DNA from: a virus
Virus record (IMG/VR): IMGVR_UViG_3300037882_004081
Location: 38,729-102,728 of that record
Length of the DNA stretch: 64,000 nt
Direction: 5' to 3' (one strand)
Under the pieces are notes generated by a model. It was not told where the DNA came from. It saw only the letters and a list, made by a program, of their open reading frames with translations, and searched no databases. Below are positions 1-64,000 of this stretch, in pieces. The position numbers and the translations under genes are program-made. Position 1 is the first letter of the stretch. Each line of letters begins with the position of its first letter.

Positions 1-1
1 A

Positions 2-658
2 AACGCGCTTCGCGCCCGTCTGGCCTTCACGGACCTTCCCGCCGAAACGTTCGATGCCGGGAGCTACGACACCAACTTCGACACCGACCTTGGTGACAAA
101 ATACGCGAAGACGTGATGACGATTGCGACCCGGTGGCATGAACCAGCGATTGTGGAGGTGCTGCAATTCCTTGTGGAAGTGGTGATGCAGGGGCGGGCGG
201 TCACGCGGAGACGGCAGGCACTCGCCACCGTCACCAAGAGCTTCGGAATCGCAGACTCAGAAGCCGCATTCCTGCTCGACTGGGCACAAGCACAAGTCCG
301 CTCCAAATTGCTCGACCACTATGACATCCCGATCGGTGACGAGGAAGCTTGGCGGTGCAGTGAGAAGTACAGCCACATCCCGGACCTCATGAAGCTGATC
401 GGCGTGGATGCCACCAAGCGCTTGATGGCAGTATACGGGGGCAAAGCGCTCAAGTTGCCTAGCCCGAGCCAAATCAGACGGGTGTCTCTGCTCAAGGACG
501 GGTATCAACGCTACTGGAGTTCCCCCGATCCGGAAGTTGCCGACGGGTTATCCAGGTCCTTGCGGGTGGCAAGGCAACGCCTCGAAACCGACCTCCACGA
601 CATGGCGCGTGGGGTCAACAGCGGCATCACGTTCGACAAGCCGCTATTCAACGACTAG
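2..658 (+). CDS. C-terminal part of hypothetical protein (5' cut by window edge)
   Basis: The reading frame is open from the first bases of the window, so the true start lies upstream and only about 218 residues are visible. No catalytic motif is recognised. The central part (LMKLIGVDATKRLMAVYGG followed by a leucine/proline step) has the look of the Mor-type motif in which a hydrophobic helix and a GG pair precede a putative helix-turn-helix; the protein coded from 4858 on the other strand carries a similar stretch. Its stop overlaps the stop of the convergent gene by 15 bases. A DNA-binding role is only a guess. Confidence 0.75.
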   Translation, partial: NALRARLAFTDLPAETFDAGSYDTNFDTDLGDKIREDVMTIATRWHEPAIVEVLQFLVEVVMQGRAVTRRRQALATVTKSFGIADSEAAFLLDWAQAQVRSKLLDHYDIPIGDEEAWRCSEKYSHIPDLMKLIGVDATKRLMAVYGGKALKLPSPSQIRRVSLLKDGYQRYWSSPDPEVADGLSRSLRVARQRLETDLHDMARGVNSGITFDKPLFND

Positions 659-1387
659 CTTGCTATTGATCAGGTCGGCCAGTCTCCCCGTCCTCAGGGA
701 TTCACTGAACCGATGGTGATAGTGATATTCGGCGGTCGTCTGGTATCCATGTTTGGCCAGCACTTGCTGTGCGATACCCCGGAACTCCAGCGCAACCTCT
801 TTCTCCTTGGCTGTCAGTTTGTATGGGCTGACGTGCGCCTTGACGAGGATGCTTTCGATGTCGTCCTGCGACATTGACGGATCAATACTGCTGGTCAAAG
901 AACCGGTGTTCTTGAAAATCTCGGGCTGGCGTGAGTCGATAGCCTCCACGTACACTGGTGTTCCTTCCAGTCCGAACGTCTTGATGACCGTGTAGGCCAG
1001 ATTCTCCGCGTCAACCTTGTTGCTGCGGCACCAGAACGAGATGGCGCTGAACTTCCCTAGGGCAGCGTTGTTGACGCCCTTCCATAGCCTCCCGCTTCTC
1101 GTCAGAATCCGGTTCTCGCCCATCTGCCCACCGAGTTTGGTGGCAACTGCCATGAAGGTGGGGAGGTCGAGTTTACCCTTGATGCCCACGTCGTATCCGG
1201 CCAGTGTTTTCTTGACCTCCGCTTCCGTTTTGGCGGATAGGGAGGCTTTCATGCCGTTGATGATAAACAGGTGGGTGCGGGAAGAGTACAGGACGGCACT
1301 CCCGATCACGGAAAACGTGATGGCGCTTGCGTGGTCGTGCGGCAGCACCAACTCTTTGAGTCTGAAATTGTCGGGATTGGATTTCAT
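644..1387 (-). CDS. Hypothetical protein, 247 aa
   Basis: The protein is not recognised. The ATG chosen gives a start (MKSNPDNFRLKEL) 25 bases after the stop of the upstream gene on the same strand; a longer frame reaching to 1537 would run into that gene and is unlikely. The sequence is mixed alpha/beta with a basic middle, one Cys, and a His/Tyr-rich C-terminal stretch (AEYHYHHRF). It is probably co-transcribed with the 404-residue zinc-ribbon protein that starts at 2627 under a strong promoter. Confidence 0.75.
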   Translation of the reverse strand: MKSNPDNFRLKELVLPHDHASAITFSVIGSAVLYSSRTHLFIINGMKASLSAKTEAEVKKTLAGYDVGIKGKLDLPTFMAVATKLGGQMGENRILTRSGRLWKGVNNAALGKFSAISFWCRSNKVDAENLAYTVIKTFGLEGTPVYVEAIDSRQPEIFKNTGSLTSSIDPSMSQDDIESILVKAHVSPYKLTAKEKEVALEFRGIAQQVLAKHGYQTTAEYHYHHRFSESLRTGRLADLINSKLVVE

Positions 1388-1412
1388 GCTTGATGATAGG
1401 TAAGTCGATGGG

Positions 1413-2627
1413 TTAGACCGCAACCACCTTCGTGATGCGGCGAATGTCGGTCTGGGCGACCTCTTGGTAATAGCGGTGTTTCGTGATGGTACCGGTGAAC
1501 TCGTAGGTGCCACCCACTTCGGCGTCCATCTTGCCACCCACCATCACGTTCCCAGCCTCGTCCACCATCAGATAGTTGTAGGAGGTTCCGCCGTTGAAGT
1601 CGTTAGGGAATTCGAGGATGCGGGTCACCTTGGCGCGGAACTTGCGACGCTCACCGATGGTTCCGACGTGCTGGGAAGTGGCGACCAGCTTGTCGTGATT
1701 GGCTTCCCGTTCGGCCTTGTTGATGGCGATTTTGCGCGAAATCGGCATTGCGATGGCGAGCCCAAGCAGGCTGCTTGGTGCGAAGCCAGCGGTCGCGATC
1801 ACGTGCAGGTTGCGGGAGAAGTCGTCATCACCGGCATTGGCGCGGAAGTGCTCAATCACCACTTCAGCTTCGGCACGGTCTTCGTCGTCGATCGAGTCCA
1901 TGAAGTCCTTGTCTTTGGCGACCCCGGTGACGCGATCGCGGATGAACTTGGACGAGCTTTCCACGCCATTTTCTTCGGCGCGATTCTTGCCAATCCACGC
2001 GAAATCCCTCATGTAACGGACGGCGGCAGCGACGACGGTAACGAGTTCGTAGGAAACGTCACCACCGCGCACCCCGTATCCGCGCTCCGTTTCCGGGTAG
2101 GCTTCCAAGGTGCGGTACAGCGTGTTGAGGAATTCGAACTTGCTGGCCAGATTGTTGGCGGAGTTGGAGCCCACGAAATCCTGCAGGCAGGACTTCCCAA
2201 TCTGACGGAACCCGCCGTCTTGGTGGCGCACGATGTAGGTGTGCTTGCGATCCCGGTTGGTGCGGCAGTGATCACAGGAGGTGGGGTCCTTGTGGCGGAT
2301 GCTCTCCGGGAACTCCACGCCCGGAACTCCCAAGATCACGTTGCCGGTGTCGCTGCCCCCGGCGTGGACGACGCCAGCAAACGACCACCCGGAGTAGGCG
2401 ACGGTGCCGGTGTCAAACACGTTGATCGTGGTGACCTTCACGATGGTCTTGCCGTCGAGTTCCGTGTTGCCCACGTAGTCCACCGTGTAGACTTCGACCT
2501 CTTCCATCTGGCTCGACACCACGTCGAACTGAGGAACTGGGAGTCCGAGCGCCGCCGCCCGACGCTGCAGGCCGCGAAACACCTTCGTGAAGGTCTCGAC
2601 GTCGCGAATCTTGAGGGTCGTGTTCAT
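1413..2627 (-). CDS. Zinc-ribbon protein of the phage/plasmid type, 404 aa, leaderless start
   Basis: Residues about 115-150 hold a CDHC pair and a later Cys in GKSCLQDFVG, a treble-clef-like arrangement seen in uncharacterised phage and plasmid proteins. The C-terminal 80 residues (from RKFRAKVTRI) alternate beta strands and could form an OB-like fold; that is inference. The start is set by the promoter: a TATAGT -10 box ends five bases before the ATG, so the mRNA should begin at or within a base or two of the start codon. No Shine-Dalgarno is possible. Function is unknown; strong expression is likely. Confidence 0.85.
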   Translation of the reverse strand: MNTTLKIRDVETFTKVFRGLQRRAAALGLPVPQFDVVSSQMEEVEVYTVDYVGNTELDGKTIVKVTTINVFDTGTVAYSGWSFAGVVHAGGSDTGNVILGVPGVEFPESIRHKDPTSCDHCRTNRDRKHTYIVRHQDGGFRQIGKSCLQDFVGSNSANNLASKFEFLNTLYRTLEAYPETERGYGVRGGDVSYELVTVVAAAVRYMRDFAWIGKNRAEENGVESSSKFIRDRVTGVAKDKDFMDSIDDEDRAEAEVVIEHFRANAGDDDFSRNLHVIATAGFAPSSLLGLAIAMPISRKIAINKAEREANHDKLVATSQHVGTIGERRKFRAKVTRILEFPNDFNGGTSYNYLMVDEAGNVMVGGKMDAEVGGTYEFTGTITKHRYYQEVAQTDIRRITKVVAV

Positions 2628-2632
2628 CAGGA

Positions 2633-2661
2633 ACTATAACACACCCGGTGACTTTTGTCAA
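2633..2661 (-). promoter_or_regulatory. Strong sigma70-type promoter, leaderless
   Basis: On the minus strand TTGACA and TATAGT are separated by 17 bases, with an extended -10 (TGT before TATAGT). The -10 ends five bases before the ATG of the zinc-ribbon protein. The motif, including the flanking AC before TTGACA and GTGTG before the -10, recurs at other promoters in the window. Confidence 0.9.
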
Positions 2662-2894
2662 GTAGGAATCTGTGCCGGAATCACTGTGGGCTGGGTATCA
2701 CTTTTCGCGTAGAATTCCTCAAGGGCAGTAGTGACCGCTTCCGCGTGTTCCGGCGACATGCACTCCGCCCAGTGTTCAAGATCGACCGAGTAGACCTCAT
2801 AGGCGGGTCCATTAGGTCCACCATAGGTGCGCCAGCGAAACCTTTCGTGGTGACCGCGTGGGAACGGGTTGGGCGCTGGTGGTATGCTGCTCAC
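2658..2894 (-). CDS. Small hypothetical protein, 78 aa
   Basis: The GTG start overlaps the TGA stop of the upstream gene (GTGA), a coupling arrangement used repeatedly in this genome, and this decides the start. The protein has a basic, proline-rich N-terminus and an acidic/helical middle (DLEHWAECMSPEHAEAV). It ends on top of the -35 box of the next promoter. No family is recognised. Confidence 0.65.
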   Translation of the reverse strand: MSSIPPAPNPFPRGHHERFRWRTYGGPNGPAYEVYSVDLEHWAECMSPEHAEAVTTALEEFYAKSDTQPTVIPAQIPT

Positions 2895-3517
2895 TGCGTT
2901 TTGTAAGGTTCAAAATACACCGTAATCCCACTGACTTTGTAGCCGTAAACCGTGTTTTCGGAAGAGTCCACGTTGCCATCCCCCATGACCTTGTATTTCA
3001 GCATGGCTGGTCGGTCTTTGACGGACTCCCATAGTGGGACGTTCAGTGCGTGGAAGTCACCGACCAAAAAGAACTCGTTACCCTCTATCCTCTCGGTGCG
3101 GATGTTCCGCATTTCCCCGACCGTGTGAGTCGGTGAAAGGACACCAGCTGGACTACCTTCCAAGTTCACCAGACACGGGCTCGGGAAGGACTCAAACGAG
3201 TTCTCGTGGTAGATAAGGCCACTGTTCGGAGACGGATGGCCAAGCTGGATCAACTCCACTGTACGAAGTGATAGTTGCTCCGATTCCGGGCGCGGATCGG
3301 TCCATATCCACCCAAAGCTCTCGGACCGCCGCAGTTTCAGGTCCCCGATTGGGGTTGTGCAGACCACCCCAGTTGGGTCAAAGCCACACCGCTCAATGAG
3401 GTCTCCGAGCATCTTCGGAACCGACTCCACGTTGATTTCCTGAACCTGCCGATCGCGTTCATCGAACGCACAAATGTTACCGTTTGGGAACAGGATGAGT
3501 GACTTGAGTTGTTTCAT
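2891..3517 (-). CDS. Hypothetical protein, 208 aa
   Basis: The ATG start (MKQLKSLILFPNGNI) lies inside the end of the upstream small gene, an overlap of 41 bases, and the stop is coupled to the downstream gene by GTGA. The sequence is beta-rich with an early hydrophobic strand, no obvious signal peptide, and a C-terminus (YGYKVSGITVYFEPYKTQ) typical of a globular beta protein. No family recognised. Confidence 0.75.
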   Translation of the reverse strand: MKQLKSLILFPNGNICAFDERDRQVQEINVESVPKMLGDLIERCGFDPTGVVCTTPIGDLKLRRSESFGWIWTDPRPESEQLSLRTVELIQLGHPSPNSGLIYHENSFESFPSPCLVNLEGSPAGVLSPTHTVGEMRNIRTERIEGNEFFLVGDFHALNVPLWESVKDRPAMLKYKVMGDGNVDSSENTVYGYKVSGITVYFEPYKTQ

Positions 3518-3695
3518 TTCGTTTGAGTGGCTTTCCCATGTACTGCCTCCAAGCTCTGGTGCGTTGACAAGTGTGGCAGGTCACGTCTCGACCGTCGTAG
3601 GCGGCGTGCTCCGACCCGACCAGACCGCAACCTGTCACGTTGCGGTTCGAAGGTCGGAAGTGGACGGGACGCCCGATCCGTGGCACGTAGGCCAT
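3477..3695 (-). CDS. Small zinc-binding-type protein, 72 aa
   Basis: Residues 38-43 contain CHTC, with a further Cys upstream in VTGCGLVG and a conserved-looking H between them, as in short phage zinc-knuckle proteins. The ATG at the upstream end abuts the stop of the 226-residue protein. The downstream gene starts inside this one. Basic residues near both termini would suit nucleic-acid binding, but this is inference. Confidence 0.6.
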   Translation of the reverse strand: MAYVPRIGRPVHFRPSNRNVTGCGLVGSEHAAYDGRDVTCHTCQRTRAWRQYMGKPLKRNETTQVTHPVPKR

Positions 3696-4375
3696 TACAG
3701 CTTGCCCTCTTTGACTTGGGTGCCGGTTGGCACCAGTTCTTCCAGCGCGTCGAATTGCTCCTTGCTGAGCGCCTTGGACTCCAGCATGCTCAGCTTTTTG
3801 CTGTTGTAGCCTTCGGTCGGGAACACTTGCATCTTGAGCGCAATCACGTCGTCGGGGTTGAGACCAAGCTTGGTCAGCATTTCCTTCATGCCCTCGTAAA
3901 CGGCGGTCTGCTTGTCTTCGGGGATTTTGGCGCTGGTGATCGAGAGCGAGAAGCGCTCTTCGAAAAGAGCTTCCGCGTTGTCCTCGCCGATCCGGGCGAC
4001 GAGTTCGGTGGCAACCGCATCGGAATCGTCGGTGCCAGCGGTCTTGACGGCGAAACGGGTGGTGTCGGGGAACGACACCATCACGACGCCACCTTCAGGA
4101 CCGAGGATTTTGACCGAGGAAACCGCCGCACCGTTGTGGGTCGGGTTTTCGAGGTAGTTGGCGCGGGCAAACCCGGAGATGACCGACTTGGCACCCTTGA
4201 GGGAGGTCTCCATTTCCTTGAACTTCTTGTTGTCAACGGCGAACGAATCGACGTATTCAGCGAGTTCAACGAGTTCCGGATTCGCCTTGGTGTCCAGCGA
4301 AATGACGCGGTGGGCTTCCTTGAGAGCCTTGGTGACGGTCGGCTTGGCGGCGGCGAGTTTGGAGCGAAGGGCCAT
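3695..4375 (-). CDS. Hypothetical protein, 226 aa
   Basis: First gene after a near-perfect sigma70 promoter. Its leader of about 45 bases is almost purely A and C near the start (CCAACCCAACTCACACC then ATG) with no Shine-Dalgarno. The protein is acidic, highly charged and mostly helical, with a beta-rich centre (SSVKILGPEGGVVMVSF). Probably abundant and cytosolic. No family recognised. Confidence 0.8.
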   Translation of the reverse strand: MALRSKLAAAKPTVTKALKEAHRVISLDTKANPELVELAEYVDSFAVDNKKFKEMETSLKGAKSVISGFARANYLENPTHNGAAVSSVKILGPEGGVVMVSFPDTTRFAVKTAGTDDSDAVATELVARIGEDNAEALFEERFSLSITSAKIPEDKQTAVYEGMKEMLTKLGLNPDDVIALKMQVFPTEGYNSKKLSMLESKALSKEQFDALEELVPTGTQVKEGKL

Positions 4376-4425
4376 GGTGTGAGTTGGGTTGGGTTGGTTG
4401 GTGAAAGCGTAATTGCTACATCGGA

Positions 4426-4454
4426 ATTATACCACACCTTTGTACGTTTGTCAA
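4426..4454 (-). promoter_or_regulatory. Strong sigma70-type promoter
   Basis: Minus strand: TTGACA, 17-base spacer, TATAAT, a consensus match at both boxes plus extended -10 (TGG before TATAAT). It serves the 226-residue gene starting at 4375 and probably the downstream small genes. Confidence 0.92.
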
Positions 4455-4459
4455 GTCCC

Positions 4460-4858
4460 CTACTTAGAAAGCCCTTCCAGCATCTCCTTGATGGATGGTG
4501 GTACCCCCGCTTCCCGCTCCGCCTTCTTCCGACACTTGCGCTGTTTTGCCGTCCACTTGTTCAGGTGCGTGATGACGCGGGCCAGCTGCACCGCGTCCAC
4601 GTCCACTTTTTCAGCCTCTGCGATCGGGTCCAGGCGTTCCCGGATGCACCGGACCGCCGTCACCCCCACACGGAGATGACGGGCGAAGTCGTCGCACGAA
4701 GGAATCGTCACGGTCGTCCCACCGATGTGGGCGATGAGACGCAGGACCTCATCAGGTCCCAGCATCCACGTGAGCAACTCCAGTCCCGGATGGGACTCGT
4801 AAAACAGAGCCAGCGAAAGCTCGTTGCCAAGCCCTTCGAGTGGATCTGGAAGTTTCAC
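4460..4858 (-). CDS. Putative DNA-binding protein, Mor-like motif, 132 aa
   Basis: Residues about 30-65 read as hydrophobic helix, a GG pair (IAHIGGTTVTIPS) and then a helix, the pattern seen in Mor-type phage regulators. The C-terminal half is strongly basic (KWTAKQRKCRKKAER). It follows the GroES-like gene directly, with its ATG one base from that stop. A regulatory or DNA-binding role is inferred; the motif match is weak. Confidence 0.6.
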   Translation of the reverse strand: MKLPDPLEGLGNELSLALFYESHPGLELLTWMLGPDEVLRLIAHIGGTTVTIPSCDDFARHLRVGVTAVRCIRERLDPIAEAEKVDVDAVQLARVITHLNKWTAKQRKCRKKAEREAGVPPSIKEMLEGLSK

Positions 4859-5419
4859 CTACTCGCCAATGATAGGAAGCGTACCGTCCGCGACACCCTT
4901 GGCGAGGCGTGCCAGTTCGGATTCCCGTGGAGCACCCGTCACCGGGTCGCGCACCACCTCGCCGAGCTTGTCTTGGTCCTCGTAGGTCTGCTTGGTCCAC
5001 CACTCGCGGTACTTGCGGAAATCGGCGAGTTGCTCTGAGGTCCAATCTGGGTTTTCGGGGTGGTTGAGATTCGGCAGCACCATGATAACGCTGTGCGGGT
5101 TCTCTTCGACCTTCCAGCCCATTTGGCCATTGAGACCATTGGGGACGCGCCACATCGTGGTGGTGTGGAGCAGCACGATGTCGCCGACTTTGACGCGTTT
5201 GACATCGGGTCCGATTTGGACGACTTCACAGATTTCGTACTTCTTTTCGAGAGCGTCCTTTTTGCCTTGCGGCAGCACGATTCCGGATTCCGTTTGACCC
5301 GCGCAATACTGCATGGTGTCAACCGCGAAAATGGCGGCTCCGATGGGGCTCGCGAGCGACATCGGGACATAGAGGATACAATTCGACAGGGTGGTTGGTG
5401 CGGCAGATGATGACGACAT
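4859..5419 (-). CDS. GroES-like co-chaperonin, 186 aa
   Basis: Residues 45-50 (SGIVLP) and 76-85 (VKVGDIVLLH) match the two most conserved blocks of the GroES fold, with the intervening segment resembling the GroES beta-barrel. GroES is about 97 residues; here an extra C-terminal region of some 90 residues, rich in Glu and Trp, is added. By analogy with T4 gp31 such proteins cap the host GroEL to fold the capsid protein. No GroEL gene is seen in the window, so host GroEL would be the partner. Some GroES conserved positions differ, so the assignment rests on two motifs. Confidence 0.7.
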   Translation of the reverse strand: MSSSSAAPTTLSNCILYVPMSLASPIGAAIFAVDTMQYCAGQTESGIVLPQGKKDALEKKYEICEVVQIGPDVKRVKVGDIVLLHTTTMWRVPNGLNGQMGWKVEENPHSVIMVLPNLNHPENPDWTSEQLADFRKYREWWTKQTYEDQDKLGEVVRDPVTGAPRESELARLAKGVADGTLPIIGE

Positions 5420-5448
5420 ACACGGCGCAGAAAACCCTATGTTTCGAG

Positions 5449-5673
5449 ATGACTTCTTCTAGCGATCTGCCCGGTACCCTCCACAGTGTTGACATTGAAG
5501 ACAACAAGATCGTGGGAGGCGTCGTGGAGGTGGAGGATCACGGTTGCCGGATCTGCCTAACGAGTGAGCGGATCAGCGAGGACGTGCGGGAGATCGGGAC
5601 GCACGGGTTGCTCCAGTGGAACAACGGGTGGTACTTCAACGCTAAGCCCTCCCCCAGGCAATTTTCGTGTTGA
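5449..5673 (+). CDS. Small hypothetical protein, 74 aa
   Basis: A lone plus-strand gene between minus-strand blocks. The frame is open from a TTG at 5395 and an ATG at 5407; the internal ATG (MTSSSDLPGTL) is chosen because it avoids overlap with the divergent GroES-like gene. The protein is acidic with beta-strand periodicity. The 3' end overlaps the convergent structural gene by 32 bases. It could be spurious. Confidence 0.4.
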   Translation: MTSSSDLPGTLHSVDIEDNKIVGGVVEVEDHGCRICLTSERISEDVREIGTHGLLQWNNGWYFNAKPSPRQFSC

Positions 5674-6691
5674 TCACGAGGGTTCCGAGAGCCCCTTTGG
5701 TGCGGTCTTCAGTGAGCGTCCACAGGTGTTGCGCGTAAGTGATGTCTTCGATGTGGTCCTCGAAGTCATCGGTGTCGTAAACCGAAATGCCAAGGGTGCG
5801 CACAATGCCGGTCACTGCACCCTCGCCGATCGTCGTCACATAGTTGATTTCGAAGCTCCCCGGCACATAAGCGTCATCGGTCATCGTGAAGTTGTTGGCG
5901 TTGGTACGCCCCGCCACGTTGGTTCCACTGGCATCAGGCCAAGCGGGTGCCACGATCTCATCGGCCAACACGAACAGCCGGAAGAATCGCTGATCCCCAC
6001 CCGCACTGGTACGGCGTGATGGCTCACAGATAACCGCGTGACCGGCGTCCGCTGAATCGTCCATCCCGGCAACGCTGGCGTTGTATCCGGCAGTGCCAAA
6101 TGGGAATGGCACAACGTTCCACCAGAGTAGCGCGGGAACTGCCATAGTGCTTTCCCACCCTGTTCCACTGATCCCAAGCCCGACCGCTGATCTTGTCGAG
6201 GCGTTCCTTACCACCAACGTGACTTCGAAAATGAGCCTGAGTCTCCGCCCCGGTGACACGGGTATCGATGGAAGGAGAGCCCTTGCGAACAAGTTGTCCC
6301 CAGCACTTCCTTGACTCGAAATCCCGCACTCGCGATAGGTGGTAAGGGCGACCGGGGTTGCGAAGTCGAAGCAGCGCCTGAATAACACGCGGTCATTCGC
6401 CGAGTCGTTCAGATTGTCGCACGATTGCAGCGTCTCCGCCCCGACCACCCAGTCAAACACCGCGTAGTCGTTGGTCCTTGATTCTTCGTCGATGAGCCCC
6501 TCTTGCACGATAGATGGGGCAGTGCCATCCAAGCCAGCTGCCGCATACTTGAGTTGTTCCCACCAACACTCGTCAACTAGGCGGTCTAGCCCGGAATTGA
6601 TGATGGTACAGGTTTGCCACCCGGTCTCAAATAGGACCGCATCAACATCGTTGATCACGAAGGCTTTAACACGATTGGCGGCGGTGATCAT
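5642..6691 (-). CDS. Virion/fibre-like protein, 349 aa
   Basis: The start is the ATG overlapping the stop of the upstream 580-residue gene (ATGA). Composition is typical of tail-fibre or adsorption proteins: beta-rich, many aromatic and Gly/Asn/Thr residues, few Lys. It is the last of three consecutive large genes of this character, which suggests one complex. No enzyme motif is seen. Receptor binding or tail adornment is inferred from context and composition. Confidence 0.75.
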   Translation of the reverse strand: MITAANRVKAFVINDVDAVLFETGWQTCTIINSGLDRLVDECWWEQLKYAAAGLDGTAPSIVQEGLIDEESRTNDYAVFDWVVGAETLQSCDNLNDSANDRVLFRRCFDFATPVALTTYRECGISSQGSAGDNLFARALLPSIPVSPGRRLRLIFEVTLVVRNASTRSAVGLGISGTGWESTMAVPALLWWNVVPFPFGTAGYNASVAGMDDSADAGHAVICEPSRRTSAGGDQRFFRLFVLADEIVAPAWPDASGTNVAGRTNANNFTMTDDAYVPGSFEINYVTTIGEGAVTGIVRTLGISVYDTDDFEDHIEDITYAQHLWTLTEDRTKGALGTLVINTKIAWGRA

Positions 6692-8430
6692 CCAGATATG
6701 GTTGGTGGTGGTCCTGGTGACGGAATCGCGGATTCCGTCACAATGGTGGTGAGCAAAGTCTGCATGTCCGTAGGCCACACGTTCACACGCTCCGCTGGAA
6801 GAAATGCTGTTCCGTCGGTCGTATATGAAGCGCCGGGGAGGGTCATCGAGTATCTGTTCCGCATGTAAAACGCGCCGAGGTCGTAAAACTCACCATCCGG
6901 GTGACCGTCTGGGACGCCATCTCCGGGAGCGGTCGTCGAATAAACAGTCCCGGTGTCGGCCTCAGTGACTGTGACCGCCCCGCCCAACATGGTCTTTTCG
7001 CGATTCTGCCCGTTCCAAGCGCTATATTCAGAGATTCCTGTGTCCAGCGCAACCAGTTCGATACCGTCGGGGTGGTCGTCATACGCCCAAGGGTACGTGG
7101 CTTCAACGATCGTACTAACCTGTCTAGAGTGGAACTCTACGTAGAACCCGCCAGCGCTGGATGAAATGCGCACGTAGAACCTGACATCCTTGGCGATTCT
7201 TCTTAGGTACCACCCCATTCCGGTGTTGAATTCAAACAGCGCAGTTTGTGACTCAATCACCGCATGGGTGGCAGAATTTCGAAGTTGGATGGTGAGGGTG
7301 ATGTCTGAGAAACTGTTTGACCCAATAGCGCCCATACTAGCCGGTGGTATGGTGTGGGAGATGTTGTTCGAACCACCGCCAGTCCGTCTAGCTAATACCA
7401 GTCCAAGATCATCGTCCACCACGTCACTTGCCGGGCTTGGATTGGTGGTGTCGAACGGGTCGTTGACAAATATGAGCACAAAAAGCTGCTCTTCCTCCGG
7501 TGGTGGGGCGATCGTATGATCCACCACGAGTGGGTCTGGGTATGGCTTCAACGAATAGGAGTACCCGCACGTGGTTGATAGGAATTGAACTTCCCCACCT
7601 CCGTCGTCAACGGTCCAATAAAAAGGTCCGTAGAGGGAGGCGGCAGCAACTTCCAGAGTGTCACCAACCCCAACCCCGTAAACCTGGGTGTCAACGAGTG
7701 TTCCGCCCGGATAAGTCGAATCACCCGTGTAAAGGCGGAATGTGACGGTGCCAGCGGACAGCACGTTGAACAGGTGGTACTCAGTGGTGCACCAGTAAAA
7801 CGGATCTGGCGTGGAGTCCACATATGAACCGCTTGGGATCAGCCACCCGACAAAGGCGTCTGTGCCAGCGTGCTCCGGTTCTGGTTCATCGGTGCCAGCA
7901 CCCCATTTGGTGATTAGACAGTCAGCAAGCGCTTGACGCTGGTCCGCATCGGTCATTGCGAACCTCAGGAACGCGAGTTCGCAAAACTCCAGAGTAGCAC
8001 CGAACCCAGAATCGTCAAGTGAGCCAATGCGAAAGTCGTCACGGTGGTTTTCAACGGATGCCGCATTGTCCGCGTCCACGAGAGCCCATGACTGATAGGA
8101 GTCTTCACGATACAGGTGGACCTGAAGCACTTCGTCGTCTTCAAGGTCTCCCATGACAAGCATCCACACCGACCTCCCGTCCGGTGGTTCAAGTCCAAAT
8201 TCCAGAGTGTGGAAACCGACACGGAAATGACAGGTCCACAAACCTCCAGTTCGTTCGAACCAAAATCCCAGTCCCGGTGGTGCAAGCTCCCAAGCCCACC
8301 CAAGGACTGGCAACAAATCCTCTCCTGGTTGTCCACCAAACACGTCCACCACCAACACCAGCGTCATGGCGTCCGTAAGCCCCCAATCGCGGAGCTTTGC
8401 AGAAGGAATGGCGAAGGTGGTGGTAGCCAT
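6688..8430 (-). CDS. Virion/fibre-like protein with possible lectin-like N-terminus, 580 aa
   Basis: The N-terminal 170 residues (for example GFWFERTGGLWTCHFRVG, then a domain ending FCELAFLRFAM) resemble a concanavalin/LamG-type beta sandwich. The rest is a string of beta-rich segments with few charges. The ATG lies within TGATG at the stop of the 909-residue gene. Sugar binding is inferred from the lectin-like pattern only. Confidence 0.75.
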   Translation of the reverse strand: MATTTFAIPSAKLRDWGLTDAMTLVLVVDVFGGQPGEDLLPVLGWAWELAPPGLGFWFERTGGLWTCHFRVGFHTLEFGLEPPDGRSVWMLVMGDLEDDEVLQVHLYREDSYQSWALVDADNAASVENHRDDFRIGSLDDSGFGATLEFCELAFLRFAMTDADQRQALADCLITKWGAGTDEPEPEHAGTDAFVGWLIPSGSYVDSTPDPFYWCTTEYHLFNVLSAGTVTFRLYTGDSTYPGGTLVDTQVYGVGVGDTLEVAAASLYGPFYWTVDDGGGEVQFLSTTCGYSYSLKPYPDPLVVDHTIAPPPEEEQLFVLIFVNDPFDTTNPSPASDVVDDDLGLVLARRTGGGSNNISHTIPPASMGAIGSNSFSDITLTIQLRNSATHAVIESQTALFEFNTGMGWYLRRIAKDVRFYVRISSSAGGFYVEFHSRQVSTIVEATYPWAYDDHPDGIELVALDTGISEYSAWNGQNREKTMLGGAVTVTEADTGTVYSTTAPGDGVPDGHPDGEFYDLGAFYMRNRYSMTLPGASYTTDGTAFLPAERVNVWPTDMQTLLTTIVTESAIPSPGPPPTISG

Positions 8431-11159
8431 CAGTAGATACCAATGCTCATGGAGGCGGCGGTCGGGAACGTTCCCGCCGAATATGAAGCGAGTTGCTGGC
8501 CAGTCGGGAATGTGAATGGAGTGGCCAGCGGCACAGTGCCCTGGATTGCGCTGATCAATGACGAAGAAACAGTCTGACTGAAGACATCGGTGATGTCGTA
8601 GAGCTGCACCAAAATGCCATCGCCGCTACCCTCTCCGGTGTGCCATACCGAAGCTCCCTCTGTCCACGTGATGCCGGTAACGCCCGTCATATCAACTGGC
8701 ACCGTCTGCACCAACACTCCGTCTTCACGAACACGCGTGTTCCTCATGCCGGTACCACCGCCAGTGTAGGCCAACTGTCCAGCCGCCAAATAGTGGATCA
8801 CATCGCTAGTGAGCGCGAATGCCCCGAAAATCGCCCCGGCTACCGTGTCACTGTATGGAAGAGTGCCAGTACCATCAGCCACACCGCCATATTCCGGTGT
8901 TCCCGTCGAATACCAGACCATGCGAATGACACCGGGAGAGGCGTCTGCTCGCACTTCGATTTTGAATGGGTTGGTACGCGACATCCTGCCGAACTTGACC
9001 CCATTCAGCGCTGACATCGTCACATTCTCCGTGGAAACCAGCGTATAAGACCCCAGCACGTAGTCGTAAATGCTGAAGGTGAGCATCGAGGTGACGGTAA
9101 TCTGCATGGAGGAACTGTGGTTGGTTGATCCAGCCCACTGTTCCCCGGTAGCATATGCAGTACCAGCGGACCTCCGATAGATCACGACAAACCCGTCGGT
9201 CTCAGTCGTCCCGTCCACGATCACCGCTGTCCCACTGTCCTCATTGACGTATCCAGATGAACCAAAGTGAAGGATGTAGTACGGAATGACAGGATCGCTT
9301 TCGCTGTAAGAGCCAGTGAGTTCCCACTCCACCTCCAGATCCCGCCCGGTGTGCTCGGGCGGTTGGGTGTAGACATCCGAACCAAATAGGAGACTCGAAA
9401 TTCCTCCGGGTGGCTCTCTCAGAATTGGTGCCTCGACGAGAGACTGCGAAATCGCGTTCCTAGATCTTCCCGATCTGTCTTCCAATAAGAGGATCGAGTC
9501 CCCGTCATCGTATACCGCACCAAGGCAACTCGCATCTAGCCAAGCAACCAAAGCGTCAGTGGTGGTCTCGGGCACCTGGATGTCGAGAAGCTCGCACATT
9601 TCGGTGTTGCATCCTTCGAGCGTGCAATAGTCGATCGAGCTACCGGGCACATTTTGCGACCCCGAATCACGACAATACCCGCGCACCAAGTCGATAGCCC
9701 CATCGACGTTGCCCTCTTCGCCGTTGTTGAGCACGATGTCAACCGGGTATCCGTGTTCGGGGATTTGGGACGCTGGGATGGTGACGACCCCTATCTGCAT
9801 CACGTAGTTGCCAGACCGATTCTGTGTGATAGGGGCAGACAGCGCCACCTCCCACGTCGAGGTGTTGCGGGGTCTTGGCCAGGACAGAAGCAGAGGACTG
9901 TTGGCAATCAGGAACGCGGGGGACGCAGCAACCTTGCTATCCTGGTTCCTCGACTGTGATGCGTCGAGCAACTGAGGTACAGGTATGCAGATGTGCGAAA
10001 GCGGACTGTACAGCCCAGATACGACCGCATTCCAAGTTTCAACCGGACAGATCCTCGTGCCCCACTTTTCCGGGGTAAGTGCAAACGGTCGACAGTTAAC
10101 GATGATGGAGCTAGCGGGCGACGAACTTGTGACTAACACCACCTCCCTAATTTCAAGAGCATCCCACGAGTCTGAGATCGAAGGCGACAGAAGCGTCATC
10201 ACGATCACATTGTCGCCGCTCTTGATTTGGTCAGTCACGTCCAGCACGCTCCCGCTGAACCACGCCAAATAGTGTCCGTTGAGAATGAACTGAACTGACT
10301 GTGTGCCTTCCCAGTTGGCACCACCGGAACCAGTCAGGAAATACCGGTAGTCGCTGTTCTTGGTCGGCACCCCGCCTTGTTCATTCGGGAAGTCCTCCAG
10401 ATTGAAGGTGACCGGAGCGGGTGCAGTATCGACGCCAGCGTCGAAGAGGTCGAGCCCACCTTCCGCAGACCGATATGACCACTGGTTCTCGGGAATGCTA
10501 TCGGGGAACTCACTGTCTGATCTCCGCACCACCATCTGCTGATTTGGATAATATGCCGGGTCGGAGTCATCGGGTTCCAGTGCCACCACGCCGAACATCG
10601 AGTTCCATGATTCGAGCCGGTAACCAACAATCGCGGATTCATCGGGACCCCAGTAAGATGGGAGTGCGTGGGTCGCGTAGATGAACCCTTCTGGCCACAG
10701 GTGGGAAGCGGTGAAGGAGTGGGATGGGACCGTCAGGACCGTCGTCTGCTGCCAGACAAGTTCCAGAAGGGCATCTCGGAGCCCGTCTAGCCGTTCGGGG
10801 ATCGAGCTACCGGGGGCAGCGAACGGAAGGCTTCCTGGGTCAACAGGAAGCCAAGAAGACCGGTCTAGCCATAATGGCGCAATCGCAATAATGGCGGACT
10901 GAACGTCATCGAGCCACGCAGACCATATCGAGACGTCGGAAGCCCCCTCTGCTAGCACCTGCTCGTAGTTTACCTCCGGCATCACTGTTCCACCCAATTC
11001 GGTGGTAGGCACCGGAACACCAAGTGCGGCGTTGCGTTCCAGCAACCCGCACCACACCGCCACTGCGGCTCGCCAGTCAACCCGACCACCCGGACCCCAC
11101 CCCGCAGCACGAATGCGGGGTCTGGATGGCTGTTGATGAATGGGCGAGTTCGCGTCCAC
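8430..11159 (-). CDS. Large virion/fibre-like protein, 909 aa
   Basis: The GTG start lies seven bases after the stop of the recombinase gene; no in-frame ATG is close. The sequence is multi-domain and beta-rich. Around residue 250-350 is a segment resembling a galactose-binding sandwich, and from about residue 530 (ALVAWLDAS...LEDRSGRSRNA) a lectin/LamG-like domain of the kind found in phage adhesins. It is followed by two related large genes. Probably a tail fibre or whisker; function is inferred. Confidence 0.75.
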   Translation of the reverse strand: MDANSPIHQQPSRPRIRAAGWGPGGRVDWRAAVAVWCGLLERNAALGVPVPTTELGGTVMPEVNYEQVLAEGASDVSIWSAWLDDVQSAIIAIAPLWLDRSSWLPVDPGSLPFAAPGSSIPERLDGLRDALLELVWQQTTVLTVPSHSFTASHLWPEGFIYATHALPSYWGPDESAIVGYRLESWNSMFGVVALEPDDSDPAYYPNQQMVVRRSDSEFPDSIPENQWSYRSAEGGLDLFDAGVDTAPAPVTFNLEDFPNEQGGVPTKNSDYRYFLTGSGGANWEGTQSVQFILNGHYLAWFSGSVLDVTDQIKSGDNVIVMTLLSPSISDSWDALEIREVVLVTSSSPASSIIVNCRPFALTPEKWGTRICPVETWNAVVSGLYSPLSHICIPVPQLLDASQSRNQDSKVAASPAFLIANSPLLLSWPRPRNTSTWEVALSAPITQNRSGNYVMQIGVVTIPASQIPEHGYPVDIVLNNGEEGNVDGAIDLVRGYCRDSGSQNVPGSSIDYCTLEGCNTEMCELLDIQVPETTTDALVAWLDASCLGAVYDDGDSILLLEDRSGRSRNAISQSLVEAPILREPPGGISSLLFGSDVYTQPPEHTGRDLEVEWELTGSYSESDPVIPYYILHFGSSGYVNEDSGTAVIVDGTTETDGFVVIYRRSAGTAYATGEQWAGSTNHSSSMQITVTSMLTFSIYDYVLGSYTLVSTENVTMSALNGVKFGRMSRTNPFKIEVRADASPGVIRMVWYSTGTPEYGGVADGTGTLPYSDTVAGAIFGAFALTSDVIHYLAAGQLAYTGGGTGMRNTRVREDGVLVQTVPVDMTGVTGITWTEGASVWHTGEGSGDGILVQLYDITDVFSQTVSSSLISAIQGTVPLATPFTFPTGQQLASYSAGTFPTAASMSIGIY

Positions 11160-11166
11160 TCCAGAC

Positions 11167-12585
11167 CTACCTGCCTCCGGAGATTTGGCTCAGTTCATCC
11201 TGAAGAGCATCAAGGTCCGGACCGGCGTACCCAAAGGCACCACCGGCAGCGGGTTGGGACTGCTCAGCGGCTTGGAGGTCAGCGATGGTGCGAGCCACGG
11301 TGTCCTCGACTTCGTCGGATTCACCATCTTGGCCTTCACCACTTTCCTCGTCACCTTCCGTATTACCCCAGGCGCTGATGTCCCCGGTAATGCAGGTTCG
11401 CTGCCAATCGAGCAGCGCCAGCCAGCACGGGCTCTTGGGATTCATGGCGGCATACTGGTTTTTGTCGGGGAACTGCTCCATGAACACATCCGGCCACTCC
11501 TTGCGAGTGAACTTTGGTGCCCCAGGAATTTGGCGACGCTGACCCTCTTCGAACGTGTAGAACGTGTAAACGCCATTCGCGCCGTCAATCAGCTTGATGG
11601 AACGAAGTGCTTCCCACGTGGTCCACAAATCGGAGAGACCCGACGCGTACTTGCCGTGCGATTGGTAGGTCAGAACAAGCTCCAAACGCCGTTCCGGCAT
11701 GAACAGCCGGTTTTTGACGATCGAAGCCCGCACCACGTGCCCGTTGCTGGGCGGCTTGGGCTTGTCGGAGGACACCGTAGGCGAGGTCTTCCCGTTCTGC
11801 ATCCAATAGCGCTGGGCATACTGAAGGTGAATCCGGTAGTCTTGCCGGTGGTGGAACGCATGACCACCGGGACTTTTGATGTCACCCGGCGATTCGAGGT
11901 TTTCCCGCGCCTCGTTGATCCACATGAGGAACGCGTTGGTCTTATCGAGCATCGTACGAACCTCGTTGATCGTCTGTGATAAGATCGCCGGGATTTCGCT
12001 GTACTGCGACTTCTGACCTAGCTTGGTCGTATCCTCAACCCGCTTTTTAGGGTCGAAGCTGGCCAAACTGTCAATCAGGATGAAGAGCGGTTCCGGCGTC
12101 TTTTCCTTGTACAGCTTGAGCATCAGCTTGAGCAACGATGCGATCAGCGACTCCAAGGAGTGTGGACGCGCAATGACCATGCGCGGGTTGGCAGAGTCGC
12201 GAGCCCCCAGGATATGAGGCTTGCTGACCAGAAGCTCTTCCATGAGAGCCCGCTCCTTGTCGTAACACATCGCGAGGCTGAACCGTTCGCGGAGTTGATA
12301 CAGGAACCGGTCCAGCACCAGCTGTGACAGTTCCGACTTGCCGGACTTGTTGACCCCATAGACTTCGGCCATTTTGGTGGCACCGAATCCACGCCCCAAC
12401 TTGTCGATCGCCAAGTCGAGACAGGCGAGTCCGGAGCGGAAGTGATAGGGTGGTTCAAGGATTGTGATTTCCCCGTTCCAGTGTTCGGCGGTGTCCATCT
12501 TGCCGACAAAGTCGAGCGATTTGAACACACTGCCACGCGTTTCCTCGCCTGCCGCCTTTTTGGCGGCTGCTGTTTTAGAAGCCAT
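11167..12585 (-). CDS. UvsX/RecA-like recombinase, 472 aa
   Basis: A RecA-fold ATPase: Walker A at residues 77-84 (GVNKSGKS), Walker B at 167-173 (LFILIDS), a RecA-like ERALMEE segment near residue 111, and an SPGG loop near residue 240. These define a strand-exchange protein acting in recombination-dependent replication and repair. It is longer than E. coli RecA (about 350) because of an acidic C-terminal tail (about residues 395-430). The upstream neighbour is a gp32-like ssDNA-binding protein, its expected partner. The leader is A/C-rich (GCCAACCCACACACTAACAG) without a Shine-Dalgarno. Confidence 0.92.
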   Translation of the reverse strand: MASKTAAAKKAAGEETRGSVFKSLDFVGKMDTAEHWNGEITILEPPYHFRSGLACLDLAIDKLGRGFGATKMAEVYGVNKSGKSELSQLVLDRFLYQLRERFSLAMCYDKERALMEELLVSKPHILGARDSANPRMVIARPHSLESLIASLLKLMLKLYKEKTPEPLFILIDSLASFDPKKRVEDTTKLGQKSQYSEIPAILSQTINEVRTMLDKTNAFLMWINEARENLESPGDIKSPGGHAFHHRQDYRIHLQYAQRYWMQNGKTSPTVSSDKPKPPSNGHVVRASIVKNRLFMPERRLELVLTYQSHGKYASGLSDLWTTWEALRSIKLIDGANGVYTFYTFEEGQRRQIPGAPKFTRKEWPDVFMEQFPDKNQYAAMNPKSPCWLALLDWQRTCITGDISAWGNTEGDEESGEGQDGESDEVEDTVARTIADLQAAEQSQPAAGGAFGYAGPDLDALQDELSQISGGR

Positions 12586-12608
12586 AACCTGTTAGTGTGT
12601 GGGTTGGC

Positions 12609-13667
12609 TTACTCCGCGCCAGTAATGGCAGCGAGTTCTTTGAGCAGCGAGAGGTTGGTTCCGGAACCATCACCCATTGGAATCTGGTCCGCCTCCATGG
12701 CGGCAGCGGAAGCTGCCGGTGGTGCTGGATTGGAAACGGCGGCGGTACGGCTCGGAGGGAGCGTTGGAGCGGTCCGTGGTGGTCCGGCCTCACCGGGCAT
12801 CCGGAACGCCATTCCACCCGTAGCTCCACGGGAAGATCCGGGACCGGAACCACTGAGTTCGGAACGGTTGCCACGATCGCGGCGACCAGCCCTCACATCG
12901 TCCACGAGTTTATCGAAGCTCGCTTGAAGCATCGGTTGCTGTTCCAGCATTTGGTCGAGCAGGAACTTCTCCAGATCGGTCGCCGAACTGAGGATGTTCT
13001 GGATGTCGGGCGGGGTGCTGGCGATCGGAGATGGGGCCTGCAGGGTGAACATGAAGGTGTTATGCCCCTGACCGTTTTTACCACGGATCATTTCGAGGTC
13101 CGATCCGTTCACCGGATGAATGAAGTCGTCCTTCGCGTTGGTGACGCGGTCGATGTAAAGCGTGATGAGTTCACGGAAAGCAGCACGGTGGGCGAACCAC
13201 TTGAGCACCACCCCATCAACTTTGACGTTCATGAGGTTGGCCTCTTGGAAGTTGAGGTTCCGTTTGAGACCGGCTTGAGCGAAGTCGTTTTTGATGACAT
13301 CGCGGCGTTCGCAGAACGGGCAGTGGGTGGCCAGTGTGCTTCCACCTTCAAAGTCGCGATTCCCGGCCTTGCCGCGAAGCTCCTGATTGATGGGACAGAG
13401 GAACGCGATGTCCATCGGATCGCGACCGGGTTCAGGTGGGCGAGGATCGGGAGCCCAGTGTTGAACGAGTGGGATGTGAAACTTCTTGCCAATGGAACCG
13501 AAGCTTCCGGGAAGCACGCGGATCAAGTACTTCTTACCTTCAATGGGCTTGAATACGTCCTGATCGCCTTGAGCGGCTGCTTTGTCTCCGCCGTATGAGG
13601 CGAGAAGCTCTGGATCAATGCCGAGTGCTTCGGCGGCGGCGAGTTGTTCTTTTGTGAAGTGTTGCAT
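12609..13667 (-). CDS. T4 gp32-like ssDNA-binding protein, 352 aa
   Basis: The core has Cys91 and a HCPFC cluster (His115, Cys116, Cys119), matching the zinc-coordinating set of gp32-type proteins, preceded by a KYLIRVLPG strand typical of their OB fold. A Ser/Pro/Ala-rich linker and a short mildly acidic tail follow, as in proteins that contact replication partners through the C-terminus. It coats single-stranded DNA for the recombinase encoded just downstream. The 100-base leader contains two copies of GACCAAATCG/AGACCAAATCG and no Shine-Dalgarno. Confidence 0.85.
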   Translation of the reverse strand: MQHFTKEQLAAAEALGIDPELLASYGGDKAAAQGDQDVFKPIEGKKYLIRVLPGSFGSIGKKFHIPLVQHWAPDPRPPEPGRDPMDIAFLCPINQELRGKAGNRDFEGGSTLATHCPFCERRDVIKNDFAQAGLKRNLNFQEANLMNVKVDGVVLKWFAHRAAFRELITLYIDRVTNAKDDFIHPVNGSDLEMIRGKNGQGHNTFMFTLQAPSPIASTPPDIQNILSSATDLEKFLLDQMLEQQPMLQASFDKLVDDVRAGRRDRGNRSELSGSGPGSSRGATGGMAFRMPGEAGPPRTAPTLPPSRTAAVSNPAPPAASAAAMEADQIPMGDGSGTNLSLLKELAAITGAE

Positions 13668-13781
13668 ATGTGGTGTTTCAGTTACGATTTGGTCTTGTTG
13701 TTCGATTTGGTCTATTGGGTCTATTTTCGGCCCAGACAGGCCGGATTCAACAGAACGCCCACCGCAAGCACCACATGTGTG
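13668..13781 (-). promoter_or_regulatory. A/C-rich leader region of the ssDNA-binding protein gene
   Basis: No gene is supported here. On the minus strand it carries the short repeat AGACCAAATCG in slightly varied copies and then a purine-poor run up to the ATG. No consensus promoter was found; it is probably an untranslated leader, possibly a site for translational autoregulation as known for T4 gp32. That last point is inference. Confidence 0.4.
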
Positions 13782-14252
13782 TTAGCGTGACCTCAAATCG
13801 GTGCGCCGATCGGCACCCCACGAAATCAGCATGCTGTGCCTGATCTGCAACCCTACCAAACCAGCTTTGAGTGCACCTTCAACCTTCTCCCACTGCCACA
13901 AGCTTTCATAGGCTTCGATGACCTTCGGGCGAATGGGAAGCTGGCGATTCACAAACGCATCGGTGACCCTGATCCCGCTAGTTTGGAAGTAGTGGTCACG
14001 GAGCCAGTTCGATTCTTCCGCTTCCACACGTTTGATCCAACGCTCGGATGCCTTCACCTGCAATTCGGCAAGCGTCACCTGATACTGTAAAGTGGCCTGC
14101 CATTCCGCTTGATTCGCGTAAGCTTGGTCGAGATTGTCCGGGTTGAGCGTGAGCAACTCCCGGAGAGGAATTTGCATGCTGGGCTCAATCGTCAGAGGAA
14201 CCGGGATGAGTTCTGGTGCGGGTCTCATTCCCGCTTCGGTATAGACGTTCAT
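13782..14252 (-). CDS. Hypothetical protein with recombination genes, 156 aa
   Basis: The start is the ATG overlapping the stop of the helicase gene (ATGA). The C-terminal third follows a pattern common in small phage proteins next to recombination genes: a KVEGALKAG helix, then IRHSMLISWGADRR. The middle has a Gln/Trp-rich helix suggestive of a coiled coil. Position between a helicase and an ssDNA-binding protein hints at a loader or mediator role, which is inference. Confidence 0.75.
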   Translation of the reverse strand: MNVYTEAGMRPAPELIPVPLTIEPSMQIPLRELLTLNPDNLDQAYANQAEWQATLQYQVTLAELQVKASERWIKRVEAEESNWLRDHYFQTSGIRVTDAFVNRQLPIRPKVIEAYESLWQWEKVEGALKAGLVGLQIRHSMLISWGADRRTDLRSR

Positions 14253-15868
14253 GCTACTGTTAGTGATTTTCGCCACCATGGCGGGAAGAACCTGCGTGAC
14301 CTCTCATAGAAGGTCTTGAAGTTCTCGTCAAGGATGATCGAAACGCCCCAGTCATCATTGCTCCGCACCACTCGCCCACAGGCTTGCACGATGGTCTTGG
14401 CGATGGTCCAGTCGTACCAGTCGGGGTCAACCTGTTTGCGGCGTCTCACCCAGGAGTCACCGAGGTATGGGTACGGCACCTTCGCGATCACCGAGAACCT
14501 TCCTTTATCACCCTTAAGGTCGATACCTTCGGTCGCACTCGGACTGATGAGCACACCGGCTGGCGTCATCTGGTGGCGCATGGTGACCGAAGCGGCGTTG
14601 TCATTGGGGACGTGCAACACCAACCGGTCGATGTAGCCGAGGGATTTGAGCCCCGCAAAGATCTTCGCGGCCAGCGCAAAGCTGTGCGTGTGGATCACAC
14701 CCCTCATGCCGTTGAACTGGTTGTCGAGCAATCGCGCCAGAGCCGTGATCATCTTGGGCAGTGTGTCCGCCATCATTTCCTTGCTCATCTTGCCGACGGG
14801 CGCATAGTAAACGGGTCGGTTGCTAACTTCGAACGGGGAGTCCAAAACCATCGAGCTATGATGCTCAAGACCGAGCCACCCCGCCATCAACTGGGAATCC
14901 AACACTGTCGCACTCGTCATGAACAAGTTGTACTGTTTTTGCAGACCCTTGAAGGCGAATTGGATGCCGAGCGGCTTGAGCCGGAATCCCGCGTAATACT
15001 CCTGCTGGTCATCCTCGTACTCAAGGTCAAGCACCCAGTCGTCCCCCTCTTCAATAGACTCCAGGATCGTGTTGGCTTGGTGGACGAACGTGGAGCACCG
15101 ATCAAGGGTGGTGGCAGCAGCTTGGTCAAGTGGGGTGTCAGAGGTTTCCTCTTGGAGCGAAAGAAGCTCCACGATCGCGGTCGCCTTTGGTAAGTGTAGT
15201 CGGAGAAGCGCGTAAGCCTCTTCCTCCGTCCGCGGTAGTCCGGGTTCCTCGCCCCAACACTTGGTGACCTGTGACCTCACGAAGATCGTTGACACGTCGG
15301 CCAGCGCAGTCGGGAGGTGGTGAAACTCGTCAAACAGCAACCACGAGTGAGGTGGGTGCTGTGCCTTCAGGTAGTTGAGCAGGAATGCGTAGTTGGTGAG
15401 TCCAATCCGAGAATTCAGGAACTGATTCCTCGCGATCACGTATGGACAAAACGCCATATCCTTGTCGATCTTTTTGCACGCCGTCTTACCGGTCTTGCAG
15501 TTCCTGATTTCTCCCTGCGTCGTGCCACGGTTGTTGCAGATATAGTTCTGCGCACCCTTCAGGAGCCTCATCTCCTGGATTTCCGCTTGGTACTGCTCCT
15601 GCAGCTGGATTGTGGGAGTGACGACAATCCCGCGTTGCCAAGTCGCTATGGAACTGGTCAGACGGCTCTTACCAACCCCACACGGGGCTTCCAGGATCAA
15701 AACCGGGCGTTTGGTGGGGTCTGATTCCTTCAGCGCCTTGACTTCCCCGCTGATCCACTGGAGTGCGGATACCTGAGTATCGCGTGGTGGCTGATCAAAA
15801 GTCCATTCGATTTCGGTACCTTCAACGAATTGCTTGGTGGGTTGGGCGGGTGGTGGTAACTCGTTCAT
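14249..15868 (-). CDS. XPD/DinG-like SF2 helicase, 539 aa
   Basis: Walker A (APCGVGKS) at residues 61-68, four Cys at 111, 124, 131 and 141 in the position of the XPD/DinG iron-sulphur cluster, a DEFH box at 180-183, an SAT motif (MTSATVL), and motif VI (QACGRVVR) near residue 500. The set indicates a 5'-3' DNA helicase with an Fe-S domain. It is coupled to the downstream 156-residue gene and overlaps the stop of the membrane-protein gene's end. Role in replication-fork or repair processing is inferred. Confidence 0.9.
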   Translation of the reverse strand: MNELPPPAQPTKQFVEGTEIEWTFDQPPRDTQVSALQWISGEVKALKESDPTKRPVLILEAPCGVGKSRLTSSIATWQRGIVVTPTIQLQEQYQAEIQEMRLLKGAQNYICNNRGTTQGEIRNCKTGKTACKKIDKDMAFCPYVIARNQFLNSRIGLTNYAFLLNYLKAQHPPHSWLLFDEFHHLPTALADVSTIFVRSQVTKCWGEEPGLPRTEEEAYALLRLHLPKATAIVELLSLQEETSDTPLDQAAATTLDRCSTFVHQANTILESIEEGDDWVLDLEYEDDQQEYYAGFRLKPLGIQFAFKGLQKQYNLFMTSATVLDSQLMAGWLGLEHHSSMVLDSPFEVSNRPVYYAPVGKMSKEMMADTLPKMITALARLLDNQFNGMRGVIHTHSFALAAKIFAGLKSLGYIDRLVLHVPNDNAASVTMRHQMTPAGVLISPSATEGIDLKGDKGRFSVIAKVPYPYLGDSWVRRRKQVDPDWYDWTIAKTIVQACGRVVRSNDDWGVSIILDENFKTFYERSRRFFPPWWRKSLTVA

Positions 15869-16218
15869 GCGCTGGGGACTTGCTGGGTATCCGTCATGAC
15901 TCTGGACATGTTAGCGCCGAACGCTTTGCCAAGCTGCTTGAGCAGCGCATACCCGTTGTCAACCGGAGTTCTGAGCACCTGAACAGCCGACATGAGTCGA
16001 TAGGCGACCAGAATAAACGTCAGGAGTGCCAGCCAAATGCTTATCCCAACGAACAGGAGAGACCACAGGACAGCATTGAGAGGTTGGATGATGTTGGTGA
16101 TACCCATCACGACCGTCACCGGCACTGGAAACAGCACGAGAGCGGTGAGCAGCAAAAGCCCTATCTCAAGCCAGTTGTAGGGTTTGTAGGGTATCGCGGA
16201 AATCGGCGGTTCTTCCAT
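15865..16218 (-). CDS. Membrane protein, 117 aa
   Basis: Two strong hydrophobic spans are visible (about residues 18-42 and 55-78), so this is an integral inner-membrane protein; a third short amphipathic segment follows. The ATG (MEEPPIS) is preferred; a GTG at 16233 overlapping the tape-measure stop would add five residues. It sits between the tape measure and a helicase, and its stop overlaps the helicase start (ATGA). It could take part in DNA entry or be a holin; nothing in the sequence decides. Confidence 0.7.
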   Translation of the reverse strand: MEEPPISAIPYKPYNWLEIGLLLLTALVLFPVPVTVVMGITNIIQPLNAVLWSLLFVGISIWLALLTFILVAYRLMSAVQVLRTPVDNGYALLKQLGKAFGANMSRVMTDTQQVPSA

Positions 16219-16232
16219 ACTGGACAAGAACA

Positions 16233-18638
16233 CTACGCCAAGGCGGCATTCCCATTCTCATCCATACGGGCTTGAGACCGTTTTTCTAGCATCACTAAGG
16301 TAACGAGTGGCTCAATGAGACGGGCGAACAAACGCTCTTGGGAATCGTATTGCTGCTGACGGGTGGTCGCCTCACGTGCCATACGGTCGCTGTCTCGGGA
16401 CGCTTGTTCAAGTCCCAGTTCCTGTCCCGGTACGGTACGGCTGAATGACGCCAAGGTCTCCGTTTGGTCACCGAACAACGAGGCGTCGATAGCCTTGGAA
16501 CGCTGGAACTCCATGAAGCGCTCCACCGAGCCAGTCCACCCTTCCGCGTCAGCCTCCTTCGAGATCGCGCCACTCCGCACCAGTTCCTCCGCCGTCGGGT
16601 CCTTGCCGCTCATGATGCCGAGATAGGCGGCACGGTTCAGAGCACCAAAGTTCTTCGGTGAGTACCCAGCATCCACCATGCGCTTGATCAGATCCGAACG
16701 GCGGCGATTCAGATCGGAGAACGGCACCGCTCCCTTGCCCGCGAAGTATTTGCCATCCTTGGAGAACTTCCGTGCCATGTCGTCTCGGAACGCCATGTCA
16801 CGTTGCATCGCCGAGTTGTTCTCCGCAATGATCTCCTGCCCCTTGGCTTCCGTGTACATCGACGAAAGCTCAAGACCCACCGAACCAATCGTTGCCCCCG
16901 ACATGGCGGCACCTGCTATCCCGGCTTTACCGGCGAATGAAGCGCCGAGGCGACCAGCAAGCTGACCCAACAAACCGCGCCCAGCGGCTCCCCCGGCTGC
17001 AGTGGCTGCCGCGCCACCTACCGCCCCGGCGCTACCTGCTGCCGCCGCTGATGTCCCAGCACCACTCGCCGCTGCGGTGAGCGCTCTCGCGCCACCTCGT
17101 GTGAATAGACCAGAAGCCCACCCACCGAGACCGCGCAATCCACCCATTGCCGAGGAACCCAGGCGACCAATCCCAGCTTTTCCACCGAGTGACATCAGCG
17201 CCTTACCACCCGCTAGGGCACCCTTGGCGGCACCCAACCCTAGAATGGCACTAATAGCCGGGTTTTCGCGGACCATCTGAATGATGGTGCCAAGCTTCCG
17301 GTTTTCATCGAAGATTTCCTGCAGCCATGGAGGAATTGCGTTCGCCACTTCCGCTCTCATCGCGTCCACCCGCTCGTCGGCGCTTGTGATCTCCGGTACC
17401 AACGCCGAAGCAGATTGAGCAGTCAGCACGTTCCCACTGGGCTTCGAGGACTCCGCTTGGCGAACCTTTTGACCAGCCAACAGAGACTCACCCAAATCGA
17501 GGTCTCCGGGAAGCGATGAGGCCACTTGCTGAGCGGTGAGCAAGCGCATCGTTTCCGAGTTGCTCATGGTGTCACCACGATTCTGTTTGCTGAGAAGTGC
17601 CTGATAGTCCCCTCCGGTCATGCCCTGGCTCCGCAATACGCCCTTCGCGTAAGCTTCGTCCATTGCGGCGGCTTTTTGCTTTGCCACTAGCCCCGTGCCC
17701 CGGTGGGCGTTGATCCAATCGAGCGTTGACACCCCGGCAAAGCTCGCTTGGACGGCAGCTTCCCCGAACCTATCCATGCCCTTGGTACCAAGGAGTTTGC
17801 TCGTGTACTTGCCGAAGTCTTGCGCTGATCTTTCAATGGTGGCGGCAGCAATCAACTGCTTCTTGAGGAATTCAGCCCGCGCAATCTGGTCCATGCGGAG
17901 CGTGTCCTCGAACGACTCCTGGATTGTCTGGATGGATTTTTGCGCCGACAACCCTTCGGAACCAAGCGACGACACCAGCGACATCACCTCCTCATATTGG
18001 TCGACATCCTGACGGAGCCCACCAAGCAGCAGACCCTGCAACGTCGCAATGTCACCAGCACTCGCGCCAGCGAGTTTCCCCGCACTGGCTGAGTTGCTCA
18101 ACCGGGATGAATCCGCGTCGGTGAGCACAGAAGCTTCCCCGCGACGAGTGGCGCGGAACACCCCCACTTGGCTCGCACGGATCGTGGCGGCGTCCGCGCT
18201 ACTCCACCCACCCTCTTTCGCGATCCTCTTGAGCTTCGCCGCTTCGGTGTTGATGAAAGTCCCGAGATTACCGAGTTCGTTTTGGAACGCCGCCGTACCC
18301 CGATAAGTCTTGCGCACCATGTCGCTCCACCCGATCGTGAGAGCCCCGATTTCGCCAGCCGCCTTTACCCCAGTACCGAATGCCACCGCCACCTTTTTCC
18401 AGGCATTTTCCACCCGCTCACTGAACCTGATGACGCTGGTAGCACTCGCAGTGGTGGTGCTATCCAGTTGGGTGATGGCAGCAGCAAGGCTGGAAGTGCC
18501 CTGGGTTGCGCTACGGCTCGCGCTGGTGATACCGGAAAAAGCTGCCGACACCTGACCACCCATGGCGGCGGAGGCAGCTTCGCCCCTTCTCATCTCCGTG
18601 ATGAGTTGGGACATGAATGAGTCTAGGATTCCGGCCAT
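16233..18638 (-). CDS. Tail tape measure protein, 801 aa
   Basis: Long, Ala/Gly/Ser-rich and mostly helical. A central hydrophobic Gly/Ala stretch (about residues 455-600, with AAASGAGTSAAAAG and similar) is typical of tape measures and forms the membrane-inserting part. N- and C-terminal parts are charged and helical. It sets tail length and is ejected with DNA. At about 800 residues a tail of roughly 120 nm would be expected from the usual length rule. It starts divergently from the next plus-strand gene with only 17 bases between starts. Confidence 0.85.
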   Translation of the reverse strand: MAGILDSFMSQLITEMRRGEAASAAMGGQVSAAFSGITSASRSATQGTSSLAAAITQLDSTTTASATSVIRFSERVENAWKKVAVAFGTGVKAAGEIGALTIGWSDMVRKTYRGTAAFQNELGNLGTFINTEAAKLKRIAKEGGWSSADAATIRASQVGVFRATRRGEASVLTDADSSRLSNSASAGKLAGASAGDIATLQGLLLGGLRQDVDQYEEVMSLVSSLGSEGLSAQKSIQTIQESFEDTLRMDQIARAEFLKKQLIAAATIERSAQDFGKYTSKLLGTKGMDRFGEAAVQASFAGVSTLDWINAHRGTGLVAKQKAAAMDEAYAKGVLRSQGMTGGDYQALLSKQNRGDTMSNSETMRLLTAQQVASSLPGDLDLGESLLAGQKVRQAESSKPSGNVLTAQSASALVPEITSADERVDAMRAEVANAIPPWLQEIFDENRKLGTIIQMVRENPAISAILGLGAAKGALAGGKALMSLGGKAGIGRLGSSAMGGLRGLGGWASGLFTRGGARALTAAASGAGTSAAAAGSAGAVGGAAATAAGGAAGRGLLGQLAGRLGASFAGKAGIAGAAMSGATIGSVGLELSSMYTEAKGQEIIAENNSAMQRDMAFRDDMARKFSKDGKYFAGKGAVPFSDLNRRRSDLIKRMVDAGYSPKNFGALNRAAYLGIMSGKDPTAEELVRSGAISKEADAEGWTGSVERFMEFQRSKAIDASLFGDQTETLASFSRTVPGQELGLEQASRDSDRMAREATTRQQQYDSQERLFARLIEPLVTLVMLEKRSQARMDENGNAALA

Positions 18639-18655
18639 TACGATACCTATACAGG

Positions 18656-18979
18656 ATGGCTTGGATGTACGACTTTGGACTTGAAAGGGGCGACGTGGTA
18701 GAGCAAGTTCGTGCTTGGGTGTCCGAGTGGATTGACGAAAACAACGACCTTATCACGAAAACCCTGACGGCCCGCCAGTTGCTTGTACTGGTGGATATGA
18801 AGGACGGAATCAACGTTGCCAACGACTTTTCGTGGATATTCCCCGACGAGCCCACCAAACAACTGTTCGGGTTGCTCAGTTACGGTGGTCCTACGACTCG
18901 CCGTCTTGGACTTGGAGATTGGCTTGAAAAGAAGTGTCAGGATGAAGCCGATAAGTCCCTACTTTTAGCACTCAAATGA
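18656..18979 (+). CDS. Hypothetical protein, 107 aa
   Basis: Start chosen at the ATG giving MAWMYDFGLERGD; a frame to 18617 overlaps the tape-measure start. The protein is acidic, helical and has no recognised motif. Its stop overlaps the next gene's start (ATGA), so the two are coupled; their position next to the tape measure suggests a structural or assembly role, which is inference. Confidence 0.65.
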   Translation: MAWMYDFGLERGDVVEQVRAWVSEWIDENNDLITKTLTARQLLVLVDMKDGINVANDFSWIFPDEPTKQLFGLLSYGGPTTRRLGLGDWLEKKCQDEADKSLLLALK

Positions 18980-19755
18980 CATTCTCATCCCGCATCCTCA
19001 TCGGACACGACAAGAAGTGGTTCCACGCGCTCACGCTTCAGGATCTCATCCTTTACGGTGAACGTCCAGTCCTCACACCGCAGGATGATCTTGAAAACCG
19101 CTTTGCAATGGCGGGTTTGCACGACTACAAGCAGGCACTCGCGATCACCGTTGAGTGGTATGAACGCACTATGCCGGTGCTGATTTTCCATGAGCTTGCC
19201 GGTACCACCAGCACCGATGCGATTGACCTACAGTATGGGGAATCCAACACCCCCGAAATCAAGTTCTCACGGTCGATCCGTCTCCCCGCTTCCATTAAAC
19301 AGGACCCGCTCAAGCGCAGGTGGACTCCCGAGGGAATGGTGGCTCGCCAGAACGGTGAGATTTACCTCAGCCCGTATCACCTCGCCCAGATGAACTACAC
19401 ACCGGGCGTAGGTGACTTCGTGATCTATCGGGCCGAGGTTTACGAGGTGACGAGCGTACAAGCTCAGCCGACCGACTACTGGTTGCAAACTGGCATCCCA
19501 CTCCACGTTCAAATCATGATCAAAGGAGCGACACTTCCAAATGACACCAGCTGTCTGGAGTGTTTGGCACTCGAAAGCCCTCCTGGCCTTCAGTGCGACG
19601 CTGAGGGAGTCCCGGCTATGCAACAACTTGCGCCCATTGACCCCTTCCCGGCTTCACCCCCAGGCAACCAGTCTCCGGTTGCCCCCGTGTCCACCATCAC
19701 TCCGCTGGTGTCCGGGCCACTGGACGTTGGCCCGTACGATCCGCAGGACATCTAA
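18976..19755 (+). CDS. Virion-associated protein, possibly neck/head-tail connector, 259 aa
   Basis: The segment from about residue 130 (EIYLSPYHLAQMNYTPGVGD, then a strand pair and a YWLQTG turn) recalls neck proteins of T4-like phages. The C-terminus is a Pro-rich tail of about 40 residues. It lies beside the tape measure. The match is by general pattern only, so the family is uncertain. Confidence 0.6.
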   Translation: MTFSSRILIGHDKKWFHALTLQDLILYGERPVLTPQDDLENRFAMAGLHDYKQALAITVEWYERTMPVLIFHELAGTTSTDAIDLQYGESNTPEIKFSRSIRLPASIKQDPLKRRWTPEGMVARQNGEIYLSPYHLAQMNYTPGVGDFVIYRAEVYEVTSVQAQPTDYWLQTGIPLHVQIMIKGATLPNDTSCLECLALESPPGLQCDAEGVPAMQQLAPIDPFPASPPGNQSPVAPVSTITPLVSGPLDVGPYDPQDI

Positions 19756-20204
19756 CGAGCCCGTGCGGCACGAAGGAGTTCCTTGATGCGTGGTTCTGGC
19801 TTCCAGTAGTTTGGACCTTTCGTGACCTTTCCGTTTCCATCGTAGGACGCACTCCCGTCCTCGTTGAGTTTGGAGGCGTTGGACTCCATGATGATTTCGA
19901 GAATCTCGTTGAGTGGGAGCCCGAATTTCGCGGCTTCGCTGTGAGCGTACACGCACAGGTCGCCCAACAGGTCACCAATTTCAACGAGCAGGTCCAATTC
20001 CTGTTCATCTTCCAGTACCCCAGCAACCGCACGGCTGTCCAAAATGTCGTCAATTTCATCGACTTCCCCGTGGAGCGTCTTGGCGAGTCCGGTCAGACGG
20101 GTACGCCAGTCCTCATTCAGTGCCGAGATGGTGGGGTATTCGGCAGTAGGCAAGCGGTACATCTGGTTGAAGCCACCACACGATTCAAGGAGTTGTTTCG
20201 TCAT
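19752..20204 (-). CDS. MazG-like nucleotide pyrophosphohydrolase, 150 aa
   Basis: Residues 47-51 (EVDEI) and 75-82 (E..D...D) are the acidic Mg-binding motif of the all-alpha NTP pyrophosphatase family, and the C-terminal block (ESNASKLNEDG, then GKVTKGPNYWKPEP) is diagnostic of phage MazG-like proteins. It hydrolyses (d)NTPs to monophosphates, possibly affecting the nucleotide pool or (p)ppGpp level. Start at MTKQLLESCGG; upstream lies a terminator. The stop shares four bases (CTAA) with the stop of the convergent gene. Confidence 0.88.
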   Translation of the reverse strand: MTKQLLESCGGFNQMYRLPTAEYPTISALNEDWRTRLTGLAKTLHGEVDEIDDILDSRAVAGVLEDEQELDLLVEIGDLLGDLCVYAHSEAAKFGLPLNEILEIIMESNASKLNEDGSASYDGNGKVTKGPNYWKPEPRIKELLRAARAR

Positions 20205-20226
20205 AGACCATATGAGAAAACACAAA

Positions 20227-20256
20227 CGAGGGGCGGGAGTTGCCCCCCGCCCCTCG
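20227..20256 (-). terminator. Intrinsic terminator after DUF932-like gene
   Basis: An 11-bp GC-rich stem (CGAGGGGCGGG with its complement) and an 8-base loop; on the minus strand it is followed by TTTGTGTTTTC. It lies just past the stop of the 392-residue gene. Confidence 0.85.
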
Positions 20257-20277
20257 CACACACCGCACCAACGATCC

Positions 20278-21456
20278 TTACGCTTCCGCAAGGATCGAAG
20301 CTTCCTCAGCGCTCAGCGCTGCCGCCTTTTCCGGATCACCGGCTTGGAGGTAAAACGCCTTGGCATTTTCGAACACCACGTCTTTGTCGGGCTTGACCCC
20401 TTCCAGATCGAAGCTGTCGGAGCCGAGCCAGTCACCCACCAGACCGAACAGCCGTGGGGCGAGGTTCGGGGTGTAGTGGGTGGCGCACTCCGTGGCGATT
20501 TGGATGAGTTGGTAGGCCGACAGTCCGATTGGGCAGTTGGCGCGAAGCTTGTGAGGCAGGTCGGTCAGCGTCACCACGCCGATTTCGCTGAGTTTCGGGG
20601 CGATCACGGCGGCGAGACCGCGACGGATGCTGTTGACCTTCTCGTCTTCACCACGGAGCGAGCGAAGCAGTTCCATCGCCATCGCGATCGACGCCGAGGT
20701 GTGCAGGGACTCGTCGATGCGGCTCTTCAGCATCATGATGCCGTGTTCGTCCACGTGGCGCAGGTACTTCTGGACGGTGACCGCTGGAGTGAGGTTCTTG
20801 GAGCTAGGAACCGGCGAGCGGAACGCGGAACTCATCGCCACCATCCCGTTGGAGCACACTTGGCGCAGCATGGCAACGAAGCTCTGCATTTGGCCATATC
20901 CGTCCATCGGGATTTGAAGCGCCACTTCCGGGTTGTGGTGGTCGCCCTTGCCGAATTCGAAGGAACCCGCAACATCCCGGTACAGGATGATCTGTCCGTC
21001 GCTGTAGCTGAACGCCTTCAGGAGCCCTTCCTCCATGAGCGGGGCGGCGACCGTTTCCAGACCCTTGGGGCTGAACCGGCAAGCGCTGTCGCTGGTGACC
21101 GCAAGGGCGCGGGTGCCATTTTCCACGGCGACCGTAACCATCACGTCACGACCCTTGTCGTTGCGCTTGGCCACAGCGCGTTCGAAGACCTCTTGGTGCG
21201 AGAAGAGATTGAAGACCGACTTGGGCACCCCGATCAGTCCGGTCAGGGAAGCCCAAAAGCGGGCGGTCGTGCTGACCGTCATGCCGCCAATGCCAATGTT
21301 GTTGTCGGCGACGACGCGCAGTTCGTTCATCGGAATCCGGGCGAACTCCATCGAGGGAACCAAGCTCCAGTCGGTCGAGCGGGAGAAGGAGGCTTCCCGG
21401 CGACGGGCTGGCTGGATGGTGCGGTCAGGATTGGCGAATGGGTTGTTGGTGCTCAT
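20278..21456 (-). CDS. DUF932-like protein, 392 aa
   Basis: The N-terminal third (VSTTARFWASLTGLIGVPKS) and the segment VCSNGMV followed by a Ser/Arg-rich helix recall DUF932 phage/plasmid proteins of unknown function. It has its own extended -10 promoter and its own terminator, so it forms a single-gene unit and is probably strongly expressed. The leader of about 37 bases is A/C/T-rich without a Shine-Dalgarno. Start chosen at MSTNNPFANP; the frame reaches further upstream into the promoter. Confidence 0.75.
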   Translation of the reverse strand: MSTNNPFANPDRTIQPARRREASFSRSTDWSLVPSMEFARIPMNELRVVADNNIGIGGMTVSTTARFWASLTGLIGVPKSVFNLFSHQEVFERAVAKRNDKGRDVMVTVAVENGTRALAVTSDSACRFSPKGLETVAAPLMEEGLLKAFSYSDGQIILYRDVAGSFEFGKGDHHNPEVALQIPMDGYGQMQSFVAMLRQVCSNGMVAMSSAFRSPVPSSKNLTPAVTVQKYLRHVDEHGIMMLKSRIDESLHTSASIAMAMELLRSLRGEDEKVNSIRRGLAAVIAPKLSEIGVVTLTDLPHKLRANCPIGLSAYQLIQIATECATHYTPNLAPRLFGLVGDWLGSDSFDLEGVKPDKDVVFENAKAFYLQAGDPEKAAALSAEEASILAEA

Positions 21457-21499
21457 AAGATAGGTGGGTAGTGGATTAGTGGTGATTAGTAAGTATGGT

Positions 21500-21528
21500 A
21501 TTTTAACACACTCTTGGCGTTTTGTCAA
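21500..21528 (-). promoter_or_regulatory. Sigma70-type promoter of DUF932-like gene
   Basis: Minus strand: TTGACA, 17 bases, TAAAAT, with extended -10 TGT and the shared AC flank and GTGTG spacer end. It lies in the 75-base gap after the helicase stop. Confidence 0.88.
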
Positions 21529-21531
21529 GTC

Positions 21532-22806
21532 CTAGCCAATGATCATGGCTCCGGCGTCGTGCTGGGCAGCTTCCATAGCAGCACGCTCTTCAGCGGCGGA
21601 AGGACGCCATCCGCCATGCTGCAACTCCTTCAGGTAAGCCTCGCGGCGAGCCTTAAGAGCCTGCAGGGCGCGGATGCTGTCCACCCGCTTCATGATCGCG
21701 ACGTGCTGGGATTTGACTTGGGTGGTCACGTGGACCAATTCACGGGCTTTTTCGAGGTCGCTCGTCATTTGCACCCAAGCCTGCCCGCCCCCTTCCACTT
21801 CCACTTGGTTGAAGCGGTTCACTGGGTCGGCCCAATGGACGAAGCTCATATTACTGTTGGTGCTCTGGACGATGTTCTTGCGGGTTCCCTTGAACTGGCG
21901 AAGCACCCGACCCGCCATTTGCTTGCAAACGCTCTCCGTGTGGGTGTCCCGCACAAACACCGTCTTGAGGCTTGGGACGTCGAGCCCTTCGCTCAGGATC
22001 GACATTGACACTAGCACCTGCAGGTCCCCATTACCAAGGTCGTCGATCATTTCTTCGCGTTTCTGATACGGCGTGCTGCCCGAAATAAGCTCTGCGCGGT
22101 GTCCGAGTGCCCGGAGCATGTTGACCGCTTCCGTGCAGTCAGCCAAGGTCAGGAAGAACATGACGGACTTGCCGAATACGTCCTGCTTGTCGTGCCACGC
22201 ATTCACCACCGAAGCCGGGTTGTAGGCGGAAAGTTGGTAGAAGTCGAATTCCGCCAGATATCCCTGCTCGATCAGGAACCGGTAACCACAATCGGTGATG
22301 CGGTGCTGGAAAAGGAGCGTCGCATGGTCGCCACGGCTGGGGGTGGCGCTGAGTCCGAGGCTGTACTGGGGGAGGATCGTGTTGGCGACCACTTGAGCGG
22401 TCGAGCAGGCATCGTGGTGGCACTCATCAACCACGTAGAAGCGAAGCGGCTTCTGCATGATCGGGTTGTTTTTGACCTTCTCGCCATCCCACATGAGGAT
22501 TGGGAACAACTGGTCCTGTGGCACCATCGGGCCATTGGAACCCGGCCAGCGTGACACCCGGTTTTCCTCGACCACTTGATTCAGGAGGTTAGACTTGCCT
22601 GCCATCCAGCCGATTCCCACGTCCTGTGGTGCAAACCCAAGGGATGGGGCAACTTCGTGGATGAAACGATCAGCGACGCGGAGCGCCATGGCGCTCTTTC
22701 CGCTAGCCGTTGGGCTCTCGATGAGTTGGGTTGTGTACTTGGCCCATCCGGCAGTCGCCTTGTCGGTGATGCGGATTTGGTAGTCACGTGGTTCGAGTTG
22801 CTTCAT
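21532..22806 (-). CDS. SF2 helicase, UvsW-like, leaderless start, 424 aa
   Basis: Motifs in order: Walker A SPTASGKS (31-38), DECHH at 127-131, SATPSR near 153, and QMAGRVLR (motif VI) near 315. This is a DEAD/DEAH-type helicase of the UvsW/RecG-like group used in branch migration and origin control in T4. The start (MKQLEPRDYQ) is set by a promoter whose -10 ends five bases upstream, so the transcript is predicted to be leaderless. The last 80 residues are helical and charged. Confidence 0.9.
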   Translation of the reverse strand: MKQLEPRDYQIRITDKATAGWAKYTTQLIESPTASGKSAMALRVADRFIHEVAPSLGFAPQDVGIGWMAGKSNLLNQVVEENRVSRWPGSNGPMVPQDQLFPILMWDGEKVKNNPIMQKPLRFYVVDECHHDACSTAQVVANTILPQYSLGLSATPSRGDHATLLFQHRITDCGYRFLIEQGYLAEFDFYQLSAYNPASVVNAWHDKQDVFGKSVMFFLTLADCTEAVNMLRALGHRAELISGSTPYQKREEMIDDLGNGDLQVLVSMSILSEGLDVPSLKTVFVRDTHTESVCKQMAGRVLRQFKGTRKNIVQSTNSNMSFVHWADPVNRFNQVEVEGGGQAWVQMTSDLEKARELVHVTTQVKSQHVAIMKRVDSIRALQALKARREAYLKELQHGGWRPSAAEERAAMEAAQHDAGAMIIG

Positions 22807-22811
22807 ATAAT

Positions 22812-22840
22812 AACATACCACACCTGTCAAGCTTTGTCAA
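22812..22840 (-). promoter_or_regulatory. Sigma70-type promoter, leaderless, for helicase
   Basis: Minus strand: TTGACA, 17 bases, TATGTT, extended -10 TGG. The spacer itself holds a second TTGACA. The -10 ends five bases before the ATG at 22806. Confidence 0.85.
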
Positions 22841-22869
22841 GTCCTTACTCCCCCTTGGAGAACACGAGA

Positions 22870-22983
22870 CTACGGAAGAGCTTTATCGAGCAACCTAAGA
22901 AACCCCCATAGGACAACCTGGGATAGGAGGATACCGAGTATCACTGCGGAACCATAGAACCAGATGTGCCTCATAGCCCTCAT
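22870..22983 (-). CDS. Very small membrane protein, 37 aa
   Basis: A short frame (MRAMRHIWFYGSAVILGI...) with one hydrophobic span of about 22 residues and a charged tail (RLLDKALP). It lies between a terminator and the helicase promoter. The reading frame continues upstream without a stop, but only the segment after the hairpin looks protein-like. Function unknown; it may not be translated. Confidence 0.45.
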   Translation of the reverse strand: MRAMRHIWFYGSAVILGILLSQVVLWGFLRLLDKALP

Positions 22984-23000
22984 ACCTACCCATATATGAA

Positions 23001-23033
23001 GAGGGCCACCGAGTGTGCTGCTCGGTGGCCCTC
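23001..23033 (-). terminator. Strong hairpin, probable terminator
   Basis: A perfect 13-bp stem (GAGGGCCACCGAG and complement) with a 7-base loop, 45 bases past the stop of the 153-residue gene. The U-run after the stem on the minus strand is weak (TTCATATAT), so efficiency is uncertain. Confidence 0.7.
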
Positions 23034-23077
23034 CCCCTATGCTATCTGTACTCTGGTGTGCCCCCACACCAAAAGGC

Positions 23078-23539
23078 TTAGACGCCCCACTCGGACGGCG
23101 AAGGCACCGCACCGAAGCCAGCGGTGGTGTCGCCGACGGTCGAGAGACCGGCTTTCCCGTTCTGGGCGGACGCGATGTCCACTTGGCCGAGGAAAGGCTT
23201 GCCGTTGTGGGTCAAGTCGACGCGCACGGTCGTGGAACCGTCAACGCCGCGAGTTTGCAACTTGATCTTGGTGTACTTGCTGCGAACGGACGCCAGAGCT
23301 TCGCCACCGGGCTTGATGGTGATGGCGGAACCGAGGTTTGCCCAGGACGAACCATTGTACTCCTGGACTTGCACGACGGCGTCGTACCCGGCTTTCGGGT
23401 CCATCGCCTTGTCGTGTTGAGTCAGGTTGGTCAGGATGATCTGGAACGGGCCAGTGCTCTTGTGGAGCGTGAGGTTGAGCGCGTCAGCGACGGCTGCAGC
23501 GGCTGGGCAATTGACTTGGAAGACGGAGTTAGCGGCCAT
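23078..23539 (-). CDS. Probable abundant virion protein, 153 aa
   Basis: An Ala/Thr/Gly-rich, beta-type sequence with few aromatic residues, no Cys after residue 11, and very even use of C-ending codons. It is followed by a strong hairpin and preceded by an A/C-rich leader (CCAATCCAACCACTACC then ATG). This resembles highly expressed phage structural genes such as head decoration proteins. No family is recognised and the role is inferred from composition. Confidence 0.7.
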   Translation of the reverse strand: MAANSVFQVNCPAAAAVADALNLTLHKSTGPFQIILTNLTQHDKAMDPKAGYDAVVQVQEYNGSSWANLGSAITIKPGGEALASVRSKYTKIKLQTRGVDGSTTVRVDLTHNGKPFLGQVDIASAQNGKAGLSTVGDTTAGFGAVPSPSEWGV

Positions 23540-23556
23540 GGTAGTGGTTGGATTGG

Positions 23557-23919
23557 TTACTGAGTGGCGGAACCCTGGTTATCCGGGACAATCCGGAGAA
23601 ACAGGTTACGGATGCCGTTCACGATCATTTCCTGCCGATAGGCTTTGAACGGGAGTACCGTCACGCCACCGGGCCTGTAATGACCACGTTTTGCATTGGC
23701 TGCTTGTTCCTTAGCCGCCTGAGCACCCTGCCGAAGGTCTTCCAAGACCGCCGTCCGCACGTGTTCGTACAGTTCGTCAGTCGGTGGAGTGACCCGCATC
23801 AGTAGTTCCCCACTCTTCCCCTTCTCCACCCATTTCAGGGCGGTTACTAGGTTGAGTCGCTCGAAACGGCTGGTCAACAGACCAACCACTCCATCAGCGA
23901 ACGGGTTCCTTAAGCTCAT
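23557..23919 (-). CDS. Hypothetical protein, 120 aa
   Basis: Basic, helical protein with a Gln/Ala-rich central helix (RQGAQAAKEQAANAKRG). It lies 17 bases upstream of the abundant-protein gene. No motif is recognised. The start MSLRNPFADG is the only ATG that fits. Confidence 0.65.
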   Translation of the reverse strand: MSLRNPFADGVVGLLTSRFERLNLVTALKWVEKGKSGELLMRVTPPTDELYEHVRTAVLEDLRQGAQAAKEQAANAKRGHYRPGGVTVLPFKAYRQEMIVNGIRNLFLRIVPDNQGSATQ

Positions 23920-23967
23920 CGTGGATAGCTAAGTGGTGACTCCGCGTATTATTCCAGACCCTAAACG

Positions 23968-24312
23968 TTAAGGCTTGGGAGCCATTTGCGCGTTGGCTCG
24001 GATGGCCTCAACAACGGGTTGCAACTCGGTGAGGGACTGCAGGATGATGGCTTGTTCCTGCAGCGATTTGCCTAGATAGGCACCGTGTTTCCACGCGACC
24101 TCAACTGCTGCCGCCAGATTGACGACCGCCGACAGATTGACCGACACGGGTACCGGTTCCGACGGAGCCTCCGGTTTTGGTTCATCAGCTTTTACTGCAT
24201 GCGAAACCGGCTCTAGTGGCACTTCCATTTTGGGCTCTTCAGCCGAGTAAGATGGGGCTGGTGTCAATGGCTCAGCCGGACCCGTCCCCCTTAGCGCTCT
24301 GTCTTTAATCAT
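23968..24312 (-). CDS. Hypothetical protein with Pro/Glu-rich N-terminus, 114 aa
   Basis: The start MIKDRALRGTG is chosen, four bases after the upstream stop; five more residues are possible. The first 55 residues are Pro/Glu/Ala-rich and likely disordered; the second half is a helical domain (LAAAVEVAWKHGAYLGKSL). Such an architecture is common in virion accessory or scaffolding-like proteins, but the function is unknown. Confidence 0.6.
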   Translation of the reverse strand: MIKDRALRGTGPAEPLTPAPSYSAEEPKMEVPLEPVSHAVKADEPKPEAPSEPVPVSVNLSAVVNLAAAVEVAWKHGAYLGKSLQEQAIILQSLTELQPVVEAIRANAQMAPKP

Positions 24313-24316
24313 GGCA

Positions 24317-24685
24317 CTACAGAACACCCAATCGCTTCAGGTACTGATAGGCCAACCAGACCAGAATGTTTACCGTCCAAGCGGGTATCCGGTCACCGAA
24401 CACCGTCATGACGAGTTCCACGATCGCGGACTGCTTCTCGGACTTTCCGATGTCCTGCCGGGAGATCTTCAAACACCACCCCGCGACAATCTCGAAATCA
24501 CCGATCGTGAGACCGGGTTTTCCATCCAGCATCGTCATTTTGAGGAACGACGCCTGACAAAACTTCGCAACCGGCGAAAGCCAAAGTTTGATTTTCGACT
24601 TGGCAGTAGCAAACCTGAAGTCCCTGGCGACTGATTCAGTCGCCATGAACCCATCCTGACGAAGTTGTTGAATGCGGGCGCTCAT
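24317..24685 (-). CDS. Hypothetical protein, 122 aa
   Basis: Helical protein with a basic N-terminal half and a mildly hydrophobic C-terminus (AWTVNILVWLAYQYLKRL) that could associate with membrane. It is coupled to the upstream gene (4-base ATGA overlap). No family recognised. Confidence 0.6.
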   Translation of the reverse strand: MSARIQQLRQDGFMATESVARDFRFATAKSKIKLWLSPVAKFCQASFLKMTMLDGKPGLTIGDFEIVAGWCLKISRQDIGKSEKQSAIVELVMTVFGDRIPAWTVNILVWLAYQYLKRLGVL

Positions 24686-25125
24686 TTGACTGGTTTGCCT
24701 AGGCGAATCGCAGCCACGTCGCGGATGAGTCTGGAAAGGGGAGCGAGCACCAGGGCTGCGCGGATTGCGATGACGCGGGCCGACTCGTGATCAATGTCGC
24801 CGAGGCTGTCCACGATCTTTTTGGTGAGCGCTTCCACTTCGGTATCGGTGAGGTCAGCCGCTTCCACGCCAATTTCGCGCCAGTGCAGGAATGCACCAGC
24901 GGTCTGCCGGACCGGGTTGAGAAGTGGCAACGCGTCAGCGACCGTCAGTCCATCAGCCGCTGCCTCTTCAAATGCCGCCGCCATGGCAACGATGGAAAGC
25001 AACGCGGCTTCGGTCTTGTCGCTGTCCGTGGTACCGTGCAATTCCGGGATGACCGGTTCGTCAGGCGTGATTGGGTTGATGGTGCCAAAGACCTTGTCGA
25101 CGATGGTTTTGAATGAGAATTTCAT
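24682..25125 (-). CDS. Hypothetical protein, 147 aa
   Basis: An all-helical acidic protein with repeated Ala-rich helices (IVAMAAAFEEAAADG) and no Cys. The first 30 residues are Pro-rich. Part of a run of six short minus-strand genes with few gaps. Function unknown. Confidence 0.65.
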   Translation of the reverse strand: MKFSFKTIVDKVFGTINPITPDEPVIPELHGTTDSDKTEAALLSIVAMAAAFEEAAADGLTVADALPLLNPVRQTAGAFLHWREIGVEAADLTDTEVEALTKKIVDSLGDIDHESARVIAIRAALVLAPLSRLIRDVAAIRLGKPVK

Positions 25126-25142
25126 CGTCTATAACTAAGCGG

Positions 25143-25595
25143 TTAACTGCGGTCTCTCATATCACGCACCATCGCTTCAACCTTAGCCAAGTGCTCAGGT
25201 GAGGTTTCGAGGAACATGCGGATTTGTTCCTCCGAGGTGCCGGAGTGTCGGGAATCCTTGACTTCCTGAACCAGTTTTTCGACAGACTGAATCGTCTGGC
25301 CATTCTTCATTGCCACCTTGTCGACTTCCACCTCTGGATCAACCTCTTGGAGGTTACGCTGAATAGTACCCATCGAGGTCGCGTTGACAGTGAGCAGCAT
25401 CACGTCAAGTGCCCACCCGGTACCAAGTGAGACCGCTCCGGAAATAGTGGCGGACCAGTAGTCGTCGATGTTCAGGCCAAACCTTGTGAACACCGACGTG
25501 ATGATACCCATGATAATACCGGCAACTACCGATACCAGCCTTCCGCGATATGCGGCGAGGGTTTGAAGGACGTGAAGCTTGAAGCGTTTGAACAT
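25143..25595 (-). CDS. Membrane protein, holin candidate, 150 aa
   Basis: An N-terminal basic segment is followed by two hydrophobic spans (about residues 19-38 and 48-70), then a charged, coiled-coil-like C-terminal half. This N-in, two-span plus charged-tail layout suits a class II holin or an exclusion protein. There is no recognisable endolysin next to it, so the lysis role is a guess. Confidence 0.65.
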   Translation of the reverse strand: MFKRFKLHVLQTLAAYRGRLVSVVAGIIMGIITSVFTRFGLNIDDYWSATISGAVSLGTGWALDVMLLTVNATSMGTIQRNLQEVDPEVEVDKVAMKNGQTIQSVEKLVQEVKDSRHSGTSEEQIRMFLETSPEHLAKVEAMVRDMRDRS

Positions 25596-25603
25596 CCAAA
25601 CAC

Positions 25604-26170
25604 CTACCGACTTGGCTCAACCTGCTTGACGCTGGGAACCTGACCGTCGGGAATTTTGGAGAGTTCAGCCCAATCAGCGAGAGTTCGACCACCAATCGCA
25701 TCGAACAGCTGCCCAAACGCAACCGCGTTGGGTTCAAACGTCACTTGACCATACCGCCCCGCCAAATCGCGATTGAGGTCGTACAGGCGGGCCAGAATCA
25801 TCGCCATCGCCATCTTGGAGGTGGCGTCGCTCAGCTGTGGGTCTCCACCCCTCGACTGTTGGGTGAGCGTGATGAGGTGTTGCAAAAGCGGTCGATCCCG
25901 TTTGATCAGGTCCTTGAACGCCTTGTGCTGGTCAACGGGGTCCTGACCAGCCACTGGTTCCTCCGGTGGGGCGGGAGCCGCTTGGGCTTCGGGTGGCGAT
26001 GGTTGTCCGGGCTGTTGGTCCTCACGAAGTTCGTCGGGGCGAAGATCTTCGTGCTCTTCCCTTCCCGTAGGATCTTCGGCTTGCGCATGGGCAAGAGCAA
26101 ACGCCGCATTCCGACGGTTGCGGCGAGCAGTTTTGACGGCAGCAGATGGCCAACCTAGGATCGCGGACAT
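25604..26170 (-). CDS. Hypothetical protein with disordered Pro/Glu linker, 188 aa
   Basis: N-terminal Arg/Ala-rich helix, then a Pro/Glu/Gln linker of about 50 residues (TGREEHEDLRPDEL onward), then a helical domain from about residue 80. The start lies nine bases past the upstream stop. It may be a periplasmic or peripheral protein; no cleavage site is clear. Function unknown. Confidence 0.6.
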   Translation of the reverse strand: MSAILGWPSAAVKTARRNRRNAAFALAHAQAEDPTGREEHEDLRPDELREDQQPGQPSPPEAQAAPAPPEEPVAGQDPVDQHKAFKDLIKRDRPLLQHLITLTQQSRGGDPQLSDATSKMAMAMILARLYDLNRDLAGRYGQVTFEPNAVAFGQLFDAIGGRTLADWAELSKIPDGQVPSVKQVEPSR

Positions 26171-26178
26171 AAGAACAC

Positions 26179-26421
26179 CTAGCCGGTTAGGACCAGTATG
26201 GTATTGGGAGAACTCGATGGGAAGTTTGGTGTCAGCGCCTTATAGACCCACCCGCCGTCTTTGGTCAGGAAGTCCAGACGATACCGTTTGACATACCCGT
26301 CGGGATGCCGCACCCCAATTTCAGGCGGGGGCGTGTCATCAGGCTTGAATCCCAAGTTCCTTGCGTACACATCCCCCGATACTTGGGAAACGTCGAATTC
26401 GGTTGGAGTGTTACTGGCCAT
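26179..26421 (-). CDS. Small hypothetical protein, 80 aa
   Basis: The ATG giving MASNTPTEFD is chosen since it lies directly after the dNMP kinase stop. The protein is beta-rich with a conserved-looking IGVRHPDGYVKRYRLDF core. No family recognised. Confidence 0.6.
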   Translation of the reverse strand: MASNTPTEFDVSQVSGDVYARNLGFKPDDTPPPEIGVRHPDGYVKRYRLDFLTKDGGWVYKALTPNFPSSSPNTILVLTG

Positions 26422-26422
26422 C

Positions 26423-27013
26423 TCAATAAGGTTTCCAGTTGATGGTGTCACCAGTTAGCAGGTTGGCGACCGCATGTCCACGCTGGTGGTCTTCAAGCTC
26501 CGACTCGTCGGACAATGTGATCTCCAGGTCAGCACGCAGGATACTGTAGTTGGCTTCGCTGCTGTGGTCCACCCCGGCATCCTCCTTGTCGCGGACCAGT
26601 TTCACAAACGTGAAATCCTCTTCCTCTAGGATCGCCTGTTCGTTTTCGTACCTCAAGTCATCAACCACCACGAACCCACGGGTTCCGAATTGCTGAATCG
26701 CATGCTGAGCGGCTCTCGCCCAAATGTCTGGTCCGATCATGTCGCGACCCCATCCGGTACCAAGCGTGGTGAGCGCGTCGCGGCAAGTCTTGCCACCCAG
26801 GATCGCTTGAGGCTTGGTCTTATCGACCCGCACGTCGTGCTCCGGAAGTCCCAGCGCCATCAGCATCCGCTTGACGGGCTCAGCAAACGAAACCACGAAA
26901 TAACCGTTGGCGATGAGTGCTCTCGCGATGGTAGTCTTGCCAGTTCTGATGGGAGCAAATAGCGCAATACGGCGTTTGTTGAGCGGTCTGTCGGATAGAA
27001 CTTCAATCTTCAT
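26423..27013 (-). CDS. Deoxynucleoside monophosphate kinase-like, 196 aa
   Basis: A P-loop (APIRTGKTT, residues 20-28) in a kinase fold, then FAEPVKRML, and a GTGWGRDMIGPDIW block that resembles the phosphate/substrate region of T4 gp1-type dNMP kinases. It would phosphorylate dNMPs, complementing the MazG-like and HD hydrolase genes. Start at MKIEVLSDRP; the frame extends upstream into the previous gene but that part is not protein-like. It overlaps the upstream gene by 11 bases. Confidence 0.8.
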   Translation of the reverse strand: MKIEVLSDRPLNKRRIALFAPIRTGKTTIARALIANGYFVVSFAEPVKRMLMALGLPEHDVRVDKTKPQAILGGKTCRDALTTLGTGWGRDMIGPDIWARAAQHAIQQFGTRGFVVVDDLRYENEQAILEEEDFTFVKLVRDKEDAGVDHSSEANYSILRADLEITLSDESELEDHQRGHAVANLLTGDTINWKPY

Positions 27014-28004
27014 CGTGGTCGTCGGCTTCGTCGGCAACAGAAAGCAGCGCCCGTGCACCAGCGGTAAGGTTGGCAGTCCGGTATTGCGCCTGGGCGGATA
27101 CTTGGAAAAACCTTGGTGGTACACTGGCCAACGGTTCCAGCCCCCGGATTGCACGTACCACTGACACGAACCTCTGATCGCGGACCGCTAAAGTCTCTCC
27201 GCGCTCCATGTTGGTGACCCAACTGTGGTTTTCGAGTCCACCCACCGTCGCCACCTCGTACAGCCGAATGCACTGCTTTTGGTGAATATCGTGGTAAGCG
27301 ACTCCCAATCCGAGGCGCTCCACCCACGACATTCCCGCATCGCGGATCGCCTTGGCGCTCTCCCCCGCGAACACACGCAAGCGGTCGCGGTCTTTACGAA
27401 GTTGATGGAGTTCGTGGTTGAGCGCTTCCGTGAATGGCCAGAGTTTCCCGTCGTATCGAATCGGGAGTTCGGATTTCGGAAGGCGCTCCACCCACCGTTG
27501 TCCAAGTTCACATGCAACTGCCCACCATAGTTCTGGGGCAGGAATGAACACGGGAGCGGTCTTGTCGCTCAGGCAGGAGTTCAAATACTCGGTTTCACCC
27601 TGCAGCACCGACTGATAAACCACGGCACTGTAATCAAGCCCTTGGCGTCTCCGCATCGCCGCGTCCGTGAGTTCATGACGGTGATCCGCCATCCACTGGA
27701 TGTGGCGTTCACTGAGCAAGGACGTATCGACGAAAAACGGGCTCGTCACCCCTTCAATGGTGCATCGTACGATCCACGCTTTGATCGCATCGCGCAGGAA
27801 CTGCTCCAGCCTATCATCCGGCACTCCCGCACGCAAGCGAGTGAGCATGAGGTTTCCGGGACGAAATCCACCAGAGTCGGGTTCTTTGCCCGCCACTCTA
27901 ACCCACTCGTCCTTCATGATCGCGGCACACCAATCCGCCATCTGGATCTCCTGATCCGTCCGATGAGCCTCCCCGGTTGGTACCTGCGCTTTTGGTGTTG
28001 CCAT
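27003..28004 (-). CDS. Hypothetical protein, 333 aa
   Basis: Mostly helical, with many Trp and Arg and an acidic tail (DEADDHDED). No enzyme motif is recognised. Its first 107 bases lie inside the end of the DUF559 gene, a long overlap by the standards of this genome; an internal ATG (MADWCAAIMKDEW) would cut this to 44 bases. Confidence 0.7.
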   Translation of the reverse strand: MATPKAQVPTGEAHRTDQEIQMADWCAAIMKDEWVRVAGKEPDSGGFRPGNLMLTRLRAGVPDDRLEQFLRDAIKAWIVRCTIEGVTSPFFVDTSLLSERHIQWMADHRHELTDAAMRRRQGLDYSAVVYQSVLQGETEYLNSCLSDKTAPVFIPAPELWWAVACELGQRWVERLPKSELPIRYDGKLWPFTEALNHELHQLRKDRDRLRVFAGESAKAIRDAGMSWVERLGLGVAYHDIHQKQCIRLYEVATVGGLENHSWVTNMERGETLAVRDQRFVSVVRAIRGLEPLASVPPRFFQVSAQAQYRTANLTAGARALLSVADEADDHDED

Positions 28005-29040
28005 GATTCAGTAAACAAGAAAGGTTGAAAGTTGTTTCGTCAACCAGTCCTTTAACCTCGTTTCTCCCCATCGATAAAGCTAGGATCAACACGTTGGCGA
28101 TCTTAGATGCGGAGGTGGTTTTGGTGGCCAACAAGAATAAGGCGGAGGTGGCATTTGCGGTACCGGGGACAATGTCAGCTTGCTTGAACCACCCCACCAT
28201 GATACCGCGTGCCGCCGTGATTGCCATGCTGAGCAACTGCTCTTCGGTGGTCAGGGACTTTTGGATCGGGTTATCGGGGTGACTGATGACTTGCAAAAGG
28301 GCTTCCGTCTTGTCACGGGGCAACCGGGCAGTCCTAGTGGGCATCACGATGTCCGGATCAGCCGTCAAAACGCTCCCGTACCCACTGGGAAGCAAGGAAA
28401 GGCTTCTTGGAAAGACGGCGGCAAAAGCGGCGAGTTTCGGTGAACTCTGCAGGTTGTTTTGAGACGCCTTGAACCCATTCCAGTCGTTCATGCGACGCTT
28501 TGGCGCGATCCCGATGAACGATTGTGGTCCGGGAGGCTTGATTTCCGAGAGCGCCGATAGTAGCATGTCAACGATCTGGTAACCCATGTCGGTGGCACCG
28601 ACGAGCAAACCCCGTGGAATGCGGAATACCGAAAACCCAATGCTCGACAGCCAGAAGTCCCGCTTCTGGTCCCATTCCAGCTGTGTGGGGTCTTCGTAGT
28701 GGTGCGAACCGTCGATTTCCACGACTACCGCGTACTTTGGCACCACGAAATCCGCGATGAACCCACCGATTGGCACCTGACGCATCGCCCGTACGCCGAA
28801 CGTCTTGAACCAGCTTTCGACCCGGTCTTCGAACTTGGCGGTGAATTCGCGGTGTTCCTTGGCGGTCTTTTTGACCCATTCCGGCTCAGCGAGGCTTGAG
28901 CAGCTGGCGAAACGCCGCTCCCATGTCGTGATGTCTTCGGGCATCTTGGAAGCCGCGAGGAACGAAAGCGAACTACCTTCGAAGGCCCTGATGTAGTTAC
29001 GGACCTTGATAGGGAATAGGGAGATGGGACTTACGCTCAT
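27898..29040 (-). CDS. DUF559/Vsr-type nuclease domain protein, 380 aa
   Basis: Residues about 85-150 carry the PD-(D/E)XK-like core of DUF559/very-short-patch endonucleases: an ADFVVP strand with Asp, then VVVEIDGSHH and a later Arg-Asp pair before SSIGFSVFRIP. The remaining 230 residues are unrecognised. Such domains cut DNA or DNA mismatches. The C-terminal 35 residues (Gly/Ser/Asp-rich) are encoded by the region that also starts the next gene. The ATG giving MSVSPIS is chosen. Confidence 0.78.
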   Translation of the reverse strand: MSVSPISLFPIKVRNYIRAFEGSSLSFLAASKMPEDITTWERRFASCSSLAEPEWVKKTAKEHREFTAKFEDRVESWFKTFGVRAMRQVPIGGFIADFVVPKYAVVVEIDGSHHYEDPTQLEWDQKRDFWLSSIGFSVFRIPRGLLVGATDMGYQIVDMLLSALSEIKPPGPQSFIGIAPKRRMNDWNGFKASQNNLQSSPKLAAFAAVFPRSLSLLPSGYGSVLTADPDIVMPTRTARLPRDKTEALLQVISHPDNPIQKSLTTEEQLLSMAITAARGIMVGWFKQADIVPGTANATSALFLLATKTTSASKIANVLILALSMGRNEVKGLVDETTFNLSCLLNHGNTKSAGTNRGGSSDGSGDPDGGLVCRDHEGRVG

Positions 29041-29057
29041 ACCGGTCAAGAAAGATC

Positions 29058-29204
29058 TTACTTGACAGGATTTTTCCGTTCCATCTCATCCGCACACTCC
29101 TTTACATCCCTCAGGATCAGGCTAGTGGGTAAAGGGGTTATGGAAAACGCGTTGCAGAACCCACGCCAGAACCACCTCCACCGCCATTTGAATGGCACCT
29201 TCAC
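29058..29204 (-). CDS. Very small hydrophobic/basic protein, 48 aa
   Basis: A GTG start overlaps the TGA of the upstream signal-peptide protein (GTGA). The N-terminus is Trp/Arg-rich (KWRWRWFWRGF), followed by a short hydrophobic part and a charged tail ending NPVK. Too short for a routine scan but supported by overlap and position. A membrane-active peptide is possible; this is inference. Confidence 0.5.
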   Translation of the reverse strand: MKVPFKWRWRWFWRGFCNAFSITPLPTSLILRDVKECADEMERKNPVK

Positions 29205-29506
29205 TTCAGCTTGATGACGTGAAACTCGTTCGTTTTGGCGCTCTCCACGACCATGAAGGACTCACCAGACTTGGTGTCCGTGAACGTGTGGATGTCATAG
29301 CCGTTGGCCGGGTTCCGGTACTCGGGTTCCCAGATGTATCGCAGCTCAACATTTCCGTGACGAATCTCCACCTTCTTCGGTTCGGGAGCCTGAGCCATCG
29401 ACACACAAGTCGCTGATCCAAACATCCCCACGACCACCATCACGAGAAGCGAAAACAGGAAGAGTGGCGTGGAGAACGGGCGGAGGTGTCTGTTAAGTGC
29501 TTTCAT
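29201..29506 (-). CDS. Small exported protein with signal peptide, 101 aa
   Basis: Basic N-region (MKALNRHLRP), a hydrophobic core of about 20 residues, then SATCVSMAQA, which offers a signal-peptidase I site after AQA; the Cys in this stretch makes a lipoprotein conceivable but the lipobox is poor. The mature part (about 60 residues) is beta-rich and charged. It is coupled on both sides by overlaps. It probably acts in the periplasm; a spanin-like role is possible but unproven. Confidence 0.7.
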   Translation of the reverse strand: MKALNRHLRPFSTPLFLFSLLVMVVVGMFGSATCVSMAQAPEPKKVEIRHGNVELRYIWEPEYRNPANGYDIHTFTDTKSGESFMVVESAKTNEFHVIKLK

Positions 29507-29826
29507 ACCAAAATAGAACGATCGTAGCGGGCTCGGTTCCGCGTCACTGTGACCTTTTCGGTGCCCGTTTCACCGGCAATCTCTTCATCCGACTTGGACC
29601 AATCAACGCCCCCGAAGATACGATCTCGTTCAGCGACTGGCATCCGTCCGCGACACCCAGGAGTCCACCGGGAAGTCCGGCCATTCCGGATCATCGCGCT
29701 ATTCAGGTGCTTCTCGCTGCAATCCGGGCATAGCTTCCTGCGCCTGTCCGGGTTGTCCCGGCAGCAGCTTTTGCACTTACCCTGTGCAACCAACTGACGC
29801 TGCCTGAGTGCCTGTCGTGATACCAT
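29503..29826 (-). CDS. Zinc-finger/HTH-like regulatory protein, 107 aa
   Basis: Residues 18-36 contain CKSCC and CPDC (two CXXC pairs) in a zinc-ribbon arrangement, and the C-terminal part (DWSKSDEEIAGETG, then KVTVTRNRARY) looks like a helix-turn-helix. It is coupled to the exported-protein gene (ATGA). A DNA-binding regulator of the surrounding small genes is plausible; this is inference. Confidence 0.7.
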   Translation of the reverse strand: MVSRQALRQRQLVAQGKCKSCCRDNPDRRRKLCPDCSEKHLNSAMIRNGRTSRWTPGCRGRMPVAERDRIFGGVDWSKSDEEIAGETGTEKVTVTRNRARYDRSILV

Positions 29827-29832
29827 CTTGTG

Positions 29833-29952
29833 TCAAGGAAGTGGTGCCGATTTTGGCACGATGATGAGAGCAAAGGAGGCAAGCGCCAACACAAACAGAA
29901 TTACCGCAACTTCCACGCGACTGAACACATCGTTTGGTCGAGGCGTATTCAT
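29833..29952 (-). CDS. Tiny single-span membrane protein, 39 aa
   Basis: Polar N-terminus with a hydrophobic span of about 19 residues (VAVILFVLALASFALIIV) and a short basic/Pro tail. The ATG overlaps the stop of the upstream gene (ATGA). One of four tiny membrane proteins in a row. Confidence 0.65.
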   Translation of the reverse strand: MNTPRPNDVFSRVEVAVILFVLALASFALIIVPKSAPLP

Positions 29953-30125
29953 CGTTTGGCCCATGCGATCAGTGCGCTGGCAATGCCAACCGCGAGGATG
30001 ATGATAGCGCAGCCAATATGCTGACCAAGCTCGGTATCACCGAACGCAGTCTTATATTCGACGGGCGATTCCGGTGGTTCCGGTTCTTTCCGGTCGTCAG
30101 GTGGTTTGTCTTGTAGCACGAACAT
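29949..30125 (-). CDS. Tiny single-span membrane protein, 58 aa
   Basis: Acidic/Pro-rich N-terminal half (DKPPDDRKEPEPPESP) followed by a C-terminal hydrophobic span (IGCAIIILAVGIASALIAW) and AKR. The Pro-rich tail outside one membrane span suits a C-terminally anchored protein, with the N-terminus cytosolic or periplasmic. Stop overlaps the next gene (ATGA). Confidence 0.65.
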   Translation of the reverse strand: MFVLQDKPPDDRKEPEPPESPVEYKTAFGDTELGQHIGCAIIILAVGIASALIAWAKR

Positions 30126-30129
30126 GGCG

Positions 30130-30288
30130 TTATAGTTTCCGGTGTGTGATGATGGCTTGGTAAGTGAAAAACAGCAAACCCGCTATATTCCACAGGTCCC
30201 TCAGGAAGCTGGGTGACCCGATCAGTTTTGTTGCGCTATAGACGGCTGCGGTAATGCAGATCGACAGGTAAAAGATCCGGTGGTTCAT
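30130..30288 (-). CDS. Tiny two-span membrane protein, paralogue B, 52 aa
   Basis: Two short hydrophobic segments separated by a polar loop. It has the same length and pattern as its upstream neighbour, sharing the start MNH and the C-terminal FFTYQAI.T.RKL. Its ATG overlaps the neighbour's TGA. A tandem duplication is the simplest explanation. Confidence 0.7.
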   Translation of the reverse strand: MNHRIFYLSICITAAVYSATKLIGSPSFLRDLWNIAGLLFFTYQAIITHRKL

Positions 30289-30443
30289 AACTTCCGGTAA
30301 GTGGTAATAGCTTGGTAGGTGAAGACCGCGATGAAAAACAGGTTGACCAAGTCCACGCGGACGTTTTGACGCCGCGTCAACCAGATGGTGTTGTAAATGA
30401 TGACGGTCAGATAGACGGCTAGAAGAATGGCGTGGTGGTTCAT
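30285..30443 (-). CDS. Tiny two-span membrane protein, paralogue A, 52 aa
   Basis: MNHHAILLAVYLTVII opens the first span; the C-terminus FTYQAITTYRKL matches paralogue B. The ATG overlaps the stop of the upstream small acidic gene (ATGA). Confidence 0.7.
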   Translation of the reverse strand: MNHHAILLAVYLTVIIYNTIWLTRRQNVRVDLVNLFFIAVFTYQAITTYRKL

Positions 30444-30592
30444 GGTGTTTTGTGCCCTAGAGCGTGACCATCGACGTTTGCAGAAGTATCCTCGTCCGGT
30501 TCCGGGTTTTCAAGTTCACTTTCAATGTCATCGATCAGGCACTGCCCGTCACAATCCACCTCCAAGCATCTGACTTTTTGATCAGTTGACAA
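30440..30592 (-). CDS. Small acidic protein, 50 aa
   Basis: The TTG start is the only one in the open frame, which ends in an ATGA overlap with paralogue A. Strongly acidic (DDIESELENPEPDEDT) with three Cys in the first 18 residues. It could be a small regulator or metal binder; unknown. Confidence 0.45.
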   Translation of the reverse strand: MSTDQKVRCLEVDCDGQCLIDDIESELENPEPDEDTSANVDGHALGHKTP

Positions 30593-30630
30593 GCCGCCCT
30601 CAGCAGCGTTTCACGTCGTTCCTTGCCCAT
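30535..30630 (-). CDS. Putative 31-aa basic peptide
   Basis: ATG-started frame four bases past the upstream stop, ending at 30535, overlapping the small acidic gene in another frame by 58 bases. Only one of the two is likely to be real, or both may be translated. Basic and Ala/Leu-rich (MGKERRETLLRAAC). Confidence 0.3.
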   Translation of the reverse strand: MGKERRETLLRAACQLIKKSDAWRWIVTGSA

Positions 30631-30633
30631 AAG

Positions 30634-31017
30634 TCAATCTGGTAGTTCGTATTCAGTCAGGCTCCCGCAGTCCTGATGGGGCAAGACTGAGTCAGTCGTC
30701 TGGGGAAGCTCACATGGGGCGACTCGACCAAGGTTCCAGATGAGGAACTTGGCGGCTTTCCCTAGTGCCTCCTGCGCTTCATCCTCCGTGTTGCCCTGTC
30801 CTTCCAGGGCGAAATGGCCGTAGTTGCGATCGCCAAATTTAGTGAACTGCCATTTGGCGACAAATTGCCCGTCGGACCGCTGCCGAGTAGTGATGCCGTC
30901 CGCTGAGACTTTTTCCGACTCACCGGACTCGATGAACATCCGGCCAAGGATAGTTCCGGCAGTCGGAGGGCTGGGTCGGTCTGGATGGCTCTGGCTCACA
31001 GCTTCCATAGAACGCAT
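30634..31017 (-). CDS. Hypothetical protein, 127 aa
   Basis: The first plausible ATG (MRSMEAVSQSHP) is chosen; the frame extends further but into a hairpin region and the divergent gene. The middle (AKWQFTKFGDRNYGHFALEG) is a beta segment, followed by a helix (NTEDEAQEALGKAAKF). Unknown. It is the leftmost gene reading away from the DNA polymerase. Confidence 0.55.
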   Translation of the reverse strand: MRSMEAVSQSHPDRPSPPTAGTILGRMFIESGESEKVSADGITTRQRSDGQFVAKWQFTKFGDRNYGHFALEGQGNTEDEAQEALGKAAKFLIWNLGRVAPCELPQTTDSVLPHQDCGSLTEYELPD

Positions 31018-31270
31018 CGCAGTGTTAGTAGTCTTACTTGACAGGCTTCGACAGACCAGCAAATTGGGGAGGGAAAGGGAAGGGAAAAGGGTGTCGTTCA
31101 AACAATGCGAAGTCAAACTAGTTCGCTGCACTATCTGAACAATGCTTGAGTACGCGTACGTGAAGAACCCCATTAAGAACCCCTCCCCCGCACACTCGGG
31201 GGAGGAATGTTTAATGATGAAGCCGTGCTGGGTGTCACGATAAAACAGAGTGGTGCAGTTCTTTTGTGGC
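31018..31270. promoter_or_regulatory. Divergent intergenic region before DNA polymerase
   Basis: About 250 bases between divergent genes. It holds a 10-base palindrome (GTACGCGTAC) near 31150, a strong hairpin at 31182-31205, and a TTGACA at 31036 on the plus strand lacking a good -10. The leaders of both transcription units, and possibly a replication or regulatory site, lie here. No gene is supported. Confidence 0.4.
31182..31205. terminator. GC-rich hairpin between divergent genes
   Basis: A 9-bp stem (CCTCCCCCG and complement) with a 6-base loop. It is not followed by a convincing U-run on either strand, and it lies upstream of both neighbouring genes, so it is more likely an mRNA leader structure or cis element than a terminator. 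Confidence 0.4.
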
Positions 31271-34200
31271 ATGTCTCATGAACTTGTAGAGGACGAAGAG
31301 GAAGAGGACCTGATGGGGTTCCGAGAGGAACAGGAACTTGAAGTGGAAGCCGAAAAGGAGGCGGAAGCACTGGCTAAACAAATCTCCACGTTGATCGGCG
31401 GAGCTTCCTCCAGCCACCCGAAGTGCAAAAAGTGTGCACTGAACAGCAACTGCAAGTCTCCTTACCAAGTTCCTTACTGGTGGCTTGATGGCCCGAAGCC
31501 CGCGTGGACCTCCCACATTCCGGACGAAGTTGACCTCAAGGACCGCTCCTGGATCATTGTGGTTGGCGACCCACCGGATGTGAGGTCCGACATCACGAGC
31601 AACATGCTCCAAGCACCCCAGCTGCGCATGCTTGAAAACGTGATCCCAGATGGGGCTCGGGACGCAGAATTGCCACCGACAGTTGGGTCATGGGGAATGG
31701 CGTACTTACCGGCGACTCGTTGCCGCCCGCCCCTTGACATCAAGTTTGTAGAACGGGCTCAGGAGAGGGCTGCTCAGGAGGGGCAAGAGTACACGGCGGA
31801 AGAGTTGCTGATGCACCCTGAGGCCAAGGCGCAAAACCCCGACAAGACCATGATGAATCGGTGCTTTGGGACCTTCCTGAAGCCCATCATGGACATCCTG
31901 CCAAACGTGATCGGGGTGGTGGCGAAGGGAAGCAGTGCCGCTTATTTGGTGGTGAAGCACGCTCACGCCCCGTCCACAGTGGACCGTGCCTACTCGTATT
32001 CGCTGCAAGATGACTCCAAGACGGTTCCCGCTGGTGTCCTACAGGATACAACTTACGTGCTGACCGATACCGCGCTGAGGTGGCCAGAGTTCGTCAAGTC
32101 CACGCGCAAAATCACCGGTCGAATTTTTGTGGATGTTGCCAAACGGCTCACCTCCGAGCTTCCACCCGGATTTGAGTATGTGCTCGGTACAACCGCTAAA
32201 CTGGTCGAAGAATGGTTCCGGCCAGTCCTAGCGAACCCGACCCACCTGCTGTCGTGGGACGTGGAAACCTCCGGCGTCCAGCCATATGCACTCGGTTTTA
32301 AAGTTGGTGTGTTTGCATTCCACCATGAGGCCAACGATAAACCACTGATTGTCTGCACCACCGACTATGACTTCATGCCGCAGCTTCTCGATTCTTCCGG
32401 GATGTTTGGTGCGGCAACCAGAGCGCTGGCGGAGTGGCAAAAGACTGAGGAACCAAAGATCCTGCGGATGCTCAAGCTGATTCTGGAGGCTCCCACGGTG
32501 CTCAAGCTTGGTCACAACCTTCAGTTTGACGAGGTTTCGGTGAGGGCTCGCTTTGGCTGGGAGGTGAAGGGGTTTGCCTACGACACCATGATGCAGGAGT
32601 ATCTGATTGACCCGGACATCCGTGGTCTTCGGGGCTTGGACGACCTTTGCCGTAAGTACCTACCCGACATACCCCAATACTGGGAGAAGCTGCAGAAATA
32701 CCACGAAGCACGCGGCAAGAAGTCATCTTACCTGTCGATCCCGCCCGAAATCCTGTTGCCGTACGCGGCTTATGACGCCTATGTGACGTTCCTGCTTCAC
32801 GAGAAGACCCAGGAGGCACTCGCCAATCACCCGGCGTCTCGGAAGGGCGGGTGTTTCGTAAGACCGGGGGACGACGGCACATTGGCCGCGTGGACCTACA
32901 ACCCCAAGCAATACTGTAAGTACGTGCGGAAGGTCCACCACCGAGTCTGTTGTGAAGTCCAGGGGTATGGACAGTACGTCAACCTGGAACTCGCGGCCCG
33001 CGTTTACAAAGTCTATCACGCGGACTTGGTGAAGAAACAGGCCGATCTGGCGGATGACGAAGACGTGCGGGCATTCGAACTTGGAACGCTCCCAGCAATG
33101 TTGAAGCTCAACCACCCTCAGGTGAGGGCGTTCCGCAAAGACCCCGACGGGTGCCCACTCCGCATCAACTGGGCGTCCATTTTGCAGGTCCGCGCCTTGT
33201 TCATCGGGTTCCTGGGGCTTCCCGTCATTAAAAAGACCGAGAAGGGCGCACCGTGCTTGGATGAAGGTGTCATCAAGGAATACGCGCTCTCCAATCCGGT
33301 CGCCAAAAAGCTCTTGTTGTGGCGGTCTACCGCCAAGTTCATCACGAGCTTCCTCAACCCGCTCCTGACCAACGATCCTGCCAAGTCAGTGCTGCAGCGC
33401 GACAAAATGGTGCACAGCCAGTTCGCGGCTTCCAAGATTGCCACGGGTCGTCTCTCGTCCAGCCGACCCAACATGCAGGCGATCCCGCGAGACGGGGAGG
33501 TGAAGCGAATCTACACAAGCCGCCACGAGAAGGGGTGGATTCTGACGCGGGACTACTCGGGTATTGAGGTTCGCGTGCTTGCGATGGTTTCCCGAGACCC
33601 TATCCTGCGTGCCGTTTACTTGCCGGGTGGCACTGGGGACGCCCACTTCGCGACCCAACAGAAGTTCTTCGGTGAGCGGGCTGACAAGAAGAATAAGACC
33701 CAACGGTCGATCTGCAAGCAAGCCCTATTCGGACAGATTTACGGGCAAGGAGACAAGGGCTTGTTTGAGCTTCTCACACTCAATGGTGTCATGGACCCGG
33801 ACACCGGAGCTCCAATCACCTATCAGCAGTGTCAGGACTTCAACCGAATGCTCGCCGAACTCTACACGGGCGTCCAAGATTGGGTCAAAGCATCTCACAA
33901 CTACTCGATCCAAAACCACTATGTCACGTCGGCATTCGGGTTCGTGCGGAATTTGCCGGTACTCAAATCGTGGGAGCAGTACATCGCGGCCACCCAAACT
34001 CCGAATCGTGGTCGGACCTATCGCCAGAAGCGCCTCATGATGGAAACCAAGGAAGCCCTGCGGGTCTCCCAAAACGCTTCCATTCAAAGCACCGCGTCTG
34101 ACTTCACGGTGCTGGCAGCGGATAAGATCATTGATGAGTTCAAGTCATCCAGGATCAGCGCCCGTCTTTACAATATCGTGCACGACGACATCTGGAGCGA

Positions 34201-34555
34201 TATCGAACACGCCAAAGATGTGCCAATGGCGGTGCAGATCATGGGTGACTCAATGGACCGGATCGCAGAGTGGCTGCCGAAGCGCCTCCCAGGATTCGAC
34301 ACCTCTTGGATGGACATTCCGGTGATCGGGGAAGCCGAAATCGGCTTGTCACCCAAGGACTGTTTTGCGATTGTTGAAGAACCATCCGCATTCGACCCAA
34401 GCAAGCGCCTGAAAATCAAGGTTGGGGTGGACATCGCGAAGGACGCACTCGGGAGCGCGTGGAACGAAGGACAGGAAACGGTCGAGTGGTCCGAGGGCGT
34501 CGCCGAGGTGCTTCGATTCCACCTTCAGACCAAGCAGTTGAGTCTTAAAGCTTGA
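31271..34555 (+). CDS. Family-A DNA polymerase with N-terminal UDG-like domain, 1094 aa
   Basis: N-terminal residues 1-35 are Glu-rich. Residues about 50-230 resemble a family-4 uracil-DNA glycosylase with the four Fe-S Cys positions (CKKC at 52/55, CRPP Cys151, Cys198) and GDPPDVRSD in place of the usual glycosylase motif 1. Next come the 3'-5' exonuclease motifs (DVE at 330-332, HNLQFD, YAAYD) and the polymerase motifs: A DYSGIEVR (Asp761), B K816xxxF with FGQIYG, C HDD at 971-973 (usually HDE). It is the replicative polymerase. Fusion of UDG-like and polymerase domains is known from phage SPO1. A GTG at 31250 would add seven residues. Confidence 0.93.
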   Translation: MSHELVEDEEEEDLMGFREEQELEVEAEKEAEALAKQISTLIGGASSSHPKCKKCALNSNCKSPYQVPYWWLDGPKPAWTSHIPDEVDLKDRSWIIVVGDPPDVRSDITSNMLQAPQLRMLENVIPDGARDAELPPTVGSWGMAYLPATRCRPPLDIKFVERAQERAAQEGQEYTAEELLMHPEAKAQNPDKTMMNRCFGTFLKPIMDILPNVIGVVAKGSSAAYLVVKHAHAPSTVDRAYSYSLQDDSKTVPAGVLQDTTYVLTDTALRWPEFVKSTRKITGRIFVDVAKRLTSELPPGFEYVLGTTAKLVEEWFRPVLANPTHLLSWDVETSGVQPYALGFKVGVFAFHHEANDKPLIVCTTDYDFMPQLLDSSGMFGAATRALAEWQKTEEPKILRMLKLILEAPTVLKLGHNLQFDEVSVRARFGWEVKGFAYDTMMQEYLIDPDIRGLRGLDDLCRKYLPDIPQYWEKLQKYHEARGKKSSYLSIPPEILLPYAAYDAYVTFLLHEKTQEALANHPASRKGGCFVRPGDDGTLAAWTYNPKQYCKYVRKVHHRVCCEVQGYGQYVNLELAARVYKVYHADLVKKQADLADDEDVRAFELGTLPAMLKLNHPQVRAFRKDPDGCPLRINWASILQVRALFIGFLGLPVIKKTEKGAPCLDEGVIKEYALSNPVAKKLLLWRSTAKFITSFLNPLLTNDPAKSVLQRDKMVHSQFAASKIATGRLSSSRPNMQAIPRDGEVKRIYTSRHEKGWILTRDYSGIEVRVLAMVSRDPILRAVYLPGGTGDAHFATQQKFFGERADKKNKTQRSICKQALFGQIYGQGDKGLFELLTLNGVMDPDTGAPITYQQCQDFNRMLAELYTGVQDWVKASHNYSIQNHYVTSAFGFVRNLPVLKSWEQYIAATQTPNRGRTYRQKRLMMETKEALRVSQNASIQSTASDFTVLAADKIIDEFKSSRISARLYNIVHDDIWSDIEHAKDVPMAVQIMGDSMDRIAEWLPKRLPGFDTSWMDIPVIGEAEIGLSPKDCFAIVEEPSAFDPSKRLKIKVGVDIAKDALGSAWNEGQETVEWSEGVAEVLRFHLQTKQLSLKA

Positions 34556-34579
34556 CAAACTAATTTACCGGTGTATTTT
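34552..34579 (+). promoter_or_regulatory. Probable sigma70-type promoter after DNA polymerase
   Basis: TTGACA overlapping the polymerase stop, 16 bases, TATTTT. It lacks the full GTGTG spacer end. It would start transcription near 34586, ahead of the next gene. Confidence 0.65.
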
Positions 34580-34624
34580 CTGTTCACCGTATGATTACGC
34601 CTCCCTGGCTTAACCCTAATACCC

Positions 34625-35242
34625 TTGAACGATACCGACATACGGACTCCGGTGAAATCGGACTCCAAAGCAATGAGGTTCCTGCTGGACGCCAATAGGC
34701 GTAACGCGGAACTTACCGCCGCATCCTTCGAAAGCCCGAGATATCCAAGCGAGCAGCGTATGAAATACCTCCGGGCACGCTGGGACTTGGCATACCTGCC
34801 GAGGTTCGGTCCGTCTGGCGGTGTGTTGCAACGACTCGCGACGATGTCTGGAACGACGCGCAGTTATGTTGATCAGGTGCTGTACCCAGAGCAGGTCGGA
34901 AACATGTGGAATTCGGACGCGGAAAGCGTCAAGATCATTTGGGACTCGCTTTACCAGTTCACACAAAACCACCCATTGCTCTACAACCAGTCCATTCCGG
35001 CTCGTCCGGATTCGTTGTTCAAACTGTTCTTCATCCGTACCCTCTCCGGGCACCCGGTCCGCATTCAGGTCAACAACCTGGAATGGCGGTTCTTGGAAAG
35101 GAGGCTCACTGAGTTCGGCTCCAAATTCCGTGTGGATCGCGAGGTTTCACAAACACCGACCGCTTACTTGGTGACGCCAGCGAACAAGGTGTGTGACGAT
35201 GGTGGTATTCCGCTTCCAGAGCCAGTTTTCTTGACGGCTTGA
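34625..35242 (+). CDS. Hypothetical protein, 205 aa
   Basis: The TTG start gives MNDTDIRTPVKS; an ATG at 34673 (MRFLLDANRRN) is the alternative. A separate ATG at 34591 opens a 35-codon frame that overlaps the start, possibly a leader peptide. The protein is helical, basic, with many Tyr/Arg, unrecognised. Stop overlaps the next ATG (TGATG). Confidence 0.7.
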   Translation: MNDTDIRTPVKSDSKAMRFLLDANRRNAELTAASFESPRYPSEQRMKYLRARWDLAYLPRFGPSGGVLQRLATMSGTTRSYVDQVLYPEQVGNMWNSDAESVKIIWDSLYQFTQNHPLLYNQSIPARPDSLFKLFFIRTLSGHPVRIQVNNLEWRFLERRLTEFGSKFRVDREVSQTPTAYLVTPANKVCDDGGIPLPEPVFLTA

Positions 35243-35412
35243 TGAGCCCAACCGTATCATTTACACTCGGGTCAGTCATGATCTTCTTAAGTGTGTGGCC
35301 AATGCAGTTGGCGGTTCAACATTTTTTAGCCAAACGATACACTCGTGGAATCATAAACCTCTGCATTGCCGGTCTCCAAATAACGTCGGCACTCGTCACG
35401 TTTTTCTTATGA
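35242..35412 (+). CDS. Tiny two-span membrane protein, 56 aa
   Basis: Two hydrophobic spans (from VSFTLGSVMIFLSVW, and INLCIAGLQITSALVTFFL) with a basic loop (AKRYTRG). Its ATG shares bases with the previous stop and its TGA with the next ATG, so it is embedded in a coupled run. It resembles the tiny membrane proteins near 30 kb in design, not obviously in sequence. Confidence 0.7.
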   Translation: MSPTVSFTLGSVMIFLSVWPMQLAVQHFLAKRYTRGIINLCIAGLQITSALVTFFL

Positions 35413-35570
35413 GCAAGCGAGAGGAATGGGTCGTCATTATCGTGTCCATCTCCATCGCACTCGGTGCAACGGTGTTCGGTGTGTACACCAAGGTCAAAGA
35501 GATGCAGGACCGTAAGGCCGTTATCAGATTTATGGAGCTTAAGACCCTTAATTATCCAGACAAATGGTAG
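35409..35570 (+). CDS. Tiny single-span membrane protein, 53 aa
   Basis: MSKREEW is followed by a hydrophobic span of 18-20 residues, then a charged, helical tail ending NYPDKW. The ATG overlaps the previous stop (ATGA) and its own stop overlaps the PAAR gene's start. Its neighbour in the block is a spike protein, so it may still belong to the small membrane set; function unknown. Confidence 0.65.
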   Translation: MSKREEWVVIIVSISIALGATVFGVYTKVKEMQDRKAVIRFMELKTLNYPDKW

Positions 35571-35836
35571 GGGTTTGCCGAGAAGCTGAGGACATTGACT
35601 CATTGGGAAGGCTCGCGATCACGAGCCCCGTTCAGTCCGTGTACATCAACTCCCGTCGGGCGGTGGTTCCGGAAACCACACTGGCGACGCTTCTCTTGCC
35701 GGGTATGGTCACACAGGGGCATCCAAAAATCCTGGTGCACGGGAGACCGCTTACCGGTGTCGGGTACGCGACCACAGGCGGGGTGATGGCGACGGGGAGC
35801 CCAAACGTCATTATGCCATCGGCTCCTGTTGTGTAA
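35564..35836 (+). CDS. PAAR-like spike tip protein, 90 aa
   Basis: The C-terminal half shows the PAAR signature: TQGHPKILVHGRP, then GYATTGGVMATGSPNVIM. PAAR proteins form the sharp zinc-stabilised tip of contractile-tail spikes. Length is typical. It is followed by the gp26-like gene, consistent with a baseplate hub block. The central spike (gp5-like) itself was not seen. Confidence 0.85.
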   Translation: MVGVCREAEDIDSLGRLAITSPVQSVYINSRRAVVPETTLATLLLPGMVTQGHPKILVHGRPLTGVGYATTGGVMATGSPNVIMPSAPVV

Positions 35837-35863
35837 GCTTGGCTGCCATGCGTTCTACGTGAC

Positions 35864-36793
35864 ATGGCCATTAAGTCCAATCAGAAGATCACTGAAGTTC
35901 CGGAGTACGCAGCGAAACTGCCAAGCCGTGGCATCCCATATCTTACGCCGGGTCGGGAGCCGTTCGATACGCTGATCGTTAGACCGTACTCGTGGCAGAG
36001 CGAAAAAATCCTGCTGGGGAACACCCCGGTGTATGAAAAGTTTCAGGGGGTTCTCGACGCAGTGGTCAAGTTCCCTCCCGGCATGAACGCGGAACGCCTG
36101 ATTGATGGTGACTACCAGTACCTTCTGGCAATTGCTCGGGCACTCACTTACGGTGAGCCTTACGTGTTCCACGCCACCTGTCCGAACTGCACTCACAAGG
36201 AGACGGTGACAATTCGGGTGCCAGATGATGTACCGGTCAAACCGCCACCAGAGCACGTCAAGACCCTGGATGATCTCAACGACTGGCTGGAGGTGATTCT
36301 GCCGCACACCAAGGATCGGGTGAAGTGGAAGTATCTTTCGCTGGCCAATGAGCTTTCCGCCATCAAGCAAATGGGGCTGGTAGTGGACGCCTATCGCAAG
36401 AAGAAGGCAGCGGAACGAAAAGCCGCCATCTCACAGGGCATCACGTTGCCTCCCGATGACGGCGCTGAGGTGGTGGGAGCGAGCGAAGAGATCCAGTGGG
36501 CGAGCCGCATCGTTTCGATCAACGGCACCATACCGGAGAGTCTGGAGGAAGCTCGGACTTGGGTGTCCGGCCTTTACGGCAAGGACATGGTGACGTTTAT
36601 GGAGGCGGTTCAGGAGAAGAGCATTGGGGTGCGTTTCGAGTACGGGCTGAAATGCGACGCCTGCGAGTTCGAATACCGGGTCTCGTACCCGTTGGACCGT
36701 GAGTTTTTTCGTGGAGGCCCTTCCGGGGGCCGAGACCATGCCGAACAAACAGTTGGTGGAGAGACACAGGAACACGGAGAAGGCGATAGTTAA
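35864..36793 (+). CDS. T4 gp26-like baseplate hub protein, 309 aa
   Basis: Two CXXC pairs (Cys106/109 and Cys264/267) flank a helical middle, as in gp26-type baseplate proteins with a zinc-binding site split across the chain. The N-terminus (LPSRGIPYL, then LIVRPYSWQSEKIL) fits the same family. It builds the central hub of the baseplate. The C-terminus overlaps the next gene in another frame, and a T6C run at 36704 could allow frameshifting. Confidence 0.75.
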   Translation: MAIKSNQKITEVPEYAAKLPSRGIPYLTPGREPFDTLIVRPYSWQSEKILLGNTPVYEKFQGVLDAVVKFPPGMNAERLIDGDYQYLLAIARALTYGEPYVFHATCPNCTHKETVTIRVPDDVPVKPPPEHVKTLDDLNDWLEVILPHTKDRVKWKYLSLANELSAIKQMGLVVDAYRKKKAAERKAAISQGITLPPDDGAEVVGASEEIQWASRIVSINGTIPESLEEARTWVSGLYGKDMVTFMEAVQEKSIGVRFEYGLKCDACEFEYRVSYPLDREFFRGGPSGGRDHAEQTVGGETQEHGEGDS

Positions 36794-36917
36794 CCTTTGC
36801 CGGTGGATGAACGGAGGGGACTTTTCGGCCTTCACCACCATTCCGATTCCACAGCTTTATCGAATGCTTGAACACGCGGAGGACGTATCGCAGAAACAGC
36901 AACAGAACCGTCGCTAG
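36738..36917 (+). CDS. Putative gp51-like hub assembly protein, 59 aa
   Basis: The ATG giving MPNKQLVERHRN is used; a GTG at 36699 would add 13 residues. Helical, with CRWMNGGDFSAFTTIPI, a motif that fits the helper protein next to gp26 in T4-like phages. It lies in a different frame overlapping the gp26-like gene end, in the gene order known from T4 (26-51). The assignment is by order and a weak pattern. Confidence 0.5.
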   Translation: MPNKQLVERHRNTEKAIVNLCRWMNGGDFSAFTTIPIPQLYRMLEHAEDVSQKQQQNRR

Positions 36918-36946
36918 ACCCCGTCGTAAATGGGGTGTATGAGCGC

Positions 36947-37444
36947 ATGGTGAGGCACCGAAGCAGCGAGGTTAAGGAGATACGGACAGTCACCAGAGTC
37001 ACCATACGCGGCGAGATCTTCTTCAAGTCTAACATTCGTGGCAAGGAGTTGCAGACCAACTCACGCCGTCAGTGGATGATTTGGATGAACCAGGGGGCGA
37101 GGGAGCAAAACAGCGAAGACCCCCTTCCTTCGTTCGCGGAGGGTCGCCTAGCCGCTCTCACAGTTTGCCCGCCATACAAACATGGCGTTGGATCATTAGT
37201 GTCCCCGAAAGCCGTCGAAGAGGCAAGGAAAATGCTGACCCGCGTTGGGTCCGCCTTCAAGACAGACGTGTTTCCGGGATCAAACGGCGGTGTGCTGGTG
37301 GTGGTGTTCCGACCCGACAACCTCTCCATTCGTGGTCTCACCATCAAGATTGAACCGGACCTGTCGATCAAGTTCAACGATGATCATGAGCATGTCTTTA
37401 CGCTGAGTGACGCTTGGAGCGTACTGGAGGACCTTTTGTCTTAG
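36947..37444 (+). CDS. Hypothetical protein, 165 aa
   Basis: An ATG (MVRHRSSEVKE) or the GTG at 36935 may start it. It is basic at the N-terminus with a beta-rich C-terminal half (GGVLVVVFRPDNLS). Its end overlaps the convergent gene by 47 bases. No family recognised. Confidence 0.65.
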   Translation: MVRHRSSEVKEIRTVTRVTIRGEIFFKSNIRGKELQTNSRRQWMIWMNQGAREQNSEDPLPSFAEGRLAALTVCPPYKHGVGSLVSPKAVEEARKMLTRVGSAFKTDVFPGSNGGVLVVVFRPDNLSIRGLTIKIEPDLSIKFNDDHEHVFTLSDAWSVLEDLLS

Positions 37445-37652
37445 GCTTTGAAGCCTGAGGCGGGGGACGGTTTCCACGATCTTGCTTTTCAGCGACCGCC
37501 AGCGTTTCCTCCCACACCAGACGCTCCCGCCACAAGTCCTCCCAAGTCAATTCTCTCGCGGCCCTCTTTAGTGCCCTGACAGTGGGACCGTCCAGCTTTG
37601 AATCGAAGAATACCTCATTCAGATAGTCAACGCTTTTGGCTGGAAGTGACAT
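37398..37652 (-). CDS. Small basic protein, 84 aa
   Basis: Helical core (DGPTVRALKRAARELTWEDL) with a Pro/Lys-rich disordered tail. It lies three bases past the PAS protein stop. No family recognised; DNA-binding is possible given the charge. Confidence 0.6.
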   Translation of the reverse strand: MSLPAKSVDYLNEVFFDSKLDGPTVRALKRAARELTWEDLWRERLVWEETLAVAEKQDRGNRPPPQASKPKTKGPPVRSKRHSA

Positions 37653-37655
37653 TGG

Positions 37656-38303
37656 CTATTCGGGTGGCAGGTCTTTTGACTTTGGTTGGTGGAGTTCTAC
37701 TTCTCCCGCCCTCACCCTCCGGTCCCACTCGTCCAGACGCTCAATTACCGTCATGTACTTGTGGAACCCGATGAACGCGGCTGCGACGGCTGGCATCGAA
37801 ATGCCCACCATCCACTTCCAGTTGGCTTGGATGAAGCTAACCATAGAGGTTTTCAAGACAGCTTCCTGTTTAGTCGTGCCGTCTTGCCTGAAACTCGCGA
37901 TCTCCGTGGGGAGAATGGTGGACAGAAACACCACTGGCGGTCCGATTGGGTACCCGGTGGTGTCGGCTGGGCCAACAACCTGGATGCGCTGAATCGCCCA
38001 CCTCATCAACCCAGATTTGGTGATGTACTTCTTGGCGGATTCGAACCCGTGGGATTGACCGATACGGCACTTCTCCACCATTTTCAACTCCCCGCCCAGA
38101 TCATCGGGTGCGGTCAGCACCATCCACGTTTTGTCGAGCAGTTCCGCCTCGCTGTATTCGAGGAAGACCGCAAGACGTTCATTCACCGCCAACCACCTCC
38201 CGGTGTTCGGATCGATCAAGCCCTGACAGGTCGAGGACTCTTGGAACAAAACCTCCCACAGTTTTGGAGATATGTCCTGAAATGGTTGCGGCGGAATCGG
38301 CAC
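37656..38303 (-). CDS. PAS-domain membrane protein, 215 aa
   Basis: Residues about 22-130 read as a PAS domain: LIDPNTGRWLAVNERLAVFL, then YSEAELL, a PDDL turn, and a KSGLMRWAIQ strand pair. Residues 163-181 form one membrane span, followed by a charged tail. The GTG start is the first usable codon. A sensor fold anchored in the membrane is unusual for a phage; ligand and partner are unknown. No kinase domain follows in the same chain. Confidence 0.75.
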   Translation of the reverse strand: MPIPPQPFQDISPKLWEVLFQESSTCQGLIDPNTGRWLAVNERLAVFLEYSEAELLDKTWMVLTAPDDLGGELKMVEKCRIGQSHGFESAKKYITKSGLMRWAIQRIQVVGPADTTGYPIGPPVVFLSTILPTEIASFRQDGTTKQEAVLKTSMVSFIQANWKWMVGISMPAVAAAFIGFHKYMTVIERLDEWDRRVRAGEVELHQPKSKDLPPE

Positions 38304-38456
38304 GTGGTTGGCTTTGCTGATCAGAACTAGGTTAGTAGCAATGCCTGATTAGGAGAAGCCCGGACACGCAGATTTGAGAAGAATGGACATCAGGCAGTTC
38401 CTTACTATACCATGAACGAGTATCAAGTAAAGTAAAGTGTCAATTTGGGTTGATGG
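38304..38456 (-). promoter_or_regulatory. Non-coding gap, possible weak promoter
   Basis: A 153-base gap between two minus-strand genes. On the minus strand TATAGT is preceded at suitable distance by only a poor -35 (TTTACT). No gene or hairpin of note is seen. Confidence 0.3.
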
Positions 38457-39254
38457 TTAAGCCAGATAAAGAGGCGCAGAAGAGTTCCAGTCGCCTTCAC
38501 TACCATCGTCCCAGACACGCCAGCGGACATAGTAGAGAGTATTTGAATCAAGGTTGTCGGTCGCAATGAATCGGTAATAAACGGGATGCCCGGTGAGTTC
38601 GGTCCCGTTGATGCCGTCGGTCGGGAATGCAGTGTGTTCACCGTCACCCGCGTTGGCGTTGAAGTAGAACCAGCGAGTGGCGTCGGTCGCAGAATTACCG
38701 GCGTGCGACACAGTCGAGAAGTCGGCGTTTGGCGAGACCTGAATCTGGAAGTGGAGCGGACCTTGGCTATCCGGAATCTCGATAGCAAAACTGAATGTCG
38801 TGATGACCGTGCTGGCAGTGACCGCTGGGTCATTGGCGTTTTCCGGCCTTTGATGTGGCGGTGGGACGTACGGGGTGCCGAAAAGGCGACCCCTGATGCG
38901 GTCCTTGGCAGCTTGTTCGACTGTCACCAGCCCCGGTTGTTTTGGGGCGGGTGGGGTTTCGGCGACCCGGTCCTTCCAGCGAAGCAGAGGTGCTGGGACG
39001 CGGAGCCGGTCACCGATTTCTAGTGTGAACGGGTCAGCGAGCTTATTGTGCCACGCAATCAGCCACCACATGCCGACGGAGTCGTCACCGTAAGCTCTAG
39101 ATGCTAACAGGTCCGGCGCTCCGAGATCGCCTTGCGACACGATTTCCAGTCGCTCGTTGGGAGATGCGAGTTCGGGAGGACGCCATATCCCGTAGGCTTG
39201 CCCGCGCTCCGTCTGGACCTTGGTGGTGGACTGGTATCGGTCTGGGTTTGGCAT
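38457..39254 (-). CDS. gp53-like baseplate wedge protein with Fn3-like C-terminus, 265 aa
   Basis: The first 90 residues match gp53-type baseplate wedges: RLEIVSQGD, PDLLASRAYGDD, WWLIAWHNKLADPF, then a LysM-like RLRVPAP end. The C-terminal 130 residues (from AVTASTVITTFSFAIEIPD) resemble a fibronectin-III or similar beta sandwich. It directly follows the gp25 gene, a sensible wedge pair. The added domain is not part of T4 gp53. Confidence 0.8.
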   Translation of the reverse strand: MPNPDRYQSTTKVQTERGQAYGIWRPPELASPNERLEIVSQGDLGAPDLLASRAYGDDSVGMWWLIAWHNKLADPFTLEIGDRLRVPAPLLRWKDRVAETPPAPKQPGLVTVEQAAKDRIRGRLFGTPYVPPPHQRPENANDPAVTASTVITTFSFAIEIPDSQGPLHFQIQVSPNADFSTVSHAGNSATDATRWFYFNANAGDGEHTAFPTDGINGTELTGHPVYYRFIATDNLDSNTLYYVRWRVWDDGSEGDWNSSAPLYLA

Positions 39255-40312
39255 TAGAAGAGTCCAGTATCAGAGGTTCCGCCAAGGTTGTTGACCGGCA
39301 CGATCACGTCGAACGCTTCCGCACTCCCCAGTTGTCTCATGCGGAGTTTGGCGGCAACCGTGTCACCGCTGGTTGTGATGTCAATGTCCTCGATAGTCGC
39401 ACGAGGTTCAAGTGCAGCGGTCCGTCGGATTTCCGCTTCCACCAGTCGGGTAGTAAGCGGGTCGGCCTGTGAGAACACCAGTTGAGTGAGCCTGCAACCA
39501 AGATCTGGCCGGAAACGGACTTCCCCAGGCGCGATCGCGAACGCCAATGACAAAGAACTGCGAATCAGGTCTTCGTCATAGCCGACTTGCAAAGCCCAGT
39601 CTTCGGGAAGCCTCGCGTCCTTGGTGAGTGGGGTTCGGCGACCCGGCTGGTTGATGATCTCTGCTTTGGATAGCAGGGAATCGTAGGAGTCGTTGAGCGG
39701 GATGTCAAGCTGGATCGTCTGCCCGTCGATCGAAAGGATCTTGGCATAGGTGACGAGCCGTCCGGGCTGGCTGATAACCACCGAAGCCCCAGCACGCAGA
39801 CCCCCCGGAACCCCCGACACCGGGATGCGATCTACACCAGCGGAAACCGTGGTGGCGAGGGTGAGTTCCAGGATCTCAGACAGGTCTTCAATGGCCGCGA
39901 TGCCAACGCCGAGTTTGGGGGTTGGCAGATAGGGACCAGCAAACCTCACCAGCCGTCCTTGGCGAGGTGGCTTCGGTTTGACGCGCACCGGAAGAGTCGC
40001 CCGTGCCTCGATGTCCGAAATTTCCCCGTCGGAGTTGGAGATCCGAACCGTCACCCAATAGTCACCCTGGTGTTCCCAAGTGTGTTGGAACTGGTGCGGC
40101 CGGAGTATGGGAAGAAGTGGGGTCTGGAGCGTGATACCATCACCCCAGTCGATCAGTACCCGCACCTCAGGTGTAGAGTTGCCACTGCTGATCGGAAGTA
40201 GTACCAGTAGTCCGGGTTCTGCAACCCTGAGCACGTTTCTGGTACCATCACGTTCCGCCCCGCTGAATTGCAGCGGGGAATCAGTTGGAGCGAGTAGTAC
40301 CGGCTTCGACAT
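39254..40312 (-). CDS. gp25-like baseplate wedge fused to N-terminal PKD-like domain, 352 aa
   Basis: The last 110 residues carry the gpW/gp25 signature: IRSSLSLAFAIAPGEVRFRP, then LVFSQAD and AALEPRATIEDIDI (GE at 263-264, EPR at 302-304). Residues about 45-105 hold a PKD-like fold (LIDWGDG, HTWEHQGDYWVTV). A further beta region lies between. Normal gp25 is about 130 residues, so this is a large N-terminal extension. It is immediately upstream of the gp53-like gene. Confidence 0.85.
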   Translation of the reverse strand: MSKPVLLAPTDSPLQFSGAERDGTRNVLRVAEPGLLVLLPISSGNSTPEVRVLIDWGDGITLQTPLLPILRPHQFQHTWEHQGDYWVTVRISNSDGEISDIEARATLPVRVKPKPPRQGRLVRFAGPYLPTPKLGVGIAAIEDLSEILELTLATTVSAGVDRIPVSGVPGGLRAGASVVISQPGRLVTYAKILSIDGQTIQLDIPLNDSYDSLLSKAEIINQPGRRTPLTKDARLPEDWALQVGYDEDLIRSSLSLAFAIAPGEVRFRPDLGCRLTQLVFSQADPLTTRLVEAEIRRTAALEPRATIEDIDITTSGDTVAAKLRMRQLGSAEAFDVIVPVNNLGGTSDTGLF

Positions 40313-40344
40313 CTAGATAGCTAGCCAAAGAGTTCTCGTTAGGC

Positions 40345-41982
40345 ATGATTGAACTGGTCAATCCGATTTTCATCCGTGTCAAAGTGCCTGAGGAAAGGTT
40401 CCCAAGGTTCCATACAATCGCGTCTATCGTCAACCCGATGGCGTACCAGGTCAGGAAACGCAGCAGGTCGCTAAGGAATTGGGATGGGCGGGACGTGTTG
40501 TATATGCAGGAACCCGACGCACAACCCGGTGTCTACCTGACCTATCGGGGGTTGCTGAGCACCCTGACAAGCAACGGGTTTGGCGAAGTGGTGGGCGGTT
40601 TGCCTCCGCTTGACGTCAAGTACCAGGAGTGCTTGAGGGGAACGACGCTGGATGCCATCCAGCAGTCGGCATGTGAGGCGTTGATGGCAGAACAGGTCGC
40701 GATGAGCGAAATGAAGACGGCGTCTGGAAAGAGCGAGATCATCACGAATCTGGCGGCGTGCTGGCTGGTGAGCGAAGAGGTGAAACGGAGACGTGCCGCC
40801 AAAAAACCGTGGTGCGTGCTGGTCATCGAACCATCGCTGGTGCTACTCAAGCAGCAGACTGCCGTGATGGCACGCTACCTTCCGTCACTCCGAATTGCGT
40901 GTGTCGGCGGTGGAAAGGAGGACGAACCGTCTGTGATCACGTGCTCCAACATCGCCACCTTGGTCAACCGACCAAACCTTTGTCTAGGAGCCGGTTTGGT
41001 GTTGATCGATGAGGCTCACCACGCGGTCACGGACTCTTACCTCAATGAGGTGTTTCCAAAGCTCGACCCGGAGGCAGTAGTGTGGGCGGTGTCGGGCAAG
41101 GTCAGTTTCACCCAAAAGAATCGCCACCAAGAGGAACGAATCAGGGCGGTGTTTGGAATGCCAGTCTTCATGGGAGACAACAAGGCCCGCAAGGTTCCCG
41201 TGGTGGTCCAGCCGTGGTCCTTCAAGTGTCCGGCTTTGCCGGAGCTTAAGCACGGCACACTGGAAGATCCAGCGCCCGTGCCGTGCGTGTTCAGAATGAC
41301 TCCAGAAGGCCCGCTCCAGACTGGTCTGTGGATCGGTCCGAACTCCATCGGGAAATGGCCAAGTAAGTTCGTCTGGCCAACTCCGGGTAGTGAGCCTAGG
41401 ACTGGCATATGGCTGTCTCATGATGGCAAGACGATGACCAAAAAAGTGGACCCGCCGTCGGAACTCACCACCCGCTTCGATCCAGACGATCTTGGCATTA
41501 CCGTATGCCAGTTCCGCAACGAGCTTGCCCGTAACATCGCAGTTTCCTGCGCCGAAAAGAAGGAACTATTCCTGATCACTTGCCGACGAGCCATGCACCT
41601 AGACAACGTCATGAGGCTGCTCATACCAACCGGCATGAAACTCGCCGTGATGAGTGGGAAGGTTTCGGGGGATGAGCAGCAAAAGGTTTGTGAACTTGCC
41701 AATCGTGGTGAGGTTGATGGAATTGTCGCGATCTACAACTGCGCCTCTGAGGGTGTGAACCTGCCACCACTTCGGCATTTGATCAAGCTCGATGGCATCA
41801 AAAGTGAGCAGATACTTGAACAACAGGTTGGACGACTTCAAAGGTCATCTGGCGAAAAGACTCACGGAACTCTTCATTTACCGGTTGACTACCACCATCC
41901 AACGCTTAGGAAGCGCTACAACGAGTTCGCTAGCTACTATCGTTCAGCAGGTTTAGATGTTCTGAAGACCGCCGACGGGTAG
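40345..41982 (+). CDS. SF2 helicase, 545 aa
   Basis: Walker A (MKTASGKS) around residue 123-130, DEAHH near 222, and QQVGRLQR (motif VI) near 500. Between them WAVSGKV occupies the position of motif III (usually SAT). It belongs to the UvsW/RecQ-like SF2 group as a DNA helicase or translocase. It is divergent from the gp25 gene with 32 bases between starts. Confidence 0.88.
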   Translation: MIELVNPIFIRVKVPEERFPRFHTIASIVNPMAYQVRKRSRSLRNWDGRDVLYMQEPDAQPGVYLTYRGLLSTLTSNGFGEVVGGLPPLDVKYQECLRGTTLDAIQQSACEALMAEQVAMSEMKTASGKSEIITNLAACWLVSEEVKRRRAAKKPWCVLVIEPSLVLLKQQTAVMARYLPSLRIACVGGGKEDEPSVITCSNIATLVNRPNLCLGAGLVLIDEAHHAVTDSYLNEVFPKLDPEAVVWAVSGKVSFTQKNRHQEERIRAVFGMPVFMGDNKARKVPVVVQPWSFKCPALPELKHGTLEDPAPVPCVFRMTPEGPLQTGLWIGPNSIGKWPSKFVWPTPGSEPRTGIWLSHDGKTMTKKVDPPSELTTRFDPDDLGITVCQFRNELARNIAVSCAEKKELFLITCRRAMHLDNVMRLLIPTGMKLAVMSGKVSGDEQQKVCELANRGEVDGIVAIYNCASEGVNLPPLRHLIKLDGIKSEQILEQQVGRLQRSSGEKTHGTLHLPVDYHHPTLRKRYNEFASYYRSAGLDVLKTADG

Positions 41983-42040
41983 GTGTTGGTGCAGTTTGTC
42001 TCAACACAACCGTCTCCAAAACCAACTCCATACCCACACC

Positions 42041-42448
42041 ATGAATCCAACCAACGTTATCCGCCGCCCACAGCTGTCGCTGTTCGCCGTACTCCTGTTC
42101 ATTGCCATGCTGTTTGTGCTCGCACAATCGGCATTCGCCGCACCACCGGTCACCTGGAATGAGAACCCAACGGGCGATCAGGTGACTCACTACACGGTTT
42201 ACAAGAAGGTCGTCAGCGGTACCACGACCGCTTGGGAATCGGTCGGCGTGCTCGACATGACCGTCACCCCGAAACCGGCGTTGGTCATTGTACTGCCCAC
42301 CCAGACCACTGTTGCCACTTACGCGGTGACCGCCAAGAATGTGTCGGGCGAGTCCGCAAAGAGCAACGAAGTCACAGTTCCCGGAGTCCCAGGAGCACCG
42401 ACCTTGTTCCGTCTGGAGCTTGGCAGTGTGACGACCCCCGGCATGTAA
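42041..42448 (+). CDS. Secreted fibronectin-III-like protein, 135 aa
   Basis: Basic N-region, hydrophobic core (LFAVLLFIAMLFVLAQ), and a clear signal-peptidase I site after SAFA. The mature part is one beta sandwich with an Fn3-like pattern (THYTVYKK onward, ending NEVTVPGVPG). The leader is A/C-rich (CAACTCCATACCCACACC then ATG). A phage protein exported to the periplasm or cell surface is unusual; function unknown. Confidence 0.75.
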   Translation: MNPTNVIRRPQLSLFAVLLFIAMLFVLAQSAFAAPPVTWNENPTGDQVTHYTVYKKVVSGTTTAWESVGVLDMTVTPKPALVIVLPTQTTVATYAVTAKNVSGESAKSNEVTVPGVPGAPTLFRLELGSVTTPGM

Positions 42449-42473
42449 TCGATCGTCACCCTACGTTTCCGAG

Positions 42474-42809
42474 ATGAAAGCACCAACAGCACCAGCTTCG
42501 TTTGACAACGCCGTGGGGTCCATCCTCTCGGCTGGTGGCCTTGCCACCAAAATCAACGAGCAACTCGGAAGCGACGAGGATTTCGATGACGACGCGTTCG
42601 GTCCTGAAGACGAACCGGAAGTCGACACGAACCCGGAAGCGGGACTTTGCGAGTTGCTCCGAGATGCACTCGCCGAAACCGGAATGGTGAAGAGCGTCGA
42701 GACGTTTGAAGCCGCTGGTATCATGACGAGGAACAGCGGGCTCATCGTCCGACTGGGTGATGGAACGAAGTTCCAAGTCACGGTGGTGCACGACAATCGG
42801 GGTTACTAG
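42474..42809 (+). CDS. Hypothetical acidic protein, 111 aa
   Basis: An acidic stretch (SDEDFDDDAFGPEDEPEVD) is followed by a helical and then a beta-rich half. No family recognised. A strong terminator lies just downstream. Confidence 0.7.
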   Translation: MKAPTAPASFDNAVGSILSAGGLATKINEQLGSDEDFDDDAFGPEDEPEVDTNPEAGLCELLRDALAETGMVKSVETFEAAGIMTRNSGLIVRLGDGTKFQVTVVHDNRGY

Positions 42810-42828
42810 ACTTTCCGTTGTGTTTGGG

Positions 42829-42858
42829 ACGAGCCCCGACCATTCGGTCGGGGCTCGT
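42829..42858 (+). terminator. Intrinsic-type terminator
   Basis: A 13-bp perfect stem (ACGAGCCCCGACC and complement) with a 4-base loop, followed by TGTATAAAAC. It ends the helicase/Fn3/acidic-protein unit before the ligase promoter. Confidence 0.88.
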
Positions 42859-42878
42859 TGTATAAAACACTGGAATAC

Positions 42879-42906
42879 TTGACAGCAGCTCAGGGTGTGT
42901 TATAGT
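42879..42906 (+). promoter_or_regulatory. Sigma70-type promoter, leaderless, for DNA ligase
   Basis: TTGACA, 16-base spacer ending GTGTGT, TATAGT with extended -10. The -10 ends five bases before the ATG of the ligase. Confidence 0.88.
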
Positions 42907-42911
42907 GTGGG

Positions 42912-44942
42912 ATGCAGATCGACACTACAAAACTCGCCAACCTTTACCTCAAGGCCAAGCAAGCGTATTACCAGGGTCAGCCCATCTTGGGAGACCCCGA
43001 ATTCGATGCCTTGGAGCAGAAACTCCGGGATGCAGACCCCGACCACCCGTTGCTTTCGATGGTCGGTGCCCCGGTGCCCGCTGACTCGGTGCTCACCAAG
43101 GTCAAGCACCCGATCGTCATGGGGAGCCAGAACAAGGTCAATGGGACTGACGAGGCGGTCGCGTGGTGCCGCAAGCATGGACTCACTGAAGTCCATACGA
43201 GTGAGAAGCTGGACGGGTCATCGGTCGCGCTTTACTACAAAGCCGGGGTGCTCGATAAGGCGGTGAGCCGTGGGAGCGGTGACGAGGGGGAGGACATCAC
43301 GTCGAACGCTGCATCGTTCATCGGTGTCCCCCATTTCCTCGGCAATTCCAAACTCAACATCGTGGTGCGCGGCGAAGTGTTCCTGACGTTAGCGAACTGG
43401 GAGAAGGTCGATAAGGACAAGTCCTCCAACCCCCGCAACATGGCGGGTGGCGTGATGGGACGCAAGGACGGATCGGACTCCCACCTCCTGTCGTTCTGCG
43501 CATTCGACATCCTGCCGATCGTGGCGGAGGATCAAAACGCGGCTTCGCTGGCGTGGGCGCACAGCATCAAGACCGCCGACCGCAAGTTCGCGCTGCTCAA
43601 GTCGATGGGATTCGAGACCCCGACCAGCAACACCGTGAAGGTGGATGACCTCGCGAAGACTCTGGAATTCGCCGTGAACACCCGGAGTGGCCTTGGTTAC
43701 TGGATCGACGGTATCGTCATGCAGAATCCGGACTTGGTGGCCCAAGCGATCGCTGGTCTGGACGGCAGCAACAAGCCACGCCTGCAGGTCGCGTGGAAGT
43801 TCGAAGCGGAGGGTACCGAAACCAAGCTGCTCGATGTGACGTGGCAGGTTGGTGCGACCGGTAAGCTGACCCCAGTCGGCCATTTGGAACCCTGCCGCCT
43901 CGGAGGCACCACGGTGGAGCGCGTTATGCTGAATAATGCCACGTGGATGGAAACGCTGGGGCTGCGCAAGGGCTGCACAGTGACGCTCGTGAAGGCCAAC
44001 GACATCATCCCGTATGTGGTGGAAGTCACCGAATCCGGTGCCGGTGAAGTGCTGGGTGCCCCACATCAGTGCCCAGAGTGCTCCGGTACGGTTGCTCCGA
44101 AAAAGGCTGGTGCGCTCGATCTTTACTGCGAGAATGAACTGTGCAGTGGCCGGAAGCCGGTCATGTTCAAGCGGGTGCTCACTACCACTGGAGTGTTGGG
44201 TTTTGGCGACGGTCTGATCGAAGTGGCGATCGAACGCGGAGTCTTCACGGACCTCATCTCGCCCTTCCTGATCACGGAGCCAAGCGTCTTCCAAGACCTC
44301 CCAGTGAGTGCGACCAGCAACGCCCGCGTCGGAATCTCCCGCGCCAAAACGCTCGTCAAAGAGCTTCAAGCGGTCAAGGATCGCGGCATCACGGTCGCCC
44401 AGTTGCTCAAGATGCTGGCGGTCCGCCACCTTGGCGAACGTCGCGTGGTGCTGCTGGCCCAACAGAATCCAGCACTTGGAACGGTCGAGTTCTGGCGCGA
44501 TGCGAGCCAAGATGACCGCCTGTTTGTCGCATTGACCGAATCCGGAATGCCGGGGGTGGCGTCGGAAGTCGTTGACAGCTTCGCGACCATCCGTGACCTC
44601 TTCCTGAAGTTCATCGACACGGTTCCGGTTCGGAACCTCGGTGCAGCGGCTCCCGCGACCGGAAATACCACGGAAGCCAAAGAGACAACCACAGAACCAC
44701 AACCCACCATGAACCCAAAAGGCAAAGTCTGCATCACCGGTTCCCTGCCAAGCGGCAAGAAAAAAGCCGAATACAAGGAGCCACTCGCCAAGGCCGGATA
44801 CGAGTTGGTCGATGACCTCAGCAAGGACTGCGTGCTGCTCATTCAGGCCGATCCGGCTTCACAGAGCGGCAAGAGCAAAAAAGCCGCCACGTGGGGTATC
44901 CGGGTGATCGGCGAAGACGAACTCGTCAAGATTGTCGGATGA
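42912..44942 (+). CDS. ligA: NAD-dependent DNA ligase, 676 aa
   Basis: Full-length LigA: the KxDG nucleotidyl-transfer motif at Lys99 (KLDG), an OB-fold region, a four-Cys zinc finger (Cys387, 390, 406, 411), helix-hairpin-helix repeats, and a BRCT domain from about residue 600. E. coli LigA is 671 residues. It seals nicks in Okazaki fragments. A complete bacterial-type enzyme, transcribed on its own from a leaderless promoter. Confidence 0.95.
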   Translation: MQIDTTKLANLYLKAKQAYYQGQPILGDPEFDALEQKLRDADPDHPLLSMVGAPVPADSVLTKVKHPIVMGSQNKVNGTDEAVAWCRKHGLTEVHTSEKLDGSSVALYYKAGVLDKAVSRGSGDEGEDITSNAASFIGVPHFLGNSKLNIVVRGEVFLTLANWEKVDKDKSSNPRNMAGGVMGRKDGSDSHLLSFCAFDILPIVAEDQNAASLAWAHSIKTADRKFALLKSMGFETPTSNTVKVDDLAKTLEFAVNTRSGLGYWIDGIVMQNPDLVAQAIAGLDGSNKPRLQVAWKFEAEGTETKLLDVTWQVGATGKLTPVGHLEPCRLGGTTVERVMLNNATWMETLGLRKGCTVTLVKANDIIPYVVEVTESGAGEVLGAPHQCPECSGTVAPKKAGALDLYCENELCSGRKPVMFKRVLTTTGVLGFGDGLIEVAIERGVFTDLISPFLITEPSVFQDLPVSATSNARVGISRAKTLVKELQAVKDRGITVAQLLKMLAVRHLGERRVVLLAQQNPALGTVEFWRDASQDDRLFVALTESGMPGVASEVVDSFATIRDLFLKFIDTVPVRNLGAAAPATGNTTEAKETTTEPQPTMNPKGKVCITGSLPSGKKKAEYKEPLAKAGYELVDDLSKDCVLLIQADPASQSGKSKKAATWGIRVIGEDELVKIVG

Positions 44943-45187
44943 AACTAAAGTGGGAGCGGTACACCCACCCCACTTCAAAACGGAGTGGGTTTGTCTCCAA
45001 GCCGACCTCCACCACGTTCTTTTTTGTGGAGCGTTTGGGGGTCGGTCTTTATCGGCCTCTGGTGGGTGAAGGGGACTTCGATGGAGAGCATCGAATGACC
45101 CACCTTCACCCCCACGGTGGTGTACGCAGGTGCATGCGGGCATGCACCGATAGGTGGGAATTGAAAGTCCGTTGTCGGACCGCCTAG
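44939..45187 (+). CDS. Small basic protein, 82 aa
   Basis: The ATG overlaps the ligase stop (ATGA). It is His/Arg/Cys-rich toward the C-terminus (MRACTDRWELKVRCRTA). The stop shares CTAG with the convergent gene's stop. No family recognised. Confidence 0.6.
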   Translation: MKLKWERYTHPTSKRSGFVSKPTSTTFFFVERLGVGLYRPLVGEGDFDGEHRMTHLHPHGGVRRCMRACTDRWELKVRCRTA

Positions 45188-46554
45188 GCTAAAGTCGTCC
45201 GGATTCTTTCCAGTTCTTCCAGCGTGGCTGAGAAGAGTCGGCCTCCAACCTCTCTGAACCCAAGTTTCAGGTAGAATCCGCGAGCTTGTGGGGTGCTGAA
45301 GAAGGTTAGTTTCTCGTCATTCTTAATGGCATCGTCCACTGCTAGTCTCAACAAACGGACTCCACCACTTTTGACAAGGGACCCGATGTGATGCAGTTCA
45401 AGCCCACCATTCGGGGTGTGGTTCTCACCCCAAGCCACTGCACCAACGATCCTGGCATCGCTGTTTTTCAGGAGCCACTTGTTTTCGGCCTGACTGCAGA
45501 TGGCAGAATGGGCTTCTGAAACCGCTGGGTTGGCCGGACTGAACCCCATCTCTTCCACATCGTTGACGAACGTTTTGGCAATAGCCACTGCGTGTGGTCC
45601 GGTGATTCCGGACATGTCCATTAGATAGGGTTCGCTGTTGGATTCAGACATCCTGCGGCGAGCGTTTCGTTCAGCCACTGATCTGAACGACGCCGCCTCT
45701 GCGGCTCGTCGGGCACGATCACTTCCGCGTGCCGACATGGGCAATGCTATCGCCTTGGCGATTGGGTCGAGGTGAAGTTCCTTCATCGCCTTGGCGTCTG
45801 CCTGCGCCTTTTCAGGGTCAATCAGTACGCCGTGTTTCAGCACATCTTCATACGCCATAGCGTGGGAACCCCAAAACTCCACCCACACTGAACCCCACAT
45901 TTCCTTAGGGACGCCAAAAAACTTCAGCACCTCAGGTACCCTTGGCAGGGCCAGCTGTTCACCTTCCCAAAAGCTGATCGCGCACTCCGTGTCACTGACC
46001 GACCAAAACCTGCCAGCAGGCTGCAGAAGACTGCGGGTATCGGTGATCTGACCCTCACCCCACTCGGCGTCGCTGCCATCCTCTTCTTCGTCGCTATCGT
46101 ACTCGTCACCGCTGTATTCATCGCTGTGACTCTCTTTCAGTGACCCGGCGAGCTTGGTCCAGAGCGCAATCGCCTGATCATACCCGAGAATATCGGAAAA
46201 CGAAGTGGTGGGGCGGGTGGTCTTGAGTTCGGTCAGAACCTCGGTGAGTTCAGCCAACTCTCTGGGAGAACCCGATACCACCGTCAAGCACCCATATGGG
46301 TTTTCAGGGGTGGGCACTTTGAGACTGGCGACCACAAAGACCGGTGTGTAAATGCCGATCGTGTTAGCCTCCACATAGTCCTCGTCGATCTGCACCACCA
46401 TCCACGCGGTGCTTACTTCCGGTGTCAGTGGGGAACTGAGCCTGACGTAAAGGTCGTGGTGGGTCTCCAGAGGCTTGCCGGTCACGAACTTACCGTCATA
46501 CCACCCGAACGCAATCCCGCGCTTCCATGGCAACGTCTCTTTAAGGACGTACAT
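45184..46554 (-). CDS. Large protein with C-terminal GNAT-like domain, 456 aa
   Basis: The C-terminal 130 residues carry a GNAT acetyltransferase pattern: DARIVGAVAWGE, then SLVKSGGVRLLRLAVDDAI and ARGFYLKLGFREVGGRLFSA. The Gly-rich acetyl-CoA loop is not the classic QxxGxG/A, so activity is uncertain. The middle has a long acidic run (DEYSGDEYDSDEEEDGSD); the N-terminal 120 residues are beta-rich. Start MYVLKETLPW preferred; a GTG at 46626 is possible. Acting on host protein or as internal head protein would be guesses. Confidence 0.72.
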   Translation of the reverse strand: MYVLKETLPWKRGIAFGWYDGKFVTGKPLETHHDLYVRLSSPLTPEVSTAWMVVQIDEDYVEANTIGIYTPVFVVASLKVPTPENPYGCLTVVSGSPRELAELTEVLTELKTTRPTTSFSDILGYDQAIALWTKLAGSLKESHSDEYSGDEYDSDEEEDGSDAEWGEGQITDTRSLLQPAGRFWSVSDTECAISFWEGEQLALPRVPEVLKFFGVPKEMWGSVWVEFWGSHAMAYEDVLKHGVLIDPEKAQADAKAMKELHLDPIAKAIALPMSARGSDRARRAAEAASFRSVAERNARRRMSESNSEPYLMDMSGITGPHAVAIAKTFVNDVEEMGFSPANPAVSEAHSAICSQAENKWLLKNSDARIVGAVAWGENHTPNGGLELHHIGSLVKSGGVRLLRLAVDDAIKNDEKLTFFSTPQARGFYLKLGFREVGGRLFSATLEELERIRTTLA

Positions 46555-46688
46555 GTTGTCTGGATTTTCGTAGAGTCTTTGGTTGATTCGTCTGACGAGC
46601 ACAGCGATAAATAGGAAAAGCTGCACATCTAAGAACGTGACGGGCGTCTTTCTGATACTTGCTGAGAGGTCGCTAACTATCCCTCGCT

Positions 46689-47495
46689 GTGACTTCTCAA
46701 TCTGTACTCAATGTGGGCGAATACGCCTGCTCTACCCCACCTGCCGTGCCATCTTCATCAACTCCTGTCGACCTGTCTCCAGTCAATGAACTGGTGGCCA
46801 AATGGACGGCAAGCATTGTCTGTCTGTCCCATCCAAGCCCAGGTACACCTGAACTCGATCAGGTGAGCTTCGAAGAGTTCCCAGCCATTGGGTTCCGGGA
46901 GTTCTTCCAAGTTATCGAAAAACTGAACGAAAAGCCCGACCGGAAGACTCCACTCGCGGTACTCGCGACCTTGGTGGTGCACAAGGTTCCGACGGTGATC
47001 GTGGGCGCGGATTCTGGCGCTACAGTCCTTGCGTCGGCGAGCTTTGGCGACAGCAGGCATCAGATCACGTGCTGTTCCCCGTTCCTCGATGGCACCAGCA
47101 CGGCGGTCGAGCAAGCGTTTGCCCACCTGAACTGGATGAAGTCACCGTACTTCCTGTTCATGCTTGAACCAGCGAGTTATTTCACGTCCATTCACCGGTA
47201 TCTCAACACTATGCACACGCCGGGTGATGGTGGGCACCACTTCACCAATCGTCCCGGCAGAGTTCACATCCAGGCTACTCCTGAGACCGGAGTTGACGTG
47301 AAAGGCGCAGTGGCATCCCTGAATTCCATCAGCAAGCATCTGGACGCTGGATCACTGGTGTCGGTGTACGGGCTGAGTCGCGAGGATAGGAAGGAGTTCC
47401 TTGAGCATGCGGACGCGATGTTCGAAAACTGCAGTTTGGTCGTTAACCGGGACGGAGATGGGTGGGGGAGCGGTTTTCTGATGCTGCAAGTATGA
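46689..47495 (+). CDS. Hypothetical protein, 268 aa
   Basis: A GTG start; no ATG is near. Beta-rich with several His/Cys (SRHQITCCSPF, MHTPGDGGHH). No family recognised. It opens a coupled plus-strand run; the stop overlaps the next ATG (ATGA). Confidence 0.72.
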   Translation: MTSQSVLNVGEYACSTPPAVPSSSTPVDLSPVNELVAKWTASIVCLSHPSPGTPELDQVSFEEFPAIGFREFFQVIEKLNEKPDRKTPLAVLATLVVHKVPTVIVGADSGATVLASASFGDSRHQITCCSPFLDGTSTAVEQAFAHLNWMKSPYFLFMLEPASYFTSIHRYLNTMHTPGDGGHHFTNRPGRVHIQATPETGVDVKGAVASLNSISKHLDAGSLVSVYGLSREDRKEFLEHADAMFENCSLVVNRDGDGWGSGFLMLQV

Positions 47496-47752
47496 AAATC
47501 GTCCCGGATATCATCCCAATCAACGACATGGGTAGCGCTTACCCATCAGGACAAACCCCTACCAGGGCTTTCCTGTCCGAAGGTACTGGGTATTTGCAAC
47601 ATGCTCAAGACGAGCTTCATCGTGGTCATACAGGGGATGTGGTTCAGCTTCTTTTCCGCTCCAAGTTTGCACTGTTCAAGCCAGACGGGTACAAGTGGTG
47701 GGTTAAGGTACCCAAACAACACCTCCACACCAGCACTCAATGTCGTCACTGA
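47492..47752 (+). CDS. Small hypothetical protein, 86 aa
   Basis: Start MKIVPDIIPIND by ATGA overlap. Mixed sequence with a basic C-terminus (KQHLHTSTQCRH). Its end overlaps the next gene by 13 bases. Unknown. Confidence 0.65.
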   Translation: MKIVPDIIPINDMGSAYPSGQTPTRAFLSEGTGYLQHAQDELHRGHTGDVVQLLFRSKFALFKPDGYKWWVKVPKQHLHTSTQCRH

Positions 47753-48231
47753 AACAAGCCATCGTTGAAGCAACCGTCGCCAAAAACCCGACGTTTCTTC
47801 ACTTCAAGTTCGACTCCGATTGGACCAGCGATATCCGCCAGACTCCTGCCACGCTGGCCAAACTGAAGGAGGCGCTTTTCGAGTCCGGTGGCAGCTTGTT
47901 GCACGCGACGTTCAGCGACGCGTGGTTCTCGGTGCCAGAGGGGCAAAAGTGCGACGTGACGATTGGGGAGCACGTGGTGCGTGGTACGATCGTGACACGG
48001 GAGCAGGTCGTTGAGCAACTTTCCGGAATGGACGCCTTGGTGACCGACCCGCCAGAGTCCGACATGACCGGCATTGAGGTTACCGAACAGGACCTCGGCA
48101 ACCTGCGTATCGTCAAAGACGGTGGCACGGTGGCACGCGAGGACCTCGATTGGTTGGCGGAAGCCGGACTCGTGGAAATCAAGGCTGGTGGCGCAACGGT
48201 TACCGCTGCTGGTCTCGGAATGTTGGATTAG
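47740..48231 (+). CDS. Hypothetical acidic protein, 163 aa
   Basis: Two halves: an N-terminal alpha/beta region (KFDSDWTSDIRQTP) and a C-terminal helical part with repeated Gly/Val/Thr (GGATVTAAGLGML). No family recognised. Composition suggests a soluble cytosolic protein. Confidence 0.65.
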   Translation: MSSLKQAIVEATVAKNPTFLHFKFDSDWTSDIRQTPATLAKLKEALFESGGSLLHATFSDAWFSVPEGQKCDVTIGEHVVRGTIVTREQVVEQLSGMDALVTDPPESDMTGIEVTEQDLGNLRIVKDGGTVAREDLDWLAEAGLVEIKAGGATVTAAGLGMLD

Positions 48232-48254
48232 GCGACTGTGTTCTTGAGTGCTTG

Positions 48255-48860
48255 ATGATTGAGCAAGAGCTTCGCCAAATGGCACACCTCAGCAGGTGGC
48301 AGGTTGTGCCGGTCAACCGGAAACAATCGTTGGCTGAGCATTCGTGGTTTGTCGCGGTGATCGCGAAGAGGATCGTGGTCGACCTCAACATGACTGGTCA
48401 GCCAATCACAGTCGGAGTTGACATCTGTTCGATCAACATGGAGAACATCCTGTGGGAGGCGTTGATGCACGACGTTCCCGAGATTGTTGGCGGAGACACT
48501 CCAGGACCGATTCACGCACTCGTCAAAAAGGAAGCTCCGGGGCTCAAAGTCAAAATCTCCAAAGAAGTCAAGCGGTTCCTGCCGTGGTTCGAAGAGTCAC
48601 CTGATCCACTTACCCGTCAGATTGTCTGCATGGCGGACCTGACGGAGGCTTGCTTGTTCCTTCTTGAGGAAATTCAGTCTGGCAACGTCCGTGTGAAACC
48701 GCACTACGAGGTGTTGAGACACAAAACCGTCGTTTACCTGGAGGGTCTGGACTGGGTGTTCGGGGGTGGTGAGTGCAACTCTCCAGTGTCGTGGTTCGAA
48801 AAAGCCACCGTGAACGCCCAAAACAAGCTGAAGGTGATCGGCGAAAGGGGGTGGTTATGA
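48255..48860 (+). CDS. HD-domain 5'-nucleotidase, YfbR-like, 201 aa
   Basis: R14 W15, H29 in SLAEHS, H72-D73 with E76 (MHDVPEIVGGD), and D128 in MADLTE match the metal site of the YfbR-type HD phosphohydrolases that dephosphorylate dNMPs. It pairs logically with the MazG-like and dNMP kinase-like enzymes. The ATG giving MIEQELRQM is chosen. The stop overlaps the next gene (ATGA). Confidence 0.85.
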   Translation: MIEQELRQMAHLSRWQVVPVNRKQSLAEHSWFVAVIAKRIVVDLNMTGQPITVGVDICSINMENILWEALMHDVPEIVGGDTPGPIHALVKKEAPGLKVKISKEVKRFLPWFEESPDPLTRQIVCMADLTEACLFLLEEIQSGNVRVKPHYEVLRHKTVVYLEGLDWVFGGGECNSPVSWFEKATVNAQNKLKVIGERGWL

Positions 48861-49225
48861 TACTGGGAGAACAAGAGACACTGGACCTCATTTCGGTGGT
48901 CACACAGTCGGAGTTGCCCAACGAGGCAAAGATCAAGATTGTTCAGACGCTGTCCAGCGCTAGGTCCATTCGGAAGGCTTCTGATGTAGCCTCCCTTTGT
49001 CTGCTCGCTATCATCTACCATTGGCACAAGGAAGCCGGTCACCCCATGGGCGAAGCGCCATCGGTTACGGTTCCGCTGTCCGCGATCAAGGAGATCGATC
49101 AGAACATCAAGGAGTTTGGCATGCCAAAACTGGTATACCGGGAGGAAGGCGAGGAAGCCGTCGTTTCAATGCACTGGGATAAAACAAATGGAAGCACCAC
49201 CGAGCCTGACCAAAGAGCGGGATGA
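48857..49225 (+). CDS. Hypothetical protein, 122 aa
   Basis: Helical protein, no motif recognised. The ATG (MILGEQETL) lies in the ATGA overlap with the HD hydrolase. The stop overlaps the next gene by 38 bases. Confidence 0.65.
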   Translation: MILGEQETLDLISVVTQSELPNEAKIKIVQTLSSARSIRKASDVASLCLLAIIYHWHKEAGHPMGEAPSVTVPLSAIKEIDQNIKEFGMPKLVYREEGEEAVVSMHWDKTNGSTTEPDQRAG

Positions 49226-49796
49226 CCTGAAAAGGCTCCTTGGCACCAACTACGACCACTTTGTTGACCCGTGGAGACGGCAGGTTGATTCCGTGTCCAG
49301 GGCAATCTCGGAGGAACCCATCGTGACGGTCAGACTGATGATGGCGGCGATTCCGACGGATGTGCGGGTGTTGGCGGTGGCGGGGGCGGTAGACCTTCAA
49401 GAAGATGTCCACAAGAAGGAACTGGCAGGTGCGCCGATCCGGATATCACAAGCGGTCAAAGCATCAAGGGACCGCACCAAAGCTCTATTAGGTCAAGACG
49501 AGTACAAAGTTGCCGTACAGCCCTACAAAGATGCCATCCTCACACTCCGGGAGTCAAAAAAGATGTCCGGCACGAAAGTTGCCGCCACCACAATTGCCCA
49601 CCATCAAGTGGCGGCAGCAGCGGACGAGGACAAAAGCGCCCTCTCGGACATCATCTGGGCAGCAGCGGCAGACCTACTTGATGAGGAAAACCGAAAAAGG
49701 GAAATAGCGCTGAAACTGAACGTGGCAAGCGCGTTCTCGAAGCCCAGTGAGCAAACCACACAAATTCCGGTTATTGAAGGACGGAGAGACGACTGA
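49188..49796 (+). CDS. Hypothetical protein, 202 aa
   Basis: Helical, Ala-rich and charged, with coiled-coil-like spacing. Start MEAPPSLTKER chosen; the frame extends upstream. The last 30 residues overlap the next small gene. Unknown function. Confidence 0.68.
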   Translation: MEAPPSLTKERDDLKRLLGTNYDHFVDPWRRQVDSVSRAISEEPIVTVRLMMAAIPTDVRVLAVAGAVDLQEDVHKKELAGAPIRISQAVKASRDRTKALLGQDEYKVAVQPYKDAILTLRESKKMSGTKVAATTIAHHQVAAAADEDKSALSDIIWAAAADLLDEENRKREIALKLNVASAFSKPSEQTTQIPVIEGRRDD

Positions 49797-49914
49797 CCCG
49801 GCGTTGGGTGACCAGTTCTACGACGGTACCGGGTGGGTACCGACTAAGCGTGACGGGAGGTTAGTGCACGCTGGGCTAGTCGGAGCTTACCGGAGACCCG
49901 TTCGACTTGGCTAG
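49747..49914 (+). CDS. Small hypothetical protein, 55 aa
   Basis: A GTG-started frame (MSKPHKFRLLKDGETTD) overlapping the previous gene's end by 50 bases. It contains a WVPTKRDGRLVH core and a basic end. It overlaps the convergent gene by 39 bases. Support is the coherent composition only. Confidence 0.5.
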   Translation: MSKPHKFRLLKDGETTDPALGDQFYDGTGWVPTKRDGRLVHAGLVGAYRRPVRLG

Positions 49915-50154
49915 TGCGGTTATCGCGATCGCCATATGCCGGGTGGCAGTGCGCTCAGCACAAAGTTGAGCAACCTCAACGGTGTCGTGCTCGGTGGCAC
50001 CAGTCTTTCCTAGACAGGACCAACGCCATTTCCGTGGTGGTCCGTTGCGCGTCCCCATTGGTTGCCAAACCGTGAGTTCGACCCACGGGGTCAGCACAAG
50101 GGACCTGCTGTCATACTGATTGGTTTTCCAGTTAGGGTGTGGCTTGTTGTTCAT
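49876..50154 (-). CDS. Small hypothetical protein, 92 aa
   Basis: Trp- and Pro-rich N-terminal part (PRKWRWSCLGKTG), then helices rich in Ala. It overlaps the upstream gene by 23 bases. No family recognised. Confidence 0.5.
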   Translation of the reverse strand: MNNKPHPNWKTNQYDSRSLVLTPWVELTVWQPMGTRNGPPRKWRWSCLGKTGATEHDTVEVAQLCAERTATRHMAIAITALAKSNGSPVSSD

Positions 50155-50521
50155 CTTTGAGGTCTTGAAGGTCTTGTTCCATGTGGCGAATTGCCGCTGC
50201 CAGAATCCCGTGGGCAGCGTACTGGAGTTTTGGTCCGATCATCTGACTGTCAGGATCGTCGGCTACCTTGATCGGGATAAGCTCCTTGAGGCGCTTCAGT
50301 ACCACCCCAAGGTCGCTCGTAGGTTCGGCTGATTCTGAGCCCTGTGGCTTACGCAGAAGTTCGTAAAGGGCATCGGCGTTCACCGAAACCTCTTCGGCCT
50401 TTGGCGAGCCAAGAGGTTTGAGTTGAATGGAGCCGCCCGGAATGAGGCTGACGGTGAGCGGCTTATCGCCGACCATGAAGCCGGAGATGCGACGGACGAT
50501 TTTGGAGATTGGTGCGACCAT
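50132..50521 (-). CDS. Hypothetical protein under own promoter, 129 aa
   Basis: Start MVAPISKIVRR fixed by a promoter whose -10 lies 18 bases upstream. A beta N-terminal half (PLTVSLIPGGSIQLKPL) and a helical C-terminal half (HGILAAAIRHMEQDLQDL). Leader A/C-rich. No family recognised. Confidence 0.75.
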   Translation of the reverse strand: MVAPISKIVRRISGFMVGDKPLTVSLIPGGSIQLKPLGSPKAEEVSVNADALYELLRKPQGSESAEPTSDLGVVLKRLKELIPIKVADDPDSQMIGPKLQYAAHGILAAAIRHMEQDLQDLKDEQQATP

Positions 50522-50539
50522 TGGTTTAGAGAGTGGGTA

Positions 50540-50568
50540 AATATAACACAGAAAAAGACTCTTGTCAA
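50540..50568 (-). promoter_or_regulatory. Sigma70-type promoter
   Basis: Minus strand: TTGACA, 17 bases, TATATT with extended -10 TGT and the shared AC flank. It predicts a leader of about 11 bases for the 129-residue gene. Confidence 0.88.
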
Positions 50569-50588
50569 GTACCCTTTCTGAGAGCCAC

Positions 50589-50798
50589 ATGAAAATCACT
50601 GGAGTCATTTTGAAGGAGACCGATCGGGCTGTTGAGTTCCAGCCCAGGGATAGCAGTCAGGCTCATTGGTTGCCAAGATCAACAATCGACACCATCCACA
50701 AAAAGCCTGTTGGGAGCGGTGGGATAGTGGTGGCGACGATCGATCTTGCCGATTGGATGGCTAAGGATCGAGGCATTGACGTATATGAGGATGCCTGA
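50589..50798 (+). CDS. Small hypothetical protein, 69 aa
   Basis: Beta-rich with a pattern like a short RNA/DNA-binding barrel (MKITGVILKETDRAVEFQP, WLPRSTIDTI). The end is acidic. It precedes the tail fibre gene by 15 bases. No family is certain. Confidence 0.6.
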   Translation: MKITGVILKETDRAVEFQPRDSSQAHWLPRSTIDTIHKKPVGSGGIVVATIDLADWMAKDRGIDVYEDA

Positions 50799-50813
50799 TG
50801 GCTAGATATCCCC

Positions 50814-53591
50814 GTGACTCTGCAGAACCTCACGGGGCAACCACTCCTCATCACGTACACCGATAACGGCGAGGAAAAACTCTCCAACCTCGGCGCTTAT
50901 GCGTCTATCGCCATTGCGACTGGCATACTGAGTCCCAGTACGCTCAGAATGATCGAAGTCGGTTATCTGAAGGTAGCCGGTGAACTCTCAACAGCACCGG
51001 ACGTTTATTTGCCACCGGTATCTGGATTTGGTCTCCGTTATGCCAGTGATTGGCGGATCGGGGCATTCTACGCGGGTGGATCAATCGTCAAAAACTCCGG
51101 TGTTACTTGGATTGCACTCCAGGATGTTCAGTCCATCTCGCCACCATCAGAGGGGAGCGATTGGACGGTGTTTTCCATCACCACTTCGGAGTTGTTCCTG
51201 GGGATCGACCCGGATACCGTCTCGACCAACCACGTCATTTACAAATCGGCGTCCGGATGGGTGGCTGGATTGCTGGGCGACAGCAACCTGAACTCCCTAT
51301 CGATTTCCAAGATCAGTGGCCTCACCACTGCCCTATCCCAAAAGGTGTCGACGACGGGCGGCACAATGACCGGGTTCCTGCTGCTGCACGCTGATCCAAC
51401 GATCTCGACGCACGCAGCCCGCAAGGGGTGGGTTGACTCCACGTTCATCGCGAAAGCCGGTGGCACGATGTCTGGTGCGCTGTCCGTCCAGACGCCAAGT
51501 GCGGACGCCCACGCGGCTCCCCGGAGTTACGTTGATACGGCGGTGACAGGTCGCCTCGCGCTCTCGGGCGGCGCGATGACCGGTTACATCTTGCTGCACG
51601 CCGCCCCGTCCGACAACGCCCACGCGGTCAATAAGGGATGGGCTGATACGACGTTCCTCGCGAAAGCCGGTGGCACGATGAGCGGTTTCCTGCTGCTGCA
51701 CGCTGACCCAACGGTCTCGACGCACGCGGCTCGCAAGGGGTGGGTCGACACCAATTTCCTCGCTAAGGCGGGTGGCTCCATGGCGGGTTTCATTGGACTC
51801 CACGCCAACCCGACTGACTCCACGCACGCAGCCCGCAAGGCGTATGTGGACCTGTTCTTGCCGCTTGCCGGTGGGACAATGAGCGGGTTCCTGATCCTGC
51901 ACGCTGACCCGACGCTTTCCACGCATGCAGCCCGCAAGGGGTGGATTGACACCAACTTCATCAACAAGTCCGGTGGTACCATGACGGGTGCGCTCACTGT
52001 TCCCGTCACCCCAACCGCTCCGGGGCACGCGGTCAGCAAGAGCTATCTGGAGTCTTCGATTGGTGGGTCTGGTGGTCCGTTTCTGGCGCTTGCTGGTGGC
52101 GTGATGACGGGTGCAATCACAGGAGCACACGGGCTCTTGCCAAGGTCCGGTGGAGTGTCGTTCCCGATAACCGCAGAAGTTTACTTCTCGAACGTTGCGG
52201 ACGCTTCCGGCACCAACGGTCTGTATCACTCGACCGAACAAGCCACCCTCGCCTACAGGGGTAAGCAACTGCTCAGGCGTGGTGGGACGGTGACAGCCTC
52301 TGGTGACTACACGGTTCCCGCAACCGCTGGTTTGGCGCTGATTGCCAACGAAACCGCTGCCGTCATCACACTTGCCGCTGGTACTGGTGGGCAATTGGTG
52401 CTCAAGAAGGTCTCCGGATCTGGCGTCCCCGCTATCATCTCGACCGGGACTTCGATCGGACAACTCGCGGACCTTGTGTTGTCGGTTTCGGGTGAATCAG
52501 CTGTCCTGGAGTACATCGACTCCACGTGGGTTCTGGTGAGCCGTTACACACCGCAGTCGGAATCGGTAGCGGTGGCGTTTGAAACCCCAGGCACCGAAAC
52601 ATCCAACGAAATCACGGTTGCCGCCAAGGTCCGAGATAGAATCTACCGACAGATTGACGTGTCGGCAGTCACCAACGAAGGCGGCGGCACCATCGGGTTC
52701 ACGGTCGTTGACTCCACCGGATGGCGAGTCGGGGACGTGATCGAAATTGCCGAATCGCCCGGTGGATACAACGGTGTTTACTCGATCACCTCCCTTACTG
52801 GCACCTCCATCCGAGCGCTTGGCACCTACTCATCGACTAGCACCGGAGTCCTGCGCGGGCAAATCCGGCCTCTGGTCACGGAGCCAAAAACAATCCTGTT
52901 CGCGCTGTCCGGTTCCGCGATCGACCCGTTTGTCGCACCAGCCAGTGGACTCGCGATTTCCGCAACCGTTGGTGGATCGGTGGCAGTTGGTCAGGACTTG
53001 GTGGCAGTGAGAAGCTCCATTGAAGACATCTCGGTCAAAGTCTCCGATTCGATCGGGGGAGCAAAATCCTGCTACATTCACGCGATCTCAGCGGGCAATC
53101 CAAATGGTTCGGTATACGGTCTCAATGAGACCGTTGTGTCGGATGTCGCCAAACACTCTACCTCTATCACCGGGGTGGCGGATTCCGGCAGCGGTAGTTC
53201 GATCCTGACTCTGGACGACTGGTTGTACTGGGAGGTTGGAGATGACGTGACGGTAGATGGTACCGCGGATTATGACGGCACTCACGAAGTTCTGTCGATC
53301 GATGCGGGAGCTGGCGAGGTCGAAATCGGTGTGGTATTCACATCGTCGCAAACCGGCCTCGCGACCAGCGAAAACACCCTCGAAGTTACGGTGTTGAATA
53401 ATGCCGGGTTCGATGGCTTGCTGGCTCTTTTCGACGGACCATCAGCGATTGGCGGTACCAGCCCGTCCGCGCTACCGGTCGTCGCGACTCTGGCGTCCAG
53501 CATACTGGGCGTGCGAGCGTCGTTCTCGGGCGCTGGTGCCACCACCGGTCGCGCCTACCAACTTCCGAGCGTCCAGCTTACTTTTGCCTGA
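50814..53591 (+). CDS. Tail fibre protein with GGTM repeats, 925 aa
   Basis: A GTG start. After an N-terminal 180 residues comes a run of seven or eight repeats of 32-40 residues (GGTMSGFLLL..P..STHAARKGWVD), the known phage tail-fibre repeat type. The remainder is beta-rich (two or three domains) and ends in a short hydrophobic strand. It probably binds the host surface. The stop overlaps the next gene's ATG (TGATG). Confidence 0.85.
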   Translation: MTLQNLTGQPLLITYTDNGEEKLSNLGAYASIAIATGILSPSTLRMIEVGYLKVAGELSTAPDVYLPPVSGFGLRYASDWRIGAFYAGGSIVKNSGVTWIALQDVQSISPPSEGSDWTVFSITTSELFLGIDPDTVSTNHVIYKSASGWVAGLLGDSNLNSLSISKISGLTTALSQKVSTTGGTMTGFLLLHADPTISTHAARKGWVDSTFIAKAGGTMSGALSVQTPSADAHAAPRSYVDTAVTGRLALSGGAMTGYILLHAAPSDNAHAVNKGWADTTFLAKAGGTMSGFLLLHADPTVSTHAARKGWVDTNFLAKAGGSMAGFIGLHANPTDSTHAARKAYVDLFLPLAGGTMSGFLILHADPTLSTHAARKGWIDTNFINKSGGTMTGALTVPVTPTAPGHAVSKSYLESSIGGSGGPFLALAGGVMTGAITGAHGLLPRSGGVSFPITAEVYFSNVADASGTNGLYHSTEQATLAYRGKQLLRRGGTVTASGDYTVPATAGLALIANETAAVITLAAGTGGQLVLKKVSGSGVPAIISTGTSIGQLADLVLSVSGESAVLEYIDSTWVLVSRYTPQSESVAVAFETPGTETSNEITVAAKVRDRIYRQIDVSAVTNEGGGTIGFTVVDSTGWRVGDVIEIAESPGGYNGVYSITSLTGTSIRALGTYSSTSTGVLRGQIRPLVTEPKTILFALSGSAIDPFVAPASGLAISATVGGSVAVGQDLVAVRSSIEDISVKVSDSIGGAKSCYIHAISAGNPNGSVYGLNETVVSDVAKHSTSITGVADSGSGSSILTLDDWLYWEVGDDVTVDGTADYDGTHEVLSIDAGAGEVEIGVVFTSSQTGLATSENTLEVTVLNNAGFDGLLALFDGPSAIGGTSPSALPVVATLASSILGVRASFSGAGATTGRAYQLPSVQLTFA
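51357..52118 (+). repeat. Tandem tail-fibre repeat array (coding)
   Basis: Seven diverged units of about 96-120 bases plus a partial one, each beginning with codons for GG(T/A/S)M. Third-base differences and a few substitutions show they are not recent perfect copies. Confidence 0.85.
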
Positions 53592-54103
53592 TGCTGCTTT
53601 CACCCGTCAACCTTGGAGTCGCTTGGGGAAACCCAAGGTTTCAGCCTGTTCTGGCAAGTTGGTTCCAGTGCTTCTTCACTGGTCCCATTGGAAGGATGCC
53701 TGACATCACGAACGTGGAGATCAAAGGGCTTCCCGAGATCGGTGACACGGTGACACACGCCGACATCCCGTTGGTCAACTCGTGCATTCAGGTACCGAGC
53801 CACTTCATCCCCGTTGGGCCATTCAACCTGCAGTGCCGGATGTTCTCGAATCGTGATGGTCTCAACTTCTGGTCGGCGTGGCGGGACTTGGTGTACGACT
53901 ACGGGACAGACTCCGTTGGGCTTCTCAACCAAGTCGCCGGATCAGGCGAGATCACGATTTTTTCGGGCGATTCCACGTTGGCTGTGTATGAGTTGCTCAA
54001 CGTATGGCCAAGCAGGGTGGCGGTAGGACCGTTTTCGGTGGACGAGGATGGTCTCCTTCCGTATTCGATCACGCTAGTGGTTAATCAGGCGCGGCTTGTA
54101 TAG
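53591..54103 (+). CDS. T4 gp19-like tail tube protein, 170 aa
   Basis: Beta-sandwich with the layout of tail-tube proteins: PFNLQCRMFSNRDGLNFW, then SWRDLVYDYGT-type helix, STLAVYELLNVWPSRVAVGP and a C-terminal YSITLVVNQA strand. Length equals T4 gp19 (163). It forms the inner tube. Could alternatively be the tube initiator gp54. Start fixed by TGATG with the fibre gene. Confidence 0.78.
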   Translation: MLLSPVNLGVAWGNPRFQPVLASWFQCFFTGPIGRMPDITNVEIKGLPEIGDTVTHADIPLVNSCIQVPSHFIPVGPFNLQCRMFSNRDGLNFWSAWRDLVYDYGTDSVGLLNQVAGSGEITIFSGDSTLAVYELLNVWPSRVAVGPFSVDEDGLLPYSITLVVNQARLV

Positions 54104-54152
54104 GCGATGCGTTCTGCGTTCGGTTATGCCGCACGCGCCACATACGCCAAGC

Positions 54153-55103
54153 ATGAGGTTCATGAAGAGAAGGGCTCGACCAGCTGACCTTCTCACCGAA
54201 AAGCAGATCCTAAGCGCCATGTCGATGCGCGTGGATTCCAAGATGACGTGGCGGGAAGTTGGCGACATGTTCAACATTCGCGGGGAAGAGCCTGTCGAGG
54301 CGATGGTGGTGTTTCTGGAAGAGAAACTCGAAAAGAAGCTGAGGCGAGACGGCGAGGTTGTGGCTCCTTTTGTTCCTCCGCCGTCCATCAGCGAAACGCT
54401 GCGTGATGATGTGGATGAAGACGCAGAAGAGCAGGAAAACCCCAAGGAAGACGAAGAAGAGGATGACGACGACAAACCGGAGCCGCCAAAAAGCAGGAGT
54501 GTTGGTCCAAGCTCCTATGACACGAAAGACCCGGATGAGTTCGCTGGCCTCTTTGCCAAGCGTCGCGGCAGACCACCGGGTTCGGCGAACCGAACGATAG
54601 CCGGTCCGAAGTCATCCGCCGTTAGCATTTCCGACTCCATACCCACTCCAGCGACATCCGGACGACCATGGCGGTCTTCCCCAGACACCTTCTCCCGACC
54701 CGCTGACCGACCTTTCCCGAATTCACCCACTGTCATCACCACCTTGGCACCGAAAAAGCCTACTCCGCTGAAAGTCATGAACACACCCACCGAAGTCCTC
54801 GCCCATCACGGCTATGCGATCGAAACCGACGTGAAACCACCCATGGACATCAAAACCGCATTGGCGGAAGTTGCCAAAGATCTGGCGGAGGATATGGTGG
54901 TGCGAAATCTCACCACTCCGGACTCCAACATCGTGAAGGTGGCGCTCAAAAAAGTTGGAAAGGGCTATCATCTGGTCCCGGCGCAAGACGGTCCGGCTGA
55001 TGACGGTGGGGATCGGTGGGACTTGTATGTGGTCCCGGCTAGCTCCATGAAGAAACGTGGGGGCAGGAAGCCCGGAACCAAGATCGCCAAAAAAGCGCCT
55101 TAG
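54153..55103 (+). CDS. Acidic/Pro-rich protein with AT-hook-like motif, 316 aa
   Basis: Start MRFMKRRARPADLL chosen; an ATG at 54126 is possible. A helical N-terminal part with HTH-like spacing (MTWREVGDMFNIRGEEP) is followed by a strongly acidic run (KEDEEEDDDDKPEPPK) and RRGRPPGSAN, an AT-hook-type motif, then a Pro/Ser-rich linker and a C-terminal domain ending in a basic tail (KKRGGRKPGTKIAKKAP). DNA binding is inferred. Its stop shares four bases with the convergent gene. Confidence 0.7.
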   Translation: MRFMKRRARPADLLTEKQILSAMSMRVDSKMTWREVGDMFNIRGEEPVEAMVVFLEEKLEKKLRRDGEVVAPFVPPPSISETLRDDVDEDAEEQENPKEDEEEDDDDKPEPPKSRSVGPSSYDTKDPDEFAGLFAKRRGRPPGSANRTIAGPKSSAVSISDSIPTPATSGRPWRSSPDTFSRPADRPFPNSPTVITTLAPKKPTPLKVMNTPTEVLAHHGYAIETDVKPPMDIKTALAEVAKDLAEDMVVRNLTTPDSNIVKVALKKVGKGYHLVPAQDGPADDGGDRWDLYVVPASSMKKRGGRKPGTKIAKKAP

Positions 55104-55807
55104 CCACCGGAGGAATCACCGTAATAAGCTGGCGAGATGGCTCGGTTCATCTTGTCAACCATGGCACTCCCAGCCTTTTTGAGGTTATCGGAATTGAGGT
55201 CCGAAATAGCCTCGATTCGTCCATCCATCAGAGAGCTTATGGTGACTTGCTTACCAACTCCCTTGTAGGTCGAGACATAGACGGTGGTGTCGATCAGGTC
55301 CTCGTCTCCAACATCGTGGTACTCCCCGGTTAGAGCGTCTTGGAAAGCTTCGGCGGCGATCTTCAGGGTCTTCGGGAGGAGGTTTGGAAGCTCCATGTTG
55401 TTCTGGGCAATCCTGATCCACCCCCAGTGTTTGATCGCGAACTCTCTCGCATCCGACTCGCGCATCGCCGAAAAAGCATCCTGAGCGACCTGATCGCCCC
55501 ACTCCCGACCAAGCATCCTGACTAGTTCGTCAAGGGCTTCGTCCAGGTCCTCTCCAAGTTGCGCGGAGAACTGCCCGTTGCTGACATCTTCTTTGAACGC
55601 CACCCAATCCGGACCGTAAATGTTCTCGGTTCCCAACAGTTCACAAAGTTGTGTGATCACAACCTCAATGACGTGCCCCTCGTGGTTGTAGTCCGAGTCC
55701 TCGTCAGCGTTTAGCAGACCACCACTGCCGGTGTACCAATACTCCCCAGAGAGGTTGAGCTTGGTTTCGCACAGGATGGCACGTTCGATCCGTTCAGTAA
55801 GGGTCAC
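55100..55807 (-). CDS. Hypothetical protein, 235 aa
   Basis: A GTG start (MTLTERIERAIL). Acidic, helical, with Trp/Tyr in a WYTGSGG turn. It lies eight bases past the portal stop, suggesting a head-associated role, but no family is recognised. Confidence 0.65.
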   Translation of the reverse strand: MTLTERIERAILCETKLNLSGEYWYTGSGGLLNADEDSDYNHEGHVIEVVITQLCELLGTENIYGPDWVAFKEDVSNGQFSAQLGEDLDEALDELVRMLGREWGDQVAQDAFSAMRESDAREFAIKHWGWIRIAQNNMELPNLLPKTLKIAAEAFQDALTGEYHDVGDEDLIDTTVYVSTYKGVGKQVTISSLMDGRIEAISDLNSDNLKKAGSAMVDKMNRAISPAYYGDSSGG

Positions 55808-55815
55808 CCTGAAAA

Positions 55816-58077
55816 CTAAAATGGCTCGATCTTACGACCCTTCTTCGGAGGAACGTAGAGTGGGGAACCCTTGTCGACCTTTGGCGCGGTGGCTTCCGTG
55901 ACCTGCTTCCTGCGCCTCTTCACAATGGCGACGGATTCGTGGACTTGTGGCTTTTCCGACTCCTTGGCGATCGTCAGCGCTGGTCTCTCGTTGGCGTCCC
56001 ATCCGTCCGACCGGATAATCATGGAGCTTTCCAACAGGCAGTGTTTTGCCACCATTTCGGACAGCGCACTGCCCTTTTCAACGACAAGGCTAACACCGAA
56101 TTGTTTGGAGAGAGACTCGGCCAGCGTGGTCTTTTTGTCGGCTTCAGCCTTCTCCAGGATCACGTGGATTGGGATAGGTTCCCGATCAGTACCATGAGCT
56201 GGTCTAGCCTCCAAGTCTTCAGTGAGCGAAACCTTGCCGATCGAACGGATATGTTGGAGATCACGGACTTGTGATATCAGCACCGGACGGAGGTTGTTGA
56301 CCGCTTCCTGCACATTGTTCAGATGGGTTGGGTCGCCCAATTTCCTCAGAAAGAGCTTCTCACTGGTCTCTGTGATCCTCTGGTAGCAGCGCTCCAGCAT
56401 TGGTTCGATTTCGTGGTCGCTGGATTCGGCAAGGCGTCTCGCCTGTTCGGTGAGACGACGGCTTTTCCGCTCCATGAGGTTCTTAGGACGACGACCACCA
56501 AATGAGGCGTTGATCTGATCCTTGGGCGATCCAGGTTCTGGGGCTCCCATGTCCTGTCCACTACCGCCGCCTTCATCTTCCATGCCCATGTCGTCACCGC
56601 CAAGATCCGGACCGCCCATGTCCATGCCGCCACCGCCCATCCCCATACCGCCCATCCCCAGCACGTCTCCGCCGTCGCCGTCGTTCTTCAATCCCAACGC
56701 ACCGACCACTCGGGAGGCGAGTTTGGCAACGTCGATGAACTTGCGTGGCAACCGGAGGTATTCGGTGAACACGAGATCAATGATCTCTTGGTTTGGAATG
56801 TCGAGGGACTGGCAGATCGACGCCACCGTCTGGGCGAGTCCAGCTTGTTTCTCCAAGGCGGCGCTGTTCACTTCTTCTTCAATCGAAGAGATCTTCGACA
56901 TCCGGCAGTGAATCTGATAGCGGTTAGGGTCGATACCCTTAAACGACAAGTGGAGACGGGCGAGATGGAGGTACCCGTTGATGATGGGACGACGCAGCAC
57001 CCGCACCATCCGGGCAAACCGGATGTCCTGCGAGACCAGTGAAGCCTGAGCGAGACCGCCAGAGTCGTCACCGTGCCCCAGATAGGCTTTGGGGACGCGG
57101 GCTCCACCGAAGAAGTCCTTTTTGAAGTGCTCCAGATCGTGCACATCCGGCACGTCGTTGTCACCCTGCATGCGCTCCACTTTCGTGGCTTCGTCCTTGC
57201 GGATCGGCATGATCAGCATGGAACTCAAATCCGGTGGACGGTGGCGATAGTCAAGTCCACCCTCCCGCACGTTCATTTGCCCACGGAGCATCGTCTCATA
57301 GGCGTGCACCGTCTCCATGGCTTCCACGAATTCCTGATCGCCGCAGTCGGCAAACAGAATGTGGCGGGATGGGGAAATATTCAACCTGTGCAAGACCGCT
57401 TGGTCTTGCGACATCATGATCTTCTTGTAAAGGTCGTAGAGATGGTCCAGCAGCCCGATACCGTATTCAGTCTGTGGGTCAGCAATACGTCGCCAGTGAA
57501 CGAAGTCCCAGGGTGCGAAGATCGTCTGATGGTCTTCATACGTTGGCTTATCCGGTTGTTCACCCTGCCAAGTGAAGCCCAAAAGTCGGCGACTGTCTCG
57601 ATCCCAGATGCGACGCACGCTTTCAGGAGAAACGTCAACCAAGCCAATAACACCTTCTTCTGCATTTTGTCTGATCCTCCGGTAAACATTGCCAGTGGAG
57701 CTAAGCGCGTTGGCAAGCGGGTAAATGGTCTCTTCGGTTTCCACACGAGCCAACATGGCGTTGAGATCGCGTTCGATCTCGGCGTCGTGGCACTCGAACC
57801 AAATGCTGCTGCCCTTCTGCAAGTCCGGCTGGGTGGCTTCTTCCGCGTAGATCGCGAACACCGATCCACCAAGATGGGACCTTGCCATCTCCTGCATTTC
57901 GATCATGCGCTGCCCGTAGTCCTTGGTGCCGATCGCGTGCTGGAAGTCCGATACTGGGGTGACACCAGACTGCATGCTCTGGGCTTCCCGACGCGTGTAG
58001 CTCGTCGGGGTTGGCTTGTGCCAACCCATGATCGAAAAGATGAGATTTTGAATCCCGATGCCGGTTTTGTTTGCCAT
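55816..58077 (-). CDS. Portal protein, 753 aa
   Basis: Portal-type pattern: an N-terminal WHKPTPTSYTRREAQ, an alpha/beta wing region, the APWDFVHWRR block, and GGARVPKAYLGHGDDSGGLAQASLV-type segment (only part quoted) around residue 335. A Gly/Met-rich flexible insert (GGMGMGGGGMDMGG, about residues 485-515) follows, then a helical crown/C-terminal domain. T4 gp20 is 524 residues. It forms the dodecameric DNA gate. It ends one base from the baseplate gp6 gene's stop. Confidence 0.82.
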   Translation of the reverse strand: MANKTGIGIQNLIFSIMGWHKPTPTSYTRREAQSMQSGVTPVSDFQHAIGTKDYGQRMIEMQEMARSHLGGSVFAIYAEEATQPDLQKGSSIWFECHDAEIERDLNAMLARVETEETIYPLANALSSTGNVYRRIRQNAEEGVIGLVDVSPESVRRIWDRDSRRLLGFTWQGEQPDKPTYEDHQTIFAPWDFVHWRRIADPQTEYGIGLLDHLYDLYKKIMMSQDQAVLHRLNISPSRHILFADCGDQEFVEAMETVHAYETMLRGQMNVREGGLDYRHRPPDLSSMLIMPIRKDEATKVERMQGDNDVPDVHDLEHFKKDFFGGARVPKAYLGHGDDSGGLAQASLVSQDIRFARMVRVLRRPIINGYLHLARLHLSFKGIDPNRYQIHCRMSKISSIEEEVNSAALEKQAGLAQTVASICQSLDIPNQEIIDLVFTEYLRLPRKFIDVAKLASRVVGALGLKNDGDGGDVLGMGGMGMGGGGMDMGGPDLGGDDMGMEDEGGGSGQDMGAPEPGSPKDQINASFGGRRPKNLMERKSRRLTEQARRLAESSDHEIEPMLERCYQRITETSEKLFLRKLGDPTHLNNVQEAVNNLRPVLISQVRDLQHIRSIGKVSLTEDLEARPAHGTDREPIPIHVILEKAEADKKTTLAESLSKQFGVSLVVEKGSALSEMVAKHCLLESSMIIRSDGWDANERPALTIAKESEKPQVHESVAIVKRRRKQVTEATAPKVDKGSPLYVPPKKGRKIEPF

Positions 58078-60467
58078 TAGCTGGTACTACCGTTGATGGT
58101 GAGACTTTTCAGGACGACCTTTTCCTCGCCACTCGGGCTGATAGAGTCGATGGAACTGGACAGCGCCCCGAAGTAAACTGCAACGCCGGAAATGTTGGAC
58201 ACGGAAGCCGCAACCGCCAGCACCGTGGACCGGTAGACCACTTCGCCGGGTCCCAGGACGTAGGTGAAGTAGTCGGAGATGATCTTGCGAAGCTGACGAG
58301 TGAGCAACGTTTGATCACCGATGGAACTCGTGAATTCGATGTAAAGGTTGAGTGGTTTTTCGTACCCCCATCCCCTCGCGAAGTAGTCAGAGTTCAGGAC
58401 AATGGCGTCGGTCGAATAGAAGTCAGAAGGGAAGGCAGCTTTGAGCGTGAGGTTGCTTCCGTTGACCGCCTCAACAAATGCCAGTGTGGGGCGTTTGTTG
58501 AGTTCCAGAATCGAAATGAGACCACCAGCAACGAACAGGTTGGGGTTGGTGACCGGCACCACGGTGCTACTCGGGGTGATGGCAGCCGACAAAGTGGTGC
58601 GGGAACCGTTGGTAATACTGGAACTGAACAACTGGAAGTCGGATTGAGCCGCGATGTTCTCAAACGGGTGTGCGAAGGTGGCTTCGGCGACTGCCTCGGT
58701 AGCTTCTACCGCTTCATACAGTTTGGAGTGGAGAAGGGGTTGTCCGGGCGTCTGAGCCGCAAACACCGAGTTGATAGCGGTGGCGACTTGGAGGGCGGCT
58801 TCTTGACCGCTGAACCGGGCATGGTACCGGTAATTGAGGTGAAGCAGGACCGGTGTTGAGATGCCGTCCACGATGACGATTTCGTCGCCAATCATCTTGC
58901 GAGCGTTCAGGTACTCCAACAGCACCCGTTTGAGCGTCGCTCCGGGCGCTACCAGTTGCCCATTTGGTCCTTCGCTCCAGCAGTAAATCCAGACGATGTT
59001 GTTTTCACGTGGCACCGCATTGGAGTGCAACACCGCTTTGGCGAGCCGCACCCGCCCAGAGCTAGGATCGGTGAACCCGCTGGCAAGACTGCTGTAATCG
59101 GTCTCGTGAACCCCACGATCGTTGGTGCGGGTGAACTGGACGAGGTTGGAGGTGGCTTCCGCAAGAGTTTCGCGGTCGGAACCACCAGAGCCCACCGTGT
59201 ATGGGTTGGATAAGAAGAGTGTGGTACCGGATGCTCCATCCTCGATAGGCAACGAAGAGTCAAGCCCACCCTGCTGAACGTTGCCAATCACACCACCGCC
59301 AATGCGATACGAGATCGTGAGATTGGCACCCTCTGGCAGGATCGCCCCATGGACCCCGTCACCGAACGTGATGACAGCCCGCTCAAGTTCGTCGAACGTC
59401 ACTGTGTAGACCTGACTTTCAGGAGTCGCGGTGATGAGCAGCCCGACTTCCTCCCATCGAATACCATTGACCAGCACTTCCACACCGGATTGGAGCGGCT
59501 GAAGGAACATGGCGCGGAAGAACCCGCTTGGCAGTGGGTCGATGGTGGGGTCGCCAGTGAGCACCGGGTGATAGCTGCAAGTCAGTGTGTAACTGGTCCT
59601 GTTGCCCTCCACGGACCGGGTCTCGGTGACTGTCTCGCCTTGGACGAGTGGCAAATTCCGGTTTTCCAGTGTCCATTTCCCGGTCCAATCGGGGAGGTCC
59701 CAAGCGCGATCCATCCACAGCACGGTCCGTTCTTGAAGGTCGGTGGAGCGCTTGTCGACCGAGATCACCGCAAATTCGTCTCGGGAAGTGTCGGGCGGGT
59801 CACCGAACCCACTTCCAAGCCACTGGTTGCCCAGCTTCAGGATGTGACCCGGCCCCACCAGATCTCCAAAGTCCACCCCGCTTGCGAATCTGATCCCGTC
59901 TCGGTTGACCAAAATAACCTCGGACGAGTCTCTGGTCATCTTGACAAGGGCCTCAACTTGCACGGTTTGGCCTTCGCTGTCCAGATCAGTACCAACAATA
60001 TCGCCGTAACCAGAAACAAGTTCAACGGGGGTTGAAAAACCGGGAGCGATATAAGTGTCGCGAGTGACTTCAAATGGGACACCATTGTTTGATCGGATTT
60101 TGGTACCACGGCTAATGCGAACTTGGCCAGAAACCGGAGACGCTGTCTCTGCACGGACCTCAAGGGTCGCCGCCGAAGCTCGCCTTGGAGAGTATCCAAC
60201 CAGTGATGCATGGTGAAGGAGCGACTCCCAGTGAGCCAACGTCGAAATGAAAGACTCGCGACCCCGCAAGTCCAGCATGAAGCTAAGGATCTCATTGTCC
60301 GCCGCAATGGCGTCGATGAGGATCGTGCCAATTTCAGAGCCGAAAAACGAGTTCCACTTAGTGGGGTTAGCAGCACGGATGGCATCAACCAGCGCTTGTC
60401 TGTTCTCGGCAAACGACCGTTGAGTGAGAGCCACTGGGATCGTTGGATCAGTGTCAGCCATGAACAA
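58077..60467 (-). CDS. gp6/baseplate J-like wedge protein, 796 aa
   Basis: The N-terminal part (FFGSEIGTILIDAIAADNEIL) and the region NVQQGGLDSS, DRETLAEA and ENNIVWIYCW follow the baseplate J / gp6 family, which forms the inner baseplate ring. A longer C-terminus is beta-rich. Start: ATG at the upstream end (MFMADTD) or the internal MADTDPT, six bases later. It forms a two-gene block with the portal. Confidence 0.88.
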   Translation of the reverse strand: MFMADTDPTIPVALTQRSFAENRQALVDAIRAANPTKWNSFFGSEIGTILIDAIAADNEILSFMLDLRGRESFISTLAHWESLLHHASLVGYSPRRASAATLEVRAETASPVSGQVRISRGTKIRSNNGVPFEVTRDTYIAPGFSTPVELVSGYGDIVGTDLDSEGQTVQVEALVKMTRDSSEVILVNRDGIRFASGVDFGDLVGPGHILKLGNQWLGSGFGDPPDTSRDEFAVISVDKRSTDLQERTVLWMDRAWDLPDWTGKWTLENRNLPLVQGETVTETRSVEGNRTSYTLTCSYHPVLTGDPTIDPLPSGFFRAMFLQPLQSGVEVLVNGIRWEEVGLLITATPESQVYTVTFDELERAVITFGDGVHGAILPEGANLTISYRIGGGVIGNVQQGGLDSSLPIEDGASGTTLFLSNPYTVGSGGSDRETLAEATSNLVQFTRTNDRGVHETDYSSLASGFTDPSSGRVRLAKAVLHSNAVPRENNIVWIYCWSEGPNGQLVAPGATLKRVLLEYLNARKMIGDEIVIVDGISTPVLLHLNYRYHARFSGQEAALQVATAINSVFAAQTPGQPLLHSKLYEAVEATEAVAEATFAHPFENIAAQSDFQLFSSSITNGSRTTLSAAITPSSTVVPVTNPNLFVAGGLISILELNKRPTLAFVEAVNGSNLTLKAAFPSDFYSTDAIVLNSDYFARGWGYEKPLNLYIEFTSSIGDQTLLTRQLRKIISDYFTYVLGPGEVVYRSTVLAVAASVSNISGVAVYFGALSSSIDSISPSGEEKVVLKSLTINGSTS

Positions 60468-60565
60468 TAGATAGTTGGTGGTGGTTCAATTGACAGGGAT
60501 CGAATCGCTAGCGGTTTTCGTGATGTTATTCTTGTCAATCTGGACCCCGAGATTTCTTATCAAAC

Positions 60566-62380
60566 ATGGTAGAACTAAAGTCCCTGCGACTTTCGAATTT
60601 CTTTTCAGTTGAAGAAGCAGAAATCCCACTGAATCTCCCAGGGGTTAGCCTCATCGTTGGGCCAAATGGTGCTGGTAAGACGAGTCTCTTTTTTGAGGGT
60701 CCATTCTATGCGCTCTTTGGGCAGTCGTTCGAATATGGGCAGAACCCAGGCAATGAGGTGATGAATGAGCGGTCCACCGGTGGCATGTTGGTGCGGCTGG
60801 AGTTCACAGTGAATGGGGTTGACTATACAGTAGTGAGATCTCGTGGGCGTCGTGATGTCAAAGATGGGGTGCAGTTATTGCAGGGGGAGCGCTCGCTCAC
60901 CCAGGGAACCATCACCGCTACCCAAACTGCCATCAACCGCCTTGTAGGCTGTACAGCGAAGAGCTTTTCAAGTTCCGTCATGTTCCCGGTCAGTGTGACC
61001 CGGTTTGTTGAACAGACTGATAGCGCTCGAAAGGCTCTTCTGGACGATATGTTGGAACTCTCAGAGCTATCCGAAGCCCACGAAAGGACCAAGAAGTGCG
61101 TCCAGCAGGCTCAGGAAGCCCTCCAGAAGACCAAGGAAGGCGTTTCGTCGGCTGAGGCGCGGCTTTCATCGGTCCGTAGATCACACGCGTCTCTTGAGGC
61201 AGAGGAAGCGGCTTTCCAGACCCGTCTTTTTCACTGGGATGAGACCCAAGCCAACCTTGAACACCAGATAGCGCTCCACCAAACTCAGCTTGATGCGCTG
61301 AGGACTCGACTGACTGAGGCGGCAGCTGAGGTGCAGCAGCAAATAGCGCAGGAACCGGAGATCAGCGCCAAGGAAACCAACGACGCGGTTTCCAAAGCCA
61401 CGGGTGAAGTAATGGCGATTTCGGGAGCTATGGCACAGGCTAAGAGCCGGGTTTCCAAGCTGCGTTCCACCGATCAAGTGACTTGCCGTCAGTGTGGTCA
61501 GAACCTACCCGACGCAGAACACCGAGCCATGGAGTTGGGGAAAGCCGAAGAGACCCTATCCAGACTGGAAGCTCTGCTAAAGAGAGCCAATGTGGCGGAG
61601 GCGGAAGCCATCAAACAGCAATCAGCGATCAACAAGCAGATCACGGAGTCAAGACAGCGGTCGATGTTGGCACTGGCTGGGGTTGCCGATCTGGAAACGC
61701 AAGTGGCCACCAAAACCGGTCAGGTCAACAGCCTTATTGCGAAACGGGCGGATCGTCCCACCAGCCCGTACGAAAAAATGCTGGAGGACTCTCGGACGAT
61801 CATGGAGTCTGCTATGGTGGCGCTCACCGAGAAGGAGGAAGCGGTGAAGGTGGCGGTCCAAGACCTTCAGGATGAAGAGGCACTGAAGAATCTGTTTGGT
61901 CCAAGGGGAGCCCGGACATTAGTCCTAGAGCACGTTATCCCGTGGCTCAACTACCACGCCGCCCAATACGCCGAAAAGGCTGGTGGCGGTATCCAAGTGG
62001 CGTTCCGGATTCGCGATGCTGGGGAGAGTTCGGAAGGTACGCTCCAAGTGGAAGTCAGGAATCCCAACGGCAGCAACAAGTGTCGCGGGTCCTCGACGGG
62101 CGAGAAACGCAAAATCAACTTCCTGTGCATGCTGGCGCTTCTGGAGCTAGCGTCAATCCGTGGTGGCAAAGGCTTCGGGGCGACCTTCTTCGATGAAACC
62201 TGCGAGAATCTTGATGAGGCTGGGATTGCTGGAGTGTGCGAGATTCTTCGCGAAATGAAGACTCGCAAGCAGTCAGTGTTCGTGATCTCCCACGCCGCAA
62301 CCGCGTCTCTTTCGACTGTCGCCGACCGTATTATCACCGTATCCCCAGGTGGGGCTTATTCGCTTTCTGAAACCACATGA
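60566..62380 (+). CDS. SbcC/gp46-like recombination ATPase, 604 aa
   Basis: Walker A GPNGAGKT (32-39), a long coiled coil with a zinc hook CRQCG (Cys307, 310) in the middle, an ABC signature-like STGEKRK near 510, and Walker B with FFDETCENLD near 541. This is the large subunit of the Mre11-Rad50-type nuclease of phages (T4 gp46). The nuclease partner (gp47) is not seen in the window. Stop overlaps the exonuclease start (ATGA). Confidence 0.92.
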   Translation: MVELKSLRLSNFFSVEEAEIPLNLPGVSLIVGPNGAGKTSLFFEGPFYALFGQSFEYGQNPGNEVMNERSTGGMLVRLEFTVNGVDYTVVRSRGRRDVKDGVQLLQGERSLTQGTITATQTAINRLVGCTAKSFSSSVMFPVSVTRFVEQTDSARKALLDDMLELSELSEAHERTKKCVQQAQEALQKTKEGVSSAEARLSSVRRSHASLEAEEAAFQTRLFHWDETQANLEHQIALHQTQLDALRTRLTEAAAEVQQQIAQEPEISAKETNDAVSKATGEVMAISGAMAQAKSRVSKLRSTDQVTCRQCGQNLPDAEHRAMELGKAEETLSRLEALLKRANVAEAEAIKQQSAINKQITESRQRSMLALAGVADLETQVATKTGQVNSLIAKRADRPTSPYEKMLEDSRTIMESAMVALTEKEEAVKVAVQDLQDEEALKNLFGPRGARTLVLEHVIPWLNYHAAQYAEKAGGGIQVAFRIRDAGESSEGTLQVEVRNPNGSNKCRGSSTGEKRKINFLCMLALLELASIRGGKGFGATFFDETCENLDEAGIAGVCEILREMKTRKQSVFVISHAATASLSTVADRIITVSPGGAYSLSETT

Positions 62381-63288
62381 CTCAGCACGTATTGATTGTT
62401 GACGGGAACAACATGGTAAGTCGGTTTTACCACGCTATCCCACCGCTCACCGACCCACGCGGTGAACTCGTCCATGCAGTCCACGGGCTGGCTTGCTTCA
62501 TCCCCAAGGTCCGTGGGATTTTGCAGCTGAACCATGAGCCAGTGTGCGTGGTGGCGTTTGACTCAAAGCTCGACCCAAATTCCCTGCACGAGTGCCTCCG
62601 TGCCAATTACAAGGCCAATCGCGAGGAAAAACCACCAGACTGGCACCGGCAGATGGATCAATGCGCGGAGGTGTGCAGGCTCGCTGGTTGGCAGGTCATG
62701 AAAAAAGACGGCGTGGAAGCTGACGATCTCATCGCTGGAGCAGCTGAGTACCTCAGCGAAAAGGACTGCTTGGTCTCCGTCCTCACCTCTGACAAAGACT
62801 TGTATCAGCTGACCGGTGGAAACGTGACGATGCTTCGCCCCAATCACCAGGGTGGCGGGTACATTCACTTCGATGCTGCCGCCGTCAAGAACAAGTGGGG
62901 GGTCGAACCAAAGCTCATCGCGCAGTGGCTGGCTCTGGTCGGCGATAGTTCCGACAACCTCCCCGGCGTCCCCAAGATTGGTGAGAAGACCGCCACCAAT
63001 CTGCTCAACACCCACGGCAACATTTTCAAGATCATCCAAGACTTGCCCCCGACACACCGTCACCGGATGGCGATTGAGGCTAACCTGCAGACGGTCGTCG
63101 AAGTGGTGAAGCTGGCGTCGTATGGCAAGGAACGCCGGAAGGCACTGGCGGAACTACCAGAGTGCAAAGTGGCACTCACGTCACCAAACGAACTGGCGGA
63201 CTGGAGGGGGCTTCTCGCCTACCTGAACAACCTCAACCTCAAAACCGCAGTGGGTGGATTTTCCGAGATGATCTCGGACCAGCTTTAG
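62377..63288 (+). CDS. 5'-3' exonuclease (FEN/RNase H-like), 303 aa
   Basis: Metal-binding signature positions: DGNN at 9-12, VEADDLI near 114, SDKDLYQLT near 139, GDSSDNLPGVPKIGEKTA near 196, with a helix-3-turn-helix. This is the flap/primer-removal exonuclease type (T4 RNase H, T5 D15, Pol I N-terminal). It pairs with the ligase and polymerase for Okazaki maturation. The stop shares TTAG with the convergent gene. Confidence 0.92.
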   Translation: MTQHVLIVDGNNMVSRFYHAIPPLTDPRGELVHAVHGLACFIPKVRGILQLNHEPVCVVAFDSKLDPNSLHECLRANYKANREEKPPDWHRQMDQCAEVCRLAGWQVMKKDGVEADDLIAGAAEYLSEKDCLVSVLTSDKDLYQLTGGNVTMLRPNHQGGGYIHFDAAAVKNKWGVEPKLIAQWLALVGDSSDNLPGVPKIGEKTATNLLNTHGNIFKIIQDLPPTHRHRMAIEANLQTVVEVVKLASYGKERRKALAELPECKVALTSPNELADWRGLLAYLNNLNLKTAVGGFSEMISDQL

Positions 63289-63818
63289 CAGTCCTGAATC
63301 TTGCCGTCAACCACGTTGGACATGTCGCCAACGCTTTGACCGGGATTTTTGCAGCCGTTTTCGGTGCGAAGCGCCATGGAGCCGCAGGCTTCAGGACCTA
63401 CCGACATCGAACGCTTCCGGCGACGGGTGGCGACGCGAACTTGTAGCGACTCCAGTTGTGCCGGTGCCATTGGGCGGGGTGCACCTTCCGTCACCATGCT
63501 GGCGCTGTTGCCGAGGCTGGCGAGCACATCGTGCAGTGAGCGAACCGCCACCGATAGTTGACCTTTGAGTTTCGAGAAGGTCTGGAACGCGGAGACATCG
63601 TTGGAAACTGCTGGTTTCAGTCCTTTGAGGGTGGCTTCGAACGTGTGGTAAGCCGCCATGATGTCACTGTAGGCTTCAGGCTCCACTAGCCATTGTTCCT
63701 CCCAGGATTTGGTTTCCAGACCGTCCACAGCTTGGGACTCAGTTGGGGTGTCGGTTGTCGCTGGCTCCGCCTCGTTGAGGCTCTTGAGCGCAGCCAAAGA
63801 TTTGAGAAAGTCGTCCAT
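63285..63818 (-). CDS. Hypothetical protein, 177 aa
   Basis: Thr/Ala/Glu-rich N-terminal 45 residues, probably disordered, then a helical domain (AYHTFEATLKGLKP to LASLGNSA), and a C-terminus with Cys/Arg. No family recognised. Upstream lies the terminator of the cut gene. Confidence 0.65.
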   Translation of the reverse strand: MDDFLKSLAALKSLNEAEPATTDTPTESQAVDGLETKSWEEQWLVEPEAYSDIMAAYHTFEATLKGLKPAVSNDVSAFQTFSKLKGQLSVAVRSLHDVLASLGNSASMVTEGAPRPMAPAQLESLQVRVATRRRKRSMSVGPEACGSMALRTENGCKNPGQSVGDMSNVVDGKIQDC

Positions 63819-63839
63819 ACCGGCATAACTAGTATAAAA

Positions 63840-63867
63840 ATCGGGGCGGGTTTTGGCCCGCCCCGAT
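63840..63867 (-). terminator. Intrinsic terminator
   Basis: An 11-bp stem (ATCGGGGCGGG and complement) with a 6-base loop, followed on the minus strand by TTTTTATAC. It ends the cut gene at the right edge. Confidence 0.92.
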
Positions 63868-63891
63868 CGTAAACAGGGTGTAAGTCCTGGA

Positions 63892-64000
63892 CTATGGAGT
63901 CGGCTCTTCCACGGGTGGCTCTTCCACGGGTGGCTCTTCCACGGGTGGCTCTTCCACGGGTGGCTCTTCCACGGGTGGCTCTTCCACGGGTGGCTCTTCC
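63892..64000 (-). CDS. C-terminal part of a protein with EEPPV repeats (cut by window edge)
   Basis: The visible 35 residues are pentapeptide repeats EEPPV and end in TP before TAG. The remainder lies to the right of the window. Such acidic/Pro tails are flexible stalks or spacers; the identity of the protein is unknown. Confidence 0.7.
   Translation of the reverse strand, partial: EEPPVEEPPVEEPPVEEPPVEEPPVEEPPVEEPTP
63902..64000. repeat. Tandem 15-bp repeat (coding)
   Basis: Six full exact copies of GGCTCTTCCACGGGT plus a partial one at the window end. The period of 15 bp keeps the reading frame, and the sequence identity is perfect, so expansion is recent or selected. The end is open, so the total count is unknown. 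Confidence 0.95.

Follow-up and report, generated by a model that had tools for sequence, protein, structure and literature searches.

A probable operon of very small, overlapping genes, several for predicted membrane proteins, in a strongly diverged tailed phage

About eight very small genes, probably real, make up a minus-strand operon in a strongly diverged tailed phage; several of their products are predicted to be membrane proteins, and many of the genes meet at overlapping stop and start codons. We read the cluster as an accessory operon of the host-takeover type, which would supply small envelope proteins through stop-start coupled translation, and assign this reading a probability of about 0.5. 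The window analysed comprises 64,000 nucleotides (bases 38,729–102,728) from a virus record 102.7 kb in length; L016 and L017 denote further stretches of the same contig. Positions refer to the window unless one of these stretches is named.

Genomic setting of the cluster

Among the proteins encoded by the contig are a portal, a baseplate wedge and a baseplate hub, which are marks of a contractile-tailed phage. Its replication and repair genes specify a family-A DNA polymerase, a UvsX-like recombinase, helicases, an NAD-dependent ligase and an SbcC-like nuclease, and nucleotide enzymes are encoded as well. The cluster is located among these genes of DNA replication and nucleotide metabolism, divergent from polA, and its neighbours are polA, an endonuclease gene and a dNMP kinase gene. 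The endonuclease-like protein (27898–29049, minus strand) is encoded directly downstream of the cluster and contains an HNH-family region (phrog_559, E 9e-6); by our own reading it is DUF559-like.

The divergent region between polA and p126, the first gene of the operon, holds a strong hairpin at 31171–31216, which consists of nine pairs, eight of them G-C, and has the outer arms CATTAA/TTAATG. A search against Rfam gave no match above threshold, and a sub-threshold match to RsaE at 31177–31272 is most likely due to chance.

The chain of small open reading frames

Read along the minus strand, the chain opens with p126 (30634–31014; 126 codons), for which a start codon is proposed and whose product would be acidic and soluble. 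Next come o31 (30535–30630; 31 codons, basic), starting 3 nt after p126, and ac50 (30440–30592), an ORF for an acidic peptide with a net charge of -11 that starts at a TTG or at a later GTG; the ac50 stop overlaps the start of the following gene as ATGA. That gene, tm52a (30285–30443), encodes 52 aa with two hydrophobic segments of the helical-hairpin type, and is ATGA-linked to tm52b (30130–30288); tm52a shows two hydrophobic peaks and tm52b one above the cut-off. The tm58 product (29949–30125) has an acidic/charged, proline-rich N-terminal half and one predicted C-terminal transmembrane segment of the tail-anchored type, and tm39 (29833–29952; 39 aa), which starts at an ATGA junction, a single predicted transmembrane segment. 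The remaining genes are zn107 (29503–29826), with a CxxC...CxxC zinc-binding motif and a predicted helix-turn-helix (HTH), exp101 (29201–29506), with an N-terminal signal or anchor helix followed by a beta-rich domain of ~60 residues predicted to lie outside the membrane, and o48 (29058–29204; 48 codons), basic and tryptophan-rich, with a GTG start at a GTGA junction. The structure model of exp101 has a pLDDT of 66 and is therefore usable in outline only.

A preliminary description of this DNA had reported small ORFs, mostly linked by ATGA/GTGA overlaps, and both the ORFs and the overlaps were found at the positions it gave, with four ATGA junctions (30,440–30,443; 30,285–30,288; 29,949–29,952; and 29,503–29,506) and one GTGA junction (29,201–29,204). 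The cluster thus shows the -4 or -1 nt overlaps between stop and start codons that mark a translationally coupled operon. The extent originally given needed amendment: the ORFs listed were borne out, but the head gene of 126 codons (30,634–31,014) had been omitted. Likewise, an ORF described as 43 aa long does exist, but its start, placed at 29,964, is most likely at 29,952 (MNTPRPND...), because the start of tm39 then shares an ATGA (29,949–29,952) with the stop codon of tm58 (58 aa). The four tiny membrane proteins of the same description are supported by hydrophobic segments, and its exported protein, exp101, is supported as exported or anchored by an N-terminal hydrophobic helix; these assignments are predicted from hydropathy and are not a topology measurement.

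Minus-strand ORFs joined end-to-start tile 1795 of the 1814 nt between 29,201 and 31,014, compared with 287 nt on the opposite strand of the same region. Tiling in dinucleotide-preserving shuffles (n = 500) had a mean of 632 and a maximum of 1625, and none of the 500 matched the observed value. The ORF chain is not a chance product. The preliminary description expected standard pipelines to overlook most of the cluster ORFs. Prodigal has a default minimum of 90 nt, so most of them would probably be called by it.

Codon-usage support for the individual ORFs was ranked as a percentile against shadow ORFs. It was strong for exp101, tm58 and tm52a (99th percentile), good for p126 (95th), tm39 and ac50 (93rd), all within the 93rd–95th percentile, and intermediate for o31 (89th) and tm52b (82nd); zn107 (56th) and o48 (65th) received none. 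One could hence argue that several ORFs of the cluster are by-products without coding function, the real genes being limited to exp101, zn107, tm58, the twin tm52 genes and p126. The codon usage of o48 and zn107, no better than that of shadow ORFs, fits such a view, as does the 58-nt overlap between ac50 and o31; since these two are read in different frames, either one of them or the placing of their starts is doubtful. The gap-free chain with its overlapping stop/start junctions speaks against by-products, however, and so does, for zn107, the existence of a paralogue, and we consider this explanation somewhat unlikely. The weakest ORFs are o48, ac50 and o31 (48, 50 and 31 codons), which are weakly supported, ac50 being weak to moderate; an operon of about eight very small genes is probably real.

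The twin 52-residue proteins

The proposal that tm52b is a tandem duplicate of tm52a was confirmed. The two proteins, now diverged, align over their full length without gaps at 20 of 52 identical residues (38%); their BLOSUM62 sum is 91, and none of 100,000 shuffles scored above 33. Nei-Gojobori estimates (NG86) were 0.56 for dN and 2.07 for dS; the resulting dN/dS of ~0.27 is a rough value because dS is near saturation. Simulated neutral mutation of one twin to the observed distance (73 nt differences) left a mean of 13.3 identities and at least 20 in 0.4% of cases (P 0.0036), and a stop codon arose in 86% of the mutants thus simulated. Since the 20 identities go beyond the neutral expectation and stops would have been expected, both copies seem to have been retained at the protein level.

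The zinc protein

The zinc-ribbon regulator of the preliminary description is supported as a protein of probable zinc/HTH type. A paralogue of zn107 that is 41% identical is encoded at L017:1720–2085 (minus strand), in which the paired CxxC residues C18, C21, C33 and C36 are invariant, and the C-terminal pattern DW..SD......TG....T.T.NR.RY is common to both proteins. Because of this paralogue, zn107 was accepted as a gene despite its codon usage. The structure model of zn107, built from a two-row alignment, has a mean pLDDT of 78.5 and C-terminal helices at residues 64–71, 80–87 and 91–101. When it was compared with the PDB, the matches were mostly DNA-binding HTH/homeodomain proteins, none of them significant. 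The model and the conserved cysteines suggest that zn107 is likely a DNA-binding regulator.

Translation signals and promoters

The gene starts of this phage are almost without Shine-Dalgarno signals: Shine-Dalgarno-like 4-mers precede 3 of 102 starts, against a background of 9.6%, and 5-mers 1 of 80, against 3%. We collected 14 strong promoters that belong to a single class, TACTTGACA-17-TATAAT/TATAGT, and in most cases carry TGTGT ahead of the -10 box; the same pattern search on the reversed sequence gave 1 match. At nine of these promoters an ATG follows the -10 hexamer after 5–6 nt, and their mRNAs should therefore be leaderless. These lie at 2661(-), 22840(-) and 42879(+) of the window, at 9675(-), 11998(-) and 14561(-) of L016, and at 2417(-), 3633(-) and 7459(-) of L017, and in several cases the ATG opens a gene whose product can be recognised, such as the NAD ligase, a helicase and the phrog_2319 protein. 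The other five, at 4454(-), 21528(-) and 50568(-) of the window and at 5667(-) and 13476(+) of L017, have an apparent leader, with no usable gene start within 8 nt of the -10 box. Leaderless TA-led genes have been described in bacteria (PMC3160421). No promoter recognised as belonging to this class precedes the operon, and its early timing is consequently suggested by its neighbours only.

Of 14 gene pairs overlapping as ATGA that were tested in archaea and E. coli, 13 proved strictly coupled (PMC6728339). Four-nucleotide stop/start overlaps link genes in the present cluster too; unlike those pairs, they join a whole series of very short phage genes that have no Shine-Dalgarno signals, for which we infer coupling from the overlaps. 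As the starts are without such signals, stop-start coupling would be the natural way to translate the internal genes. Having terminated on one gene, ribosomes would begin again at the ATGA or GTGA that overlaps it, which is the most likely route for the internal genes, and this restart would tie the output of the linked genes together. A much broader proposal is that, in a phage with no Shine-Dalgarno signals at its starts and with many apparently leaderless transcripts, ATGA-linked chains of tiny genes are a general expression strategy, in which ribosomes would start afresh only at the first gene of an operon and reach every later gene by re-initiation alone, which would set the stoichiometry of a multi-part membrane complex with the 52-residue twins as a heteromer; we regard it as speculative and rather improbable.

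Search for relatives

The phage appears, from sequence comparison, to be strongly diverged, with a near-absence of known relatives. The DNA around the cluster had no match in 50,697 phage records, and Pfam, PHROGs and PADLOC gave no significant match for any cluster protein. Phage protein searches with zn107, exp101, p126, tm52a, tm58 and o48 returned no relative, nor did scans of IMG/VR and GTDB with zn107 (alone and together with its paralogue), the alignment of the 52-aa twins, and exp101. Even for polA, the portal and w1413 the phage protein searches and the IMG/VR and GTDB scans found only relatives that are ~19–27% identical: the phage polymerase search had only relatives below ~27% identity among the matches listed, and the IMG/VR portal search only portals of ~22% identity. 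The zinc-protein alignment had no match in six of the portal-bearing contigs, a scan of IMG/VR with the promoter motif yielded 76 loci and no clear relative of this phage, and neither zn107 nor exp101 had a significant counterpart in structure searches. The absence of relatives reflects the limits of the collections and of pattern-based scanning and is not evidence against the genes; the searches may also omit records that closely resemble the genome from which the window comes.

Putative function of the operon

The operon would be co-transcribed along the minus strand, starting at ~31.0 kb and reaching 29.06 kb, with a possible extension into the DUF559-like endonuclease gene. Its products would include the twins as membrane proteins of hairpin type, one tail-anchored and one single-span protein, and a further protein that is either exported or anchored, together with a small zinc/HTH-type DNA-binding protein that probably regulates transcription. 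During infection, the most likely target of the membrane proteins is the host envelope, where they could affect, for instance, cell-wall synthesis, division or the entry of competing phage DNA. Large tailed phages carry clusters of small host-takeover or accessory genes, as in the early and non-essential regions of T4, and the present cluster is of this common kind, most likely serving manipulation of the host cell envelope. It resembles those of the T4 type in that tiny genes, several of them encoding membrane segments, are packed densely on one strand, in its position near replication genes and in having no database relatives; it differs in that there is no sequence relation and that its starts are without the Shine-Dalgarno signals that T4 has. 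Gp11 of the staphylococcal phage PhiNM1 is an early small membrane protein that blocks host division (PMC11237401); the likeness is one of protein type, i.e. a small phage membrane protein, and the host-envelope role of the cluster proteins is putative. Against the host-takeover reading, no homologue in Pfam, PHROGs or PADLOC ties any cluster member to a function.

Two of the roles first suggested for the cluster, superinfection exclusion and membrane remodelling, are possible, and an exclusion or immunity module is the main specific rival. T4 Imm and Sp block DNA entry of related phages, and the membrane proteins of the cluster could do the same: they are small, predicted to be membrane-located and encoded in an apparently early-type region, and twin copies would fit an arms-race diversification. 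However, the cluster proteins have no sequence relation to the known exclusion families covered by Pfam, PHROGs and PADLOC, and we hold this role to be unlikely. The lysis timing that had also been suggested found no support, since the contig contained nothing recognisable as an endolysin, a holin or a spanin, although part of the genome may be missing from it and lysis genes can diverge beyond recognition. An unrecognised lysis cassette, in which the tiny membrane proteins would be holin, antiholin or spanin components, would agree with the overlapping genes and with the several small proteins of one or two predicted spans, and the lysis genes, not being found elsewhere in the contig, must be unrecognised somewhere or missing from it. 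Yet no endolysin-like gene adjoins the cluster, which has a setting of replication genes (polA, endonuclease, dNMP kinase), no endolysin family was found among the cluster and neighbouring proteins, and the N-termini of the cluster proteins contain no lipobox pattern, as an outer-membrane spanin needs. The only lysozyme-like item recognised in the contig is the baseplate hub of tail-lysozyme type, away from the cluster. The cassette is not supported, and we hold it to be distinctly improbable.

The borders of the cluster raise the prospect of a mobile or toxin/antitoxin-like cassette that was acquired recently, with the endonuclease gene on one side of the insertion site and the polA divergent region on the other. 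Exactly at both borders lie 17-nt direct repeats that are identical at 16 of 17 positions, TCTTACTTGACAGGATT at 29056–29072 (3' border) and TCTTACTTGACAGGCTT at 31032–31048 (5' border, just upstream of p126), located 14–15 nt before the minus-strand start codons of the endonuclease gene and p126. Exact repeats of 14 nt are not rare, however, occurring in 23 of 123 of the window's 2.5-kb stretches, and part of the likeness is accounted for by the TACTTGACA motif, the -35 element of the phage promoters, which both repeats hold on the plus strand without a -10 box. There is no transposase, and the cluster proteins have no match to a defence or toxin family; we hold insertion of such a cassette to be very improbable.

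With its duplicated pair of membrane proteins, the cluster adds a well-supported set of orphan microproteins from a phage lineage with almost no database relatives. If coupling is true, it would be a compact natural test of chained translation without Shine-Dalgarno signals; failing that, the cluster is a phage accessory cluster of an ordinary kind.

Elsewhere in the contig, L017 contains a match to the RelE/ParE-like toxin family at 3495–3947 (minus strand), probably corresponding to a 105-aa ORF at 3630–3947, and the short ORF directly downstream of it, which has its own leaderless-type promoter, possibly encodes an antitoxin. Near the zn107 paralogue, at 4215–4967 (minus strand) of L017, a repetitive NUMOD3-type protein, assigned from a repeated SEETR motif, is likely a piece of a homing endonuclease.
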